This document shows, in pieces, positions 1-64,000 of a stretch of DNA of 64,000 nucleotides. The translations under genes and the position numbers were made by a program. The first letter of the stretch is position 1. The number at the start of each line of letters is the position of its first letter. The notes beneath the pieces are model-generated. The model was not told the DNA's origin and did not search any database. It worked only from the letters and a program-made list of their open reading frames with translations. This DNA comes from an uncultured Desulfuromonadales bacterium (lineage in GTDB: Bacteria > Desulfobacterota > Desulfuromonadia > Geobacterales > Pseudopelobacteraceae). Location of the stretch: NCBI GenBank assembly GCA_903868145.1, contig CAIPTY010000068.1, positions 62,001-126,000 of the forward strand, given 5' to 3'.

Positions 1-1
1 C

Positions 2-3000
2 AATACCAAAATACGAAATAAGCTGATTTTTGGTTTTACCTCCGTTGTTGCCATGGCACTTGCAATCGGCGTCTTTGGGTATCTTCAGATCAATTCCATC
101 GACAGCGCCGATGATTTTCTCTTTGCCAAAGGGGTCAAGCCGGTTGAGCATATTGGACACATCTCAGCTGATTTTCAACGTCTGCGGGTTAATATTCGCG
201 AGTTTATCATAGCCAAAGAGCTGAATCAGAACAACTTCTACCATGAACGGGTGATAAAATTCCGTCTGGAGATGGACGCCAAGGTAAAGACACTCGAAGC
301 GGTGCTCCCCGATGCCGAGTCAAAGAAACTGTTTGCCCTGATGGTTCAGACGCGAAACGATTATACTCCCCATATAAACCATATCATGGAGCTTTCAGCA
401 CAGAACAGGGATACTGAGGCAATGGCATATCTGAAGTCGGATGCCGTAGCTGCCTCGGAGCGGGCCGAGATCAGTGCCATAGAAAATCTGCTGGCTTATC
501 TGGTGTCCAATGCCGAAAAGATTGCCGGGCAGAATAATGAAACTGCCGTAACGACCGGTCGGGTCATGCTGATGCTGGCATTGTTTGTCTCGTTGCTGGC
601 GGCAATCATGGCGGCAATGATTACCCGCAGCATTGACAAACCTCTTAGACTGGTGCTCGATGCCGTTCGTTCCCAGCAGGAAACAGGGAGGGAAAGGTCG
701 CGGCTCGTGGAGGCTATCGCCGGTGGTGATCTGGAGCAGGAACTGATCATTGCCGAACCTCTCAGAATTGAATCGGATCAGGTTGGCAGTGATGAAGCCG
801 GCATGCTGCTTAAGGCCGTTGCCGGGATGAGCGAGGCACAGTATGTGCTGGATCAGGCTTTTGCCGGGATGACCAGTTCCCTGCGCCTCAACCGCGAGCA
901 GGAGGCACGGCGCAGTTGGTTCAAAAACGGCCTGTATGAGCTCAACATCATCCTGCGTGGTGAAAAAGGCATCGCCGAACTGACGGAACAGGTGCTTGCA
1001 TTTCTGGCCGCATACCTTGATGCCGGGGTGGGTGTTTTCTATACCTTTGACGAAAAAGAGGTGTCACTGAAGATTGCCGCCTGTTACGCCTTTACCCCGC
1101 GCATATGCCTGAATGAGGGGATTACTCTCGGTGAAGGTCTTGTCGGGCAGGCTGCGCTGGAAAAGAAAGTCATCCACCTCAACTCAGTCCCGCCGGACTA
1201 TCTTCCGATCAGTTCCGGGCTTGGCGAGGCCGGCCCGCTCAACATCATTGTGCTGCCGCTGCTGTACAATGGCGACCTGGTCGGAGTACTGGAATTTGGC
1301 TCATTCAAAATATTCAGTGATAATGATCTGGATTTTCTGAACCAGTCCAATGAAGCGATTGCAATCGCCCTCAGCGTTAACAAATCCCGGCAACAGGTCG
1401 ATGAGCTGCTGGAACAGACCCAGGCCCAGACCGAAGAGTTGCGAGTCCAGCAGGAAGAGTTGCAGCAGAGCAATGAAGAGCTGGAAGAGCGGGCGCAGAT
1501 GCTGGAACAGCAGCGCGAACAGATTCGCGCTAAAAACCGCGAGATGGAAGAGGCCGGCCGCGAGATTCAGCGCAAGGCTGAGGAACTGGAACGCATCAGC
1601 AGCTACAAGTCCGAATTTCTCGCCAACATGTCGCATGAATTGCGCACGCCTCTGAACAGCCTGATGATCCTTTCCAGTCTGCTAAAGGATAACCGTGAAG
1701 GAAACCTGACCGACAGACAGGTGGAGTTTGCCGCCACCATCAACAGTGCGGGCCGGGATCTGCTCAATCTGATCAATGATATTCTGGATCTGGCCAAGAT
1801 TGAATCAGGGCGACTGGAGTTCCACTATGAAGCTCTGACACTGCCGGATATCTGTGGTCAGCTTGGAGCAATATTCAAGCCGGTCACTGCGGAAAAAGGG
1901 ATCGGGTTTGCCGTCACCCTGGATGATAATGCCCCGCATACCATTATTGCCGACGGCCAGAGAACGCAGCAGATACTTAAAAACCTTCTTTCCAATGCCT
2001 GCAAGTTTACCAGAGAGGGGTCGGTATCGATGCGCGTATATACCCCGGCCCTCACTGAAACCCCCATCACATCTGCAACAGTAGCCTTTGATATCTGCGA
2101 CACCGGCATCGGAATTCCGCCGGACAAGCAGTCTCTCATCTTCAATGCCTTCCAGCAGGCCGATGGCACTACCAGCCGCACGTATGGAGGCACCGGCCTG
2201 GGACTCTCCATCTCGCGTCAGCTTGCACGTTCGATGGGTGGAGACATATCACTGACCAGCGAGCCGGGCACGGGAAGTACCTTTACCCTGCATCTCCCGT
2301 TGCAGGGAGACGCCCGGGAAGAACCTGTACGGCCTGTCGCTTCTCCCGCGCAGACCGGTTCGGTCAAAAATGAGCAGACGCCACCACGCGGCAAGAACAG
2401 TGCCCCGCTCCCGACACCCCTTCCTGATGACCGTGAACGGGCGCAGGAGGATGGGAAGAGCATCCTGATCATCGAAGATGACCTGATGTTTGCCGGAATA
2501 CTGATAAAAATGGTCCGTGACCGCGGCTTCTTCGCGCTGGTCGCAGTTGACGGGGAAAGCGGCATTGCCATGGCTGAACGCTATCATCCCAGTGCCATTA
2601 TTCTGGACATCATGCTTCCGCATATCGATGGCTGGGGGGTCATGCGCAGCCTGAAAGACAACCCCGTAACCCGCCACGTGCCGGTGCACTTCATCACCTG
2701 CATGGAGGAACGCCAGAAGGCCATGGCCATGGGTGCTGTCGGCTTTGTCACAAAACCGGTCAGCAGCGAACAGATGGATGGGGTGTTCGGCCTCCTGCAG
2801 TCGGCCATCGAAAAAACAACCAAAAAACTTCTGATCATAGAAGATGACCAGGTTCAAGCCATGGCGATGGTTGCCCTGCTGGAAGAGAGAAATGTTGTTA
2901 TTACTCTTGCCGACACCGGAGTCAGGGCTGTCGAACTGCTCTCCGGCGACCAGTATGACTGCATCGTGCTTGATCTGGGGCTGTCCGACATGGGTGCATT

Positions 3001-3655
3001 CGAGCTGCTGGAAGAGCTGAAAAGACTCGATCCCGAACATACTGTTCCGGTCATTATCCATACCGGTCGCGAACTGAGCCATGAGGACGAAATGCGGCTG
3101 CACCACTACGCCAAGAGTATCATCATCAAGGGAGCTAAAAGTCCCGAACGTCTCCTCAACGAAGTCACGCTTTTTCTGCATCTGGTAGAGACCTCGCTCG
3201 ATCCGTCCAAACAGCGCATGATTCGGTCTGTGCTTGACAAGGAGGCGATGCTGGCCGGGAAAAAGGTCCTGATCGTCGATGACGACATGCGTAATATTTT
3301 CTCGCTCTCAAGCGCCCTGGCGGAAAAGGATATTATTATTCTCGAAGCGGAAAATGGCCGTGAAGCTCTGAAACGTCTGGATGAGTCAGCCGACATTGAT
3401 CTGGTTCTGATGGATATCATGATGCCGGAAATGGACGGCTATGAGGCGATGCGAGCTATTCGGAAGGATCCCCGGTTTCGTGAACTGCCGATCATAGCGC
3501 TGACAGCCAAGGCCATGAAGGGAGACCGCGAAGAGTGTCTCAAGGCGGGTGCCAGTGACTACATTCCGAAGCCGGTTGACATGGAAAAACTCTTCTCGCT
3601 GTTGCGGGTATGGCTCTATACTGCGTCGGTCGCGGATGTTGTGGATATGACATGA
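2..3655 (+). CDS. Hybrid sensor histidine kinase with HAMP, GAF and three receiver domains (5' truncated)
   Basis: Membrane sensor kinase predicted to autophosphorylate and pass phosphate through its own receivers. The open frame runs to the window edge with a basic start ([12 protein letters not shown]) ahead of the first ATG at 53, so the true start lies upstream. Counting from that ATG: a periplasmic four-helix sensor region follows the N-terminal membrane segment, a second membrane segment lies near 170-190, then HAMP, a GAF-like domain (about 300-430), a long coiled coil (440-560), HisKA with the phospho-acceptor in MSHELRTP (about residue 528), and an ATPase domain with [16 protein letters not shown] and GTGLGLS. 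Three receivers follow, with [15 protein letters not shown] and [11 protein letters not shown]. The stop overlaps the cheR start by 4 nt, so the four genes to 7218 form one transcript. The input signal is unknown. Confidence 0.93.
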
Positions 3656-4488
3656 ACAGTGCTGAAATCATGGATATCGAGATAAAACTCCTGATGGAGG
3701 GGGTCTACCGTGTCTACGGGTACGACTTTAGGGAGTATGCCGAGGCGTCTCTTCGGCGACGCCTGTCCCTGTGGCTGTCCGATTCGGGTTTTGCCACCCT
3801 GTCGCTTGCCCAGTCAGATCTCCTGCGGGATCGCGGACTGTTTGACTCCCTTTTGCGGGGAATCACTGTCAATGTTTCGGAGATGTTCCGGGATTCCGCC
3901 TTTTTCAAGGCCGTTAGGGAGCACGTGGTACCGCATCTGAAGACCTATCCGTTTGTAAAGGTCTGGCTTGCAGGTTGTTCCACGGGTGAAGAGGCCTATT
4001 CCATGGCTATACTGCTGCAGGAAGAGGGTCTGAAAGGGCGCTTTCGCATCTATGCCACCGACATCAACGAAGATGTGATACGCACAGCGCAGAAAGGCAT
4101 TTATCCACTCCATGAGATGCAGCGTTTTACCAGGAACTACCAGAATTCGGGCGGAACGATTTCTTTTTGCGACTACTACACGGCCAGATATGACCATGCC
4201 ATCCTGAACGCTTCACTACGTGAAAATATGGTGTTTGCTGCCCACAATCTGGCCGTTGACGCCGATTTTGGCGAGATGAACCTCATTCTGTGCCGCAATG
4301 TCATGATTTATTTCCAGCAGCCACTCAAGGAACGGGTGCTGGCTCTCTTTGACAAAAGCCTCATGCCGGGTGGTTTTCTCTGTCTCGGCACAAAAGAGAG
4401 TCTTGATCATCGTCAGATCGCCCATCGGTACGGGGAAATCAAACCACGGACTCAGATCTATCGAAAACAGTATGCAAAAAAAAACTGA
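3652..4488 (+). CDS. cheR: CheR-family protein-glutamate methyltransferase
   Basis: S-adenosylmethionine-dependent methyltransferase of the CheR family, which methylates glutamates on chemoreceptors. The 278-residue product has the usual N-terminal helical domain followed by the Rossmann domain with the SAM loop WLAGCSTGEEAYS, then YATDI and the conserved LILCRNVMIYF strand. The ATG at 3652 is preferred over one at 3610 because it gives the classic ATGA overlap with the kinase stop and a normal family length. The next gene, cheB, overlaps its end by 17 nt. There is no chemoreceptor, CheA or CheW in the window, so the target is probably one of the flanking hybrid kinases or a receptor elsewhere; that is inference. 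Confidence 0.93.
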   Translation: MNSAEIMDIEIKLLMEGVYRVYGYDFREYAEASLRRRLSLWLSDSGFATLSLAQSDLLRDRGLFDSLLRGITVNVSEMFRDSAFFKAVREHVVPHLKTYPFVKVWLAGCSTGEEAYSMAILLQEEGLKGRFRIYATDINEDVIRTAQKGIYPLHEMQRFTRNYQNSGGTISFCDYYTARYDHAILNASLRENMVFAAHNLAVDADFGEMNLILCRNVMIYFQQPLKERVLALFDKSLMPGGFLCLGTKESLDHRQIAHRYGEIKPRTQIYRKQYAKKN

Positions 4489-5062
4489 CGGAACATTCAG
4501 GGCGGTTGTGATCGGTGTTTCAACCGGCGGCGTCTCGGCGCTCAAGCTTTTGTTGGGGGCGCTGCCGACGGACTTTCCGGTTCCAGTCATGATTGTTACC
4601 CATATCACCCCGGAGGCCGATGACAGCCTGGCAGTGCTCCTTGATTCAATCTGCGCCATCCGGGTGAAAGAGGCTGATGAGCTGGAATTGCTTGTTCCCG
4701 GAACCGTGTATATTGCGCCGGCCAATTATCACCTGCTGGTGGAACGGAACCTCAATCTGGCTCTCTCCACAGATCCTCCGGTCAATTTTGCCCGCCCTTC
4801 GGTTGATGTGCTCTTTGAGTCGGCGGCGCAGGTATTCGGCCCCGCGCTGATCGGCATTATCCTGACCGGAGCCGGGTTTGACGGCGGCAAAGGATTGGCG
4901 GTTGTAAAGGATCATGGCGGCCTGGTCATAGTCCAGGATCCCGTCGATGCCGAGATGGATTCCATGCCAAAATGTGCACTGCAGTTGCTGAAAGCCGATT
5001 ATGTGATACAGTTGAATGAGCTTCCTGCCATTCTTATAAGCTTGGTACAGGGGAACGCATGA
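4472..5062 (+). CDS. CheB-type protein-glutamate methylesterase lacking a receiver domain
   Basis: Methylesterase/deamidase counterpart of CheR. At 196 residues it is only the catalytic domain: the serine lies in GVSTGG near the N terminus, the histidine in VTHITPE and the aspartate in TGAGFDGG, so the triad looks complete. The N-terminal receiver that normally controls CheB is absent, so it may be controlled by a partner such as the receivers of the neighbouring kinases. The start at 4472 lies inside the end of cheR; an upstream in-frame ATG at 4349 would only add sequence that overlaps cheR. The stop overlaps the next gene by 4 nt. Confidence 0.92.
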   Translation: MQKKTDGTFRAVVIGVSTGGVSALKLLLGALPTDFPVPVMIVTHITPEADDSLAVLLDSICAIRVKEADELELLVPGTVYIAPANYHLLVERNLNLALSTDPPVNFARPSVDVLFESAAQVFGPALIGIILTGAGFDGGKGLAVVKDHGGLVIVQDPVDAEMDSMPKCALQLLKADYVIQLNELPAILISLVQGNA

Positions 5063-7218
5063 GTCTCGCCGAACAGAACAGCACAGTCCCGATTCTACTG
5101 GTGGATGACCGGTCGGAAAACCTGTTGTCACTGGAAGAACTCCTGTCGGGTCAGGGGTATGATCTTGTCAGAGCAACATCAGGCAATGAAGCTCTCCGCC
5201 AGTCACTCAGACAGGACTTTGCGCTGATACTGCTGGACGTCCAGATGCCGGAAATGGATGGTTTTGAAACAGCAGAACTGCTGCGGGCCAATCCAAAGAC
5301 CAGACATATCCCGATCATCTTCGTCACCGCAGGCGAGAGGGAGCTTCAGTTCCAGTTCAAAGGGTATGATGCCGGAGCGGTTGACTATCTGGCAAAGCCG
5401 ATCGAGCCTCTGTTTTTGCAGAGCAAGGTTGGAATATTTGCCGAGATGTACCGTCAGCGCCACTATCTTGAGATGCTTAAGCAACATCTGGAGGAACTGG
5501 TCGAGCAGAGAACCCTGGAGCTGCGTCATTCAACCGCCGCCCTCACCACAAGCAATGAAGAGCTTCAGTTAAGGAACAGGGAACTCAAATCAACGGAAGA
5601 GCTCCTGCGCAGACAGGTGAACGAGTCTGTAGAGATCAGTGATCAGCTGCTGGCAACTGAGGAGATGCTGCGGGTTCAGATCAGGGAATTCCAGACCGCC
5701 CAGAAACTCCTGAACGAATCCAATATAAGTCTCCAGACCCTCTTCGACGTTTCGCCATTGGCGATCGTTGTTTCTTCCTACCCCGATGGAATTATCCGCC
5801 AGATAAACCATACCTTCAGTGACGATTTCGGTTACACCGATGAGCGGGTTGTCGGCAGAAACGGACTTGAACTTGGCCTGTGGGTCGACAATCAGGATCG
5901 GGAGCGTTTTTTCAAGCTGGTGCATGATGAAGAGAGCGTGTCGGCTTTCGCCACGCGGATCAACACCTTTGACCGTGAAAGCCGACATGTGATGCTGTAC
6001 AGCAACCCCATGGATTTCAAACACGAAAAGTGCCTTCTGCTTGTCTTTCTGGATGTCACCGAACAGAAAAGGATGGAGGAACAGATCCGCCAGACCCAGA
6101 AGATGGATCTGATAGGGCAGCTTGCCGGAGGTGTGGCTCACGATTTCAACAACATGCTGACCGCTATTCTTGGTTCCGCCGAACTCATGGCGTTCCATAT
6201 ACAGAACAATCCCGCTGCGCTCAAACTGCTTGGCAACATTCAACAGGCGGCCAGCCGGTCAGCGGAACTGACCGGTCAGTTACTGGCCTTTTCCCGGAAG
6301 GGGCAGAGAAACTCTCTCCATGTGAATGTCGAGTCAACGATTCATGATGTCATCTCCCTTCTGGAGAGAACCATCGACAAGAACATCCTCCTTGAGACAC
6401 GTCTTGTCGCCGAAAATGCGTACATAACCGGTGATCCCGCACTCCTGCAGAATGCCCTTCTGAACCTGGGGATCAACGCCCGGGATGCCATGCCCGAAGG
6501 TGGTGTCATAACGTTTGCCACCGCCAATGTTGAACTTGATTCCGGGTACTGTGATTCCAGCAATTTTTCCATAACACCCGGATCATACATCGAAGTATCG
6601 GTGTCTGATACCGGTGTCGGAATGTCAAAAGCTGTCATCCAGCATATATATGAGCCGTTTTTCACGACAAAAAAGGTCGGCAAGGGCACCGGGCTTGGTT
6701 TGGCCGTTGTCTACGGGACGGTGACTGATCACCACGGCTGTATCAGCATCTACAGCGAACCTGGCATGGGAACGGTATTCAAGCTCTATCTTCCCATCTC
6801 CGAGGGGCGTGAGACGGAATCTGCATCTTCTGAGGAATTGATTCACGGCTCGGGCGGCGTTCTTCTTGTGGATGATGAAGAGATACTGCGCGACGTTGGG
6901 CGAAGCATACTGGAGGATATTGGATATAAGGTCTACCTGGCTGAAAATGGAGAACAGGCCATGGAGATCTACGCGCAGGAGAAACATCATATTGACCTGG
7001 TGATACTGGACATGGTCATGCCCGTTATGGGCGGCCGGGAAACACTCAGGCGCCTTAAGGAGAGCTACCCTGATATTCGCGTTCTGATCTCTTCCGGATT
7101 TCACCAGGAGGGAACGGCCGAAGAGCTTGAAAAGCTCGGCGCCAGGGGCTTTCTCCAGAAACCGTATATGCGTCAGGAACTCTGCAGGGTAATTGCCGAA
7201 GTCATCGGAAATGGATAA
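5059..7218 (+). CDS. Receiver-PAS-histidine kinase-receiver hybrid protein
   Basis: Cytosolic hybrid kinase of 719 residues without membrane segments. Order: receiver (LILLDVQMPEMDG, phospho-acceptor near residue 59), coiled coil (about 130-225), PAS domain (about 230-335), NtrB-type HisKA with the acceptor histidine at about 361 in GGVAHDFNN, ATPase domain with LNLGINARDAMP, DTGVGMS and GTGLGLA, and a C-terminal receiver (LVILDMVMPVMGG). Starting with a receiver suggests it takes phosphate from another kinase, plausibly the triple-receiver kinase at the head of the operon. The start overlaps the CheB stop (ATGA). No output DNA-binding domain is present. Confidence 0.93.
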   Translation: MSLAEQNSTVPILLVDDRSENLLSLEELLSGQGYDLVRATSGNEALRQSLRQDFALILLDVQMPEMDGFETAELLRANPKTRHIPIIFVTAGERELQFQFKGYDAGAVDYLAKPIEPLFLQSKVGIFAEMYRQRHYLEMLKQHLEELVEQRTLELRHSTAALTTSNEELQLRNRELKSTEELLRRQVNESVEISDQLLATEEMLRVQIREFQTAQKLLNESNISLQTLFDVSPLAIVVSSYPDGIIRQINHTFSDDFGYTDERVVGRNGLELGLWVDNQDRERFFKLVHDEESVSAFATRINTFDRESRHVMLYSNPMDFKHEKCLLLVFLDVTEQKRMEEQIRQTQKMDLIGQLAGGVAHDFNNMLTAILGSAELMAFHIQNNPAALKLLGNIQQAASRSAELTGQLLAFSRKGQRNSLHVNVESTIHDVISLLERTIDKNILLETRLVAENAYITGDPALLQNALLNLGINARDAMPEGGVITFATANVELDSGYCDSSNFSITPGSYIEVSVSDTGVGMSKAVIQHIYEPFFTTKKVGKGTGLGLAVVYGTVTDHHGCISIYSEPGMGTVFKLYLPISEGRETESASSEELIHGSGGVLLVDDEEILRDVGRSILEDIGYKVYLAENGEQAMEIYAQEKHHIDLVILDMVMPVMGGRETLRRLKESYPDIRVLISSGFHQEGTAEELEKLGARGFLQKPYMRQELCRVIAEVIGNG

Positions 7219-7242
7219 ATCCGCAGGAAACAATTATTACGG

Positions 7243-7270
7243 TTGACTCTCTCCATGTTACTGATAAAAT
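7243..7270 (+). promoter_or_regulatory. Predicted sigma-70 promoter for the FecR/TPR gene
   Basis: TTGACT at 7243-7248 and TAAAAT at 7265-7270 are separated by 16 nt; each matches its consensus at five of six positions. The site lies in the gap after the signalling operon and about 40 nt before the start at 7312, so the FecR gene probably has its own transcript. Confidence 0.5.
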
Positions 7271-7311
7271 CCCGGTTCAATAACCGCTTGAATGAGACGA
7301 GAGGATATGTC

Positions 7312-8355
7312 ATGAAAAAACATCTGCTACTCCTGCTGGTTGCGTTGATTCTTCCGACAGTTGCCATGTCTGCCGGTGTGGGTAAGGTTACCGGCATGAA
7401 GGGTGCGGTTCAGACCAGGGCCAAGCGGGTTGCCCCCTATCAGGTCATGAATAACGGCGACGCCATTGCTGAAGGATGCTGGATTAAAACAGGCGCCGAC
7501 GGCTGGGCCGAATTGACACTAGATGATCGTACCAGGTTTACGCTTGCCAACAATACTGAATTTGAAATTACCAGTTTTCGCCTCGATCAGAGTAAACGTG
7601 AAGGGGTCTTTAACCTCTCCCAGGGGAAGCTGCGCGCAAACGTGGCAAAGTTTTCCGGTCGTCTGAGCGGCGTAACCGTCAAGAGCGGCACCGCGGTCGC
7701 GGGTGTCAAGGGGACTGAATTCCTGATGCTCACCGACGGACCTTCCAATGTTTTCTTCGGGACAGAGGGTGTGGTTGCGGTATCGGGTGACGGCACCGGC
7801 ACTCAGCGGGAGCTTGTCGTCGGCACCATGGTTCAGAACAGCCGTGGCGAGGAGCCGCTCGAACCGCTCAGGATCGATGAAACAACGCCGCTGGCCGAGG
7901 CACGGGATATTTTCAGTGGCGTGACATCGGGCTCTCCGCCGGACTCCTGGAACGATTCGGGTAGGATTGGCGATATTATTGCCCGGTGGAATGTCAATCA
8001 TGGCCGTTTCCTTGCCGACGCGGGCAGGCACCGCGAGTCTTTGCAGGTGTTTCAGATAGCCCTGGATCTTTCAAAGCTCGCTGAAATTCAGGCCGATGCC
8101 CATCTGGAGCGCGGCGCAGTCTATGCCCGCTTTCTGAACAAACCGGAGCAGGCGCTGGGCGAGTATCAGGTTGTTCTGGATACCTTCCCTGAGTTGCCTC
8201 AGGCTGAAACGGCGCTTTTCAACTCAGCCCAGTCACTGTCCGAACTCGGGCGCAAAGAGCCGGCACGGGCCCGGTTTCAGCGGTACCTGAAGGAATATCC
8301 GTCCGGTAAATTCAAGGGAACCGTTGAGACACTGCTCAGATTCCTCGACTCATGA
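7312..8355 (+). CDS. FecR-domain protein with C-terminal TPR repeats
   Basis: Exported protein of 347 residues. It begins with a clear signal peptide (KKHLLLLLVALILP, cleavage after AMSA), followed by a FecR-type domain (about 35-170: GAVQTRAK, DGWAELTLDD, GTAVAGVKGTEF) and a helical TPR region (about 225-340). FecR domains without a FecI sigma factor nearby are common in Desulfuromonadota, where they may sense or scaffold in the periplasm. The start at 7312 is chosen because it opens the signal peptide and has GAGAGGA upstream; an ATG-less upstream extension to 7243 would run through the promoter. The next gene is a CHASE2 cyclase, a frequent partner of such proteins. Confidence 0.85.
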   Translation: MKKHLLLLLVALILPTVAMSAGVGKVTGMKGAVQTRAKRVAPYQVMNNGDAIAEGCWIKTGADGWAELTLDDRTRFTLANNTEFEITSFRLDQSKREGVFNLSQGKLRANVAKFSGRLSGVTVKSGTAVAGVKGTEFLMLTDGPSNVFFGTEGVVAVSGDGTGTQRELVVGTMVQNSRGEEPLEPLRIDETTPLAEARDIFSGVTSGSPPDSWNDSGRIGDIIARWNVNHGRFLADAGRHRESLQVFQIALDLSKLAEIQADAHLERGAVYARFLNKPEQALGEYQVVLDTFPELPQAETALFNSAQSLSELGRKEPARARFQRYLKEYPSGKFKGTVETLLRFLDS

Positions 8356-8431
8356 CGCATCTCTGCTAACTCATTGATATGACATATTATACCACTCACT
8401 CCGCCTGCGTGACTGTGACAGGCTGCCGTTC

Positions 8432-10543
8432 ATGAACAGTATCATGCGGCACCTTGTGTTTATTGCGTTTGGGGCAGCCGCAGCCGCAGTATCCTTTTTT
8501 GCCTTTCACAGCGGCCCTGTTCTCTTTGATCGGGTTGATATGAAACTGAAGGATTCCCGCCTGTTATGGCGGGGAGCACGTACCCCGGATGCCCGTGTGG
8601 TGATTGTTGCTCTGGATCCGAAGAGCATCAAGGAGGTGGGGCGGTGGCCCTGGCCTCGCAAAGATGTGGCCGAACTTATTACCAATCTGCGTGGATACGG
8701 TGCCAAGGTGATCGGCCTGGATATGATTTTCTCCGAGCCGGATAATTCATGCAACGGCCCGGAGAACGACCTGATGTTGGGAAAATCCATATTTGACGCC
8801 GGCAACGTGGTGGCCGGCTATTTTTTTCGCGCCGAACATCTCGCAGTTGATGAAGCGGCGTTCAGTCAGATTGCTTCGACCCGCCTGGAGCCAAAAATTG
8901 CAGAGGGCGTCAAAGAGGTTCCACTCTTTTCCTTTAACGGCATCGACCTCAACATAGCAGCCGTTGCCGGACAGGGAGCGCTTGACCATGGCTTCTTCAC
9001 GGTTATGCCGGAGCAGGATGGTGTCTATCGCCGCGCCGTGCTCATGGCCCTGTTCAAGGGTGATATCTTTGCCTCCCTGTCCCTGAAATGCCTGTCATAT
9101 TTTCTCGAACAGCCGATAGAGCTTCAGGTGTCACCCAACGGCGTCACCGAGTTCTCACTCGGCGCCATTCGCATCCCGGTGGACGTTGTCGGGCGTCTGC
9201 CGCTCAACTACTACGGGGCAAACGGCTCTTTCAGGACGGTTTCGGCTGTTGATGTCATCAAGAAGCGTCTGCCTGCAGCCGCCCTGAAAGGTTCGCTGGT
9301 TTTGATCGGAGCTACCGAAACCGGCATCTTTGACATCCGTCCGACCCCCTTCGATCCGGTTCTGCCGGGGGTTGAAATCCATGCCACCCTCGCTTCAAAC
9401 GTTCTCCAGAACAATTTTATCAGGCATAATGGGGAGACCCGGCTGCTTGAACTGTGTGCGATCATAGCTATTCCGCTCCTGCTGGGTCTGCTGCTCAGCT
9501 TTGCGCCCGGTTCACTGACCGGCCTGCTCTTTTTTATCAGTACCGGAGGCTCCTACGTCGCCCTGAACTATCGGGTGTTTGACGTCTACCACCACGATAT
9601 GACCCTTATCTATCCGCTGATGGGGATAACATTGACCTATCTGGGTGGAGAGGCGTATCGCAGTCTGGTGATCGACCGCAAGGGGCGTCAGCTCAAAAAG
9701 GCCTTTTCCAGCTATGTCTCGCCTGATCTGGTCAAACAGATCGAGAAGAATCCAGATAAGCTGATTCTTGGCGGCGAGCAGCGTGAACTTTCCATTCTCT
9801 TCTCGGATATTCGCGGGTTTACGACTCTCTCCGAGTCGCTCTCCCCCCAGGAACTGGTTGTGCTGCTCAATGAGTACCTCACGCCCATGACCAGAATTGT
9901 ACTGGAGGAGCGGGGCACACTGGACAAATTTATCGGCGATGCTGTAATGGCCCTCTTCAATGCGCCGCTGGACGTGCCGGATCACGCGATCTGTGCCTGT
10001 AACGCCGCCGTCAGGATGATGAACGAACTGAACCGCCTCAACGAAAGTTTCGCTGCGCGCGGCTTGCACTCTATTGACATAGGCATAGGCATCAATACCG
10101 GTCCGGCAGTTGTCGGAAATATGGGAGCCGATATTCGTTTCGACTATACCGCCATCGGTGATTCAGTCAACCTGGCCTCACGTCTGGAAGGGCTCAACAA
10201 ACAGTACGGCTCACATATTCTGGTCAGCGAAGAGACCCGCAGTCAGGTGCAGGATACGCGATTTGTCTTTCGGGAGGTTGATCGGGTGCGGGTGAAGGGC
10301 AAGAATCTTCCGATCGTGATGTATGAGCTGATGCTCAGGAATGTGGAGATCCTTCCGCGTTTCGAGGATGCCCTGAGAATGTATCGGACGCAGGATTTTG
10401 CGGCAGCCCGGCAGATGTTTGATGATATTGCAAGCGGGTGTGACGACGGCGTGTCCCGTCTCTACTCGAACCGCTGCAGTGAATATCTGGCAGAGCCGCC
10501 CGGCGGTGACTGGGACGGGGTTTTCATCTCAAGGAGCAAATAG
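8432..10543 (+). CDS. CHASE2-domain adenylate cyclase (class III)
   Basis: Transmembrane cyclase of 703 residues, predicted to make cAMP in response to an extracytoplasmic signal. One N-terminal membrane helix precedes a CHASE2 sensor (about 35-320), followed by three closely spaced helices (about 335-410) and a class III catalytic domain (about 450-640). The metal-binding motif FSDIRGFTTLSESL and the KFIGDAVMALF segment are intact; a lysine in LDKFIGDA and aspartate in DYTAIGD favour ATP over GTP. A short helical region follows. The gene is 76 nt after the FecR protein, which may pass it the signal; this link is inferred from recurrent neighbourhood. Confidence 0.9.
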   Translation: MNSIMRHLVFIAFGAAAAAVSFFAFHSGPVLFDRVDMKLKDSRLLWRGARTPDARVVIVALDPKSIKEVGRWPWPRKDVAELITNLRGYGAKVIGLDMIFSEPDNSCNGPENDLMLGKSIFDAGNVVAGYFFRAEHLAVDEAAFSQIASTRLEPKIAEGVKEVPLFSFNGIDLNIAAVAGQGALDHGFFTVMPEQDGVYRRAVLMALFKGDIFASLSLKCLSYFLEQPIELQVSPNGVTEFSLGAIRIPVDVVGRLPLNYYGANGSFRTVSAVDVIKKRLPAAALKGSLVLIGATETGIFDIRPTPFDPVLPGVEIHATLASNVLQNNFIRHNGETRLLELCAIIAIPLLLGLLLSFAPGSLTGLLFFISTGGSYVALNYRVFDVYHHDMTLIYPLMGITLTYLGGEAYRSLVIDRKGRQLKKAFSSYVSPDLVKQIEKNPDKLILGGEQRELSILFSDIRGFTTLSESLSPQELVVLLNEYLTPMTRIVLEERGTLDKFIGDAVMALFNAPLDVPDHAICACNAAVRMMNELNRLNESFAARGLHSIDIGIGINTGPAVVGNMGADIRFDYTAIGDSVNLASRLEGLNKQYGSHILVSEETRSQVQDTRFVFREVDRVRVKGKNLPIVMYELMLRNVEILPRFEDALRMYRTQDFAAARQMFDDIASGCDDGVSRLYSNRCSEYLAEPPGGDWDGVFISRSK

Positions 10544-10689
10544 CGTATTAATCTGGAAACGGCAGTTCAAATAACGTATATTACGCCAGTGACAATCCGG
10601 GTATAGATGTTGTACGAAATCAGCCCCGGCAGCTGCATGACCGAATTCAAGATCCACAAAATACATGATAAACAGGAATATTGTACCCC

Positions 10690-11373
10690 ATGGAAAACTT
10701 TCTGCTGAAACTCTCCATAATGCTCGTCCCCGGCATGCTCGCCATCGTGTGCCACGAAGTCTCGCATGGGTATATCGCATGGCGCTATGGCGATCCGACG
10801 GCTCGCATGTTGGGCCGTTTGACGCTTAACCCTCTCAAGCATATCGATATCATTGGAACATTGATGATTTTCTTTGTCGGTATCGGCTGGGCCAAACCGG
10901 TGCCGGTGGTCTTTGAAAACCTGCGCAATCCCAAACGCGACATGATCTGGGTTGCCGCCGCCGGACCTATTACCAACATTATTCTGGCAACAGTTTCTGC
11001 GTTTGCACTTCGGGGGCTGGTTGCCATTGGCAATTCCGCAGTATCCGGCTCTCCTGCCGCCATGCTGGTCGAACCGCTGCTGATGATGCTGGCATTCTCG
11101 GTCTATATCAATCTGCTGCTGGCCATCTTCAATATGATCCCGCTGCCACCGCTGGATGGCGGGAGGGTGCTGGTGGGGCTGTTGCCCTGGCGACAGTCCA
11201 ACGCCCTGGCAAAAATGGAACCCTACGGCATGGTGATTATCATCGTACTGGTTTTCTTCACGAATATATTTTCCACCATTGTCTCCCCCCTGTTGTTTCT
11301 CGGTGTAAAACTCCTGGCAGGTCCCGAAAGCGGGCTGGTCATGGGAGTCACACACCGGTTGATGATGAGATAA
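10690..11373 (+). CDS. Site-2 protease family membrane metalloprotease (M50)
   Basis: Intramembrane zinc protease of 227 residues with about six membrane segments. The zinc site HEVSHG lies in the first helix (about residues 22-27) and the third ligand in NMIPLPPLDGGR near 155. It is the short YwhC-like form without PDZ domains, so it is not RseP. ATG at 10690 is preferred to the in-frame TTG at 10681, because AGGAAT at about 10675-10680 is correctly spaced only for the ATG. It sits directly upstream of trpS, an order often seen in Geobacter relatives; its substrate is unknown. Confidence 0.9.
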   Translation: MENFLLKLSIMLVPGMLAIVCHEVSHGYIAWRYGDPTARMLGRLTLNPLKHIDIIGTLMIFFVGIGWAKPVPVVFENLRNPKRDMIWVAAAGPITNIILATVSAFALRGLVAIGNSAVSGSPAAMLVEPLLMMLAFSVYINLLLAIFNMIPLPPLDGGRVLVGLLPWRQSNALAKMEPYGMVIIIVLVFFTNIFSTIVSPLLFLGVKLLAGPESGLVMGVTHRLMMR

Positions 11374-11393
11374 TCCATAAGGAGCTGTAAACA

Positions 11394-12374
11394 ATGAAAC
11401 AACGCGTAGTCAGCGGCATGAGGCCGACCGGCAGGCTGCATGTCGGCCATTATCACGGAGTGCTGGAAAACTGGGTCAGGATGCAGGAGGATTTTGACTG
11501 TTTCTTCTTTGTAGCGGACTGGCATTCGCTCACGACCGAGTATGCCGATACTTCGGGTGTCAGAGACAATATTCGTGAAATGGTGCTGGACTGGGTTGCC
11601 TTCGGCCTTGACCCCGCCAAATGTGTGATCTTTCGCCAGAGCCTGGTGCCGCACCACTCGGAACTGAACCTGGTGCTATCCATGATTACGCCGGTATCCT
11701 GGCTGGAGCGCTGCCCGACCTACAAGGAGATGCAGGACAACCTGGAGACAAAAGACCTCTCAACCTTCGGTTTCCTTGGCTACCCGGTGCTGATGGCGGC
11801 CGACATCATCCTCTACAAGGCCACCCGTGTGCCGGTGGGACACGACCAGCTCCCGCACCTGGAGGTCACCCGTGAGATTACCCGGCGTTTCAACAACCTC
11901 TACGGCAATGTGTTCCCCGAGCCGGAGGCGCTGTTGACTGAAACCCCGAAGTTGCTGGGGCTGGACGGTCGCAAGATGAGCAAATCCTACGGCAACTCCA
12001 TCTATCTTTCCGATACGGCTGAGGAGACTGCGAAAAAGATCAAATCCATGATGACCGATCCGGCGCGAATCCGGCGTGCCGATCCCGGCGATCCTGATAT
12101 CTGCGTGGCGTTCAATCTCCACCGCATCTACGTTTGCCGGGAAAAGCTGGATGAGATCGTTCCGGCCTGCAAAAATGCGTCAATCGGCTGTGTGGAGTGC
12201 AAACGGATCCTGTCGGACTGCATGAATGAGCGGCTTGCCCCATTCCGCGCCCGCCGTGATGATCTGGCTCGCCAGCCGCAGTTCGTGGAAGACATTCTGG
12301 TGGAAGGCAGTAACCGGGCCTCGCTAATTTCAGATACGGTTATGGCAGAAGTCCGCGCTGCAATCAGGTTCTGA
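11394..12374 (+). CDS. trpS: Tryptophanyl-tRNA synthetase
   Basis: Class I aminoacyl-tRNA synthetase that charges tRNA-Trp. The 326-residue product has the HIGH-like motif GRLHVGHYHG close to the N terminus and the KMSKS motif in GRKMSKSYGN near residue 195, with the typical DQLPHLEVTREI segment between them. AAGGAGC lies about 9 nt before the start. One base separates it from scpA, so trpS, scpA and scpB are probably co-transcribed. Confidence 0.97.
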   Translation: MKQRVVSGMRPTGRLHVGHYHGVLENWVRMQEDFDCFFFVADWHSLTTEYADTSGVRDNIREMVLDWVAFGLDPAKCVIFRQSLVPHHSELNLVLSMITPVSWLERCPTYKEMQDNLETKDLSTFGFLGYPVLMAADIILYKATRVPVGHDQLPHLEVTREITRRFNNLYGNVFPEPEALLTETPKLLGLDGRKMSKSYGNSIYLSDTAEETAKKIKSMMTDPARIRRADPGDPDICVAFNLHRIYVCREKLDEIVPACKNASIGCVECKRILSDCMNERLAPFRARRDDLARQPQFVEDILVEGSNRASLISDTVMAEVRAAIRF

Positions 12375-12375
12375 C

Positions 12376-13185
12376 ATGACGGCATTTCTCGAAGTGCCGC
12401 CGCTTCTGGACGGTTTTCACGAGAGCTACAGCGTCCACCTGGACAAGTTTGACGGACCGCTCGACCTGCTGTTGCACCTTATCCGCAAGAACGAACTGGA
12501 TATCCGCGATATTTCCATTGCCGACATTACCCGCCAGTATCTGGAATACATAAGGCTGATGAAAAATCTTAATCTGGAAGTGGCCGGAGATTTTCTGGTA
12601 ATGGCGGCCTCACTTCTGCAGATCAAGTCCCGGATGCTGTTGCCGGTTGATGAAGCGGAGGAGGGGGAGCCGGAGGAGGATGATCCTCGGGCCGAGCTGA
12701 TCCGTCGCCTGATGGAATATCAGCAGTACCGGGAGGCTGGTCAGCTCATCGGAGCGCGGGCCCTGCTGGGGCGTGAGGTGTTTGCGCGAACCTGTCCCGA
12801 CCCGGTTCTGGAGGCGCGCCGCAATGAAGAAGGGCCGCTGGAGGTAAGTCTGTTTGACCTTGTCGAGGCTTTCCGGACTCTTCTGGAGCGGATTCCGGTC
12901 GAGCATTTTCATGATGTGGCTGCCGCAGAGACCTTCAGTATTGCCGACTGCATCAACGAGATTCTCTCGCTGCTTCAGGAGCAGGAAACGGTGCAGTTTG
13001 ACGATCTGGTGCGGGATGATTTCAGCCGGGAGCGGGTAATCGTTACGTTTCTGGCGCTTCTGGAGTTGTGCCGGCTCAAGGTGATCAGAATCTTTCAGAA
13101 TACTCACCAGGGAAGTATCTGGTTTGTTCCTGCCGTCGGACAGCAGTCGCCAGACGGGATACCAGCCGATGAGGAGGTGGAGTAG
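12376..13185 (+). CDS. scpA: Segregation and condensation protein A
   Basis: Kleisin subunit of the bacterial SMC condensin complex, bridging the SMC heads and binding ScpB. The 269-residue protein has the family hallmark FDGPLDLLLHLIRKNELDI near residues 25-45, ITRQYLEYI, and the acidic middle segment EEGEPEEDDP. The C-terminal winged-helix region is present. scpB begins at the next base. Confidence 0.95.
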   Translation: MTAFLEVPPLLDGFHESYSVHLDKFDGPLDLLLHLIRKNELDIRDISIADITRQYLEYIRLMKNLNLEVAGDFLVMAASLLQIKSRMLLPVDEAEEGEPEEDDPRAELIRRLMEYQQYREAGQLIGARALLGREVFARTCPDPVLEARRNEEGPLEVSLFDLVEAFRTLLERIPVEHFHDVAAAETFSIADCINEILSLLQEQETVQFDDLVRDDFSRERVIVTFLALLELCRLKVIRIFQNTHQGSIWFVPAVGQQSPDGIPADEEVE

Positions 13186-13803
13186 ATGCCCATGCTGCCG
13201 GCTATCATCGAAAGTATCATATTTGCCGCCGACTCACCACTGTCGCTGGACCGGCTGAGCGAGATCCTGCCCGAGTTCGGCCATGATGAAATCAAGGCAG
13301 CAATTGCGGAGCTGTGCGTTTTTCACGAGGCGCGCCCCGGTGGTCTGGTGCTCGTCGAAGTGGCTGGAGGCTGGCAGTTCAGGACACGTCCCGGCTTTCA
13401 GCAGTATGTTGTCCGTCAGGCAAAGGTAAAGGCGTCGAAATTTTCTCAATCGTCCCTGGAAACGCTGGCGATTGTCGCCTATCGCCAGCCGGTTACCCGC
13501 GCAGAAGTCGAACATCTCAGGGGTGTCGATTGCGGTGGTGTGTTGAAGTCGCTGCTGGAAAAACGTTTGGTCAGGATTCTGGGCAAGAAGGATATTCCCG
13601 GCAGGCCGCTGATCTACGGAACCTCCCGGGAATTTCTCGAAGTATTCGGGCTGAAGGATCTGAAAAGTCTGCCCACCCTGAAAGAAATTCTGGCGCTTGA
13701 CGATCTGCCGCAGTATGAGCGGCAGGAGGAGCTGCCCCTGGAAAACCGGGCGGATTTCCCGGAAGAGATGTCACTCCCCTTTGATGTGCCATCCACCCTT
13801 TAA
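13186..13803 (+). CDS. scpB: Segregation and condensation protein B
   Basis: Winged-helix partner of ScpA in the SMC condensin complex. The 205-residue product has the two expected winged-helix domains, with the conserved LETLAIVAYRQPVTRAEVE stretch (about 90-108) and GRPLIYGTS. It follows scpA directly with no intergenic base. The last 20 residues are acidic and proline-rich. A gap of 126 bp follows before the lipid operon. Confidence 0.95.
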   Translation: MPMLPAIIESIIFAADSPLSLDRLSEILPEFGHDEIKAAIAELCVFHEARPGGLVLVEVAGGWQFRTRPGFQQYVVRQAKVKASKFSQSSLETLAIVAYRQPVTRAEVEHLRGVDCGGVLKSLLEKRLVRILGKKDIPGRPLIYGTSREFLEVFGLKDLKSLPTLKEILALDDLPQYERQEELPLENRADFPEEMSLPFDVPSTL

Positions 13804-13929
13804 CTCTCTACGTATCCCGATGGTACGATTTTTGGTACTACGTGATAAAAAAAATGTGCTACAAAATCGTAACGCTCGTAAAGAAAGCTGCTTACGGTTT
13901 CTGACCGGTAGCCGGCAACAGGTGTTTTC

Positions 13930-14670
13930 ATGGATTTCAAGGATTCAATTGTCGTTGTTACCGGAGGTACGAGAGGCATCGGACGCGCCGTATCCCTGGG
14001 CTTTGCCGCCGAGGGTGCCCATGTTTTTGCCGCGTATCTCAGTAATGAGGGCTCAGCTCACTCCCTGCTGACGGATGCTGCCTCTCTGCCCGGTTCGATA
14101 ACGGCCCTGAAGGCGGACGTATCAACCAAAGACGGTGCCTGCAGGCTTATTGATGCCGCTTCGGCTGCTACCGGATATATTGATGTTCTGGTCAACAATG
14201 CCGGTATTGTTAAGGATTGTTTCCTGGCAATGATGTCGGATGAAGACTGGGATGCCGTCATGCGTACCAATCTCTCGCCGCTCTTCCATTGCAGCAAATG
14301 GGGGCTGCGCAAGATGATGGGCCGCCGAAAGGGGAGTTTTATCACCATTTCATCCATTTCGGGCATTATCGGTACTGCCGGGCAGACGAATTATGCGGCT
14401 TCCAAGGGGGGCGCCATCAGTTTCATGCGATCTCTGGCCCGTGAGGCCGGACCGATGGGAATTCGCTCCAACGCGGTGGTGGCCGGGCTGATAGATACGG
14501 ACATGACGTCATCCATGAAGCAGGATCTGGTGGAACGCATTGTGAAGGGTTCAGCCCTGGGTCGGATCGGAAAACCCGATGAGGTGGCTGCGGCAGTACT
14601 CTTCCTCGCATCTGAACGCGCTTCATACATCACCGGACAGTGTATTGTCGTTGATGGCGGAATCGCATGA
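13930..14670 (+). CDS. FabG-like 3-oxoacyl-ACP reductase of the polyene-type lipid operon
   Basis: Short-chain dehydrogenase of 246 residues, predicted to reduce the beta-keto group of carrier-bound chains with NADPH. It shows the nucleotide-binding TGGTRGIG at residues 11-18, NNAG, the catalytic serine in SSISG and tyrosine/lysine in NYAASKGG. Its position as first gene of a KR-KS-KS-DH-LolA-lipoprotein-MMPL series matches ApeQ of aryl-polyene clusters rather than housekeeping FabG, whose usual partners (fabD, acpP) are absent here. Its end overlaps the ketosynthase start by 4 nt. The 126-bp gap upstream probably holds the operon promoter, but I could not define one. Confidence 0.9.
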   Translation: MDFKDSIVVVTGGTRGIGRAVSLGFAAEGAHVFAAYLSNEGSAHSLLTDAASLPGSITALKADVSTKDGACRLIDAASAATGYIDVLVNNAGIVKDCFLAMMSDEDWDAVMRTNLSPLFHCSKWGLRKMMGRRKGSFITISSISGIIGTAGQTNYAASKGGAISFMRSLAREAGPMGIRSNAVVAGLIDTDMTSSMKQDLVERIVKGSALGRIGKPDEVAAAVLFLASERASYITGQCIVVDGGIA

Positions 14671-15872
14671 GCAGAAAGCGGGTAGCCATAACCGGCCTGG
14701 GCGCATTTTGCGGGATCGGCAGAAATGTTCCCGAATTCACCGATGCACTCGCCGAAGGAAGGTGTGGCATCGGCCCGATTGACCTTTTTGACGTCTCCGG
14801 TTTTTCCGCACAGATCGGCTGTCAGGTGAAAGGTTTTGATCCGCTGGATTTTTTCGATACGAGAACGGCCAGACGGCTTTCACGGGCCGACCAGTTCGGG
14901 ATAATCTCTGCCGGAGAGGCACTGCGGGATAGCGGCGTGCGCGAACAGTACGGCCCCTATCAGATTGGCGTGTCTCTGGGGGGGGGGGCCGCCGGCATGT
15001 ATAATGCCGAGTCCTGGTTCAAGGCGCATCTGCAGGGCATACATGAGCATCCGTCGCTGCTGAGGGGAATGCTTCCTGACCAGACCACCACCGATATCGC
15101 TCAGATGTTTGGTCTGGGCGGTTATCAGGGAACCATCACCACGGCGTGTTCCTCTTCGTCTACGGCCATAGGCTGGGGGGCCGATCAGGTTGCCAGCGGT
15201 CAGCTCAAAGCGGTGCTGGCCGGAGGAACCGACACCCTGTGCCAGTTGACCTACGCAGGATTCAATTCCCTGCGGGTGGTTGATTCCGAACCGTGTGCGC
15301 CATTCAGTCTCGGTCGCCAGGGAATTTCTCTGGGCGAAGGTGCGGCCTTTTTTGTGCTGGAAGATGAAGAAGCCGCCATAGAACGGGGCGCACGGGTTTA
15401 CGGATACGTGCTGGGATACTCGCTGGCAGGGGAGGCGCACCATATGACCGCACCGGAACCGACCGGCGCGGTTGCCGCGCGGGTGATGCGTGAGGCTCTA
15501 GCTGCGGCCGGAGTTCAACCTGAACGGGTGGGGTGGGTGAATGCCCACGGGACGGGAACCCCGCTCAATGATGTGGTGGAGTCGAATGTAATCAAACAGG
15601 TATTTGGTGAACGGGCCTCCCGTGTTCCATTGATCTCCACCAAGGCCATGACCGGCCACTGCCTGGGAGCTGCGGGGGCCATCGAAGCCCTGGCCACCGT
15701 CCTTGCCCTCAATAATCGATTTATTCCTCAGACTCTCAATTTCCGTGGCCGCGATCCGCAATGCGATCTGGATTACTGCCACGAAGGCCGGCGAGCAAGC
15801 GACAGTACGATTGCCATGTCCAACTCGTTTGCGTTCGGGGGCAATATTACCTCTCTGGTGCTGGGTATATGA
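14667..15872 (+). CDS. Beta-ketoacyl-ACP synthase (KAS II/FabF-like), catalytic subunit
   Basis: Condensing enzyme of 401 residues, normal for the FabF family. The nucleophile is cysteine 161 in TTACSSSST; the two histidines are in NAHGTGTPLND and MTGHCLGAAG, so the Cys-His-His triad is complete. It should extend an acyl chain with malonyl-ACP units. It overlaps the ketoreductase before it and the ketosynthase-like gene after it by 4 nt each, as expected for a KS/chain-length-factor pair. The segment encoding SLGGGAAG contains an uninterrupted run of 11 G at 14978-14988, a potential slippage site. In the aryl-polyene scheme it corresponds to ApeR or ApeO; which one cannot be settled by eye. 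Confidence 0.92.
   Translation: MSRKRVAITGLGAFCGIGRNVPEFTDALAEGRCGIGPIDLFDVSGFSAQIGCQVKGFDPLDFFDTRTARRLSRADQFGIISAGEALRDSGVREQYGPYQIGVSLGGGAAGMYNAESWFKAHLQGIHEHPSLLRGMLPDQTTTDIAQMFGLGGYQGTITTACSSSSTAIGWGADQVASGQLKAVLAGGTDTLCQLTYAGFNSLRVVDSEPCAPFSLGRQGISLGEGAAFFVLEDEEAAIERGARVYGYVLGYSLAGEAHHMTAPEPTGAVAARVMREALAAAGVQPERVGWVNAHGTGTPLNDVVESNVIKQVFGERASRVPLISTKAMTGHCLGAAGAIEALATVLALNNRFIPQTLNFRGRDPQCDLDYCHEGRRASDSTIAMSNSFAFGGNITSLVLGI
14978..14988 (+). repeat. G11 homopolymer inside the ketosynthase gene
   Basis: Eleven consecutive G on the coding strand, encoding the glycines of SLGGGAAG. The frame is intact at this length; a change of one base would truncate the ketosynthase about 110 codons in. 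It may allow phase variation or may simply be a sequencing-sensitive tract. Confidence 0.9.
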
Positions 15873-16912
15873 ATCATTCTTTTGCTGATATCGTCATCAC
15901 CGGATACTCGGCCATTACTCCGGCCGGTATCGGCATCTCCCCGCTGACTCGTCTGTTGGACAGTGGAGGCGATGCACTGACTCCGGTTCCGTGTGATGTG
16001 ACGGGAACTGCCCGTTATCGCTGGGGAAAGGCCGATCACTTCAAGGTTTCCGAGTTCATGTCGCCCATGAAGGCTCGAAAAATGGATCGTTCCAGCCAGT
16101 TTGCGGTGGTCGCGGCCGGACTCGCTCTGAAGGACGCCGCCATCGACATGAAAGAGCTTCTTCCTGACAGGGTGGGGATCGCCATGGGAAGCGGTTTTTG
16201 CGGTGTTGCAAACTCGGCGGAATTTCTGGCCGGATACTTCAAAGATGGTACCGCCGGGATGGTACCCATGATCTTTCCCAACACCGTACCCAACGCGCCT
16301 GCCAGTAACGCCTCGATCGAGTACGGCTTCAAAGGCCCCAATGTTACGCTTATACAACGTTTCTGCTCGGCCGAGTCGGCCATTGCAAGTGCCTGCCGAT
16401 TCATTCAGGAAGGACGGGCAGACATAATGCTTGCCGGTGGAGTCGATGAATTGACCCCGCTGCTGATGCAGGGGTTGGCTGCCCTGGGACAGGTGAAACC
16501 TGATTCCTTCAGTTACGGCGAGGGGTGTGGCCTGCTGGTGCTTGAAAGTCTGCTCCACGCCCGTAAACGAGGTGCAGACATCCGGGGAGAGTTGCTCGCC
16601 ATTCGCAGTATCGGACAGATTATCCCCGGACATGAACAGGAGGGAATCAACCTTCTGGCAGGCCCTGCATCGGGGTTTAGACGTGTTTCCTTGTCCGGCT
16701 GCGCTGCCGATCTGGATGCATTAAGGGGGCTGACCGCCGGATCGGAGTGTTTAGAGCTTGGTCAGATGATCGGCCGGTCGCTCGCCATGGGTGGAACTGC
16801 CGTGGCGACCCTGCTGGCGTCACTGACTGCTGCTGAAAAGGGGCTTCATCTGTCCGCATCCCCCCAGGGACCCTGCTACGCGGTTGATATTCGGGGAGGT
16901 TCACCTGTTTAA
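15869..16912 (+). CDS. Ketosynthase-like protein lacking both catalytic histidines (chain-length-factor-like)
   Basis: Thiolase-fold protein of 347 residues, about 50 shorter than FabF. The cysteine is kept (RFCSAESA, about residue 166), but the first histidine motif is replaced by LSGCAADLDALRG and the second reads GQMIGRSLAMGG, with arginine where histidine is expected. This suggests a non-catalytic partner setting chain length, like the ApeC partner of aryl-polyene ketosynthases, although classical chain-length factors lose the cysteine instead. Start at 15869 gives an ATGA overlap with the catalytic subunit; an in-frame start at 15761 would lie wholly inside it. The function is inferred from missing residues and position. 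Confidence 0.85.
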   Translation: MNHSFADIVITGYSAITPAGIGISPLTRLLDSGGDALTPVPCDVTGTARYRWGKADHFKVSEFMSPMKARKMDRSSQFAVVAAGLALKDAAIDMKELLPDRVGIAMGSGFCGVANSAEFLAGYFKDGTAGMVPMIFPNTVPNAPASNASIEYGFKGPNVTLIQRFCSAESAIASACRFIQEGRADIMLAGGVDELTPLLMQGLAALGQVKPDSFSYGEGCGLLVLESLLHARKRGADIRGELLAIRSIGQIIPGHEQEGINLLAGPASGFRRVSLSGCAADLDALRGLTAGSECLELGQMIGRSLAMGGTAVATLLASLTAAEKGLHLSASPQGPCYAVDIRGGSPV

Positions 16913-17291
16913 CCCGAATCCTGCCGCATATCTGCCCCATCGATCACCTTTTCTCCTCCTTGACTCCCTCACGTCATTGGAACCGGGTGTGAGGGCAAGT
17001 GCCGTCGCCCGCGTCAGCAGCTTTCCCGCTGGATTTCCGCGGGTACTGATGGTGGAGTGCGTCGCCCAGCTGGGTGGGATTGTATCGATCAGCGAACAGG
17101 GTGAAGGCGGCTTCATTGCCTCCATCGACCGCGCTGAATTTTTTGGTGATGCGCTGGATGGCGACACACTAAACATATCGGCGCGAATCATCAAGGCCTT
17201 CGGGCGCCTCTTCATGCTGGAAGGCAGTGTCGAACGGGATGGCTTCACGCTCCTCCAGGCCCAGATGACCCTGGGCGTCGGGACATTGTAG
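16884..17291 (+). CDS. FabZ/ApeI-like hotdog dehydratase
   Basis: Predicted 3-hydroxyacyl-ACP dehydratase that would create the double bonds of a polyene chain. Hotdog fold, about 128-135 residues, with catalytic histidine in YLPHRSPFLLLD and glutamate in VLMVECVAQLGG, as in FabZ. The start is unusual: no ATG or GTG precedes the conserved region. TTG at 16884 has no good ribosome site, whereas CTG at 16905 follows GGGGAGG at a 5-nt distance, so translation may begin there. Either way it overlaps the end of the ketosynthase-like gene. Confidence 0.85.
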   Translation: MIFGEVHLFNPNPAAYLPHRSPFLLLDSLTSLEPGVRASAVARVSSFPAGFPRVLMVECVAQLGGIVSISEQGEGGFIASIDRAEFFGDALDGDTLNISARIIKAFGRLFMLEGSVERDGFTLLQAQMTLGVGTL

Positions 17292-17292
17292 C

Positions 17293-17904
17293 GTGCGCCG
17301 CATACTTCAGATAATTATCTGTCTGGGCGTAATGACCGCTGTCCAATCCGTGCAGGCGAGATCAATCCCCCCTCTCGAAGGTCTGGAAGCCCTGCGCAAG
17401 GCATTGGGCGGGATCAGCGATTTCACCGCTGAGATCAGCCAGGAAAAGCGCCTGTCGCTCATGAAGCGCACCATGACCATGGCCGGAACGATCAGATTTC
17501 GCAAGCCTGATCTGTTTTACATGGAGATCGGCCCACCATATTCAAGCCGCATGGTTCTGCGTGATGGGACCGTTGAGCAGGTCATCGGAAACAGTACCGA
17601 GCGAACCCGCATCGTTCTCCCGCCCGAGCAGGGCCTCAAACGATGGTTTTCCCGTTTTTCATCCCCGATTACGTCGCTGCCGGAAGGGATGGGGGTTACC
17701 GCTGATCTGGCCGGACAGGTCTATACCGTCTCCATCGTCCCGTCCGGCAGGGGGCAGGTACAGGAACTGACGATTGTCTTTCTGGTGGACGGCACTATCA
17801 AAAAGCTGATTATCGCCGAGCAGAACGGTGACCGTTCCACCATGATTTTCAGGAAGGTTGTCAGAAATAGCGGGTTAAGGGACAAGGATTTCAGAATCGA
17901 CTGA
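17293..17904 (+). CDS. LolA-like periplasmic lipid/lipoprotein carrier
   Basis: Exported 203-residue protein with a short signal peptide (RRILQIIICLGVMTAVQSVQA) and a LolA-type fold: GGISDFTAEISQEKRLSLMKRTMTMAGTI-like opening, RKPDLFYMEI and a C-terminal IFRKV strand. GTG at 17293 is one base after the dehydratase stop. In aryl-polyene clusters a LolA homologue and an MMPL pump work together to move the lipid to the outer membrane, and both occur here in the same order. It is therefore probably dedicated to this product and not the housekeeping LolA. Confidence 0.87.
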   Translation: MRRILQIIICLGVMTAVQSVQARSIPPLEGLEALRKALGGISDFTAEISQEKRLSLMKRTMTMAGTIRFRKPDLFYMEIGPPYSSRMVLRDGTVEQVIGNSTERTRIVLPPEQGLKRWFSRFSSPITSLPEGMGVTADLAGQVYTVSIVPSGRGQVQELTIVFLVDGTIKKLIIAEQNGDRSTMIFRKVVRNSGLRDKDFRID

Positions 17905-17924
17905 TCATTCAGCAGTGGAGTGTT

Positions 17925-18665
17925 ATGAATATACCTATTCGATATACAACGGCTCGTTCATTTTTAACCAACCGATACCTGATCATTGCTGGACACCTGA
18001 CTGTTCTGCTGTTTCTCCTCAGCGGTTGTGCGCTTACTCCCAGGGTACCTCTTGTCTATCAGCCCGGCGCCGTGGTGGAAACCCTCTCGGCGAACGCCTC
18101 GTTATCTATCAGCAAGGGTGGGCAGGGGATGAGTTCGAACGGCTATCTGTTGTATCAGAGACCCGGCCGCATGCGCATGGTTGTCCTGTCCCCTTTCGGA
18201 ACGACCATGTTGGAGGCTGTCGTATCGGGAGAAACAATCACGATCATCAACAGCCCCGAAAGGACGGCCTTCAGCGGTCGGCTGGAGGATCTGCCCGACC
18301 AGGGAGAGGGGCAGACCTGGCGGGATGCCCGCTGGGTCATGGATGTGGAACCGCCGGGCACATCCCTGAAGAATGGCACACTGACCCGGTCAAACCGCCT
18401 GGGAGAGCGGGAGCAGGTTGTGTATGAAGAGGGCCTGATTGTCTCGAAGCAACTGGATAATGGCGATATGGCGCATTATGGAGATTATGTGGTCGTCAAT
18501 GGCGTTCCGCTGGCAACCGAGATAGTCATGGAAAGCCATGACGGTGGGCGTTTCAGGATACGCATCAGCGAGCCGGAGGTAAATGCCGAGCTTTCACCGG
18601 ATGCCTTCAAGCCAAATCTGGACGGGCTTACCGTACTGCCGCTGGCTGCCCTGCGGAAAAAATAA
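17925..18665 (+). CDS. LolB-like outer-membrane lipoprotein
   Basis: Lipoprotein of 246 residues with a lipobox LLSGC, acylated cysteine at about residue 37 after a long n-region. The mature part is rich in beta strands (GYLLYQRPGRMRMVVLSPFG) resembling LolB, the outer-membrane receptor for LolA cargo. It begins 20 nt after the LolA-like gene and 5 nt before the MMPL exporter, so carrier, receptor and pump are encoded side by side. Assignment to LolB is by fold-like pattern and context, not by a diagnostic motif. Confidence 0.75.
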   Translation: MNIPIRYTTARSFLTNRYLIIAGHLTVLLFLLSGCALTPRVPLVYQPGAVVETLSANASLSISKGGQGMSSNGYLLYQRPGRMRMVVLSPFGTTMLEAVVSGETITIINSPERTAFSGRLEDLPDQGEGQTWRDARWVMDVEPPGTSLKNGTLTRSNRLGEREQVVYEEGLIVSKQLDNGDMAHYGDYVVVNGVPLATEIVMESHDGGRFRIRISEPEVNAELSPDAFKPNLDGLTVLPLAALRKK

Positions 18666-18670
18666 ACCGG

Positions 18671-21202
18671 ATGTATCACCGCATCATTGCATGGTTTCAT
18701 CAGGCTTCCTGTCGGCATCTGGAGTGGATTTTCAGGATCACCACCACCAGACCGCGGTTTGTCCTGTCGATCTTTTTTCTGGTGGTGGCCCTTTCGGCCC
18801 TTTCAATTACAACCCTTCGTTTCGACACTAATATTTTCAACCTCTTTCCCTCCCGTCAACCCGCCTTGAAACTGCTGTTGGACTCGCTGGAATGGTCCGG
18901 CAGTTCCGGTGAGGCATATTTCCTTCTGGAGGGTGATAAACAGCTCCTGCCGAGGGAAGCGGGTACATTTGCCGAGCGCTTGCGACTGACGCAGATTGAT
19001 GGCCGACCCGCTTTCAAACGTATCACCTGGCAGGTGTATGATGAGAAACAGGCCGGTTCATTTACCGAACTGGTTGCCTATTCAGTTGCCCATGCCCAGT
19101 TGTTTATTCTGCCTGGCGACGTGCCCGGCCTACTCCAACGCTTCAAACCTGCCGATATGAACATCGCGCTTCAGCGACTGCAGGCCGGTCTGGCCGGCCA
19201 GTTTGCCGGATCTGCCACCGGACTGGCAACGGCTGATCCCCTTTCTCTGCGCGACCTTATCCTGCCGCGTTTCAAAGCCGGCAGTCAGGCTCTGGATCTT
19301 GATCCAGCATCTCCCTATTTCATATCGCGAGACGGAACGCTGCTGATCATGATCGCCGAGCCGTCACGTCCCGTCCAGGACATGGTTTTTGCGCGCAAGC
19401 TGGTGGCCGCCATCAATGAGGCGCGGCGCACCGCGACGGTTTCAATTACCTGCACCGGCGCACATATCAGTGCAGTTCTGGACGAGCAGGCCATGAAATC
19501 CAATATTCAGATCAGCATCATTTCATCGGTGCTTGTGGTGCTCGCTATCTTCTACACGGCCTACCGCCGCATTCTTCCGACACTGCTTATCCCGCTGATA
19601 CTTATATGCGGCGTCGTTCTGGCGCTGGGAACGGCGGGATTATTCCTGCATTCCATCCACATCATTTCCTTTGCCTTCACCGCCCTTATTACGGGTATCG
19701 GCACGGACTATTCCATCCATCTCTATGACCGATTCCACTCGGAGCGGGCTGCAGGCAGGGAGACAGAGGAGGCGCTCCGTCTGGCCCTGCTCAACACCGG
19801 CCATGGCGTCTTTACAGCCGCCGTCACCACCGCCCTTCCATTTCTGGCCCTGTGCATATCGGATGTGCGCGCCCTGTCGGAACTGGGGCTGCTGGTGGGG
19901 CTGGGGGTGGTGTTCTCGCTGTATGCCTCGCTGTTATTCCTTCCGCCGCTCCTGATATTCATGGATCGGCGTTTTCCGATCCAATACCGGCCGATTCCGG
20001 GTCTGGGATTACACGGCCTATGGCGCGTCGCACGGAACTGTCCGGCAACGGTTGTTGCCGTAACGCTCCTGGTTGTATGCGGTCTTGGCTGGAGCGCTAC
20101 TCATGTGAGGTTTGACGGGGAGCTGAAAAATCTCCAGCCCCGCCATTCCGAGGCCTTTATTGCCCAGGAACGCATCGAGCGACACCTGAGTCTGGCGCCG
20201 CACCATCTTTTAGTGGCACTGGAGGGCCCTGATCTGGCAGATGTACTGGCCCGGGCCGAAAAGGTCGGTTCACTCGCGGATAAGCTCCAGCAACAGGGGG
20301 AAATAACGGCGTGGTCGTCTCTGGGGCGTATTATCAACAGCCGCTCAACCCAGGCCGAGGTACTGAATCTCATCAAGCAGGGTTTCGGGGGGGAGCGGCC
20401 CGATGCGGCTCTGCGCCTGCAGCTGGAGCAGCAGGGTTTCAGCAGTGAAGGTTTCAGTTCGTTTCTGACAGCCGCCGGAAATCTGGTGCAGGCGATGCCG
20501 GTAGCCACAGGTGAGGCCATCGAAAAGCTGTCCACATCTCCGTTGCGCGGGATCGTAGACCGTCATCTTGCCAGGGATGCCGCTGGTTACCACGCCCTGG
20601 TGTACCTGCATTACCGTGGCGATGCGTTTCACCAGGATACCTTCCTGCGTAATCTGCAATTGATTGATCCGGCCGCCCGCACTTCCAGTGTCGATCTGGT
20701 AAGCAGGCAGTTGAGCTCAGCGGTTCAAAAGAGTTTTATCCAGGCGTTTCTGCTGGGCGGCGGGTTGGTGTTGTTCCTGCTGCTGGTACATTTTCTCAAC
20801 ACACCCACCGGTATCGTGTATTCACTGTTCCCGGTGCTGGCCGGATCGGTCTGCATGCTGGGCACCATGGCGCTGACCGGAATGCGGCTCAATTTCATGA
20901 ACTCCATGGTGCTGGTGACTATTCTGGGTATGGGAAGCGATTTCGGGCTGTATATACGTTTTCGTGTCAATGCCGAAACGGCGGAGGAGCGGGAGGCCCA
21001 GTTCGTGCAGATCAGCCGGTCGGTGCTGCTGTCCGCCATGACCACCATCGTCGGATTCGGATCGCTGGCGTTTACGGATTACGGCGCCATGTCCTCGGTA
21101 GGCTGGGCCACCAATCTTGGGGTCGGATTTACCACTATCTTTTGCCTGCTGACAATACCTGCGGTCATGACGTTGTGGCGCGCCAGGAGATGCAGGGCTT
21201 GA
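18671..21202 (+). CDS. MMPL/RND-family lipid exporter
   Basis: Inner-membrane transporter of 843 residues with the duplicated RND layout: one membrane helix, a large periplasmic loop (about 55-275), five or six helices (about 280-440), a second loop (about 465-670) and a closing helix bundle (about 680-840). The transport motif near GIGTDYSIHLYDRF in the first half recurs as GMGSDFGLYIRFR in the second, each with an aspartate in the helix. It resembles the predicted exporters of aryl-polyene and hopanoid loci. It is the last gene of the operon; the convergent gene ends one base later. Confidence 0.9.
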   Translation: MYHRIIAWFHQASCRHLEWIFRITTTRPRFVLSIFFLVVALSALSITTLRFDTNIFNLFPSRQPALKLLLDSLEWSGSSGEAYFLLEGDKQLLPREAGTFAERLRLTQIDGRPAFKRITWQVYDEKQAGSFTELVAYSVAHAQLFILPGDVPGLLQRFKPADMNIALQRLQAGLAGQFAGSATGLATADPLSLRDLILPRFKAGSQALDLDPASPYFISRDGTLLIMIAEPSRPVQDMVFARKLVAAINEARRTATVSITCTGAHISAVLDEQAMKSNIQISIISSVLVVLAIFYTAYRRILPTLLIPLILICGVVLALGTAGLFLHSIHIISFAFTALITGIGTDYSIHLYDRFHSERAAGRETEEALRLALLNTGHGVFTAAVTTALPFLALCISDVRALSELGLLVGLGVVFSLYASLLFLPPLLIFMDRRFPIQYRPIPGLGLHGLWRVARNCPATVVAVTLLVVCGLGWSATHVRFDGELKNLQPRHSEAFIAQERIERHLSLAPHHLLVALEGPDLADVLARAEKVGSLADKLQQQGEITAWSSLGRIINSRSTQAEVLNLIKQGFGGERPDAALRLQLEQQGFSSEGFSSFLTAAGNLVQAMPVATGEAIEKLSTSPLRGIVDRHLARDAAGYHALVYLHYRGDAFHQDTFLRNLQLIDPAARTSSVDLVSRQLSSAVQKSFIQAFLLGGGLVLFLLLVHFLNTPTGIVYSLFPVLAGSVCMLGTMALTGMRLNFMNSMVLVTILGMGSDFGLYIRFRVNAETAEEREAQFVQISRSVLLSAMTTIVGFGSLAFTDYGAMSSVGWATNLGVGFTTIFCLLTIPAVMTLWRARRCRA

Positions 21203-21203
21203 A

Positions 21204-22625
21204 TCACCACTTCTGCTTCAACTGAAAGGCCAGTATTTCGGGTAGGTGACTCAGGAAGGTGTAGATGCTGTGGGGGGATTTCCAGAGCATTTTGGCATAC
21301 CCGATATTGATGTGACTGCGGTGGTAGAAGCGGCGGATGAACTCGTCATAGAGGTCATCGATCTGTTGCCTGGTCATCCCTCTGGGTACGAAAACGGTGT
21401 TGATGCAGTTCATCAGCTCCCAGTTTTCATCAAACTCTCCGAACTCCCGGATGGTCTTGTAGACCGGTGCGCCGGGAAATGGTGTGAATTTGGTGACGTT
21501 GATCTCATCCAGAGGCAGTGACAGGGCGTAGTCTATGGTGCGGCGGATGGCAGCTTCATCCTCGCCCGGCAGACCGACCATGAAGAGCCCCTTGACCCGC
21601 ATTCCCGCCTTTCTGACCATCAGCAGCTTCTGGCCAACCTCGTCCAATCCATAGAACTTGCGGTGTTTTTTCAGAATCTCCGGGTCGCCGGATTCAATGC
21701 CGAAATTGACTTGCCAGCAGCCAGACTGCTTGAGCAGGGCCAGCAATTCTGCATCCACATGCTCCAGGCGGGCTATGCAGTTGTAGCTGACTGTGATCCG
21801 CTTTTTCTCCTTGAGTGCGCAGAATTCGGCCACTCGTTTGCGGTCGAAGGTGAACAGATCGTCATAGAAAAAGACGTGCCGGATGCCGTAATTCCTGTTC
21901 AGCATTGCAACATGCTCCAGGATGTACTCGGGTGAATTGAAGCGGAAGCCGCGTGAGAAAACCGAACGGTCGCAGTAGGAGCAGGAATAGGGGCAGCCGC
22001 GACTGGAGATAATGCTGGTGTTGGGAGATTTGGGATAGCTGAAAAGCGGCAGCTTGTAGCGCTTCGGGAAGTTCGGCAGCAGGTGGTAGGCGGGAAAGGG
22101 GAGTGTGTCCAGATTCTGGATCAGCTCCCGGAATCCCGAGTTGGCGCCTTTGCCGTCCGGTCCGCGATAGGCCACGCCCGGAATTTTCTCCACCCCTGTG
22201 AAACCAGACTGGATCAGCTCCAGCATGGTGTTTTCCCCTTCACCGATCACCAGATAATCAAGCGCCGGATAGGAGTCCAGGAGCGTTTCACCGATGGTGC
22301 AGGCATGGGCCCCCCCCAGCACGGTGACGATCTCAGGGGCCTTCTGCTTGAGCAGGGTGGCAATGCGGTCTGTTTCGGGGAAAGATGAGGTTGTGCATGA
22401 AAAACAGACAGCATAACAGCCAGATGCAATAATTTTCTCAACCATTGCTTCATGTGTTTGCTGCGCTGCGTACCCGTCGATGATCTCGACATCGATGCCA
22501 TTTTTTTCAAGCCAGGCGGCGATGCCCAGAATACCGAGCGGCGGCATCAGGTTGAAGACAGTGGTGATGTCGTTATGCCCTTTAAGCCAGTTGCTGCCGT
22601 GTGGATGAAGGAATAGAACCTTCAC
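21204..22625 (-). CDS. B12-binding-domain radical SAM protein
   Basis: Radical enzyme of 473 residues: an N-terminal cobalamin-binding Rossmann-like domain (about 1-150, with VTVLGGAHACTIGE and LVIGEGENTM) and a radical SAM barrel with the iron-sulphur cysteines 211, 215 and 218 (RGCPYSCSYC), plus a C-terminal extension. Such enzymes methylate unactivated carbons or make rings in lipids and natural products. It is transcribed towards the polyene-type operon and ends one base from it. Substrate unknown; the three proteins of this type in the window all lie next to lipid-assembly genes. Confidence 0.88.
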   Translation of the reverse strand: MKVLFLHPHGSNWLKGHNDITTVFNLMPPLGILGIAAWLEKNGIDVEIIDGYAAQQTHEAMVEKIIASGCYAVCFSCTTSSFPETDRIATLLKQKAPEIVTVLGGAHACTIGETLLDSYPALDYLVIGEGENTMLELIQSGFTGVEKIPGVAYRGPDGKGANSGFRELIQNLDTLPFPAYHLLPNFPKRYKLPLFSYPKSPNTSIISSRGCPYSCSYCDRSVFSRGFRFNSPEYILEHVAMLNRNYGIRHVFFYDDLFTFDRKRVAEFCALKEKKRITVSYNCIARLEHVDAELLALLKQSGCWQVNFGIESGDPEILKKHRKFYGLDEVGQKLLMVRKAGMRVKGLFMVGLPGEDEAAIRRTIDYALSLPLDEINVTKFTPFPGAPVYKTIREFGEFDENWELMNCINTVFVPRGMTRQQIDDLYDEFIRRFYHRSHINIGYAKMLWKSPHSIYTFLSHLPEILAFQLKQKW

Positions 22626-22683
22626 GAGACCGCCTCCCGATGTACGTCAATTCTCTTTTCGTCACGACACCTCACGCAGTGCC

Positions 22684-23961
22684 TCATCGTCGGCCACGAG
22701 CCATTTTGACGCTTTCCGGCTCGGCTCTCAGCATGCGCATGAAGAGCGGTCCGGCCAGGGCACCCAGACCAAGCGTGATGAAAGCAATCCCCCACTCACC
22801 CTTAACTCCGGGCCACGGCTGCCAACCTTTGAATGAGTCCAGTGCCCAGCCAAAAACGGTGGGTGATACCATGCCCATGGAATAGCCGATCAGTGACTGC
22901 AGCCCCATGGCAGCGCCCAGATAGCCGGGCGCCACCAGTTCGGTCAAACCGGTTGAAAAGACGGGGGATTCGGCAACAATCAGGTATCCGTAGACCAGCC
23001 CGACTGCCAGTGTTAGCCAGATGTTGGTATTGATCAGCCAGCCGAAAGCGAACGAGAACAGCGCGCTGGCAAACATCACCAGCGAGACGGTTGCGGTGCG
23101 GCCGCAGCGGTCCGAGATGGTGCCGGTGATGGCGGTGGAAAAGGCGCCGATGCCGACCATGACTGCGGCAATGCTGGAAGCGAAGCCGGTGGCACGTGTG
23201 CTTTCAACGCCCCATCCAAGCAGTGCCGATGTGAGAAACGGGGCCAGCCAGCTGCGCATGCCGTACATCTCCCACATATGGGCGCCGTAGCCTAATATCA
23301 TCAGCAGTGCCGGTCGGTTGCGCAGAACTTCGCCGCTGAATCCTTCCTCGGTCCGCAATTGAGGTGCCTGTTTATAACCGCGAAAAACCCAGAAAGAGAG
23401 AATTGCCCCGGCACAGACGCTGATAGAGCAGCAGATGAATGCGTATCGCCACCCGGCCAGACCGGTCAGCCACCCGGTGATGGCCAGAGAAAGGGATGCT
23501 CCCATGACAAGCGATCCAACGTAGATGCCGATGGCTCTGCCCCGGCTGGAAGGATCAAAGCGCTCCGCCACCAGTTTGAGTCCCGGCATATAGGTACCGC
23601 CCATGCCGATGCCGGTCAGGGCCCGCAGGATCATGCCGCTGGTAAAGTCGTGGGCGTAGAGTGCAAACAGGAGATTTGCCGCAGCTGACCAGAATGCGGC
23701 GGTAATGAAGATCAGACGGATATTCACCCGGTCGGTCAACGCGCTGAGGATGACCCCTGATGCGATGTAGCCCAACTGGTAGACCGAGAAGATCATTCCG
23801 GCCTGGGTGTTGCTCATGCCCCATTCCTGGCGGAGAATCGGAAGGATGGCAGAGTAGTTGATGAACACCAGCATGATCAGGAGCTGGCAGATGCACAACA
23901 GCACAAGCCAGCGGATGTTATTGCTCCAAAAACGAGTACTGCTGTTCAGGGGATGGGTCAT
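22684..23961 (-). CDS. MFS transporter
   Basis: Major facilitator permease of 425 residues with twelve predicted membrane helices. It shows the loop 2-3 signature as SALTDRVNIR, a GxxMGGTYMPG stretch in helix 4, and a loop 8-9 counterpart GTISDRCGRT. The substrate cannot be told from sequence; the family includes sugar-phosphate, drug and dicarboxylate carriers. Its start overlaps the stop of rmlC by 4 nt, so it is the second gene of a two-gene transcript. Confidence 0.87.
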   Translation of the reverse strand: MTHPLNSSTRFWSNNIRWLVLLCICQLLIMLVFINYSAILPILRQEWGMSNTQAGMIFSVYQLGYIASGVILSALTDRVNIRLIFITAAFWSAAANLLFALYAHDFTSGMILRALTGIGMGGTYMPGLKLVAERFDPSSRGRAIGIYVGSLVMGASLSLAITGWLTGLAGWRYAFICCSISVCAGAILSFWVFRGYKQAPQLRTEEGFSGEVLRNRPALLMILGYGAHMWEMYGMRSWLAPFLTSALLGWGVESTRATGFASSIAAVMVGIGAFSTAITGTISDRCGRTATVSLVMFASALFSFAFGWLINTNIWLTLAVGLVYGYLIVAESPVFSTGLTELVAPGYLGAAMGLQSLIGYSMGMVSPTVFGWALDSFKGWQPWPGVKGEWGIAFITLGLGALAGPLFMRMLRAEPESVKMARGRR

Positions 23962-24503
23962 GGAAACAGGTCGGCGTCCGTGAATCGGCTGCCGACCTGA
24001 TCTTTTCCGGAAACGATCGGTTGCCCGGCGAGGGGCCAGGCGATGGCCAGGTCGGGATCATTCCATGCGATACAGCGCTCATGCTCAGGCGCCCAGTAGT
24101 CGGTTGTCAGATAGAGGAATTCGGCTGATTCCGAGGTGACGCAGAATCCATGGGCAAAGCCTGCCGGGATCCACATCTGCCGTTTGTTTTCGGCAGAGAG
24201 ATGGGTGCCGACCCACTGTCCCAGGGTTGGAGAGCTTTTCCTGATGTCAACTGCCACATCAAATACTTCGCCGGCTATGACCCGAACCAGCTTGCCCTGG
24301 GACTGTTGAATCTGGTAATGCAGACCCCGCAGGACATTGCCGGCGGAGCGGGAGTGGTTGTGCTGCACAAAGCCGACTTCAAGACCGGTAATCTCGCGCC
24401 AGGTACGATCATTGAAACTCTCGAAGAAGAAACCACGCTCGTCTCCGAACACTTTTGGCTCCAGAATAAGGATGTCTGGTATGGTGCTGGTGATGATTTT
24501 CAT
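23958..24503 (-). CDS. rfbC: dTDP-4-dehydrorhamnose 3,5-epimerase
   Basis: Epimerase (RmlC) of dTDP-L-rhamnose synthesis for surface polysaccharide. The 181-residue product is a cupin with the family motif HNHSRSAGNVLRGLHYQ (about 48-64, catalytic histidine near 62), VDIRKSSPTLGQW and the conserved IPAGFAHGF. GGGAGA lies upstream of the start on the minus strand. The other rml genes are not adjacent, which is unusual since rmlA-D are often clustered. Confidence 0.94.
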   Translation of the reverse strand: MKIITSTIPDILILEPKVFGDERGFFFESFNDRTWREITGLEVGFVQHNHSRSAGNVLRGLHYQIQQSQGKLVRVIAGEVFDVAVDIRKSSPTLGQWVGTHLSAENKRQMWIPAGFAHGFCVTSESAEFLYLTTDYWAPEHERCIAWNDPDLAIAWPLAGQPIVSGKDQVGSRFTDADLFP

Positions 24504-24563
24504 GCCCGTTAATTCTCCCTCTGCGCTTTCGTCTCGTTTGTTCTAACAAAAAGGAGATAGCGC

Positions 24564-24582
24564 CGCAACACCTAATGTTGCG
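24564..24582. promoter_or_regulatory. Perfect inverted repeat, possible operator between rfbC and the M16 peptidase
   Basis: CGCAACA, five bases, TGTTGCG. The symmetric element sits in the divergent gap and directly abuts a TATAAA box at 24583-24588 facing the peptidase gene. It has no T-run, so an operator is more likely than a terminator. Confidence 0.4.
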
Positions 24583-24637
24583 TATAAATTAAATGATGAG
24601 GCTGGAAAAAAGATAAAAATGAGGTATGATTGCAGGC

Positions 24638-25897
24638 ATGATAACTACAACGACACTGCCCAACGGCGTACGCGTCATAACACAACGCGTTGAACAGATG
24701 CACACCATTGCAATGGGGATCTGGGTTGCAAACGGCTCCCGCCACGAGTCAGGTGAAAATAACGGCGTCGCTCATTTTATCGAGCATCTGCTCTTCAAGG
24801 GCACCGCACGGCGCACGGCTCGGCAGATTTCCCTGGAAATGGATTCCATGGGGGGCATCCTTAACGCCTTCACCGGCCACGAGTATGTCTGTTACTACGC
24901 CAAGGTGCTGGCGCAGTTTCTGCCTCGCATGACCGATCTCCTGTCCGATATTTTTCTTTTTTCCACTTTTCCGGCAGATGAAATTGAGCGGGAACGCAAG
25001 GTGATTCTCCAAGAAATCAAGATGCGGGATGATTCGCCCGACGAGGCAATCCACGACCGTTTTCACCAGAACTTCTGGAACGCAAGTCCCCTTGGTCGCT
25101 CAATTCTCGGGACCGCGGAGACAATCGGAGGACTTGGCCGCGAAACCATCATGGATTACAAGCGATCCCGTTACCGCCCGGATGACATTATTATTTCCGC
25201 TGCGGGAAATGTGAATCATGACGAGCTGGTAGAACTGATTGCGGATGACTTTTCTGTCATCTCCTCAGAATGGAAACCGGATGGACTCTCCTTCAGACCT
25301 GAGGGGGGGCGTCGGATTCACCTGAATGAACGCGATCTGGAGCAGACGCTGATCTGCATGGGAACCCGTGCCTTGCAGCAGAACCATCCCGACCGGTATG
25401 CCATGCATCTTCTCACGACAATACTGGGAGGCGGCATGAGTTCCCGGCTGTTTCAGGAGGTGCGCGAGAAACGGGGGCTGGCGTATTCCGTTCATTCCTA
25501 CGTGATTTCCCACGCAGATTCCGGTGCCCTGGTCGTCTATGCCGGCACCGAGCAGAAGCACTGTCGAGAAGTGATCGACATTGCCCTGTCTGAAATGGTG
25601 CGTATCAAACAGGAACCGGTGTCACAGGCAGAACTGGATTCGGCGCGGGAACAGATCAAAGGGAAACTGCTGATGTCGCTGGAGAGCAGTGACAGCCTTA
25701 TGACCAGGCTGGCAAAGAATGTTATCTATCTCGGACGGCATCAACCGGTAGAACAGATTCTGGGTGATTTTGACGCGGTGACGAGAGAAGATCTTCTCGG
25801 CGTGGCCGGGCGGCTCTTTGACGGTGAGTGTCTGAAGCTTGAAATCATGGGGCGGACGGAGGAGTTGGGGCTGCAGGAAGAGAGCCTGAAGCTGTAG
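24638..25897 (+). CDS. M16 family zinc peptidase (processing-peptidase-like)
   Basis: Zinc endopeptidase of about 419 residues. The inverted zinc motif HFIEH lies in VAHFIEHLLFKGT (about 46-58), with the downstream glutamate in the EIERERKVILQEIKM stretch. The C-terminal half carries the inactive-domain features GGGMSSRLFQEVREKRGLAYSVHSY. Start at 24638 (MITTTTLPNGVRV) matches the usual family N terminus; the ATG at 24626 adds four residues and has GAGG too close. It reads divergently from rfbC. In Geobacter relatives this gene is often next to dut, as here. Confidence 0.92.
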   Translation: MITTTTLPNGVRVITQRVEQMHTIAMGIWVANGSRHESGENNGVAHFIEHLLFKGTARRTARQISLEMDSMGGILNAFTGHEYVCYYAKVLAQFLPRMTDLLSDIFLFSTFPADEIERERKVILQEIKMRDDSPDEAIHDRFHQNFWNASPLGRSILGTAETIGGLGRETIMDYKRSRYRPDDIIISAAGNVNHDELVELIADDFSVISSEWKPDGLSFRPEGGRRIHLNERDLEQTLICMGTRALQQNHPDRYAMHLLTTILGGGMSSRLFQEVREKRGLAYSVHSYVISHADSGALVVYAGTEQKHCREVIDIALSEMVRIKQEPVSQAELDSAREQIKGKLLMSLESSDSLMTRLAKNVIYLGRHQPVEQILGDFDAVTREDLLGVAGRLFDGECLKLEIMGRTEELGLQEESLKL

Positions 25898-25912
25898 CTT
25901 CAAAACAATCAG

Positions 25913-26377
25913 TCAGTTTCGTCCGGTATGACCGAAACCTCCCGCACCCCGGATGCTGTCTGATCTGAACTCGTCAACAACGGCCAGTGTTACCTGGGTA
26001 ACGGGAAGGAACATCATCTGGCAGATTCGTTCTCCAGGCTCGATGATGTATGTCCGGGAAGAGCGATTGTGAATGCCGATGCCGATTTCACCCTGGTAAT
26101 CCGAATCGATCACCCCTACGGTATTGGCCAGTACAATGCCATGCTTGATGCCAAGTCCGGAACGCGGCACCAGCAGCGCCACCAGTTCGGGATCGTGAAT
26201 GCTGATGGCCAGGCCGCTGGGTACCAGCACGGTTTCACCGGGCGGCACCTGCAGGGGTTCTGAGATGCAGGCGCGCAGATCCATGGCCGCTGAACCATTG
26301 GTGGCGTAGGAGGGTAGGGGGATGCCGGCACCCATCAGCGGGTTCATTATTTTGGTATCAATTTTATGAGTGTTCAT
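25913..26377 (-). CDS. dut: Deoxyuridine 5'-triphosphate nucleotidohydrolase
   Basis: Trimeric dUTPase that hydrolyses dUTP to dUMP and pyrophosphate, protecting DNA from uracil. The 154-residue product contains the five motifs: AAMDLRA, PRSGLGIKHGIVL, GVIDSDYQGEI, GERICQMMFLP and the C-terminal RGAGGFGHTG. An upstream in-frame start at 26515 is rejected because it would cover the divergent gene; ATG at 26377 has AGGAAT 7 nt away. The gene is convergent with the M16 peptidase. Confidence 0.96.
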   Translation of the reverse strand: MNTHKIDTKIMNPLMGAGIPLPSYATNGSAAMDLRACISEPLQVPPGETVLVPSGLAISIHDPELVALLVPRSGLGIKHGIVLANTVGVIDSDYQGEIGIGIHNRSSRTYIIEPGERICQMMFLPVTQVTLAVVDEFRSDSIRGAGGFGHTGRN

Positions 26378-26405
26378 GTAAATTCCTGTACTTAAATGTG
26401 ATAGC

Positions 26406-26425
26406 AGACTCGGGTTTCCGAGTCT
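26406..26425. promoter_or_regulatory. Perfect 8-bp inverted repeat between dut and the M29 aminopeptidase
   Basis: AGACTCGG, GTTT, CCGAGTCT. It lies in the 125-bp divergent gap, 29 nt upstream of dut and 77 nt upstream of the aminopeptidase start. No T-run follows on either strand, so it is either an operator or a leader hairpin. Confidence 0.35.
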
Positions 26426-26502
26426 ACCAGAGAACGGCGAAAAGGCAAAACCGATTTTATCTGCCCCCCCCGCCTGTTCAGTCTGACGAGAGGAAACTGA
26501 TC

Positions 26503-27606
26503 GTGAAAGACCCACGTGTAGCCCGTTTTGCAGAAATACTGGTTGATTACTCGACCCGTGTAAAAAAAGACGATGTCGTCCTGATAAACGCCGCCGGTTT
26601 TGAAGCGGCTCCGCTGGTCAAGGAACTGTATGCCCTCTGCCTGAAACGTGGAGCGAAATATGTGGAGTACAGTTTTTCCAACCCTGAAATTGATCGTCAG
26701 TTCTATAACCTTGCTTCTCGAAAGCAACTGGAGCATTTCCCCCAGCACAAACTCGATTTTTACAAGATGCTGACGGTGTATATCGGTATATCGGCCGGAG
26801 AGAATTCCATGGTCATGGCCAACGCCCGTCAACAGGCCATGGTGGCGTATCAGAAGCTCACCAAGCCCTTGATTGATCAGCGCGTCAAACATACCCGCTG
26901 GTTGGTGACACGCTATCCGACCCATGCTGCCGCCCAGGAAGCCAAGATGAGTCTGGAGGAGTACGAGGATTTTCTCTTCTCGGCCTGCTGCGTTGACTGG
27001 GAGAAAGAATCCAGGAAACAGGATAAGCTGAAAAAGCTTGTGGACACTACGAATACTGTCCGCATCGTCGCCCCGGATACCGACCTCTGTTTCAGCATCA
27101 AAGGCCTGCCGGGTGTCAAATGCGACGGTCGCTATAACATGCCCGACGGGGAGGTGTTTACTGCACCGGTCCGCGATTCGATTCAGGGTCATATCACCTA
27201 CAACTGCCCCAGCATCTATCAGGGGAAAGAGTATAACGGTGTCCGTTTCGAGTTTGCAGATGGTAAAATTGTCAAGGCCACTGCAGATGCCGGTATGTCG
27301 GCACCGCTTAACAAAATCCTCGATACAGATGAGGGTGCACGCTACATCGGAGAGTTTTCCCTGGGCATAAATGTCGGCATCCGGCAGCCGATGCGCAATA
27401 TTCTCTTTGATGAAAAGATTTTCGGTTCGATCCATTTGACACCGGGCCAGGCGTATGACGAATGTGATAACGGCAACCGATCGGCCGTACATTGGGATCT
27501 TGTCCGCATTCTGAGCGACGGAGAAATCTGGTTTGATGATCGACTGATCCAGAAAAACGGCAGGTTTGTCCATAAGGATTTGCTGGTTTTGAATCCTGAC
27601 GTGTAG
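26503..27606 (+). CDS. M29 family aminopeptidase
   Basis: Leucyl-aminopeptidase of the AmpS/PepS/aminopeptidase T family, cytosolic and dependent on two metal ions. The product is 367 residues, the normal length. Metal and catalytic features recognisable are DGRYNMPDGEVFTAP (about 210-224), the GVRFEFADGKIVKATAD stretch, an EFSLGIN segment and the C-terminal HWDLVRIL. GTG at 26503 is chosen because AGAGGA lies about 9 nt upstream and the upstream frame back to 26398 runs through the hairpin in the intergenic gap. The next gene is 8 nt downstream. Confidence 0.9.
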   Translation: MKDPRVARFAEILVDYSTRVKKDDVVLINAAGFEAAPLVKELYALCLKRGAKYVEYSFSNPEIDRQFYNLASRKQLEHFPQHKLDFYKMLTVYIGISAGENSMVMANARQQAMVAYQKLTKPLIDQRVKHTRWLVTRYPTHAAAQEAKMSLEEYEDFLFSACCVDWEKESRKQDKLKKLVDTTNTVRIVAPDTDLCFSIKGLPGVKCDGRYNMPDGEVFTAPVRDSIQGHITYNCPSIYQGKEYNGVRFEFADGKIVKATADAGMSAPLNKILDTDEGARYIGEFSLGINVGIRQPMRNILFDEKIFGSIHLTPGQAYDECDNGNRSAVHWDLVRILSDGEIWFDDRLIQKNGRFVHKDLLVLNPDV

Positions 27607-27613
27607 GCCCACC

Positions 27614-28117
27614 ATGAACGACAAACCGTACGATGACAGGGAGTTTGAGCAGGTTGACTTTGATTGTGTCGGTCCGGATGACGAACTGCGGGTCGATCAG
27701 CTCTGTCAATCCCTGCTTGAACGTTTTTACCGGCACCTGCAGATCAATGGACATACCCCGCAGCAGGCTTCTGATCTGGCGTACAGCGCTGATTTGTATC
27801 TGCGCGATTATGTGGTTGATTTTGCCCGTCAGGTCGTTGTGAGGCCCCAACCGGGTATTGTCAGGAAATTTGCGGCGGCCTGGTACATCACCCACACACT
27901 GGATCCGGAGTCCGCCGTCCTCGAGGCACATCTGAGAGGAGTTGCCGAACTCTACCGCTTTCTGCACGGCATGCATCTCATCTCCTCGGATGAATTGGCA
28001 TTCCTGCTGGAGGAAGCGTCTGATGTGGATTATTACCGTCGCAGGGTCGAGAGCTTTTGTGCGATCCAGACGGATGGTTACATTATCTGGGCGGCAGAGT
28101 GCCCGCTCAGTGACTGA
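27614..28117 (+). CDS. Conserved-looking hypothetical protein, helical, 167 aa
   Basis: I do not recognise this protein. It is acidic, predicted mostly helical, with no signal peptide or membrane segment. It contains YLRDYVVDFARQVVV and an LYRFLHGMHLISSDEL stretch; spacing suggests a small compact domain. It starts 7 nt after the aminopeptidase stop and ends 19 nt before the next hypothetical gene, so it belongs to a run of aminopeptidase, two unknowns and a DUF815-like ATPase. Codon use and coding potential look like the neighbours, supporting a real gene. Confidence 0.8.
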   Translation: MNDKPYDDREFEQVDFDCVGPDDELRVDQLCQSLLERFYRHLQINGHTPQQASDLAYSADLYLRDYVVDFARQVVVRPQPGIVRKFAAAWYITHTLDPESAVLEAHLRGVAELYRFLHGMHLISSDELAFLLEEASDVDYYRRRVESFCAIQTDGYIIWAAECPLSD

Positions 28118-28136
28118 TTCTCTTGTGGAGTCTGGA

Positions 28137-28535
28137 ATGGCATCAAAGGATTTTCGCACCATTACCGTAACAATTTTTGACCAGATGCATACCAGGGACG
28201 ACTGGTTCTTTGATTTCAACGGTGAATCATTTCGGCTGTTCATAGTGGCTATCTCCAAAGAAATGAAGAAATGCGGGATCCTGCTGACCTGCGTGCAGAG
28301 TCACGATACATGTATTTCAGTCAAGAGCTATGCCGATATGCTTAACAGCGTCAAGGTGGCCTCCGATGAGAGCCAGGGAAATCACTGTATCGGCCATATC
28401 ATTGGAAAGAGTGAACATCTTGATATTCTTGAAGACATACGTATAGCAATCCGGCGAATCGCCTTTGCGCCGGAAACCATCGCTCCGGCCGGTGAGTTTC
28501 GGAAGGTATGTCACAACTGTGGGTGCGGATGTTGA
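28137..28535 (+). CDS. Hypothetical protein with a cysteine-rich C-terminal tail, 132 aa
   Basis: Unrecognised protein ending in CHNCGCGC, four closely spaced cysteines plus one histidine, as in small metal- or cluster-binding tails. Further cysteines lie at about 47, 53, 60 and 85. No signal peptide or membrane helix. ATG at 28137 has TGGAG about 8 nt upstream; the open frame back to 27942 overlaps the preceding gene and is not used. The ATPase gene that follows starts within a few bases of the stop, so the two are probably translated together. Metal binding is inference. Confidence 0.78.
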   Translation: MASKDFRTITVTIFDQMHTRDDWFFDFNGESFRLFIVAISKEMKKCGILLTCVQSHDTCISVKSYADMLNSVKVASDESQGNHCIGHIIGKSEHLDILEDIRIAIRRIAFAPETIAPAGEFRKVCHNCGCGC

Positions 28536-28536
28536 G

Positions 28537-29421
28537 GTGAGTATTTCCCGTGAAAAAATAGAGAGCATACTCCACAAACTCGAAAATCTGGTGGACAGGT
28601 TAATGCCGGTTTCTCCGTCACCACCTGACTTTGGTGCTACCCTGGCGTTTCGATGGGATCGATCTTCAGAGCCGGGCTTCTTGAATCCCGTGCAGCACCC
28701 CCACCTGTTCGATCTTGAGGATCTGGTGGGAATCGATGATATACGTGATGACGTTGTTCGCAACACGAGGCATTTCATTGCGGGACTTCCCGCGAATAAC
28801 GTTCTGCTCTGGGGAGAACGGGGCTGCGGAAAATCGTCACTTGTCAAGGGCCTTTTGAAACCCTTTGCCCCGATGGGTTTGCGGATTGTCGAATTGAATC
28901 GGTGGGATATCATGTCTCTGCCTCTCATAACCGCCCAACTCCGGGAAGCTCCGTACCGCTTCATTCTGTTCTGTGACGACCTGTCTTTTGACGAGGGCGA
29001 GGGTGATTTCCGGGCGCTTAAGACACTTCTGGACGGGGATATCGAAGAGCGCCCGGCCAATATCCTGATCTATGCCACTTCGAATCGCCGACATCTGATG
29101 CCGGAGCCGGTGGCGGATAATACAGGGAGCAGCGAGATTCATCCCGAAGAAGCGTCGGGAGAAAAACTGGCGCTGTCTGATCGTTTTGGGCTGACCTTCG
29201 GATTTTATGCGCCAGATCAGGACGAGTATCTTTCGGTCGTTCGCCGGTATGCGGCGCAGCGAAAACTTCCTGTATCTGATGATGAATTGCGGGATAAGGC
29301 ATTGAAATGGTGTTTGTATAGTTCACGACGTAGTGGCCGTTCTGCCAGACAGTTCATCGATGATCTGGAAGGTCAACTTCGGTTTGACGCTGGGTCTGAG
29401 TCGGCTCGAAATTCTTTTTGA
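28537..29421 (+). CDS. DUF815-type AAA ATPase
   Basis: P-loop ATPase of about 294 residues. The Walker A motif is GERGCGKSS (about residues 90-98) and Walker B is ILFCDDLSF; it also has the arginine-rich ATSNRRHLMPE segment and an AAA lid region (FGLTFGFYAPDQDEYL) typical of the DUF815 family. The biological role of this family is not established. No ATG is available: GTG at 28537, right after the previous stop, is the most compact choice, and GTG at 28519 is also possible. The N-terminal 50 residues are a likely coiled coil. Confidence 0.85.
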   Translation: MSISREKIESILHKLENLVDRLMPVSPSPPDFGATLAFRWDRSSEPGFLNPVQHPHLFDLEDLVGIDDIRDDVVRNTRHFIAGLPANNVLLWGERGCGKSSLVKGLLKPFAPMGLRIVELNRWDIMSLPLITAQLREAPYRFILFCDDLSFDEGEGDFRALKTLLDGDIEERPANILIYATSNRRHLMPEPVADNTGSSEIHPEEASGEKLALSDRFGLTFGFYAPDQDEYLSVVRRYAAQRKLPVSDDELRDKALKWCLYSSRRSGRSARQFIDDLEGQLRFDAGSESARNSF

Positions 29422-29467
29422 AAATTCTATCTGGATTCTGTAATTCTTAATCCTTAAGGAGTCAGCC

Positions 29468-30310
29468 ATGTCTTCCGAATCTCTCCCTGATAATGTCAGG
29501 AAACTTCTTGTGTCGCAGCCGATTGAACTGCCCATATTCCATCCGGTTGCCCTGAAACTTCAACGGATGCTTTCAGAGTATGACTTTACCGTTGACGAGA
29601 TTGCCAAAGTGGCAATTGAAGATCAGGCTCTTGCCAGCCAGATGCTTAAAATCGCCAACTCTCCCATGTATATGGGGCGCACCAAAGTAGCGACCATCAA
29701 GGAAACGGTTATCAGGCTGGGTGCACAGCAGGTCATCAATCTTGCCATTGCCGCATCCCAGGCTTCAACACACGCATCTCAAAACCAGGCGCTCGACCGC
29801 TATATGAAATCGCTGTGGCTTCACAGCCATGGTTGTGCCCTGGGAGCCAACTGGCTGGCTCACAACTGCGGTATGCGGGGTGTCGCGGATGAAACGTACC
29901 TGGCAGCGTTACTGCACGATGTGGGCAAGCTGTACCTACTCAAATCCGTAGAACGACTGGTTGACGCGGGGGTGATTACCCCTCTGCCTGACGAAGAACT
30001 GATTCTGGAAATCTTTGAGGCCATGCACGTGGAACAGGGGTACCGCCTGATGCATCATTGGAATTTTCCCGCCATGTACTGCGATGTGGTTCACGACCAT
30101 CACGTCGAACATTGGGATACGGTCAACAAGATGCTGGCGATTGTCCGCTTTTCCAATCTGGCGTGCCGAAAGATTGGGCTGGGGCTGAAACATGAGCCGG
30201 AGCTTGAACTGATTTCCACCAGGGAAGCTGAGATTCTTGATATTACCGAGTCGCAGATTGAGGAACTTGAAGTGCTCCTGGACACAACGAGAAAAATCGA
30301 GATTGGGTGA
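29468..30310 (+). CDS. HDOD domain protein
   Basis: Protein of 280 residues filled by one HDOD domain, a catalytically altered relative of HD phosphohydrolases often found in signalling pathways with kinases and cyclic nucleotides. Features: LPIFHPVALKLQRML opening, ASQMLKIANSPMY, IRLGAQQVINLAI and the HD-like ALLHDVGKLYLL (about 151-162), in which the histidine-aspartate pair is actually present, followed by DHHVEHWD. Partial hydrolase activity is therefore conceivable. AAGGAG is well placed before the ATG. Confidence 0.9.
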   Translation: MSSESLPDNVRKLLVSQPIELPIFHPVALKLQRMLSEYDFTVDEIAKVAIEDQALASQMLKIANSPMYMGRTKVATIKETVIRLGAQQVINLAIAASQASTHASQNQALDRYMKSLWLHSHGCALGANWLAHNCGMRGVADETYLAALLHDVGKLYLLKSVERLVDAGVITPLPDEELILEIFEAMHVEQGYRLMHHWNFPAMYCDVVHDHHVEHWDTVNKMLAIVRFSNLACRKIGLGLKHEPELELISTREAEILDITESQIEELEVLLDTTRKIEIG

Positions 30311-30356
30311 TCCGCAGGGATGCTTTGAGAGACAAAAACAGAAATGGGGGTACCAC

Positions 30357-30563
30357 ATGAAATACTCGCACATTCTCAAGCTGGCAGTAATTCTGCTTTT
30401 TATCTCCGTATTACCTGGGTGTTTCCCGGATGGGGGAAGGTATCACGATGATTTTCCCGGCAGAAATTATGGTGATGGTCATGATCGTGATCGCAGGGAT
30501 ACCTATGATAGAGATCGCAGAGATCACCCCGACAGGAACCATGATGATCGTGACCGGCACTGA
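30357..30563 (+). CDS. Small lipoprotein with an Asp/Arg/His-rich tail, 68 aa
   Basis: Signal peptide (KYSHILKLAVILLFISV) with lipobox LPGC, lipidated cysteine at about residue 22. The mature part of some 47 residues consists almost only of D, R, H, G, N and Y, with repeats of the type DRDRRD. Such a tail is disordered and could bind metal ions or nucleic acid or polyanions in the periplasm; that is inference. ATG at 30357 has GGGGG 5-9 nt upstream. An in-frame extension to 30237 overlaps the HDOD gene and is not used. Confidence 0.72.
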   Translation: MKYSHILKLAVILLFISVLPGCFPDGGRYHDDFPGRNYGDGHDRDRRDTYDRDRRDHPDRNHDDRDRH

Positions 30564-30691
30564 ACAGGTTATAGGCGTTGCAGGCTTATCGGGCGTGACC
30601 GGTACGTCACGTTGCTACACCCTCTGTTGAATGTTTACGGTTTGCGCCGGATGTTTTCGATAGTGCGAAAATAATTGACGGCATTGCATTT

Positions 30692-31849
30692 TTGTGTTTG
30701 TATCGACAAGTTTTGCGAAAACTATTATTACGCATACTCCTCACGGGGATTTTAGTCGGTCTATTCCAGCTCATCACCATTTTCAGCGAGAGTGATGCTG
30801 CGGCTCCTTCAGAAACAATCCGTGTGGCCATTGTTAAAAATGCTTCGGCAGTCACCGTTAGCGGAGATGGAGTTATTGCAACCCGTGAGAACGGTTCGGC
30901 TGTCGCGGTCAATGCGCCAGTCACTGTAAGATCCGGCAGGGATGGCGTTATTCTTGACGGCACGTCATACCGGCGCCTCACCTTCGCCGGGGCATCGGCG
31001 ATCCAGATCAACGGTAAGCCGTATCGCGGCGTTGCTGAACTGTCCATGAGCGACAAAGGAATTGTGGTAGTCAATGAGCTGCTCCTGGAAGAGTACCTGG
31101 TCGGGCTTATCAATTGTGAAATATCATCTGCCTGGCCGATCGAAGCGGTAAAAGCCCAGGCTGTAATTGCCAGAACATATGCCCTCCACAGAAGGGATGC
31201 CAGAAAAAGTTCCCTGTATCATCTTGAATCATCGGTCATGGATCAGGTGTATGAAGGGTGTGAGATCGAAGACAGCCGGGCTCACCGTGCAGTTAGCGAG
31301 ACAGCCGGAGAGGTTCTTGTCTATAACGGCTCAATTATTCAAGCGTTTTATCATTCAAACTGTGGAGGCAAGACCGAGGCGGCTGAGAATGTCTGGGGCG
31401 CGCGTCTCCCCTATATGATGGGAGTTGACTGCCTGTACTGCCTTACCAATCCTACGACGGCCTGGGAGCAAAAGGTATCTCTGCAGGAGATGGAAGATAA
31501 ACTGAGGGCAGCCGGGCACAGGGTAGCGGGAGTTTCCGATATTCGACCGGGCGTGCGTAACTCACGAGGACGACTGAAGAACATTGTGATAAGCTCTTCG
31601 CGTGGCGAGACGGTTCTGGGCGGGGATCAATTCCGAAAGGTGATCGGTTACGGGGTCATTAAAAGCACCAATTTCACCGTCACCGTCAAAAACGGTGAAG
31701 CCCAGTTTGCCGGATTCGGGAATGGACATGGCGTGGGATTGTGCCAGTGGGGCTCAAAACAGCGGGCTCTGGATGGATTTTTGTATACCGAGATTCTCTC
31801 GTATTACTATCCCGGTACAGAGCTCAAAAAGCTCCTAGAGGATCGCTGA
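30692..31849 (+). CDS. SpoIID/LytB-domain protein
   Basis: Exported protein of about 380 residues related to SpoIID, the glycan-cleaving lytic transglycosylase of sporulating bacteria; in this non-sporulating type of organism it is likely a cell-wall remodelling protein. The SpoIID domain (about 130-370) shows LEEYLVGLINCEI, WPIEAVKAQAVIARTYAL, the YHSNCGGKTEAAENVWG block and GFGNGHGVGLCQWG. The start is uncertain: no ATG is in frame, and TTG at 30713, which opens a signal peptide RKLLLRILLTG, looks better than TTG at 30692. queA follows 13 nt downstream. Confidence 0.87.
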   Translation: MCLYRQVLRKLLLRILLTGILVGLFQLITIFSESDAAAPSETIRVAIVKNASAVTVSGDGVIATRENGSAVAVNAPVTVRSGRDGVILDGTSYRRLTFAGASAIQINGKPYRGVAELSMSDKGIVVVNELLLEEYLVGLINCEISSAWPIEAVKAQAVIARTYALHRRDARKSSLYHLESSVMDQVYEGCEIEDSRAHRAVSETAGEVLVYNGSIIQAFYHSNCGGKTEAAENVWGARLPYMMGVDCLYCLTNPTTAWEQKVSLQEMEDKLRAAGHRVAGVSDIRPGVRNSRGRLKNIVISSSRGETVLGGDQFRKVIGYGVIKSTNFTVTVKNGEAQFAGFGNGHGVGLCQWGSKQRALDGFLYTEILSYYYPGTELKKLLEDR

Positions 31850-31862
31850 AGCGGTTGAATGA

Positions 31863-32894
31863 ATGCTGGTTCGTGACTTCGCCTATGATCTCCCGGAAGA
31901 ACTGATTGCTCGACACCCTGCACCGGAGCGGGATGCTTCCCGGCTGATGTCGCTTGATCGTGTGTCCGGCAGCTGTTCAGAGGATCTTTTCAAAAATCTG
32001 GCAACGCATCTGGATCCGGGCGATCTGCTGGTACTGAATGACACAAGGGTTATTCCGGCCCGTCTGACTGGCTGTAAGGAGACCGGCGGCAGGGTGGAAA
32101 TTTTCCTTGTTCGTCGCGAAACCGGACATGCTGAACGCTGGCTCTGCCTTGTGCGGCCGTCAAAGAGGTTTCGTGAAGGTCAGGTCCTTAGTCTGTCGGC
32201 CGGTATGAAAGCGACAGTGTACGAGAAGCGGGATGCGGATTCCCGCCTCGTTGAATTCTCCGGTCCGGAACCTTTTCCAATCTGGCTGGACAGGGAGGGG
32301 CACATTCCGTTGCCCCCCTATCTGCAGCGCCCTGATGAAGCTGAGGATCGTGATCGGTACCAGACGGTTTATGCATGTTTTCCCGGTGCGGTCGCTGCTC
32401 CCACTGCCGGTTTGCACTTTACGCAACCCCTGTTGGCGTCTCTTCGGGATTTTGGCGTACAGACCGCCTGCCTGACCCTGCATACCGGCCTGGGTACCTT
32501 TCAACCGGTTCGGGTCGATCGGGTTGAGGATCACCGGATTCACACGGAGCATTTCTCACTCCCCGATGAGACGGTGACAGCGATACGTGCCACAAAAACC
32601 CGCGGGGGCAGGGTCATAGCCGTGGGAACCACAACGGCCAGGACCTTGGAGTATTGTTCAGACGCTGCCGGAATCGTCAATCAACAGGAGGGTGAGGCCG
32701 ATATTTTTATCTATCCCGGTTACACCTTCAAGGTTGTCGATGCCTTGATAACCAACTTTCATCTGCCGGAATCGACCCTGCTCATGCTGGTGGTGGCTTT
32801 TGCAGGACATGCACCTGTCATGAACGCATATCGCGAAGCTGTCGCTCGCGGTTTCAGGTTTTACAGCTATGGCGACGCCATGCTGATACGGTGA
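31863..32894 (+). CDS. queA: S-adenosylmethionine:tRNA ribosyltransferase-isomerase
   Basis: Enzyme of queuosine synthesis that transfers the ribosyl part of SAM to preQ1 in tRNA, giving epoxyqueuosine. The 343-residue product shows the family N terminus FAYDLPEELIARHP, LVLNDTRVIPARL, the conserved PTAGLHFT and ITNFHLPESTLLMLV. It is directly followed by tgt (5 nt gap), its pathway neighbour. Confidence 0.97.
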   Translation: MLVRDFAYDLPEELIARHPAPERDASRLMSLDRVSGSCSEDLFKNLATHLDPGDLLVLNDTRVIPARLTGCKETGGRVEIFLVRRETGHAERWLCLVRPSKRFREGQVLSLSAGMKATVYEKRDADSRLVEFSGPEPFPIWLDREGHIPLPPYLQRPDEAEDRDRYQTVYACFPGAVAAPTAGLHFTQPLLASLRDFGVQTACLTLHTGLGTFQPVRVDRVEDHRIHTEHFSLPDETVTAIRATKTRGGRVIAVGTTTARTLEYCSDAAGIVNQQEGEADIFIYPGYTFKVVDALITNFHLPESTLLMLVVAFAGHAPVMNAYREAVARGFRFYSYGDAMLIR

Positions 32895-32899
32895 GTTAA

Positions 32900-34020
<1,121 letters not shown>

Positions 34021-34034
34021 AGGAGGATAGATCT

Positions 34035-34358
34035 ATGTATGGATTAGCTTTTGCGATGGGTACCCCCCCGGGTGGGACTGGAGGAGCAGCTGGAGGAATG
34101 GCCGCTTTTCAGCAGGTTATTCCGCTGGTATTCATGTTTGCCATTTTCTATTTTCTGTTGATTCGCCCCCAGCAGAAAAAGGCCAAGGAGCATAAAGCGC
34201 TACTTGAGGCTATCAAAAAAGGCGACAATGTCATCACAGCCGGTGGGGTTCACGGCAAGGTGTCAGGTGTGGACGACAGCATTGTGACGCTTGAGATCGC
34301 CACGGGTGTCAACATCAAGATCACAAAAAGTTATATTGCTGCCGTGAAGAAGGACTAG
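34035..34358 (+). CDS. yajC: Preprotein translocase subunit YajC
   Basis: Small inner-membrane subunit that associates with SecDF. It has 107 residues: a glycine/alanine-rich start, one membrane helix (FQQVIPLVFMFAIFYFLLI) and the cytoplasmic family motif RPQQKKAKEHK, then a small beta domain. AAGGAGG lies 8-9 nt before the ATG. Encoded between tgt and secD, the usual place. Confidence 0.96.
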   Translation: MYGLAFAMGTPPGGTGGAAGGMAAFQQVIPLVFMFAIFYFLLIRPQQKKAKEHKALLEAIKKGDNVITAGGVHGKVSGVDDSIVTLEIATGVNIKITKSYIAAVKKD

Positions 34359-34422
34359 AAAAATTCTTCTTTTGTGCTAACGCCTGTCAAGATTGAATCA
34401 TATTGAAGGGAGAACACGCTTC

Positions 34423-36015
34423 ATGCCGAAAGGAACTGGCTGGCGCATCAGCCTGATAGGAATTTTCGTCCTGCTGTCTTTTCTTTACCTTACCCCGACC
34501 CTGGTGACAACACTGCCATCATGGTGGAAAGGTCTTCTGCCCAAGGACAAGATCCATCTCGGGCTCGACCTGCAGGGTGGCACGCATCTGGTGCTTGAGG
34601 TGGATACGCAAAAGGCTGTGGAAGGTACTCTGGATATCGTTGCAACTGACCTGGAAGACACGCTGAACAGCAAGAATCTGCGTTTCAAACGAATTAACCG
34701 TACCGGTGCCGACAAGGTATCGATCATGGTGTATGAGAAGGGAACAGCCGAAACGGTTCAGAAACTGCTCAAGGATAAGTATCCCGGCTATGAACAAAGC
34801 CCTGCCTTCGATGACGGCGGTTTTGTCACCATCAATCTGCGGGTCAATGAAAAGGATGCGCAGGACCGCAAGGATAAGGCTGTCCAGCAGGCACTTGAGA
34901 CCATCCGCAACAGGATAGACCAGTTCGGAGTCTCTGAACCGACCATACAGCGCGAGGGGATCAATCATATCGTCGTGCAGCTTCCGGGTATCAAGGATCC
35001 CCAGCGGGCCATCGATCTGATCGGGAAGACCGCCCGTCTGGAGTTCAAGATGGTGCGGGAGGACATACCCCCCACGTCAGGCTCGGTGCCGGATGATGCC
35101 GAACTTCTCAAGGAGCGGGTGGTGGACCAGACTACCGGCGCAGTCAACGAAGTGCCATATGTGCTGCAAAAGAAATCGCTGATTACCGGTGATCTGCTGA
35201 CCGACGCCCAGGTGCGCATAGACTCGCAGTTCAATCAGCCCTACGTTGCCATCGAGTTCAACTCGCTGGGAGCAAAACTGTTCGACCAGGCGACTGCCGC
35301 CAACGTGGGCAAACGCTTCGCCATCGTGCTTGATAACACCATCTATTCGGCTCCGGTTATCCGTGAACGCATATCAGGCGGCAGCGCCCAGATTTCGGGG
35401 AGCTTCACCGAAAAGACCGCCGCCGACCTGGCGATTGTGCTTCGTGCCGGCGCCCTGCCTGCGCCGGTCAAGATCATCCAGAACGTCACCGTTGGCCCGT
35501 CTTTGGGGCAGGACTCAATCAACAAGGGGCTGTATGCGGGACTGATCGGTATCGTTCTGGTTGTGGTGTTCATGACCATCTACTACAAGCTGTGCGGCCT
35601 GGTGGCGAACTGGGGCATGGTGCTGAACGTGGTGTATCTGATGGGGGCGCTGTCAGCCCTGGGTGCGACCCTGACGCTGCCGGGCATCGCAGCAATCGTG
35701 CTGTTGATCGGCATGTCCGTTGATTCCAACGTGCTGATCTTCGAGCGTATCAGAGAAGAACTCAAGCTGGGAAAGGCTCCCAAGGCGGCCCTCGATGCCG
35801 GTTATGACAAGGCCTTCATGACCATCATGGACTCCCACATCACAACCCTGATTACGGCAGCCGTGCTGTTCCAGTTCGGCACCGGACCGGTCAAGGGTTT
35901 TGCGGTTTCACTGAGCCTGGGGGTTATCATCAACCTGTTCACCTCGCTGATCGGCACCAAGGTCATATTCGACCTGGTTCTCCACAGAGGAAACATCAAG
36001 AAAATGAGCATATAG
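34423..36015 (+). CDS. secD: Protein translocase subunit SecD
   Basis: Inner-membrane component of the SecDF complex, which uses proton flow to pull exported proteins across. The 530-residue product has a first membrane helix, the hallmark LGLDLQGGTHLVLEV (about 45-60), a large periplasmic domain and five C-terminal helices with DSNVLIFERIREE. ATG at 34423 follows GAAGGGAGA; a TTG at 34393 in frame is less likely. secF follows 14 nt later. Confidence 0.96.
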   Translation: MPKGTGWRISLIGIFVLLSFLYLTPTLVTTLPSWWKGLLPKDKIHLGLDLQGGTHLVLEVDTQKAVEGTLDIVATDLEDTLNSKNLRFKRINRTGADKVSIMVYEKGTAETVQKLLKDKYPGYEQSPAFDDGGFVTINLRVNEKDAQDRKDKAVQQALETIRNRIDQFGVSEPTIQREGINHIVVQLPGIKDPQRAIDLIGKTARLEFKMVREDIPPTSGSVPDDAELLKERVVDQTTGAVNEVPYVLQKKSLITGDLLTDAQVRIDSQFNQPYVAIEFNSLGAKLFDQATAANVGKRFAIVLDNTIYSAPVIRERISGGSAQISGSFTEKTAADLAIVLRAGALPAPVKIIQNVTVGPSLGQDSINKGLYAGLIGIVLVVVFMTIYYKLCGLVANWGMVLNVVYLMGALSALGATLTLPGIAAIVLLIGMSVDSNVLIFERIREELKLGKAPKAALDAGYDKAFMTIMDSHITTLITAAVLFQFGTGPVKGFAVSLSLGVIINLFTSLIGTKVIFDLVLHRGNIKKMSI

Positions 36016-36029
36016 GGGGAGCACCATAA

Positions 36030-36947
36030 ATGGAACTGCTCGGCAAGACCAATATAGATTTTATAGGTAAACGCAATATCGCTTTTGCCATATCGGCAGT
36101 GATATCAATAATCGGGATTATCGGTATTATCCAGATCGCCCGGGGGGCGGCAAACATGGGGATCGATTTTTCCGGCGGAACTTCGATGCAGCTTAAGTTT
36201 GCCAAACCGGTCCCGATTTCGGATGCCCGCTCGGCACTCCACAAAAACGGCATTGCCAAGGCAGACCTCCAGGAAATAAAGGATGGAAACAAGCTGCTCA
36301 TCAAGGTTGACAAGAACACCTCACTGGCTCTGGGAAAGGCGGCAGAGGCTGTTCAGGCAGCGTTTAAAAAAGAGTTTCCCGGCAACAGCTTCACGGTGGA
36401 AAGTTCTACCGAGATAGGTCCCTCCATCGGAGACAAACTGCGCAAAGATACTCTGGTTGCGGTTTTGATCTCTCTGCTCGGCATCATTTTCTATATCGCC
36501 TGGCGATTTGACTTCAAATTCGGTATCGGGGCCATCGTTGCCACCGTGCACGACTGTCTGGCGATGTTCGCCGTGTTCTATCTGATGGACAGGGAGATAA
36601 ACCTGCTGTTCATTACTGCTGTTCTGACGATTGCCGGTTATTCGCTGACTGATACCGTTGTCGTGTTCGACCGGATCCGCGAGAACCTCCACAAAAACCT
36701 CAAAGGCGCTCTGCACACCATATTCAACCACAGTATCAATGAGGTGCTGTCCCGCACGATCGTTACGTCGTTGACGGTTTTTCTCGCGACAGCGGCATTG
36801 TTCTTTTTCGGCGGTGAGGTGATCCACGATTTTTCGTTTGCGTTGTTGATCGGCGTACTGGTCGGTACCTATTCATCGGTCTTTGTTGCCAGCCCCATTG
36901 TGGTGCTGCTTGAGAACCGCGCCTTAACCAAAGTGGCAAAAGCCTGA
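36030..36947 (+). CDS. secF: Protein translocase subunit SecF
   Basis: Partner of SecD, 305 residues with six membrane helices. Features: MGIDFSGGTSMQL near the N terminus, the conserved DTVVVFDRIRENL in the fourth helix region and LSRTIVTSLTVFLATAALFFFGG. GGGGGAG precedes the start. Normal length and order. Confidence 0.96.
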   Translation: MELLGKTNIDFIGKRNIAFAISAVISIIGIIGIIQIARGAANMGIDFSGGTSMQLKFAKPVPISDARSALHKNGIAKADLQEIKDGNKLLIKVDKNTSLALGKAAEAVQAAFKKEFPGNSFTVESSTEIGPSIGDKLRKDTLVAVLISLLGIIFYIAWRFDFKFGIGAIVATVHDCLAMFAVFYLMDREINLLFITAVLTIAGYSLTDTVVVFDRIRENLHKNLKGALHTIFNHSINEVLSRTIVTSLTVFLATAALFFFGGEVIHDFSFALLIGVLVGTYSSVFVASPIVVLLENRALTKVAKA

Positions 36948-36975
36948 GATTACACACTGCGCAAGGAGTCACACC

Positions 36976-37566
36976 TTGAAAAAAGAGACCATATTAGTTG
37001 CAGTTGTAGCGTTGATTGTCGGTCTGCTGGGGGGGTATCTGGTCTTCAGCATCGGTTCCGGCGGTAAAGGGCAGCAGCAGGCGGCGCCTGCCATGCCTGG
37101 CGGCGCCGCTTCACCGACTGATTATGCAAGCCGGATCGCGCAGGCTGAAAAAATTGTCGCCCAGGATCCGAAAAACAAAAGTGCCTGGCTCTCGCTTGCC
37201 AACGATTATTTTGATACCGAGCAGGCTCAGAAAGCAATTAACGCTTACAGCAAGGTGCTTGAGATTGAACCCGACAATCCAAACGTGCTGACTGACCAGG
37301 GAATCATGTATCGAAAGGTTGGCTGGTACGACAAGGCTCTGGCAAATTTTGAAAGGGCTCAGAAGATCGACCCGAAACACCAGCAGAGCCTCTTTAATGC
37401 GGGTATTGTCTATTCGGTTGATTTGAAAGATCATGTAAAGGCCCGGCCATACTGGAAAAAGATACTGGAAATTGATCCGAACGGCGCAACCGCCATGCAG
37501 GTAAAGAGTATGATGCAGGGCGGCGGACCGGAAGCGCCTCCCGCAGCTCAGCCGGCGATGAAATAG
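36976..37566 (+). CDS. Membrane-anchored TPR protein
   Basis: Protein of 196 residues with an N-terminal signal anchor (ILVAVVALIVGLLGGYLVFSIG) and three or four TPR units (about 55-175: SAWLSLANDYFDTEQAQKAINAYSKVLEI and following). Likely faces the periplasm and acts as a protein-interaction scaffold, possibly in secretion, as it ends the sec operon. It starts with TTG at 36976, well supported by AAGGAG 7 nt before it. The tail is rich in proline, alanine and glycine. A strong terminator follows. Confidence 0.85.
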   Translation: MKKETILVAVVALIVGLLGGYLVFSIGSGGKGQQQAAPAMPGGAASPTDYASRIAQAEKIVAQDPKNKSAWLSLANDYFDTEQAQKAINAYSKVLEIEPDNPNVLTDQGIMYRKVGWYDKALANFERAQKIDPKHQQSLFNAGIVYSVDLKDHVKARPYWKKILEIDPNGATAMQVKSMMQGGGPEAPPAAQPAMK

Positions 37567-37571
37567 AATCC

Positions 37572-37600
37572 AAAAACCCCCGCCAGTCGGGGGTTTTTTT
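37572..37600 (+). terminator. Rho-independent terminator after the sec operon
   Basis: CCCCCG, loop CCAGT, CGGGGG, then seven T, with a run of A before the stem that could pair with the T-run. It ends the spoIID-queA-tgt-yajC-secDF-TPR series. The recJ start lies only 12 nt after the T-run. Confidence 0.92.
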
Positions 37601-37611
37601 CTGGGTACGGT

Positions 37612-39336
37612 ATGTCGTCAAAATTTCCCCCAAAAAAATGGGATGTGCCTCAGGCACCCGTTGGTGTGGTGCCGCAGCAGACACTATTGTATGGGTCGCT
37701 GCTGCCTACTGTTGCGCAAATCGTCGCAGCACGCGGATACGATACGCCGGAGGCGGTTGCCTCGTTTCTGTCGCCGTCGTTAAGATCCATGATTGATCCT
37801 TTCCTGCTGCGTGGTATGGCGCAGGCTGTTGAACGCCTGGTGTCAGCACGTCGCGCACAGGAATCAATCTGCATCTATGGCGATTATGATGTCGACGGCA
37901 TTACCGGCACAGCCCTGTTGGTCTCGTTTCTCAGGGCGATCGGCTGCCGATGCAGTTATTTCATTCCCAATCGTTTTGATGACGGTTATGGTCTTAATTC
38001 GGATGCTATCGAACGGATCATCACCAGCGGGGCAGACCTGATAATATCGGTGGATTGCGGCATTACCGCACGCAGAGAAGCCGAGCTGTGCCGTCAGCGC
38101 GGTGTCGATCTTATCATCGTGGATCACCATTCTCCCCACGGCGACATTCCTGACGCCTGCGCGGTACTTAACCCGCTTCAGCCCGGCTGCGCTTATCCGT
38201 TCAAATCCCTCGCGGGAGTCGGCGTTGCCTTCAATCTCCTGATCGCCCTGCGGGCGCGGCTGCGCGAACTGGGCGAGCTGGATGAAGGCACAATGCCTGA
38301 TCTGCGCAATTGGCTCGATCTGGTGGCTCTGGGCACCATAGCGGATGTTGTCCCTTTGACCGGTCAGAATCGCATCTACGTGTTTCACGGTCTCAAACGA
38401 CTTTCCGAATCATCAAGACCTGGAGTGACGGCGCTTAAAACAGTTGCCGGTATATCGGGAGCTGTTACCTGCGGTCAGGTGGGATTCCGCCTTGCTCCGC
38501 GTCTGAATGCCGCCGGGCGTATGGAAAGCGCAGTACCGGGAGTCGATCTGCTGCTGGGTCTTGAAGCCCAGGAAACACAATGCATTGCGGAGGAGCTGGA
38601 CGCAGCCAATGCTGAGCGGCAGCAGGTTGAACATCGCATTTTTACCGAGGCGTCGGGTATGGTCGAATCCAGCGGCCTGTATCCTGATTGTCGTAGTATC
38701 GTTCTGGCTTCGCCGGATTGGCATCAGGGGGTGATCGGCATAGTTGCTTCACGGTTGGTTGAACGGTACCATCGCCCCACAATTTTGATTGCCCTGGGTG
38801 AAGATGGATCAGGAAAAGGCTCTGGACGCAGTATTCCCGGCTTTCATCTGCTGGATGCCCTGACTGACTGTTCCGGGCATCTTGAACGCTTTGGCGGGCA
38901 TCGGTACGCCGCTGGCCTCGCTCTGAAATCAGATTACGTCGATACATTTGCGAAAGCCTTTGAGTCAGCAGCTTCCCGTCTCCTTGAAGAGTATGACCTT
39001 GCGCCTCGATTGAATATCGATGCGGAGATTCAGCCCGGTGATCTGTCCCGGGAGCTTGCACTGCAACTGAAAATTCTCGAACCCTTTGGTGCGGGAAACC
39101 CGGAACCGGTATTGCTGATGCGCGAGGTGGGTGTTATTGAGCGACGTCTGGTTGGAGATGGCCACATAAGGCTGAGATTCAAAAAGGAAGGTCACACATT
39201 TATCGGCATTGCCTTCAGAATGGCTGATCGGCACGTGCCAGACCTCATAGATATTGCTTTTTATCCTGAAATGAATGAGTGGAACGGCCGTTCAAACCTG
39301 CAGCTGAGAATCAGGGATCTGCGTCCGGCGGAGTGA
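37612..39336 (+). CDS. recJ: Single-stranded-DNA-specific exonuclease RecJ
   Basis: 5'-3' exonuclease for recombination and mismatch repair. The 574-residue product has the DHH-family metal motifs YGDYDVDGITG (about 84-94), ISVDCGIT and VDHHSPHGD, then the DHHA1 part with GSGRSIPGFHLLDAL and GGHRYAAGL, and a C-terminal OB-like domain. The N-terminal KKWDVP is the usual family opening, which supports ATG at 37612 although it has a poor ribosome site and sits just after a terminator. Confidence 0.96.
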   Translation: MSSKFPPKKWDVPQAPVGVVPQQTLLYGSLLPTVAQIVAARGYDTPEAVASFLSPSLRSMIDPFLLRGMAQAVERLVSARRAQESICIYGDYDVDGITGTALLVSFLRAIGCRCSYFIPNRFDDGYGLNSDAIERIITSGADLIISVDCGITARREAELCRQRGVDLIIVDHHSPHGDIPDACAVLNPLQPGCAYPFKSLAGVGVAFNLLIALRARLRELGELDEGTMPDLRNWLDLVALGTIADVVPLTGQNRIYVFHGLKRLSESSRPGVTALKTVAGISGAVTCGQVGFRLAPRLNAAGRMESAVPGVDLLLGLEAQETQCIAEELDAANAERQQVEHRIFTEASGMVESSGLYPDCRSIVLASPDWHQGVIGIVASRLVERYHRPTILIALGEDGSGKGSGRSIPGFHLLDALTDCSGHLERFGGHRYAAGLALKSDYVDTFAKAFESAASRLLEEYDLAPRLNIDAEIQPGDLSRELALQLKILEPFGAGNPEPVLLMREVGVIERRLVGDGHIRLRFKKEGHTFIGIAFRMADRHVPDLIDIAFYPEMNEWNGRSNLQLRIRDLRPAE

Positions 39337-39338
39337 TT

Positions 39339-40238
39339 ATGCAGCGAAATGAGAGATTCGACCGTGCCGACCGGATCATCAAGATCGGTTTCTGGATCAA
39401 TGCCGTATTGATGGTTGTCAAGATGGCGGCAGGTTATTGGGGGCATTCAGACGCTGTCTTCGCCGACGGTATCGAAAGCGCCTGCGATTTCGTTGCGATC
39501 TTCTCCACGATGGTTGCACTTAAACTGGGGCGCAAGCCGTTCGACGAACAGCACCCCTACGGTCATGGACGGGCAGAGAGCCTGTCCGCGCTGATGGTTT
39601 CTTTCGTGATTCTCGCCACCGGCTGCTGGATTCTGCATGATTCCATCTACTCTATTATCAATCGCAATTTCCAGACGCCCAGTCTGCTTGCCGTTGCGGC
39701 AGCATTTATGACGATACTCATCAAAGAATGGCTCTACCGCTTCACCCAGAAGACCGGTGCAAGTCTTGCGAGCCCCTCACTGCTGGCCATCGCCAAGGAT
39801 CACCGCAAGGATGCCATCACCTCCATCTCGACCCTGGTCGGTGTCGCGGGAGCCTTCTTCGGGTTCGGCATCATGGATCCCCTTGCCGCCGCCCTTACTT
39901 CGTTCTTCATCCTGCACATCGGCTACCAGACTTTCAGGGATGCGGCTCATGACCTGATGGACGGCAGCGCTCCTCCTGATTTTGTTGTCGAGGTGACCCG
40001 TCTGGCGGAGAGCGTTGAGCGTGTCGAGCATGTCCACGATATTCGCGCCCGCCGCTCCGGTCAGTACATGATCATCGACCTCAAGCTGGAAATGGATCCA
40101 TCCATGACGGTAAAAGAGTCACACGATATTGCCGAAATGGTCAAACGGCTTATTTTCGACGGGTTTCCCAACGTTGGCGACGTCATGATCCACGTTAACC
40201 CCCATGAAGAGGAACATGAGGATTTAATTAGGCTGTGA
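39339..40238 (+). CDS. Cation diffusion facilitator transporter
   Basis: Inner-membrane exporter of divalent metals (zinc, iron, manganese or cobalt) driven by protons; 299 residues. Six membrane helices (about 15-205) contain the metal site DGIESACDF in helix 2 and KDHRKDAITS in helix 5, followed by a cytoplasmic domain (about 210-295) with a histidine/glutamate-rich end HVNPHEEEHED. ATG at 39339 starts 2 nt after recJ. An earlier frame start at 39279 lies inside recJ and is not used. Exact metal cannot be called. Confidence 0.92.
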   Translation: MQRNERFDRADRIIKIGFWINAVLMVVKMAAGYWGHSDAVFADGIESACDFVAIFSTMVALKLGRKPFDEQHPYGHGRAESLSALMVSFVILATGCWILHDSIYSIINRNFQTPSLLAVAAAFMTILIKEWLYRFTQKTGASLASPSLLAIAKDHRKDAITSISTLVGVAGAFFGFGIMDPLAAALTSFFILHIGYQTFRDAAHDLMDGSAPPDFVVEVTRLAESVERVEHVHDIRARRSGQYMIIDLKLEMDPSMTVKESHDIAEMVKRLIFDGFPNVGDVMIHVNPHEEEHEDLIRL

Positions 40239-40246
40239 TTGGTTTC

Positions 40247-40274
40247 TTGTGAATTTAGAAATACTCTTTATCAT
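40247..40274 (+). promoter_or_regulatory. Possible sigma-70 promoter of the defence-like island
   Basis: TTGTGA (4 of 6) and TATCAT (5 of 6) with a 16-nt spacer, in the short gap between the CDF transporter and the SNF2 helicase. Confidence 0.3.
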
Positions 40275-40324
40275 TCAGGAAGGCTTCTTATTTTTCCATG
40301 ACTGCCAGGAGACACCCATTCACC

Positions 40325-43300
40325 ATGCGGCTCACCGACTACCACGCAAAATACTACGCCCACGAGCTGACCAAACGCTGTTCATCCGACAGCATTGAAA
40401 AACTGGCTGCTTCTCTTGCTGATGCCCAGGTTGATCTCAACCCCCATCAAGTCGATGCCGCCCTGTTTGCGTTCCGGTCACCTCTTTCCCGTGGGGCGAT
40501 CCTGGCTGATGAAGTTGGTTTAGGTAAGACCATTGAAGCAGGTATCGTACTTTCCCAGATATGGGCTGAACGGAAACGCAAGATCCTCATCATTGTTCCT
40601 TCCAGTTTGCGGAAGCAGTGGAGCCAAGAGTTATCAGAGAAATTCTTTCTCCCTTCTACCATCCTTGAATCCAAGTCATTCAATCAGGAAGTCAAGCAAG
40701 GCAATCGCAACCCATTTGAGCAAAGCGAAATTATTATCACTTCCTACCAGTTTGCCCGAAACAAGGGGGATCAGGTCAGAACCGTTCAATGGGATTTGGT
40801 TGTTATAGACGAGGCCCACCGGCTCCGTAATGTGTATAAGACCTCCAACAAGATAGCCCGTGCCATCAAGGATGTTCTGGCTCACGCACCCAAGCTGTTG
40901 CTGACTGCAACACCATTGCAGAATTCCCTTATGGAGCTGTACGGGCTTGTCAGCTTCATTGATGATTACATCTTCGGCGACATCAAAAGTTACAAGAACC
41001 AGTTTGCCCGACTGACCAGTGAGATCAACTTTGACGACCTGAAAGCCCGTATTGCGCCTATCTGCAAGCGTACCTTGCGGCGACAGGTGCTGGAGTACAT
41101 CAAGTACACCAACCGGATACCTATCACCCAGGAATTCATCCCTACCAAAGACGAAACAGTTTTGTATGATCTGGTGTCAGAGTATCTGCGCCGGGATAAC
41201 CTTCAGGCATTACCCGCCAGTCAGCGTTCGCTGATGACTCTTGTGTTGCGGAAGCTGTTAGCCTCTTCCACGTTCGCCATCGCCGGTGCTTTGGATTCGA
41301 TAGTTCTACGACTGAAGGCAAAGCTGAAGAATGCCATCCCCACTTTGTCATCCCCGAACCTCTCCGCTATGTCATCCCCGAATGCCTCTATCGGGGATCC
41401 AGGTTTTAAGGTGCCGAAAAACGATGGATTCCCGATTACAGCCTCGGGAATGACTGAAATACCGGTAGAGGATGAACTTGCTGATGATTTTGAAACTCTG
41501 GACGAGATCAAGGATGAGTGGGAAGAGGACGAGTACGAAGAGCGGTTGACCAAAGAGGATCTTGATACGATCCAGCTTGAGATTATTGACCTGGAGGCTT
41601 TCAGGGATCTTGCCGTTTCCATCACGGAGAATGCCAAAGGTAGGTCATTGATACAGGCACTGAAGGCCGGATTCAGCAAGGCCGAAGCATTGGGTGCCAA
41701 CAAAAAAGCCATAATCTTCACCGAATCCCGCAGGACGCAGAACTATCTTGTCAAGGTACTTTCCGAAACCGAACATCAGGGAAAGATTGTCCTGTTCAAC
41801 GGTTCCAATACCGACGACCAATCCAAACAGATTTATCAGCAATGGTATGCACGGTATCAAGGGAGCGACCGTATCTCCGGTTCAAAATCTGCTGATATGC
41901 GTTCTGCCCTGGTGGACTACTTCAAAGATGAAGCCCATATCATGATTGCTACTGAAGCGGCGGCAGAAGGCATCAACCTTCAATTCTGCTCTTTGGTGGT
42001 TAATTACGATCTTCCCTGGAATCCACAGCGGATTGAACAGCGCATCGGACGTTGCCACCGCTACGGTCAGAAGCATGATGTTGTAGTGGTCAATTTCCTT
42101 AACAAGAACAATGCCGCCGATCAACGGGTCTATGAACTGCTGGCCGAGAAGTTTGCCCTGTTTGATGGGGTATTCGGTGCCAGTGATGAGGTGCTGGGTA
42201 GCATCGAATCCGGTGTTGATTTTGAGAAACGTATTGTCAGGATTTATCAGGAGTGCCGCTCATCGGAACAGATACAGGCATCATTTGATGAGTTGCAGCG
42301 GGAGCTGGAAACCGAGATTGACGAGAGCATGAAGCTCACCCGTAAGAAACTTCTGGAGAACTTCGATGAAGAGGTACACGAGAAGCTGCGGGTCAACCTG
42401 AAGGAAAGTACCGAGTACCTGAACAGATACGAAAACTGGCTCTGGGAGCTTGCCAAGTATGCCCTTCACCGCCATGCTGATTTTCTTGATGGAGAGATGG
42501 CGTTCTGCCTGAAACATGTTCCTGTAGGGGCGAAGCGGGGTTCATCTGCTTCGCCCGCCTCTGCTCTTTGTGGCGATAAGGGCGAGATCAAGACAGGGGG
42601 CGAGCCGTTGGCATCGCCCCTACAGAATGTACCGCTCGGCCTGTATAAAATGGGGAGGCATGTCGAAGAGGGTCACGTATTCAGAATTGGTCATCCACTG
42701 GCGCAGCATATCCTGACCGACGCTACCAGTAAGAAATTACCTGAATCAGAAATAGCCTTCGATTATTCCGGCCATCCATTGAAGATTTCCATTCTGGAGC
42801 CGTTAGTCGGTATATCAGGCTATCTGTCGCTTTCCAGGTTGTCGGTTGAGTCATTCGAGGAAGAGGATCATCTTATCTTTTCCGCTGTCACTGATACCGG
42901 AACCGTCCTTGATGATGAACAGGCACAGCGACTGTTTTCGTTGCCGGGGACATGTAGGGGCGACCGGCCGGTCGCCCCTACGGTACGCGACCAGCTCAAA
43001 CAGATATTTGTATCAGGGCAAAGCCGGATTATTGAGGAGATTAGTGCCAGAAATTCTGTTTTCTTCGATGATGAGATGGATAAGCTGGAGAAGTGGGCCG
43101 ATGACTTGAAGAGTGGCCTGGAGTATGAGTTGAAGGAGCTGGATCGGGAGATCAAGTACCTGAAGACTGAATCAAAGAAGATACTCAAGCTTGAAGAGAA
43201 GCTGAAGGCTCAGAAGGAGATCAAAGAGCTGGAGAAGAAGCGCAACACCAAACGCCGCACCATGTTTGAAGCCCAGGATGAGATAGACAGCCGGAAAGAA

Positions 43301-43384
43301 GGGTTGATTGAATCGGTAGAGGTACGTTTGAAGCAACTTGTCAGTAAGAGTGAGTTATTCTCAATTCGTTGGCGAGTGGTGTAA
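40325..43384 (+). CDS. SNF2-family helicase of a defence-like island, with in-frame repeat insertions
   Basis: Large SNF2/RapA-like ATPase of about 1019 residues. Helicase motifs: DEVGLGKTIEA (I), DEAHRLRN (II), LTATPLQNS (III) and QRIGRCHRYGQ (VI). The last 150 residues form a long charged coiled coil (LKELDREIKYLKTESKKI and following). No nuclease motif is seen. It is followed by a BRO-N protein and a type III R-M pair, a setting resembling other defence systems that pair an SNF2 helicase with a methylase, such as DrmD in DISARM, but drmA, drmB and drmC are missing. Three palindromic elements lie in frame at 41371-41454, 42523-42624 and around 42954-42981, inserting low-complexity segments between conserved regions. 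ATG at 40298 is an alternative start. Confidence 0.9.
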   Translation: MRLTDYHAKYYAHELTKRCSSDSIEKLAASLADAQVDLNPHQVDAALFAFRSPLSRGAILADEVGLGKTIEAGIVLSQIWAERKRKILIIVPSSLRKQWSQELSEKFFLPSTILESKSFNQEVKQGNRNPFEQSEIIITSYQFARNKGDQVRTVQWDLVVIDEAHRLRNVYKTSNKIARAIKDVLAHAPKLLLTATPLQNSLMELYGLVSFIDDYIFGDIKSYKNQFARLTSEINFDDLKARIAPICKRTLRRQVLEYIKYTNRIPITQEFIPTKDETVLYDLVSEYLRRDNLQALPASQRSLMTLVLRKLLASSTFAIAGALDSIVLRLKAKLKNAIPTLSSPNLSAMSSPNASIGDPGFKVPKNDGFPITASGMTEIPVEDELADDFETLDEIKDEWEEDEYEERLTKEDLDTIQLEIIDLEAFRDLAVSITENAKGRSLIQALKAGFSKAEALGANKKAIIFTESRRTQNYLVKVLSETEHQGKIVLFNGSNTDDQSKQIYQQWYARYQGSDRISGSKSADMRSALVDYFKDEAHIMIATEAAAEGINLQFCSLVVNYDLPWNPQRIEQRIGRCHRYGQKHDVVVVNFLNKNNAADQRVYELLAEKFALFDGVFGASDEVLGSIESGVDFEKRIVRIYQECRSSEQIQASFDELQRELETEIDESMKLTRKKLLENFDEEVHEKLRVNLKESTEYLNRYENWLWELAKYALHRHADFLDGEMAFCLKHVPVGAKRGSSASPASALCGDKGEIKTGGEPLASPLQNVPLGLYKMGRHVEEGHVFRIGHPLAQHILTDATSKKLPESEIAFDYSGHPLKISILEPLVGISGYLSLSRLSVESFEEEDHLIFSAVTDTGTVLDDEQAQRLFSLPGTCRGDRPVAPTVRDQLKQIFVSGQSRIIEEISARNSVFFDDEMDKLEKWADDLKSGLEYELKELDREIKYLKTESKKILKLEEKLKAQKEIKELEKKRNTKRRTMFEAQDEIDSRKEGLIESVEVRLKQLVSKSELFSIRWRVV
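41347..41454 (+). repeat. Two-hairpin palindromic repeat inside the helicase gene
   Basis: The 84-nt core 41371-41454 begins GTCATCCCCGA and ends TCGGGAATGAC, an inverted pair with one mismatch. It contains two hairpins, TCCCCGA/TCGGGGA and TTCCCGA/TCGGGAA. The first 12 bases also occur just upstream at 41347-41358, as if an end had been duplicated. The core is 28 codons long and keeps the frame open. It resembles the REP/MITE-like elements common in proteobacterial intergenic regions. Confidence 0.85.
42523..42624 (+). repeat. GTAGGGGCGA-family palindromic element inside the helicase gene
   Basis: It begins TGTAGGGGCGA and ends TCGCCCCTACA; 102 nt, exactly 34 codons, open in frame. Its last 26 bases before the final A (42598-42623) are the exact reverse complement of 44329-44354 downstream, showing both belong to one family. 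Confidence 0.87.
42954..42981 (+). repeat. Perfect 28-bp palindrome of the GTAGGGGCGA family inside the helicase gene
   Basis: The half-site GTAGGGGCGACCGG is followed by its exact reverse complement. It encodes RGDRPVAPT in the helicase frame without a stop. It looks like a minimal copy made of two ends only. Confidence 0.87.
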
Positions 43385-43420
43385 GGAAGGGTACTCTGTA
43401 ACGGTTTTTGCAACCAACTT

Positions 43421-43437
43421 GGGGACAAATTGTCCCC
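43421..43437. promoter_or_regulatory. Perfect inverted repeat upstream of the BRO-N gene
   Basis: GGGGACAA, A, TTGTCCCC. It shares the core ACAA-N-TTGT with the second symmetric site 13 nt downstream, suggesting two related protein-binding sites in this 123-bp leader. Confidence 0.45.
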
Positions 43438-43444
43438 CCCTTGA

Positions 43445-43484
43445 ACTGTCGACAATTTGTCGATAGTCAGTAATACAAAATAAT
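43445..43484 (+). promoter_or_regulatory. Operator-like repeat overlapping a promoter of the BRO-N gene
   Basis: The imperfect palindrome at 43445-43467 has the core CGACAATTTGTCG (43450-43462). The -35-like TTGTCG (43457-43462) lies within it and AATAAT (43479-43484, five of six) follows after 16 nt. A bound protein would block the promoter. The same 13-nt core occurs again in the coding region at 43683-43695. Confidence 0.45.
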
Positions 43485-43507
43485 CGTACGGTTGAAGGGG
43501 GTTACTT

Positions 43508-44332
43508 ATGAGCAATATCAAGCTTTTTGAATCAAACCGGATTCGTTCTGCATGGGATGAGAAAGAGCAGAAATGGTTTTTTTCCGTGGTTGATGTTGTC
43601 AACGCATTAACTGACAGCCCCGATCCCAAGGATTATTGGTATAGAATCAAAAAGAGAGAGAAAATACAGGGTGTTGAGTTATCGACAATTTGTCGACAAC
43701 TGAAACTTGAAGCCTCCGATGGGAAAAAATACCAGACAGATTGCTCTCACACTGAAGGAATCCTTCGAATTATCCAATCCATACCTTCACCCAAAGCAGA
43801 ACCATTTAAGCAGTGGCTTGCGAGGGTCGGTTATGAGCGGCTGGAGGAGATCGAAAATCCCGAACTGTCTATGGAGCGGATGCAGTCTCTGTATGAGAAG
43901 AAAGGCTATCCGAAGGAGTGGATTGATAAACGAATGCGGGGAATTGCCGTTCGTCAGGACTTGACTGATGAATGGAAGAACCGGGGAGCCACCACCAGCC
44001 TTGAGTACGCTATACTGACCAATGAGATCATGCAGGGAGCTTTTGATCTGAAGGTGGACGATTACAAGCTGATCAAGGGGCTTGGCAGGGAGAACCTGCG
44101 GGACCACATGACCGATATTGAGTTGATTCTGACCATGCTGGGTGAGGCCACCACTGCCAAGCTCCATAGGGATCGTGACACCAAGGGGTTTAAACCGCTC
44201 AAGAAGGATGCCAAGGATGGCGGAGCTGTGGCAGGGAGAACTCGTAAAGATATTGAGAAGCAGGCAGGCAAGCCGATTGTGACCAGTGAAAACTTTAAAG
44301 AGCTGACTGGAAAGAAAAAGAAAATCACGTAG
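43508..44332 (+). CDS. BRO-N domain (DinD/antirepressor-like) protein
   Basis: Protein of 274 residues whose N-terminal part (about 1-110) is a BRO-N domain: IRSAWDEKEQKWFFSVVDVVNALTD, then YWYRIKKRE and the conserved IIQSIPSPKAEPFKQWLA. The rest matches chromosomal BRO/DinD-type proteins, including VGYERLEEIENPEL. BRO-N domains bind DNA and occur in phage antirepressors and damage-inducible proteins, so it may regulate this island. GAAGGGGG lies close to the ATG. Its stop codon TAG (44330-44332) is provided by the end of a palindromic element. Autoregulation through the CGACAATTTGTCG sites is an inference. Confidence 0.87.
   Translation: MSNIKLFESNRIRSAWDEKEQKWFFSVVDVVNALTDSPDPKDYWYRIKKREKIQGVELSTICRQLKLEASDGKKYQTDCSHTEGILRIIQSIPSPKAEPFKQWLARVGYERLEEIENPELSMERMQSLYEKKGYPKEWIDKRMRGIAVRQDLTDEWKNRGATTSLEYAILTNEIMQGAFDLKVDDYKLIKGLGRENLRDHMTDIELILTMLGEATTAKLHRDRDTKGFKPLKKDAKDGGAVAGRTRKDIEKQAGKPIVTSENFKELTGKKKKIT
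43683..43695. promoter_or_regulatory. Second copy of the CGACAATTTGTCG site inside the BRO-N gene
   Basis: The core is identical to the one at 43450-43462, and the flanks match it in inverted orientation (TATCGACAA and TCGACA on the outer sides). It encodes STICRQ. The protein sequence here is conserved in the family, so the match could come from coding constraint. Confidence 0.35.
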
Positions 44333-44405
44333 GGGCGATGCCAACGGCTCGCCCGCTTTTCGTCGATGCAATAAAACCAGGGCGACCCGTTGGGATCGCC
44401 CCTAC
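44329..44405 (+). repeat. GTAGGGGCGA-family hairpin element between the BRO-N gene and mod
   Basis: 77 nt with 26-nt arms (44329-44354 and 44380-44405) pairing with two mismatches around a 25-nt loop. The left end supplies the stop codon of the BRO-N gene; the right end lies 25 nt before mod. No T-run follows, so it would be a weak terminator, but it could attenuate or protect the mRNA. Confidence 0.88.
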
Positions 44406-44430
44406 AATGTATTGATTTTATGAGGAATAC

Positions 44431-46101
44431 ATGGCCAACACAAAACTCGAACTAACCTGGATCGGCAAGGATAAACAGCCGAAGCTGGAACCCAGGATTC
44501 TGATAGAAGACCCGGACAAGTCCTACGGTGACCGGAATACCGAGAATATGCTGATCTTCGGGGATAACCTGTTGGCGTTAAAGGCGTTGGAACAGGAATT
44601 TACCGGAAGGATCAAGTGCATTTTCATAGACCCACCCTACAACACCGGCAGTGCTTTTACTCATTATGATGACGGGTTGGAGCATTCGCTATGGTTGACC
44701 ATGATGCGGGATCGGTTGGAGATTCTGCGGCGACTGCTGGCGGATGATGGTTCGATATGGATCACGATTGATGACAATGAGGCGCATTACCTGAAAGTGA
44801 TGTGTGATGAGATTTTTGGGAGGGGGAATTTTGTAGCAAATGTTATCTGGCAAAAGCGAACTTCACCTGATATGCGTGCAACATTAGGAGCAGGCCATGA
44901 TCACATACTTGTTTTTTCAAAATGCATCGATTTATTCAAAAAAACGATTAACCCCATACCAAAATCTGAAGATCAAATAAAACAATATAAAAATCCAGAT
45001 AATGACCCAAGAGGGCCATGGGTTTCTTCAGACTTTACAGCACAAGGTTTCCGTCCTAATCAAATGTACAAAATCGTCACTCCTGGTGGATCAGAATTCA
45101 CACCGGCAGAAGGAAGGTGCTGGAAAAATATTGAATCTGTTTATTTACAGGCCGTATCTGAAGGAAGGATGTGGTTTGGCAAAGATGGTAAAGGGGTTCC
45201 AAGAAGAAAAACTTTTTTATCCGAGAGTGAAGGTAATACCGCATGGACATGGTGGCCAAATAGCGAGGTTGGACATACGCAAGAATCCAAAAAAGAAGTC
45301 ATTGCCCTCTTTGGCACAGCTAATGTTTTCGATACTCCTAAGCCTGAGCGATTGATCCATAGAATTCTCCAAATATCTACAAACCCCGGCGACCTTGTTC
45401 TAGACTCCTTCTCCGGTTCCGGCACTACCGGTGCAGTTGGCCACAAAATGGATCGGAAGTGGATTATGGTTGAGTTAGGCGACCATTGCCACACTCACAT
45501 TCAACCCCGTCTGCAAAAGGTTTGTGATGGCACTGACCAGGGCGGTATCTCCAAGGCGGTCAGCTGGCAGGGTGGCGGAGGCTTCAAGTATTACTATATG
45601 GCCCCCAGTCTGCTGAAAAAGGACCGTTACGACCAGTGGGTCATCAACGAACAATACAATCCAACTATGATGGCAGCTGCAATGGCGAAGCATGAGAGTT
45701 TTCACTATTGCCCGGATGAGGTCTATTACTGGAAGCAGGGACAATCATCGGAGAAGGATTTCATCTTTACCACTACGGCACATCTGACACCGGAACACCT
45801 GGACAGAATCCATGAAGAAATGCAACCGGACGATAGCCTGTTGATCTGCTGTAAATCCCATTTTGAAGGTGCTGATGGCAAATACAGTAACATTACGGTT
45901 AAGAAGATCCCTTCCATGCTACTCGGTAAGTGTGAATTTGACCGGGACGACTACAGCCTGAACATTGTTGATATGCCCCGTAATCCTGATGATCCCGAGT
46001 TTGTGCCAGCTGGCCCAGCTGTTGAAGACAAGAAAGATGAAAAGACTTCAAAAGCGGAAAAATCAGGACAGATGAATATCTTTGCTGGTACGGGGGAATA
46101 A
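44431..46101 (+). CDS. Type III restriction-modification system methyltransferase (Mod)
   Basis: N6-adenine methyltransferase of 556 residues that modifies and recognises DNA for the type III complex. It has the beta-class order: DPPYNTG (about 68-74, catalytic) before the SAM-binding DSFSGSGTTG (about 325-334). The section between, roughly 44820-45400, is the target-recognition region and is distinctly AT-rich: 44941-45000 has 16 G+C in 60, whereas 45601-45660 has 30 in 60. A specificity domain swap is likely. The last 40 residues are charged and low in complexity. res starts at the next base. Confidence 0.93.
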   Translation: MANTKLELTWIGKDKQPKLEPRILIEDPDKSYGDRNTENMLIFGDNLLALKALEQEFTGRIKCIFIDPPYNTGSAFTHYDDGLEHSLWLTMMRDRLEILRRLLADDGSIWITIDDNEAHYLKVMCDEIFGRGNFVANVIWQKRTSPDMRATLGAGHDHILVFSKCIDLFKKTINPIPKSEDQIKQYKNPDNDPRGPWVSSDFTAQGFRPNQMYKIVTPGGSEFTPAEGRCWKNIESVYLQAVSEGRMWFGKDGKGVPRRKTFLSESEGNTAWTWWPNSEVGHTQESKKEVIALFGTANVFDTPKPERLIHRILQISTNPGDLVLDSFSGSGTTGAVGHKMDRKWIMVELGDHCHTHIQPRLQKVCDGTDQGGISKAVSWQGGGGFKYYYMAPSLLKKDRYDQWVINEQYNPTMMAAAMAKHESFHYCPDEVYYWKQGQSSEKDFIFTTTAHLTPEHLDRIHEEMQPDDSLLICCKSHFEGADGKYSNITVKKIPSMLLGKCEFDRDDYSLNIVDMPRNPDDPEFVPAGPAVEDKKDEKTSKAEKSGQMNIFAGTGE

Positions 46102-48810
46102 ATGGACAAGTATGCCACCAACATCAAGAACCGCTTGAGCCTACGTTCTCCCCAGACAGAGAGTTTGAAGATACTGGCCGAGATTGCTGATATCCTGCCA
46201 CTCAAAAAAGATGCTAACCTTGCCTCAGAGCAAGAAAAGGTACTTACCTATACCGGCGATCTTGCGGCAGAGAATGGATCTGCACGGGTTTTTACCGACT
46301 TTGAGCGTAACTTCCCCTGTGTCTGCTTTGCCCTGGCAACCGGCGTGGGTAAGACCCGCCTGATGGGTGCCTTCATCACTTGGCTGAATCAGGCAAAAGG
46401 TATCAAGAACTTTTTTGTCCTGGCACCAAACCTGACCATCTATAACAAGCTGATTGAGGATTTTTCCAATCCCCGCAGCCCCAAGTATGTGTTTCCTGGC
46501 ATTGGTGATTATGTCCACCGGCCACCGGGGATCATCACCGGCGACAACTACACCAACAGTAAAAATCTACCCCTCTTTGACGAATCCATCAGAATCAACG
46601 TCTTCAATATTTCCAAGATCAATGCCGAAACCAAGGGAGGCAAGCTCCCCCGTATCAAGAGGCTCTCTGAATATATCGGTGAATCCTACTTCGATCACCT
46701 CGCCAGTCTGGACGATCTGGTTATCCTGATGGATGAATCCCATCATTATCGGGCTGAACGGGGGATGCAGGTAATCAACGAGCTTAAACCAGTTCTGGGA
46801 ATAGAGCTGACCGCTACTCCCAAGATAGAGACAGGCGGGAGATCGGTACCCTTCAAAAATGTGGTCTATCAGTATGGTCTGGGAGTGGCGATGGATGATG
46901 GTTTTGTCAAAGAACCTGCCGTTGCTACCCGCAAGGATTTTGACCCGTCACGCTACACCCAGGATGAGCTGGACCAGATCAAGCTGGAAGATGGTATCCG
47001 CATCCACGAGGACACCAAGATCGGTCTGGAGATATACGCCCGTGACGAAAAGTGCCGACTGGTGAAGCCGTTTGTTCTGGTTGTCACACGGGACACCGAC
47101 CACGCCTCAAAAGTAAAGGCGTTGATCCAGTCAACCGCTTTCTTTGAGGGGCGATACTGCGACAAGGTAATGGAGATCCACTCCAACCAGCGGGGTGATG
47201 AAAAGGAAGAGAACATCCAGCAGCTCCTTACCCTGGAGAACCCGGAAAACAAGATTGAGATCGTTATCCATGTCAATATGCTGAAAGAAGGGTGGGATGT
47301 TACCAACCTCTACACAATCATTCCGCTGCGTACATCGGCATCAGAAACCCTGACAGAGCAAACCATAGGCCGAGGGTTGCGTCTCCCATACGGCAAGCGT
47401 ACCGGCAATGACAAGGTAGATAAGCTGACCATCATCGCCCACGACAATTTCCAGAAGATAATCGAAGAGGCCAACAAGCCCGGCTCCATCATCAAGCAGA
47501 GAAATATCATCGAGATTGATCCTGCTACCTTTGAAGGAACCAAAGAGGTTGTTGTTGCCAAAAGTGCTTTTGAAGAGAAGGTGGCGGAAGAACAAAAGAA
47601 GATTGAGGCCATGCCGGAATCGCAGGAGAAGGCAAAGGCCACTGTCACCCTGGAAATCAGGAAGACGATCTATGCAACCATCCCCCAGGTCAACAACAAG
47701 GTTAAGAATGTTGCCGAGCTGAGTAATCAGGAGATCAAGGATATTGTGGTTGCCAAGGTGAAGGCACAACTACTTTCCTCACCGCAGCAGGGGTTGTATG
47801 ATGCCGATGTAGTCAAGGAGATCGAAGCGGTCTATCAGGCCACGGTAGATGAGTTCATCCAGAACACCATTGAGATTCCCCGCATTGTAATCCAGCCTAC
47901 AGATGAGGTTGATTCCGGTTTCCATGATTTTGATCTGGACACGAAAAACCTCAACTACCCGCCTGTTGCGGAAGAGATCCTGATCCAGTATCTGAACCGT
48001 AAAGAGAACGCCCAGGAAACCCTGATCGGTAAGTACGGTATCAACGCCGACAAACCGGAAAACCTGATCTTGAATGAGTTGATTAACTATTCCGAGATTG
48101 ACTATGACAGCCAGGCAGAACTGCTCCAGAAGCTTGTTGGACAGGCAATAGCGAAGTTGAACAGCTACCTGGACGATGAGCAGTTCATCAATGTTGTCAA
48201 GTATCACAAACGGGAAATCGCCAATCTTATCTATTCACAGATGAGGCCGCACTTTTACTGCAACACAAAATCCTACGAAGAACCGATAGTCAAACCCTAT
48301 ACCGAGATCGAACGGCACAACCTGACCAAGATCCAGGCGGATAACATTCATCACTACACCGACACCATTACTCCGACCAACACCATCCCGCAGAAAGTCT
48401 TTTCAGGATTCAAGAAGGCATGTCACACCCTGTATAAGTTCGATGCCAAGGGTGAGAAGGACTTCGCCACCATCCTGGAGAACGACAAGGACGTTATCAA
48501 ATGGCTCCGTCCGGCACCGAAACAGTTCCATATCTATTGGGATCATAACGCCAGAACCTACGAACCGGATTTTGTCATTGAGTCGGGTAATATCATCTAC
48601 CTGACCGAGATAAAGGCCAATGACCAGATGACCGCTCCTGATGTCCTGGAAAAAGCGAAAGCTGCGGTTCAATACTGTAAACACGCCACGGATCACAACC
48701 TTCAAAATGGTGGGAAGGAATGGAAGTATCTGCTCATACCGCATAGCGAAGTTCAGTTGAATAGCAGTTTTGCGTATCTGGCGGGGAAGCGGGTGGTGCA
48801 TAATGACTAA
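46102..48810 (+). CDS. Type III restriction endonuclease subunit (Res)
   Basis: Restriction subunit of 902 residues, ATP-dependent helicase and nuclease. Helicase motifs: LATGVGKTRLMG (about 78-89), MDESHHYRAE, ELTATPK and QTIGRGLRLPYG. The C-terminal nuclease core reads EPDFVIESG followed by LTEIKA, the PD-ExK pattern expected of Res. No frameshift or stop interrupts it, so with Mod it appears a complete type III system. Its start codon directly follows the mod stop. Confidence 0.93.
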   Translation: MDKYATNIKNRLSLRSPQTESLKILAEIADILPLKKDANLASEQEKVLTYTGDLAAENGSARVFTDFERNFPCVCFALATGVGKTRLMGAFITWLNQAKGIKNFFVLAPNLTIYNKLIEDFSNPRSPKYVFPGIGDYVHRPPGIITGDNYTNSKNLPLFDESIRINVFNISKINAETKGGKLPRIKRLSEYIGESYFDHLASLDDLVILMDESHHYRAERGMQVINELKPVLGIELTATPKIETGGRSVPFKNVVYQYGLGVAMDDGFVKEPAVATRKDFDPSRYTQDELDQIKLEDGIRIHEDTKIGLEIYARDEKCRLVKPFVLVVTRDTDHASKVKALIQSTAFFEGRYCDKVMEIHSNQRGDEKEENIQQLLTLENPENKIEIVIHVNMLKEGWDVTNLYTIIPLRTSASETLTEQTIGRGLRLPYGKRTGNDKVDKLTIIAHDNFQKIIEEANKPGSIIKQRNIIEIDPATFEGTKEVVVAKSAFEEKVAEEQKKIEAMPESQEKAKATVTLEIRKTIYATIPQVNNKVKNVAELSNQEIKDIVVAKVKAQLLSSPQQGLYDADVVKEIEAVYQATVDEFIQNTIEIPRIVIQPTDEVDSGFHDFDLDTKNLNYPPVAEEILIQYLNRKENAQETLIGKYGINADKPENLILNELINYSEIDYDSQAELLQKLVGQAIAKLNSYLDDEQFINVVKYHKREIANLIYSQMRPHFYCNTKSYEEPIVKPYTEIERHNLTKIQADNIHHYTDTITPTNTIPQKVFSGFKKACHTLYKFDAKGEKDFATILENDKDVIKWLRPAPKQFHIYWDHNARTYEPDFVIESGNIIYLTEIKANDQMTAPDVLEKAKAAVQYCKHATDHNLQNGGKEWKYLLIPHSEVQLNSSFAYLAGKRVVHND

Positions 48811-48835
48811 ATCTTGCGCTATTTGACAACTGCCC

Positions 48836-51382
48836 GTGATTACTGACAAGGTGAATCATCTCCCCATCGACGAAATCCTCCCGAAACTGCTGCGTTCGTT
48901 TGACACCCACCACAACTGCATCCTGGACGCTCCGCCCGGCGCCGGCAAGACCACCCGCGTACCGCTTGCCCTGCTTGATACAATTTCTGATTCCGACGGT
49001 AAGATCATTATGCTCGAACCTCGCCGCCTGGCGGCTGTTTCTGCAGCCCGCTGGATGGCTCATGGTCTGGGCGAGGAGGTTGGGCAGACAGTCGGTTATT
49101 CAATCCGTTTCGACAGCACGGTTTCCAGGTCAACCCGGATCGAGGTAGTCACGGAGGCGATCCTGACTCGCCGTATCCAGAACGACCCGTTGCTGGACGG
49201 CGTGGAGATGGTCATCTTCGACGAGTTTCACGAGCGCAGTATCAATGCCGATCTGGGGCTGGCGCTCTGCCTGGATCTGCAGCGTCAGGTGCGAAGCGAT
49301 CTGCGTATCCTGGTCATGTCCGCCACACTTGATTGTGAACCGCTTTCCAGACTGATGGGGGATGCCCCGGTAATCAGTTCCGCCGGGCGGTCGTTTCCGG
49401 TTGAAACCGTGTATCTGGATGCAGAGTCTCACGTGCCTCTGCCTGCAGGCATGACGGCAGCCGTACTCCGGGCGCTGACGGAAACCGAAGGCGATCTTCT
49501 GGCGTTTCTGCCGGGTGTCGGTGAGATACGCTCCTGCGCCACCCGTCTGGCCGAGGCAGGTCTGGCTGAGCGTGGAATCAGTATTCATCTGCTCTATGGT
49601 GATCTTCCGTTTGCCGTGCAGCAGGCCGCGATCTTGCCGGGCAGGCAACGCAAAGTGATACTGGCTACCAGTATTGCAGAAACCAGCCTGACCATTGAAG
49701 GTGTGCGAACCGTAATCGACTCTGGCCTGTCGCGCCGGATGCGCCACGACCAGGCGAGCGGAATGAACCGACTGGTGACCACCCGTGAGTCCAGATCATC
49801 GGCTGTCCAGCGCATGGGGAGGGCGGGGCGGCTTGCTCCCGGGGTCTGCTACCGCCTGTTCAGCCAGCATTCCTTCAACGCCATGAGCGCACAGACACCA
49901 CCGGAAATCCTGGACAGCGACCTCTCGCATCTCCTGCTGGAGCTGGCCGCCTGGGGCATCAACGATCCGGCCAGCCTGGACTGGCTTGATCCGCCACCTG
50001 CCGCGGCACTCTCGGTGGCCCGCCAGCTCCTGGCGGATCTTGCTGCTCTGGACAGTCTCGGCCGGATCACTCCTCTTGGTTCTGCCATGGTCAGGATGCC
50101 GCTGCATCCACGCTTGACCCGGATGCTGCTCAAGTCGCGGGATATTGCAAACCCCGGTCTGGGATGTGACCTGGCTGCACTTCTCTCCGAACGGGATGTT
50201 GTTCGGCGCAATACTACTGGCGGCACGGGATTGGTTCGCTCTATCGATGTGTGCGAGAGGCTGGAGTTTCTGCGGGAATGGCGTACAACCGGGCGATGCG
50301 ATGCCGCTGTCGATGGTGGCGCCCTGATGAATGTCGAGAGGGTTTCAGGTCAGTTGTTGCGTATTCTGGGCGGTAATACAGCCTCGCACCATCCTGATAA
50401 CGACCTTACCGGGCAGACAGGTTGTCTCCTGCTGGCCGCGTATCCCGACCGGGTTGCTAGAAAGCGAGTGTTGGCCGGGGGGCAGTATGTCATGGCCAAC
50501 GGGCGGGGAGCACGCCTGGCATCCACCGGGCCGGTTTTCACCAGTACGTATATTGTTGCTGTATCCGTTGATGCCGGAAATCAGGCCGAAGGCGTCATAC
50601 ACCTGGCGGCGCCGGTATCGGAAGAGCTGCTGCGTGGAGAATTGGGGGGGAGGATTGAACGTAGAGAGCGTATTGACTGGGATGCATCCGGGGGCAGGGT
50701 CGTTGCGGTCAGGGAGGAATGTATCGATGCGCTCTGCCTTGATTCAAAGCCTTTTGCTCCCGACCCGCTGGATCTGCTGCCGGTGGTCATTGAAGCGGTT
50801 CGCAGTTCAGAACTCGGATTGCTCTCACGCGATGATAGATTCCTGCAACTCCAGGGCCGTGTAATGTTCCTGCAGCGAATCTTTCCGGCCGATGGCTGGC
50901 CGGATCTGTCTGATTCAGGCCTTTTGAAATCTCTGGAAACGTGGTTGGCGCCTGCCATTCGCGGTGTACGCAACACCCAGCAACTTTCAGCCATCAATAC
51001 AGCCGCTGCTCTGCTCGCTCTGCTGGACTACCGTCAGAGAAAGTCGTTGGAAGAACTTGCGCCGACGCACCTCATCGTGCCCAGCGGTTCGCGGGTCAGG
51101 CTGGATTATTGTGAGGGAAATGAGCCGGTGTTGGCGGTCAAACTCCAGGAGCTGTTCGGTCTGGCGGTCACGCCGACCGTCGCCGGTGGGAGGGTAGCGG
51201 TGGTGCTGCATCTGTTGTCGCCCGCCGGAAGGCCTTTGCAGGTGACCAGGGATCTGAAGGGATTCTGGGATGGCTCCTACCATCAGGTAAAAAAGGAGAT
51301 GAAGGGGCGTTACCCGAAGCATCCCTGGCCGGATGATCCCTGGAATGCGGTTCCGACACGGCGAGCAAAGCCCGGGAGTTGA
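48836..51382 (+). CDS. hrpB: ATP-dependent helicase HrpB
   Basis: DEAH-box helicase of 848 residues, close to the usual HrpB length. Motifs: DAPPGAGKTTRVPLALL (about 30-46), IFDEFHERS (DExH), VMSATLD, ATSIAETSLTIEGV and QRMGRAGRLAPG. The C-terminal part includes the family ending YPKHPWPDDPWNA. Its cellular role is unclear in most bacteria. It starts with GTG (48836) 25 nt after res, so it may be read through from the defence-like operon, though it is normally a chromosomal gene. It is convergent with the kinase gene after it. Confidence 0.95.
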   Translation: MITDKVNHLPIDEILPKLLRSFDTHHNCILDAPPGAGKTTRVPLALLDTISDSDGKIIMLEPRRLAAVSAARWMAHGLGEEVGQTVGYSIRFDSTVSRSTRIEVVTEAILTRRIQNDPLLDGVEMVIFDEFHERSINADLGLALCLDLQRQVRSDLRILVMSATLDCEPLSRLMGDAPVISSAGRSFPVETVYLDAESHVPLPAGMTAAVLRALTETEGDLLAFLPGVGEIRSCATRLAEAGLAERGISIHLLYGDLPFAVQQAAILPGRQRKVILATSIAETSLTIEGVRTVIDSGLSRRMRHDQASGMNRLVTTRESRSSAVQRMGRAGRLAPGVCYRLFSQHSFNAMSAQTPPEILDSDLSHLLLELAAWGINDPASLDWLDPPPAAALSVARQLLADLAALDSLGRITPLGSAMVRMPLHPRLTRMLLKSRDIANPGLGCDLAALLSERDVVRRNTTGGTGLVRSIDVCERLEFLREWRTTGRCDAAVDGGALMNVERVSGQLLRILGGNTASHHPDNDLTGQTGCLLLAAYPDRVARKRVLAGGQYVMANGRGARLASTGPVFTSTYIVAVSVDAGNQAEGVIHLAAPVSEELLRGELGGRIERRERIDWDASGGRVVAVREECIDALCLDSKPFAPDPLDLLPVVIEAVRSSELGLLSRDDRFLQLQGRVMFLQRIFPADGWPDLSDSGLLKSLETWLAPAIRGVRNTQQLSAINTAAALLALLDYRQRKSLEELAPTHLIVPSGSRVRLDYCEGNEPVLAVKLQELFGLAVTPTVAGGRVAVVLHLLSPAGRPLQVTRDLKGFWDGSYHQVKKEMKGRYPKHPWPDDPWNAVPTRRAKPGS

Positions 51383-51385
51383 TGA

Positions 51386-53650
51386 TCATCCTGCAAGAAG
51401 CTGTTTGATCGAATCTTTCAGCACCGCCAGCCGGTAAGGTTTCTGGATGAAACCGGCCAGGCCCTTGCCGACGAATTTCTGGGTGACTTCCTGATGGTTG
51501 TAGCCGCTTGATATGATTACCCTGACGTCAGGGTTCAGCTTGCTGAGTTCGTGGTAGCATTGCTCGCCATCCATATGCGGCATGGTCAGATCAAGAATTA
51601 TAAAAGCGATATCAGGTGTGGTTTTGAATATTTCCAATGCCTCGCAACCGTCGTTGGCAGTGATGGTGGTGAAGCCCAACTCGTGCAGCATTTCACTGGC
51701 GATCCCCCGAACCACTTCCTCATCATCAACCAGCAGGACTTTCCCCGCACCTTTCCAGGCATCCGGATGCGATCCGCCGCTTAAAATATCGACTGTTTCT
51801 CCCGATGCGGGGAGCAGAATCTTGAAGGTAGTGCCTTTGTCAGGTTCGCTGTAAACATTGATGGCACCTTTATGACCTCTGACTATTCCCAGTACGGCAG
51901 CCATACCCAGCCCGCGACCGGTGAATTTGGTGGTAAAAAAAGGGTCGAACAGTTTTGCCTTGGTTTCCCTGCTCATACCGCAGCCGTTGTCCGCTATCTC
52001 CAGATAGACATAATGACCTTCTTCAAGACCTTCTTCCAACCAGATGTTTTTCAGGTAGCTGCGGTCGCAGTCCATGGAGCCGGTGGTGACGGCAATTACG
52101 CCGCTCCTGTCACCGATGGCCTCGGAGGCGTTGATCACCAAATTCATGAGGATTTGATGCATCTGGGTCGCATCGGCCTCCACGGGCGGGAGAGGTCTGG
52201 TCAGGTTAAGCCGCAACACCGCTTTTTTTGAGATGGAAACCTCCAGTATATGCAGCATTTCTTCCAGCAGAATATTCAGATCAAGATTTTCCACGACAAA
52301 TCTGCCCTTGCCGGAGTAGGCCAGCATCTGTTTGGTCAGATCGGCGGCGCGCGTGGCCGCCTGTTCGATCCTGCGCAGGTTTTCGACAGCGGGAGATTCC
52401 TTGTTGACGCGCATCAGTGCGAGGTCGGTGTTGCCAATGATCGCCAGCAAAATGTTGTTGAAATCGTGGGCGATACCGCCTGCGAGCACACCAAGGCTTT
52501 CCAGCTTCTGAGTATGCTGCAGCTGCCTTTCAAAGGCCTGCCGATCAGTCTCTGCCTTCAAACGCTCCGCTTCACGCCGGGCAAGCTCCTCCGCCATGGC
52601 GTCAAAGGACTTCCCGAGTCGTCCCAATTCGCCACCCACCACCAGATCGGAAATCCTGACCTGCAGATCTCCGGTTGCCAGGCGCTGTGAAGCATCTTCC
52701 AACAGTTTGAAGCGATCAACTATGGCGCGTTTGCCGATCAGAACCGCCCCGATACATGCCAGCACAAGAAAAGATGATAAAAGCACCATGCTTCTGATAA
52801 GTGTTCTATTGGCCTCGCGTACAGCCACATCAACCGGAATGCCGGCTGTGACGTACATATAGGGGGTCTGCTCACCCGCCAGGCGCAGCTTGCGGTAGGA
52901 AATTATCCGTCTGTCCCCGGCAATTCCCCGTCTGGTAGTTGTCCCGAACTCCTCGCCATCCTTTATTTTTCGAAAATCGTCGATCGGGTACGGTTTTCCC
53001 AGGTATGGTTCGGGATTAATCGCCCGGGACAGGACAACTCCCTGGTGGTCAATGAGCACGTAACTGGATCCGGTGGGCATTTGCATGCGCTCCAGAAGCT
53101 GCCGATACTGATCAATGACGAAGCCCACACTGATGACCCCGATAACGGTGCCCTGTTCGTTTTTCACAGGATAGGCCAGGTTAAAGACCGGCTTGGTGGT
53201 GGCCCTGCTGACAACATATTCGCCGGATGATAACTGTCCGTTTTTCAACGCATTCCTGAAATAACGACGGTCAGCGATGATAAAAGGAGGTTTGACCGGG
53301 ACGGCCGTAGCCCAGACGGTACCTTCCTGGTCGGCAATGAAAATGTTGGAGTACATCGGATTAAGCTTGCGCAGCTCCCGCAGGATCGGCTCCACCTTAT
53401 CGACTTCGCGGTTTTTAACTTCAGGCAACTGAGCCAGAGCCGTCATGAGCAGTTCGGCTCCGACAACCAGATTCTGCTGCTCACTTACGATCCTGTCGTT
53501 AAATTTAAGAGTCTCTTTTCGAGCGTCATTCAACATGACGTTACGAAACTGAATCCCGGAATAGAGAATGATTCCGGCTGCCGGAAGGGCAACAATGAAG
53601 GTGATCAGGAACAGTAAAGATCGAATGGAGAGTGTCGTCAGCCGGAACAT
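51386..53650 (-). CDS. Cache-domain hybrid sensor histidine kinase
   Basis: Membrane sensor kinase of 754 residues. A first membrane helix (about 10-32) is followed by a periplasmic double-Cache-type sensor (about 40-275: NPMYSNIFIADQEGTVWAT, GVISVGFVID), a second helix (about 287-310), HAMP, an NtrB-type HisKA (GGIAHDFNNIL, histidine near 400), an ATPase domain (LVINASEAIG, DNGCGMS, GRGLGMAAV) and a C-terminal receiver (FIILDLTMPHMDG). Cache sensors usually bind small organic ligands; which one is unknown. It follows the thioesterase gene on the same strand with a 13-nt overlap. Confidence 0.93.
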   Translation of the reverse strand: MFRLTTLSIRSLLFLITFIVALPAAGIILYSGIQFRNVMLNDARKETLKFNDRIVSEQQNLVVGAELLMTALAQLPEVKNREVDKVEPILRELRKLNPMYSNIFIADQEGTVWATAVPVKPPFIIADRRYFRNALKNGQLSSGEYVVSRATTKPVFNLAYPVKNEQGTVIGVISVGFVIDQYRQLLERMQMPTGSSYVLIDHQGVVLSRAINPEPYLGKPYPIDDFRKIKDGEEFGTTTRRGIAGDRRIISYRKLRLAGEQTPYMYVTAGIPVDVAVREANRTLIRSMVLLSSFLVLACIGAVLIGKRAIVDRFKLLEDASQRLATGDLQVRISDLVVGGELGRLGKSFDAMAEELARREAERLKAETDRQAFERQLQHTQKLESLGVLAGGIAHDFNNILLAIIGNTDLALMRVNKESPAVENLRRIEQAATRAADLTKQMLAYSGKGRFVVENLDLNILLEEMLHILEVSISKKAVLRLNLTRPLPPVEADATQMHQILMNLVINASEAIGDRSGVIAVTTGSMDCDRSYLKNIWLEEGLEEGHYVYLEIADNGCGMSRETKAKLFDPFFTTKFTGRGLGMAAVLGIVRGHKGAINVYSEPDKGTTFKILLPASGETVDILSGGSHPDAWKGAGKVLLVDDEEVVRGIASEMLHELGFTTITANDGCEALEIFKTTPDIAFIILDLTMPHMDGEQCYHELSKLNPDVRVIISSGYNHQEVTQKFVGKGLAGFIQKPYRLAVLKDSIKQLLAG

Positions 53651-54093
53651 GGCTCTGCGCCTTCATCGTCATGTGGGGATGTTTCAAAGGGGAAAACGGA
53701 CTTATTTTTTCGGTACGCCATGCCCTGAAAAACGGCAATGACCGCACCATGATCGTCGGTAATCCGGACGCTGTATGAAGCCAGACGCGGGTTCAGCGCC
53801 TGCTCAACGGCTTCTGCATGCAGTGTTCCCGATGTGGCGGCTTTGACGAAGGAGATGCTGGTATTGATACCCATTGCCAGAGTGCCGTGGGAGTTTGAAG
53901 CGACCGCAAACGCAAAGTCGGCCAGCGTAAAGATGGCGCCTCCATGCACTGTTCCGGCACCATTGAAATGGATTATTGGCTCAATCTTCATACTGGCTTT
54001 GGCCCACCCCGGACCGGCATCGACAAGCTCTATTCCGGTGTGGCGGGCAAACAAATCACTGGTGGAAAAAAACTGTTTAATTTCATTCTTCAT
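53638..54093 (-). CDS. PaaI-type hotdog thioesterase
   Basis: Hotdog-fold acyl-CoA thioesterase of 151 residues. The PaaI/YdiI hallmark is the loop NGAGTVHGGAIFTLADFAFA (about 44-63), with the HGG oxyanion site. ATG at 54093 gives a normal family length; the in-frame extension to 54186 adds 31 charged residues and is less likely. It is the first gene of a two-gene transcript with the Cache kinase, an unexplained pairing. Confidence 0.85.
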   Translation of the reverse strand: MKNEIKQFFSTSDLFARHTGIELVDAGPGWAKASMKIEPIIHFNGAGTVHGGAIFTLADFAFAVASNSHGTLAMGINTSISFVKAATSGTLHAEAVEQALNPRLASYSVRITDDHGAVIAVFQGMAYRKNKSVFPFETSPHDDEGAEPCSG

Positions 54094-54356
54094 TTCTCGT
54101 TCCCGCTTAATACCCTTATGGAGCCGGTCAAGGTCGGCAATACGATTTTCCTTCCTGAAAGTGTCATATATCGTACCTGTTTGCAAGCGGCAGGTTAGTG
54201 GTAAAGTAAATTATGTGCTATTTCTTCTGATCATGGTGAGTTTGTTTGATATTTACGCTGATCTTTAGTAATGTGATCGACAAATCGAGCGAATTGAAAT
54301 ATTGACGGGGTTATATTTCTTATGTATTTATGTCAATTCAATTTATGTAGTCAGAG
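54094..54356. other. 263-bp divergent intergenic region, AT-rich
   Basis: Largest gap in the window, between the thioesterase (minus) and the deacetylase operon (plus). The half next to the operon is AT-rich, with TTGACG at 54302-54307 as the best -35 match but no convincing -10. It must contain both promoters; I could not place them. No small gene or RNA is evident. Confidence 0.5.
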
Positions 54357-55193
54357 GTGCTATTGCACTGCGGAAATATCCTGACCGTCGATGTTGAAGA
54401 CTGGTATCACATCTGCGGGGCTGATGCTGTAGCGGACGTGCCGCGCACACAATGGCGCGTGCGACCCAATATTGAGCTGCTTTTGGATCTGCTTGAGGAG
54501 TGTAATCAGAAGGCTACATTCTTCATACTGGGATCCGTTGCGGAAAACGACCCGGAACTGGCGCCACGTATTTCTGCTCACGGACATGAGATCGCGTCCC
54601 ACGGCTATAGTCACCGTCTGGCTACGAGCCTGACGTCGGAAGAATTCCGGGGCGAATTGTTCCGTACCGGGCAGATTCTGGAGGATCAGACCGGGCAGCG
54701 ACCAATCGGGTATCGGGCGCCGCAATGGTCGTTATCGGAAAGTATGCCGTGGGCGTTTGAAATCCTGCGCGAGACCGGCTACCGGTACGATTCGAGCCTC
54801 AATCCGTTGCCGTTTGTCGGCAATCCCTCCGGGAGCCGTATCGCATACCGGCTGGAGGGGGCGGGACAGGGGTTGTGGGAGATTCCACCGCTGGTGGCGG
54901 AAAGCTGGATGTGCAACCTCCCTGTCGGCGGGGGCTGGGGATTCAGGTTTTTCCCGCTGTCCATGATTTTTCGAGCCATAGATGCCTTCAATGCAGATGC
55001 ACAACCGGCGGTATTGTACCTGCACCCGCGGGAGCTTGAAGCGGAAGGTCCCAGGGTTGCCCTGCCATTTTTCAGGAGCTTTTATACCTACGGTCGCAGA
55101 ACGAGCGCTGTACTGCGTCTGAAAGAGCTGTTCAGCCGTTACCGTTTTATCACCATCAAGGAGCAGATCGATCTGTGGCAGCGTGCATCCTGA
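54357..55193 (+). CDS. Polysaccharide deacetylase (DUF3473-associated type)
   Basis: Carbohydrate esterase family 4 protein of 278 residues. It starts with the catalytic LTVDVEDWYH (about 9-18), has ATFFILGSVAE, the metal motif SHGYSH and RAPQWSLSE, and a C-terminal region like DUF3473, which is common in deacetylases of exopolysaccharide/exosortase loci (YLHPRELE). No signal peptide, so it may act on a cytoplasmic lipid-linked sugar. The start is GTG 54357, or TTG 54363, which has AGAGG 5 nt before it. It overlaps the glycosyltransferase by 19 nt, so sugar decoration of the operon product is plausible. Confidence 0.88.
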   Translation: MLLHCGNILTVDVEDWYHICGADAVADVPRTQWRVRPNIELLLDLLEECNQKATFFILGSVAENDPELAPRISAHGHEIASHGYSHRLATSLTSEEFRGELFRTGQILEDQTGQRPIGYRAPQWSLSESMPWAFEILRETGYRYDSSLNPLPFVGNPSGSRIAYRLEGAGQGLWEIPPLVAESWMCNLPVGGGWGFRFFPLSMIFRAIDAFNADAQPAVLYLHPRELEAEGPRVALPFFRSFYTYGRRTSAVLRLKELFSRYRFITIKEQIDLWQRAS

Positions 55194-55837
55194 TACCGGC
55201 ATACAATGCAGAGAGTACCATCGTGCCTGTGGTCAGGGAGTGTCTTGAAACCGGCCTGCCGCTGGTAGTGGTGGATGACGGATCGACTGACGGGACAGCG
55301 CAGCTCGTCTCCGGGCTCCCTCTGAGACTGCTCAGACATCCTGCAAATTGCGGCAAGGGCGCTGCTCTGAAAACCGGCTTTGAATGGGCGATCCGCAGCG
55401 GATTCAGTGGCATCGTCACGGTTGATGCTGACGGTCAGCATGATGTTTCCGCCATACAACGTGTGATCGATACGGCTGAAAACGGGCAGCACGGTGTTGT
55501 GATTGCGTCGCGACATTCGCAGTTTGAACAGATGGCTGGATTGCGTAAATTCTGGAACCGTTTTGGCGTCTGGTGCATCCGCAAAAGAACCGGTTTTGAG
55601 ATCACCGACAGTCAGTCCGGCTTCAGGTATTACGACGCCCGTCTGCTGGGGGAAATCCCTCTGATATCCCAGGGGTACGATCTGGAGATGGAAATTCTCG
55701 TCAAGGCATGGAAACACGCCTATACTATTTTTTCGTTTCCGGTTGCAGCCAGGGTTGCCGATGGCCGCTCCACCAGTCATTATCGGCCGGTTGCTGACAC
55801 CTGGAAAATTAGCATGACCTTTTTGAGATACATGTGA
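55175..55837 (+). CDS. Family 2 glycosyltransferase
   Basis: Inverting glycosyltransferase of 220 residues with a GT-A fold: ILIPAYNAE opening, VVVDDGSTDGT, NCGKGAALKTGFE and the metal-binding VDADGQHD (DxD). SQSGFRYY follows, as in dolichol-phosphate-mannose-synthase-like members. No membrane helix, so it is likely peripheral. GTG at 55175 lies within the end of the deacetylase. Aryl-polyene clusters also carry a GT2 (ApeJ), here as a stand-alone gene. Confidence 0.9.
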   Translation: MAACILIPAYNAESTIVPVVRECLETGLPLVVVDDGSTDGTAQLVSGLPLRLLRHPANCGKGAALKTGFEWAIRSGFSGIVTVDADGQHDVSAIQRVIDTAENGQHGVVIASRHSQFEQMAGLRKFWNRFGVWCIRKRTGFEITDSQSGFRYYDARLLGEIPLISQGYDLEMEILVKAWKHAYTIFSFPVAARVADGRSTSHYRPVADTWKISMTFLRYM

Positions 55838-55853
55838 ACGGGGTTTGAAATAT

Positions 55854-57230
55854 ATGATCAACAGCCTGAAAAACTATACCAGGGAAAAGGTGCTTTCGTA
55901 CCTTCTTTCAATGGCTTCCAGTTCATCCGATGACACTCTGATCCGGATGACCCGGTTGATGGAGATGATTCCCAAGAAGGATTACTATAAGGAGCGGATC
56001 CGCTGGATACGCGGCCTTATTCGCGACAAGCACCCCAGCATCGAGTTTCCGCGTCGTATCCTGCGTGACCTGCACCCCAATCAGAGGGATAAATGGATCA
56101 GCAATCTCCTGGTCAATCACCTGCTTAACGGCACCAACGTGCGCAAGGAATGGTCTGACAAAAACGGTTTTTATCCTCCGTCAACGGTAGTCATCAGTCC
56201 CACCATGAAATGCGATCTCAATTGCTATGGATGCTACGCCGGCGACTATGGTAAATCCCTGGAGCTTTCGCTGGATGAAATTGATTCAGTGTTGACCCAG
56301 ATGAAGGAGATGGGCATCTATTTTGCCGTCATTTCCGGTGGAGAACCTTTTTACATGAAGGGTATCTTCGACATTTTCAGAAAGCATAGCGATATGGCGT
56401 TTCTGGTGTTCACCCACGGCGGCCTGATCGATGAACGCATGGTGGAGCAGTTGACCGAGGTTGGCAACGTGATGCCATCCTTCTCGCTGGAAGGCTACCA
56501 AGCGGAGACCGATGGCCGTCGCGGTACGGGGCATTTCGACAAGGTCATGCGCGCCATGGATCTGCTCAAGGCAGGCGGGCTCTCCTTCTGCGGATCGTTC
56601 ACCCACTCCAGCCGGAATTCGGATATCATAACCAACGGCGAATATATCGATATGCTTCTGGAAAAGGGCGTATTTGCCCTTTGGCTGTTCTCATATGTCC
56701 CGGTGGGCCGCAGCCCCGAAGTGAACCTGATGCCCAGCCCTGAACAGCGGGATCACCTCCGCCGTACGGTCATCGATTATCGAGCGACAAAACCGATGCT
56801 GTTTATCGATTTCTGGAATGACGGCCCCATGATCTCGGGTTGTCTGGCAGGGGGGCGCAAGTATTTCCATATCAATGCCAACGGTGATATAGAGCCCTGC
56901 GTTTTCTGCCATGTAGCGGTTGATAACATCAGAAAGACAACCCTCCGAGAGGCGCTTGCATCGCCTTTTTTTCAGAAGATCCGTGAAAAGCAGGGGGAAC
57001 ATGACAATCTGCTGCGACCCTGCATGCTGATCGACAGACCTGATGTGGGTCGCGAGATATTCACCAGTGAAGGGGCCCGTCCCACCCATGCCGGCGCTGA
57101 AGAAATTTTTACCGTCCTGGCGGAACAGATGGATGAATATTCAGCGGACTACGGAAAGATAGCCGATCCGGTCTGGGAGACCGAGTTTGCTGATCATCCG
57201 ATCAAGCAGAAGCTGAGCCGGGCCACGTGA
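55854..57230 (+). CDS. Radical SAM protein with a SPASM-like C-terminal region
   Basis: Radical SAM enzyme of 458 residues. The cluster cysteines are 120, 124 and 127 (CDLNCYGC), after an unusual helical N-terminal domain of about 100 residues. VISGGEPFYMKG is the SAM-binding GGE motif. The C-terminal part has extra cysteines (SGCLAGG, GDIEPCVFCHV, RPCML), as in SPASM domains that bind auxiliary clusters. No B12 domain. ATG at 55854 is better spaced from ACGGGG than TTG at 55845. Substrate unknown; its place between GT2 and acyltransferase suggests modification of the same lipid or head group. Confidence 0.88.
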   Translation: MINSLKNYTREKVLSYLLSMASSSSDDTLIRMTRLMEMIPKKDYYKERIRWIRGLIRDKHPSIEFPRRILRDLHPNQRDKWISNLLVNHLLNGTNVRKEWSDKNGFYPPSTVVISPTMKCDLNCYGCYAGDYGKSLELSLDEIDSVLTQMKEMGIYFAVISGGEPFYMKGIFDIFRKHSDMAFLVFTHGGLIDERMVEQLTEVGNVMPSFSLEGYQAETDGRRGTGHFDKVMRAMDLLKAGGLSFCGSFTHSSRNSDIITNGEYIDMLLEKGVFALWLFSYVPVGRSPEVNLMPSPEQRDHLRRTVIDYRATKPMLFIDFWNDGPMISGCLAGGRKYFHINANGDIEPCVFCHVAVDNIRKTTLREALASPFFQKIREKQGEHDNLLRPCMLIDRPDVGREIFTSEGARPTHAGAEEIFTVLAEQMDEYSADYGKIADPVWETEFADHPIKQKLSRAT

Positions 57231-57272
57231 CGAAGATAATGTGTGTGGCGCAGGATATTTTTTTCTAACTGC

Positions 57273-58145
57273 ATGGCTGTCTATACGAACGTCAACCTGT
57301 TTCTGATCAACCTGCTGACCATGGCTGTTCCGCGCTGTGTCTTTCCCCCGCTGGCTTTTCTGACGGCGCTTCTGTTTTACGTACTACTGGGAAGCCAGCG
57401 GTGCGGGATGCGCTCTAACCTGCAGGTGGTTGTCGGGCGACGATGGGTAGAACCGCTGGTTGTGTCCGCATTTTACAAGTTTGCCCGCAACTGGTGCGAC
57501 ATCATGTTGATGTCACGCCTGTCCGGTTCGCGTTTGCGCTCCCTGATCGGTCGCAGCAGCAGTTCTGATCCGATGGATGATGCGTTGGCCGCCGGGACAG
57601 GCGCCATCCTGATCTCACTGCATCTGGGCAACTGGGAACTGGGCGGACTTGGACTAGCGGATCTTGGGTACCCGGTCAACGTTATGACCTTTCGCGAGCC
57701 GGATGAGCAATTTAACCGGTCTCGGGAACGGCTGCGCAACGAGCGTGGAATCCGCTTCATCTATGTGGATCGCACTGACTCATCTCCTTTTGCAATCATC
57801 GAAGCGGTCAACGTCTTGCGACGAAACGAACTTCTCTGTCTTCTGGGAGACCGGGACGGTTCATCCAATACGATCGAACTGCCTTTTTTCGGGCGGACTA
57901 CCAGAATACCGGCGGGCGCTGCCTATCTGGCATTGACCACGGGCGCTCCGGTGATTCCGGTTTTTGTGGTGCTTGAAAAGGGGCGGTATGCCACTGTCAT
58001 GGAAAAGCCGGTATTCTTTAACGCCCGGCACGGCCATAACAATGAAGTTATACATGAGGGAATGTCTTCTATAATATCAATATTTGAGAAATATATTATA
58101 AAATACCCTGATCAGTGGTACAACTTTTTCCCCTTCTGGGGGTGA
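57273..58145 (+). CDS. LPLAT/HtrB-family acyltransferase
   Basis: Membrane-bound acyltransferase of about 290 residues related to lipid A lauroyl transferases. The active-site motif is HLGNWE in ISLHLGNWELGG (about 111-122), followed by LGDRDGSSN and FFGRTTRIPAGAAYLA. One N-terminal membrane helix. It would attach the finished acyl chain to a glycerol or sugar acceptor, as ApeK-type genes do in aryl-polyene clusters. The start is uncertain: ATG at 57273 has a poor ribosome site, and GTG at 57243 in frame is possible. Confidence 0.87.
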   Translation: MAVYTNVNLFLINLLTMAVPRCVFPPLAFLTALLFYVLLGSQRCGMRSNLQVVVGRRWVEPLVVSAFYKFARNWCDIMLMSRLSGSRLRSLIGRSSSSDPMDDALAAGTGAILISLHLGNWELGGLGLADLGYPVNVMTFREPDEQFNRSRERLRNERGIRFIYVDRTDSSPFAIIEAVNVLRRNELLCLLGDRDGSSNTIELPFFGRTTRIPAGAAYLALTTGAPVIPVFVVLEKGRYATVMEKPVFFNARHGHNNEVIHEGMSSIISIFEKYIIKYPDQWYNFFPFWG

Positions 58146-58184
58146 ACCGATTTATTCCGAAAATATCTGCAAAGAGAGGTACGC

Positions 58185-58442
58185 ATGTCCGAAGAGCTTA
58201 TTCCTGGCGTAAAACAGTTGATCATTGATGCCCTGCGCATTGAAGGTATGAAACCCGAGGAGATCGATACCGATGCCCCGCTGTTTGGTGAAGGGCTGGG
58301 GCTTGACTCCATCGACGCACTTCAGCTGGTGGTGGCAATGGAAAAGGAGTACGGGGTCGTAGTTCCTGACGCGGCCACCGGCACGATAGTTTTTGCGTCG
58401 GTTCGCAGCATGGCCGCCCATATCGCCGAAAACCGCACGTAA
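58185..58442 (+). CDS. Acyl carrier protein
   Basis: Small acidic carrier of 85 residues with the phosphopantetheine serine at position 42 in GLGLDSIDALQLV. It is unlike housekeeping AcpP in its DSID site and long C terminus, fitting a pathway-specific carrier. AGAGAGG is well placed. It is the only acyl carrier in the window and would serve the ketosynthase pair at 14667-16912, which has none nearby. Confidence 0.93.
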   Translation: MSEELIPGVKQLIIDALRIEGMKPEEIDTDAPLFGEGLGLDSIDALQLVVAMEKEYGVVVPDAATGTIVFASVRSMAAHIAENRT

Positions 58443-58488
58443 TGCCGGAGGTTTTTCATCACACATCTCCAGTCGGCCTGTCAGGCGT

Positions 58489-59916
58489 ATGAACGTTCTG
58501 CTGCTTCGACCACATCCCGGTAATGATCGTTTTGGACTGGGGCCGTTTTTTCGTGTTGAGCCGCTGGGGCTGGAGTATATCGGCGCTGCCCTGCTCGCTC
58601 GGGGACACGAGGTGACCATTGCCGATCTACGCTTCAGTCCGGGTGTATCTACCTGGGTCAAACGCGCACGGCCACGTATAGTCGGCATCGGTTGCCTGCA
58701 TGCCCTGGAATTTGACCGCGTTATCGAGACCGCCCGCCAGGTGCGTCGAGAAAGCCCCGATGCATTCATCCTGGTGGGTGGGCACGCCGCTGCCGCATTT
58801 CCGGCGGCTGTGGAGTGCGAGGCAGTTGATGCCGTAGTGGTTGATGACGGGGAGGAGATCGTTCCGCTTCTGGTGGATGCCTGTCAGCAGGGCAGCGACC
58901 TTTCCGCCGTACCGGGGTTGCGCCTGAGAACACCCGATGGATGGATCAGCACCGCAGCACTGGCGGAAAGAACCAGTCTTGATCTTGTGCCGCTTCCGGC
59001 CCGCCATCTGGTGGACCGACACCGCTCAGGCTATCATTGCCTGCTTTTCAAGCCGGTCTGGCTGATCGAAACCGCCCGTGGCTGTCCCCATAAATGTTCC
59101 TTCTGCTCGGTCTGGCAACTTTACAACCGCTCCTGCCGCGAGCGTAGTCTCGAAGCGGTAGTGGAGGATTTTATACGCTGCGGCGATTCTATCTTCGTGG
59201 CCGACGATCTGTTCTGGTACAATCAGTCCCGCAGCCTGGAACTGGCCAAGGCTCTCAAAAAGCGCGGAGTTTTCAAACGCTGGATTCTGGTACAGACCCG
59301 CACCGATCTGATCCGGCGCAGCGCCGAACTGATGGAGGCTTGGCGGCCGTTGGCCAAGGACTTCGACATCTTCCTGGGGCTTGAGGCCGCCAGTGATACC
59401 GCTCTGGATGGGCTGGACAAGGATGCCGGGGTGGAGGACAGTATCGAGTCGGTACAATTGGCCCGCTCACTGAAATACGGCATCAACGGTAATTTTCTGG
59501 TGGGTCACGAATGGGATGAGGCAGACTTTCGGGAGTTGTGGGATTTTGTCGAGCGCCATGGTCTGCAGAGGGCCGGTTTCACCATTCATACCCCGCTGCC
59601 GGGTACCGAATATTATCGAACGGTAGAGCATAAGCTGAAAGGGCAGCAGTGGTCCAATTTCGACATGCATCACCTGCTGTGGGAACCCCGTATCGGCGCA
59701 AAGCGTTTTCTGGAGTTGTATGCCGAAACATGGCGTCGCTCCATACTCAACACCGCCGGCAACAAGGGGATCATGGACTGGATCCGCCAGGTGCGCCCGT
59801 CCCAGATACCCTACATCGTCAGGGTGCTCTGGAGGACACAGCGTATGATGAAACCTGCCGAATATCTGAAAGAACACCTGGCCACGCGACCGAACTGTGC
59901 AGGCGGAGCGGCATGA
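58489..59916 (+). CDS. B12-binding-domain radical SAM protein
   Basis: Radical enzyme of 475 residues. A cobalamin-binding domain (about 1-165: GLEYIGAALLARGHEVTIADLRF, ILVGGHAAAAF, VVVDDGEEIV) precedes the radical SAM core with cluster cysteines 199, 203 and 206 (RGCPHKCSFC). The barrel ends near 390 and a 90-residue C-terminal domain follows. ATG at 58489 opens the usual NVLLLRP strand; the upstream extension lies in the acyl carrier gene. Located between acyl carrier and malonyltransferase-like genes, it probably acts on the carrier-bound or finished chain. Confidence 0.9.
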   Translation: MNVLLLRPHPGNDRFGLGPFFRVEPLGLEYIGAALLARGHEVTIADLRFSPGVSTWVKRARPRIVGIGCLHALEFDRVIETARQVRRESPDAFILVGGHAAAAFPAAVECEAVDAVVVDDGEEIVPLLVDACQQGSDLSAVPGLRLRTPDGWISTAALAERTSLDLVPLPARHLVDRHRSGYHCLLFKPVWLIETARGCPHKCSFCSVWQLYNRSCRERSLEAVVEDFIRCGDSIFVADDLFWYNQSRSLELAKALKKRGVFKRWILVQTRTDLIRRSAELMEAWRPLAKDFDIFLGLEAASDTALDGLDKDAGVEDSIESVQLARSLKYGINGNFLVGHEWDEADFRELWDFVERHGLQRAGFTIHTPLPGTEYYRTVEHKLKGQQWSNFDMHHLLWEPRIGAKRFLELYAETWRRSILNTAGNKGIMDWIRQVRPSQIPYIVRVLWRTQRMMKPAEYLKEHLATRPNCAGGAA

Positions 59917-59938
59917 TCGATCAGGCTGCGAGACAGGT

Positions 59939-60778
59939 ATGATATGCTTCATGTTTCCAGGTCAGCCCATGGAATTTCCAGAGCTGCCTGCCCGGGGTCA
60001 CGGTTTTGAGGAAATCGCTCGTCTGTGCGCCGTGGCAACCGGTTTTGACCCTCTGCAGCCTGAAGAGCCGGGGGCATCCCAACTGCTGCGCAGTGTCAGG
60101 CTTCAGCTCTGCGGCGTGGCCATGAGTCTTTTTCATCTGAACAAGCTGAAGCATACTGAAAAACGGCCTGATGTGGTTACCGAGCATAGTATGGGTATCT
60201 ATGCAGCTCTCGTGGCATGCGGGTCTTTGGGCGACGGCGCAGTACTTGAGCTGGCCTCCCGTATCGGCACATGCGTTGCCCGGCTCGGCGAAAAATGCGA
60301 CTATGCTTTCGGAAGTATTGTAGGTTTGACTGAGACCCCGCTTGCCTCTATCGCCCGCAACAACTCCGCATGTATAGTGAACCATAACACATCGAGACAC
60401 TTTTTGCTCTGTGGAAGGCGTGAATCAATTGACTGTGCGGCGAAGGAAGCGGTGTCAGCAGGTGCATTTTCGGCAAATGCCTTTCCCTGTGACGCTCCCC
60501 TGCATACCCCTTTGATTGAGTCGATTGCTGGAGACCTGGAACATATTATTCGTGATTATGAGTATTTTCCACCGCGTATACCGCTTGTTGATCACCTGGC
60601 GCAGCGCCAGTTGACGGCTGCTGATATTCCGCAGTTTCTTATGGAAGATCTGTGCAGTCCGGTATACTGGGAAAAAACCTATCAGAGTCTTCGCAAAATG
60701 GGGACAACCACTTTTGTAGAAGTCGGTTTTGGACAGGCGCTTTCCAAATTCAACCGCTGGATCGATTCTGAATCATGA
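59939..60778 (+). CDS. Malonyl-CoA:ACP transacylase-like protein
   Basis: FabD-fold acyltransferase of 279 residues. The serine nucleophile is residue 84 in EHSMG, in place of the usual GHSLG, and the partner histidine is in LHTPLIES, like the FHSPLME of polyketide acyltransferases; an arginine in ASRIG is kept. It opens with MFPGQ, the FabD start. The changed glycine before HS could alter specificity. The end overlaps the thioesterase by 4 nt and the start (59939) lies 22 nt after the radical SAM stop. Its probable job is loading the acyl carrier. Confidence 0.85.
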   Translation: MICFMFPGQPMEFPELPARGHGFEEIARLCAVATGFDPLQPEEPGASQLLRSVRLQLCGVAMSLFHLNKLKHTEKRPDVVTEHSMGIYAALVACGSLGDGAVLELASRIGTCVARLGEKCDYAFGSIVGLTETPLASIARNNSACIVNHNTSRHFLLCGRRESIDCAAKEAVSAGAFSANAFPCDAPLHTPLIESIAGDLEHIIRDYEYFPPRIPLVDHLAQRQLTAADIPQFLMEDLCSPVYWEKTYQSLRKMGTTTFVEVGFGQALSKFNRWIDSES

Positions 60779-61197
60779 AATACCATGAAATTCCAATATC
60801 CGTACGCTTCAACGAGATTGACGCCTATAATGTTGCCTGGCATGGTCATTATGTTGCGTGGATGGAAATTGGCCGCAATGGCCTGGCGTCAAGTTTCGGC
60901 ATGGACGCCCAACAGTTACAGGAACTTGGCTACTTTGGGCCCGTTGTCGCTCTCGAAGTAAAATATTTTAAACCTGCCCATTTCAGGGATGCTCTGACTG
61001 TTCGCACGACGCTCCGTCCTACGGAATCAGCCACCCTCGTATTTGTCAACGAAATTTGCGGAGCTGATGGTGTAAGGCTGGCTACCGGCGTTACCACCCA
61101 TGTCCTGACAGATCGGGATGGAATCATGCAGTTCACGCTTCCCACTGAAATTGCCGGGCGAATCGATGCAATGAAACGATGGTTGGAGTTGCCATGA
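60775..61197 (+). CDS. YbgC/4-hydroxybenzoyl-CoA-type thioesterase
   Basis: Hotdog thioesterase of 140 residues with the family motif IDAYNVAWHGHYVAWMEIGR (about 15-34); the aspartate is in place. It could release chains from the carrier, the role proposed for ApeL in aryl-polyene synthesis. ATGA overlaps join it to the malonyltransferase-like gene before and the radical SAM gene after it. Confidence 0.9.
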   Translation: MKYHEIPISVRFNEIDAYNVAWHGHYVAWMEIGRNGLASSFGMDAQQLQELGYFGPVVALEVKYFKPAHFRDALTVRTTLRPTESATLVFVNEICGADGVRLATGVTTHVLTDRDGIMQFTLPTEIAGRIDAMKRWLELP

Positions 61198-62597
61198 ATG
61201 TGCTGCTGCTCTCCGCAAACCGCGAACGTGACCCCTACCCGGTGTTCCCTATCGGCCTTTCCTGCCTTGCCACCCCTCTGAGCGTGGCAGGGCACACCAT
61301 TTCCGTACTCGACCTCTGCTTTGAGAGCTCTCCGGAGCAGGCTGTCTCGGATGCACTGGATACCCATAATCCCGATGTTGTCGTAATTTCACTTCGCAAT
61401 CTGGATAATGTTACCTGGCCCGGGAGCCGGTCGTATCTTCCCGGTCTTCGAAATATCGTTGATTCATGTCGCCCTCGAGCAAAGGTTATCGTTGGCGGCT
61501 CCGGCTTCTCCCTGATGCCGGTTGAGATTCTTGCCGCGGTAGGTGCCGATTATGGCGTGGCAGGCGAGGGCGAGGATGTGCTGCCACTGCTGCTCGCCTG
61601 TATTGCTTCCAAGGGTGACCCATCAATACTGCCGGGGATTGTCATACCCGGAGCTGCGGGCTACGTTCCGCCCGTACTGATCCCCCGGATCTATTCACCC
61701 GAACGCTCTCTTTTCGATGTGTCCCGCTATCACAGAGAGGGTGGAATGGCTAACGTTCAGACCAAGCGTGGCTGCCCTTTTTCGTGTGTCTATTGCACCT
61801 ATCCGCATCTTGAGGGCAGGGTGATGCGCCTTCGCCCGGTGCCGGAGATACTGGCCGAGATTCGAACTCTTGTGCATGATTACGGTGTGACGTACCTCTA
61901 CTTTGTGGATGACATCTTCAACTTCCCGACTGATTTTGCGTCGGAACTCTGCCGAGCCATGACAGCAGAAAAGCTTCCGGTCAACTGGTCTGCCTTCATC
62001 AATCCGGATTTCATATCGCCGCGCCTGATGGACGAGATGGTGGAAGCCGGGTGCGATGCGTTTGAGTTCGGCAGCGATTCCGGTTCTCCGGTCATCCTGA
62101 AAAGCCTGAGGAAATCCTTTACCGTTGATGATCTCCGGATGGCATCAGGGCTATGCCGGGAGCGGAACGTGGACTTTGCCCACTACATGCTCTTCGGAGG
62201 GCCGGGAGAAACCCGCGAAACCATCTTGGAAACCTTCGCTCTGATGGATGAGCTGCAACCTACGGCTGTCATCACCATGACCGGTATCCGCGTATACCCC
62301 CATACGGCACTCCATAGAACCGCAATCGATGAGGGGCTTATGGACGAAGCCGCCTCGCTTCTGGAGCCTCTGTTCTACATATCCCCTGCGGTGAAGGACT
62401 TTTTTGGCGAACTGATTACCTCTGAGGCGATGAAGCGCAGGAACTGGATTGTTCCGGGACTTGAAGTCAATACCAGTTCCGCCATGCTTGACGCCATTCG
62501 CCTCTTCAAGGTGCGAGGTCCTCTCTGGAAGATGATAAAGAGTCTGGGGAGAAGCCATCACCGTCCATTGAACGCAACCACACAAGGAATTGAGTGA
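61194..62597 (+). CDS. B12-binding-domain radical SAM protein
   Basis: Radical enzyme of 467 residues, second of its kind in this operon. An N-terminal cobalamin-binding domain (VFPIGLSCLATPLSVAGHTISVLDL; VIVGGSGFSL; GVAGEGEDVLP) is followed by the radical SAM core with cysteines 194, 198 and 201 (RGCPFSCVYC) and LYFVDDIFNFP. It resembles the protein at 58489 in layout but is clearly distinct, so the two probably do different steps. ATG at 61194 overlaps the thioesterase stop. It is the last gene of the operon. Confidence 0.9.
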   Translation: MNVLLLSANRERDPYPVFPIGLSCLATPLSVAGHTISVLDLCFESSPEQAVSDALDTHNPDVVVISLRNLDNVTWPGSRSYLPGLRNIVDSCRPRAKVIVGGSGFSLMPVEILAAVGADYGVAGEGEDVLPLLLACIASKGDPSILPGIVIPGAAGYVPPVLIPRIYSPERSLFDVSRYHREGGMANVQTKRGCPFSCVYCTYPHLEGRVMRLRPVPEILAEIRTLVHDYGVTYLYFVDDIFNFPTDFASELCRAMTAEKLPVNWSAFINPDFISPRLMDEMVEAGCDAFEFGSDSGSPVILKSLRKSFTVDDLRMASGLCRERNVDFAHYMLFGGPGETRETILETFALMDELQPTAVITMTGIRVYPHTALHRTAIDEGLMDEAASLLEPLFYISPAVKDFFGELITSEAMKRRNWIVPGLEVNTSSAMLDAIRLFKVRGPLWKMIKSLGRSHHRPLNATTQGIE

Positions 62598-62601
62598 ACC
62601 G

Positions 62602-64000
62602 ATGACACGTCCAACCAGAAAAACCAAGATTGTAGCCACCGTAGGTCCCGCCAGCTCGTCATCAAAAATGCTTCAGCGTTTGATTCAGGCGGGCGTAGAT
62701 ATTTTCAGGCTGAATTTCTCCCATGGTACCAATCAGGAGAAAAAGGATTTGATCGAACGCATTCGTGAGGTATCCGGGCGTCTCGGAAGAGATGTGGGAA
62801 TTCTGGCCGATCTGCAAGGCCCCAAAATACGCACCGGCAAAATGCGTGACGATGCCATGACGCTGGTCAAGGGCGAGGAAGTAACCATCACGACCGCAGA
62901 TATCCTCGGTGAGAGGGGGATGATCCCGACTATTTACCGGGAACTTCCGCGCGATGTGCATCAGGGCAGCTGCATCCTGCTTGATGACGGTCTGCTTGAG
63001 TTGAAGGTATGTTCTGTGAAGGGTGACGAGGTGCTGTGTCAGGTTGTCACAGGTGGTGTCTTGAAGAACAACAAAGGTATCAACCTGCCGGGAGTGAAGG
63101 TGTCAGCGCCTTCACTGACCGAAAAGGATACGGTGGACCTGCAGTTCTGTATCGGAGAAGAAATCGATTACATAGCCCTCTCTTTTGTCAGAACTGCCGA
63201 GGATGTGGAAGAACTCAAACGGATCATATCTGCCAGCGGCAAACAGATACCGATCGTTGCCAAGATAGAGAAGCCCGAGGCTCTGCGAAACTTTAACAAA
63301 ATCCTTAAGGTTTCTGATGCGGTCATGGTTGCCCGAGGAGATCTGGGGGTGGAGGTTCAGCCTGAAAAAGTCCCTGTGTATCAGAAAAAAATTATTGAAG
63401 CCTGCAACCGTGCCGGTAAGCCGGTCATAACCGCAACTCAGATGCTGGATTCCATGATCAAAAATCCAAGACCTACCCGGGCGGAGACCTCTGACGTAGC
63501 TAACGCGATTATAGACGGCACAGATGCGGTCATGCTTTCCGCGGAGACCGCCAGCGGCGATTACCCGATCGAAGCGGTTGAAACCATGGTAAGGGTAGCC
63601 CTTGATGTGGAACAGACCAGCTTCATGCGTCGGCCCGAACATGATCCGGATCTGTCACGCAGTGTGGCTAATGCTGTTGCCGAATCGGCCTGTAATGCCG
63701 CTGCAGCTCTTAGAGCCAAGGCAATAATTGTTTTTACCCAGTCTGGCAGCACGGCGGCTCTTATTTCCCACTTCAGGCCCATGACGCCGATAATTGCCTT
63801 TACCAATTCGGCCGTGATCCGCCAACGGCTCTCCCTGTTCTGGGGTGTGCGGGGGACTGAGGTCGGCATCATGGAGAATACGGATCAGCAGATTTTTGAA
63901 GTTGAGAAAAGGTTGCTGGCTTCCGGTTTCCGAAAAGGGGATCTTGTTGTCATAACGATGGGGATACCGATAGAAACGCGTGGTTCGACCAATCTCATGA
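62602..64000 (+). CDS. pyk: Pyruvate kinase (3' end outside the window)
   Basis: Glycolytic enzyme converting phosphoenolpyruvate and ADP to pyruvate and ATP. The frame from ATG at 62602 stays open to the end of the window, about 466 codons of an expected 470-480. Motifs: KIVATVGPASSS, LNFSHGT, GPKIRTG, KIEKPEAL with the catalytic lysine, MVARGDLGVE and the signature TQMLDSM/PTRAETSDVANAI. It starts 4 nt after the radical SAM gene, so a housekeeping gene is probably co-transcribed with the lipid operon or has a promoter within it. Confidence 0.95.
   Translation, partial: MTRPTRKTKIVATVGPASSSSKMLQRLIQAGVDIFRLNFSHGTNQEKKDLIERIREVSGRLGRDVGILADLQGPKIRTGKMRDDAMTLVKGEEVTITTADILGERGMIPTIYRELPRDVHQGSCILLDDGLLELKVCSVKGDEVLCQVVTGGVLKNNKGINLPGVKVSAPSLTEKDTVDLQFCIGEEIDYIALSFVRTAEDVEELKRIISASGKQIPIVAKIEKPEALRNFNKILKVSDAVMVARGDLGVEVQPEKVPVYQKKIIEACNRAGKPVITATQMLDSMIKNPRPTRAETSDVANAIIDGTDAVMLSAETASGDYPIEAVETMVRVALDVEQTSFMRRPEHDPDLSRSVANAVAESACNAAAALRAKAIIVFTQSGSTAALISHFRPMTPIIAFTNSAVIRQRLSLFWGVRGTEVGIMENTDQQIFEVEKRLLASGFRKGDLVVITMGIPIETRGSTNLM

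Follow-up and report, generated by a model that had tools for sequence, protein, structure and literature searches.

An intragenic palindrome in BRO-N genes covaries with the predicted recognition helix of the encoded protein

Repressors that control their own synthesis in toxin-antitoxin modules and on plasmids have their operators upstream of the gene. Palindromic DNA inside reading frames is represented by parS sites, which lie inside spo0J of Bacillus and are nearly invariant across bacteria, and by Rickettsia palindromic elements and REP-type repeats, which are dispersed repeats in unrelated genes. The RepC initiator of repABC plasmids, according to the accessible part of the source, binds the origin within its own coding sequence (PMC2783167). 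Bro-N network proteins are described, in the accessible sections of PMC10111431, as domain-swapping proteins that exchange modules, and DinD is not mentioned in the accessible sections of PMC8464067. For DdrC, DNA binding that does not depend on sequence is reported, together with bridging and circularisation of the DNA (PMC5436757). A literature search, whose reach excluded most subscription papers, returned no report of palindromes inside the BRO-N genes and their relatives considered here.

The BRO-N locus and its palindromes

The window, the whole stretch of 64,000 nucleotides from an uncultured Desulfuromonadales bacterium that was analysed, encodes a BRO-N protein which matches the Pfam Bro-N family (39.2 bits, gathering cut-off 25.6) and, full-length over residues 2-272, the PADLOC profile PDC-S13 of a candidate anti-phage family (E 8e-120). 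The gene is set in a restriction-modification-like island, with a SNF2-type helicase gene on the 5' side and a methyltransferase and a ResIII gene on the 3' side (Table 1).

Table 1. Features of the BRO-N locus in window coordinates.
Feature	Position	Strand	Remarks
SNF2/DrmD-like helicase gene	40298..43384	+	Neighbour; Pfam and PADLOC profiles
Upstream palindrome GGGGACAAATTGTCCCC	43421..43437		Other specificity class; its letters spell LGTNCPP, like codons of another BRO-N allele
Upstream palindrome ACTGTCGACAATTTGTCGATAGT	43445..43467		Same class as internal palindrome; may be a second operator, or left over from an older BRO-N copy
BRO-N gene	43508..44332	+	ORF, 274 aa; Pfam Bro-N PF02498; PADLOC candidate family PDC-S13
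Predicted recognition-helix codons, residues 40-53	43625..43666	+	AF2 model; the half-site varies together with residues 42, 45 and 46
Intragenic 25-bp palindrome AGTTATCGACAATTTGTCGACAACT	43677..43701		Codes for E-L-S-T-I-C-R-Q-L; site that the BRO-N protein is proposed to bind
Type III-like DNA methyltransferase gene	44431..46101	+	Neighbour; Pfam and PADLOC profiles
ResIII-type restriction/helicase gene	46102..48810	+	Neighbour; Pfam and PADLOC profiles

The palindromic sites which the first-pass annotation had placed upstream of and inside this gene were confirmed, the 13-mer CGACAATTTGTCG being exact at 43450-43462 and 43683-43695 and a related copy with two mismatches, GGACAAATTGTCC, lying at 43423-43435. 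With up to two mismatches the 13-mer is found five times in the window where 1.83 copies are expected, a count that is unimpressive alone, as 6 of 100 shuffles reach five. A search of the 3.8-Mb genome for more copies, as had been proposed, recovered the exact 13-mer at the leader and at the internal site but nowhere else. With two exact core copies only, both at the BRO-N gene, a dispersed palindromic repeat of the RPE/REP type was rejected, as was, for the window, a genome-wide regulon motif. Among the window's 45 ORFs of at least 200 codons, three reach a palindrome score of 8 and none exceeds it. Inverted-repeat elements of the form GTAGGGGCGA...TCGCCCCTAC occur at 42952-42982, in frame within the helicase gene, and at 44331-44408, between the genes for BRO-N and the methyltransferase, with the appearance of a dispersed repeat family.

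In the AlphaFold2 (AF2) model of the protein (mean pLDDT 89), helices 27-34 and 40-53 form a helix-turn-helix (HTH)-like pair, and the palindrome codes for the segment that follows it. The model thus predicts the HTH-like fold with a recognition helix that is expected of an autorepressor. DdrC is the only solved fold relative that Foldseek found with this model (E 1.4e-6, TM-score 0.42-0.51, rmsd >10 Å over the whole chain), and a sequence search for a solved relative gave one meaningless match only.

Conservation of the palindrome at the DNA level

Relatives were taken as the 80 best from a scan of genome contigs, from viral contigs and from the window's own taxonomic family, in which 55 of 76 genomes possess a BRO-N homologue; after profile matches spanning fewer than 225 positions and duplicates had been left out, 136 distinct full-length genes were retained. 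In 132 of these, no palindrome anywhere in the gene scores higher than the one at profile codons 45-80, and all 136 score at least 6 at that site. The palindrome is kept and the sequence is not, with 45 different 17-bp cores at the internal site coding for peptides such as STICRQ, SEKIGQ, YPIWVQ, VTNCNQ, WGTICTP and GGGQIDPP, among others. The important palindrome is the intragenic one, rather than the upstream copies.

At distances of 3-12 bp on either side of the centre, the two arms are complementary in 103-132 of 133 distinct segments, where 36-98 are expected from column composition; more than 15 positions out, the counts drop to expectation. The codons for Leu three before the centre and Gln three after it covary silently, with 67 concordant and no discordant pairs (TTG:CAA 41, TTA:CAA 10, CTG:CAG 14 and CTA:CAG 2; Fisher p 9e-16, relatedness ignored); silent changes on the two sides have gone together and preserved the dyad. 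In the window's BRO-N family 139 of 166 genes score above a synonymous-codon null at p<0.05, and 51 of 58 dinD genes do so. It is highly improbable that the palindrome acts as an mRNA hairpin in the control of translation or decay, or arises as a by-product of constraints on the protein sequence: the long arms would fold as RNA too and the coding position is fixed, but complementarity extends to 2-3 bp from the centre, within the would-be hairpin loop, synonymous nulls are exceeded in most genes and, as described below, one palindrome occurs in two reading frames. An RNA structural element was rejected as wobble pairs lack strand bias, the G-U type mismatches numbering 22 on the sense and 20 on the antisense strand.

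Internal palindromes are also present in related families. The distant Bro-N relative dinD of E. coli K-12 carries a single strong coding palindrome of 32 bp at the equivalent codons, and among 61 genes of the dinD family 53 score at least 7 at the site, with five more recognisable but degenerate, including the E. coli BLR-type allele. Two allele groups of E. coli dinD exist, with 1,932 genomes at least 95% identical to K-12 and 2,732 at 80-90%; in the three alleles of 86-87% identity that were examined (set L166, L215-L218), the palindrome is degenerate. The known SOS box upstream of E. coli dinD, present in the sequence, is a LexA site. An internal palindrome was also found in a KilAC antirepressor (L309), in a BRO protein of Nostoc (L310) and in an Arcobacter Bro-N gene on a plasmid (L312). 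In genomes of the taxonomic order to which the window belongs, the best palindrome sits at one common site per family in 25 of 28 RhuM, 20 of 21 ORF6N and 15 of 16 KilA-N genes, and all 60 of these exceed the synonymous null, 8 of the 73 loci having been left out for poor ORF coverage (RhuM 2/30, ORF6N 2/23, KilA-N 4/20). Six Bro-N genes of the phage-antirepressor type are without an internal palindrome (L167, L168, L186, L308, L313 and L314).

Coupling of the predicted recognition helix to the half-site

When genes are grouped by half-site, a matching helix emerges just upstream of the palindrome. Of the corrected entropy at columns 42, 45 and 46, which share one face of the predicted HTH helix, half-site class accounts for 0.95, 0.90 and 0.84, compared with 0.21 and 0.38 at columns 53 and 55, closer to the palindrome, and a mean of 0.16-0.19 in the C-terminal region. 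In a pair test, for which each gene was used once and pairs with half-sites of different classes were compared with pairs of the same class, 172 of 195 helix-face cells were changed in the former versus 16 of 183 in the latter. The corresponding counts were 193/250 versus 98/239 for control columns between helix and palindrome, 274/380 versus 194/361 for control columns after the palindrome and 1622/9982 versus 1793/9368 for C-terminal control columns.

At the level of single triplets at positions 42, 45 and 46, 20 of 24 occur with a single half-site and the remaining 4 with half-sites differing at the outer bases only. The code derived from them assigned 24 of 25 half-sites correctly out of sample, in genes that are phylogenetically non-independent of the training set, where shuffles average 3.2 and never exceed 9; the prediction set comprised 28 further genes, 25 with a known and three with a new triplet, two genes with no recognised helix (L040 and L284) having been left out. 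The dinD family follows rules of its own, QWRNF going with GCTGA (5/5) and RWENF with CGTG (10/10). On a tree of the C-terminal region with 136 tips, genes have switched between half-site classes 73 times or more, which provides many replicate changes. A palindromic site at its own gene, with a sequence that follows the recognition helix, is what an HTH autorepressor would show, and the proposal of the first-pass annotation that the site is a target of the BRO-N protein is supported by the covariation of half-site and helix face in the 136 genes and by the prediction in further ones. Paralogues within one genome do not avoid sharing a class, as 2 of 13 pairs are of the same class where 1.21 are expected.

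The helix triplet D-K-K goes with the half-site GGGGAC (core GGAC) in 14 genes, which use it in two reading frames and with different amino acids: four genes code for NWGTFCPPL or FLGTNCPQV with the dyad centre on codon base 2, and ten for GWGQIVTPL or GGGQIDPPL with the dyad centre on codon base 1. The triplet Q-K-R with GTAC likewise occurs in two frames (10 genes and 1 gene). The helix thus follows the DNA letters and not the peptide, because one half-site occurs with the same helix in two frames, which argues against an explanation by protein packing.

Several loci carry traces of gene exchange. Truncated 5' copies of BRO-N genes with another half-site class lie directly upstream of the intact copy at five loci (L018 1-240, L021 5990-6280, L029 6001-6290, L070 6001-6210 and L084 2527-2800); these are, to judge from their sequence, orphan N-terminal modules that the replacement of a gene or the exchange of a module has left behind. 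Isolated BRO-N fragments that include the palindrome are present in genomes of the window's family (L126, L127, L128, L129 and L140-L145). The gene of L145 ends abruptly just past the palindrome, the sequence beyond the break resembling the C-terminus of HsdS, and in L132 a truncated BRO-N domain is fused within an open frame of 790 codons, with a decayed palindrome and a C-terminal part that resembles a formylglycine enzyme.

Helix and palindrome are adjacent, and co-inheritance therefore contributes to their coupling. That co-inheritance would account for all of it, the palindrome marking a domain boundary as a hot spot for the recombination by which N-terminal modules are exchanged, is very unlikely. 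The orphan 5' modules upstream of intact genes, the isolated fragments around the palindrome, the frequent switching of class and the domain-swapping ascribed to the Bro-N network in the accessible sections of PMC10111431 are consistent with such exchange; columns 42, 45 and 46 are, however, coupled far more tightly than columns 53-55, though the latter are nearer to the palindrome, and both the use of one half-site with the same helix in two frames and the relocation of palindromes to upstream positions are left unexplained by co-inheritance.

Site position, proposed mechanism and known systems

The first-pass annotation had described a palindrome over the probable -35 box and suggested cooperative or looping repression from spaced upstream and internal sites. 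An overlap with a promoter is possible but weak, as the sole sigma-70-like match found near the BRO-N gene (TTGTCG at 43457-43462 and AATAAT ending at 43484) agrees at 9 of 12 positions, with 0.5 such matches expected in shuffles. Repression by spaced sites found no support: a same-core copy within 250 bp upstream, at up to two mismatches, is present in 4 of 224 genes only (the window's, L073, L201 and L222), and an upstream operator at the promoter as the main feature was rejected on the same count. L006, 90% identical to the window gene, has no upstream same-core copy, and no other STICRQ-type gene is among the four carriers; by the test set out in the first-pass annotation, the upstream part of its proposal falls with this result.

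Translated in a single frame, the window's upstream palindromes together give N-L-G-T-N-C-P-P-L-E-L-S-T-I-C-R-stop, which resembles the codons of another BRO-N allele and covers two classes (compare NWGTFCPPLEL in L007). Because they read like BRO-N codons, and since truncated 5' copies are seen at five loci, the upstream sites may be remnants of earlier or replaced BRO-N copies or modules, of which the one in the same class as the internal palindrome is possibly still bound by the protein.

The internal palindrome is absent, with a score below 6, in L219, L221, L227, L228 and L270, of which L219, L227 and L228 possess palindromes scoring at least 9 just upstream of the start codon, that of L219 being of the DinD type, GACCATTTTCCCGGAGCTGGGAAAATGGT; L221 has an imperfect 29-bp upstream palindrome and L270 a weak upstream one only. 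An upstream score of at least 9 is reached by 3 of 5 genes without versus 15 of 218 with an internal site (Fisher p 0.004), the cut of <6 having been picked after inspection of the list and the earlier cut of <7 giving 3 of 11; matches covering less than 75% of the profile, duplicates and genes with a start outside the locus were left out of this set. From their sequence, it looks as if the operator were able to sit in either place, internal or upstream. Some members are inserted into operons, L219, L227 and L228 directly after parB on plasmids and L312 between cas4 and cas1.

Taken together, BRO-N is probably a dimeric HTH protein which binds the 25-bp intragenic palindrome and thereby damps its own transcription. 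Residues 42, 45 and 46 would recognise the half-site bases that lie 3-8 bp away from the centre of the dyad, and the spacing of the half-site cores, about 9 bp, would suit two recognition helices on one face of the DNA. The simplest means would be for the protein, bound to its own coding sequence, to stand as a roadblock in the way of RNA polymerase. As the gene carries its site within it, autoregulation could operate from any promoter or operon where the mobile gene lands, and its effect may extend to genes further downstream, in the window for instance that of the methyltransferase; a few members have their palindrome shortly before the start codon instead. Against this reading speak the DNA binding without sequence preference reported for the fold relative DdrC, the adjacency of helix and site together with the control columns between them, which also differ more often in pairs of different class, the six antirepressor-type genes that lack the palindrome, the weak upstream palindrome of L270 and the lack of class avoidance between paralogues.

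Binding of the intragenic palindrome might alternatively serve plasmid partition, the bridging of DNA or the marking of the gene for homing or module exchange, which we consider unlikely. The position directly after parB is occupied by BRO-N/dinD genes of Thiothrix and Chlorohelix plasmids, bridging and circularisation of DNA are reported for the fold relative DdrC (PMC5436757), and such roles would be in line with the truncated 5' copies of other classes and with the at least 73 changes of class. Most copies are found not beside par genes, however, the window's copy itself being in a restriction-modification-like island, and genes without the internal site tend, in the few cases at hand, to have one shortly before the start codon, the classic operator position.

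Autorepression through the intragenic site might extend to the BRO-N, DinD, KilA-N, ORF6N and RhuM superfamily, a generalisation to which we give somewhat less than an even chance. Its members would be self-addressed, with the operator in the codons beside the helix, so that specificity and site are rewritten and inherited together. Regulation by a promoter-independent roadblock would allow such a gene to insert into any restriction, CRISPR or plasmid operon and to control its expression, and the coding palindromes would supply a readable code of protein-DNA recognition for these families. If true, the DNA-binding specificity of many uncharacterised proteins of these five families could be read from the gene, and it would be explained how a mobile gene keeps its regulation wherever it lands. 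Paired helices and sites would form a natural data set for a recognition code, and what DinD and RhuM do would become testable in E. coli K-12 through synonymous mutations alone.

Autoregulated repressors of toxin-antitoxin modules and plasmids resemble BRO-N, as far as the accessible sources go, in being HTH or similar proteins with a palindrome at their own gene, but have their operators upstream, whereas the BRO-N site is normally inside the reading frame. The parS sites in spo0J share with BRO-N a palindromic site within the binder's own gene; parS is nearly invariant, while the BRO-N palindrome varies between genes together with the recognition helix. Rickettsia palindromic elements and REP-type repeats are likewise palindromic DNA inside open reading frames, to the extent that the sources could be accessed; they are dispersed over unrelated genes, in contrast to BRO-N palindromes, which lie at a homologous place with a sequence particular to each gene. 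E. coli DinD, as a Bro-N protein with its palindrome at equivalent codons, is like the window's BRO-N but belongs to a separate, distant branch with half-sites of its own. The domain-swapping Bro-N network comprises the same protein families as here, and the accessible sections of PMC10111431 make no mention of a coding palindrome. DdrC of Deinococcus radiodurans, a DNA-binding damage-response protein, gives the only solid Foldseek match to the BRO-N model, at the TM-score and rmsd stated above, and differs in its non-sequence-specific binding of DNA, as reported in PMC5436757. RepC, in the accessible part of PMC2783167, is like BRO-N a DNA-binding protein with its target inside its own gene; its target is a replication origin, whereas that of BRO-N would be a short palindrome beside the recognition helix, with which it covaries in several families.
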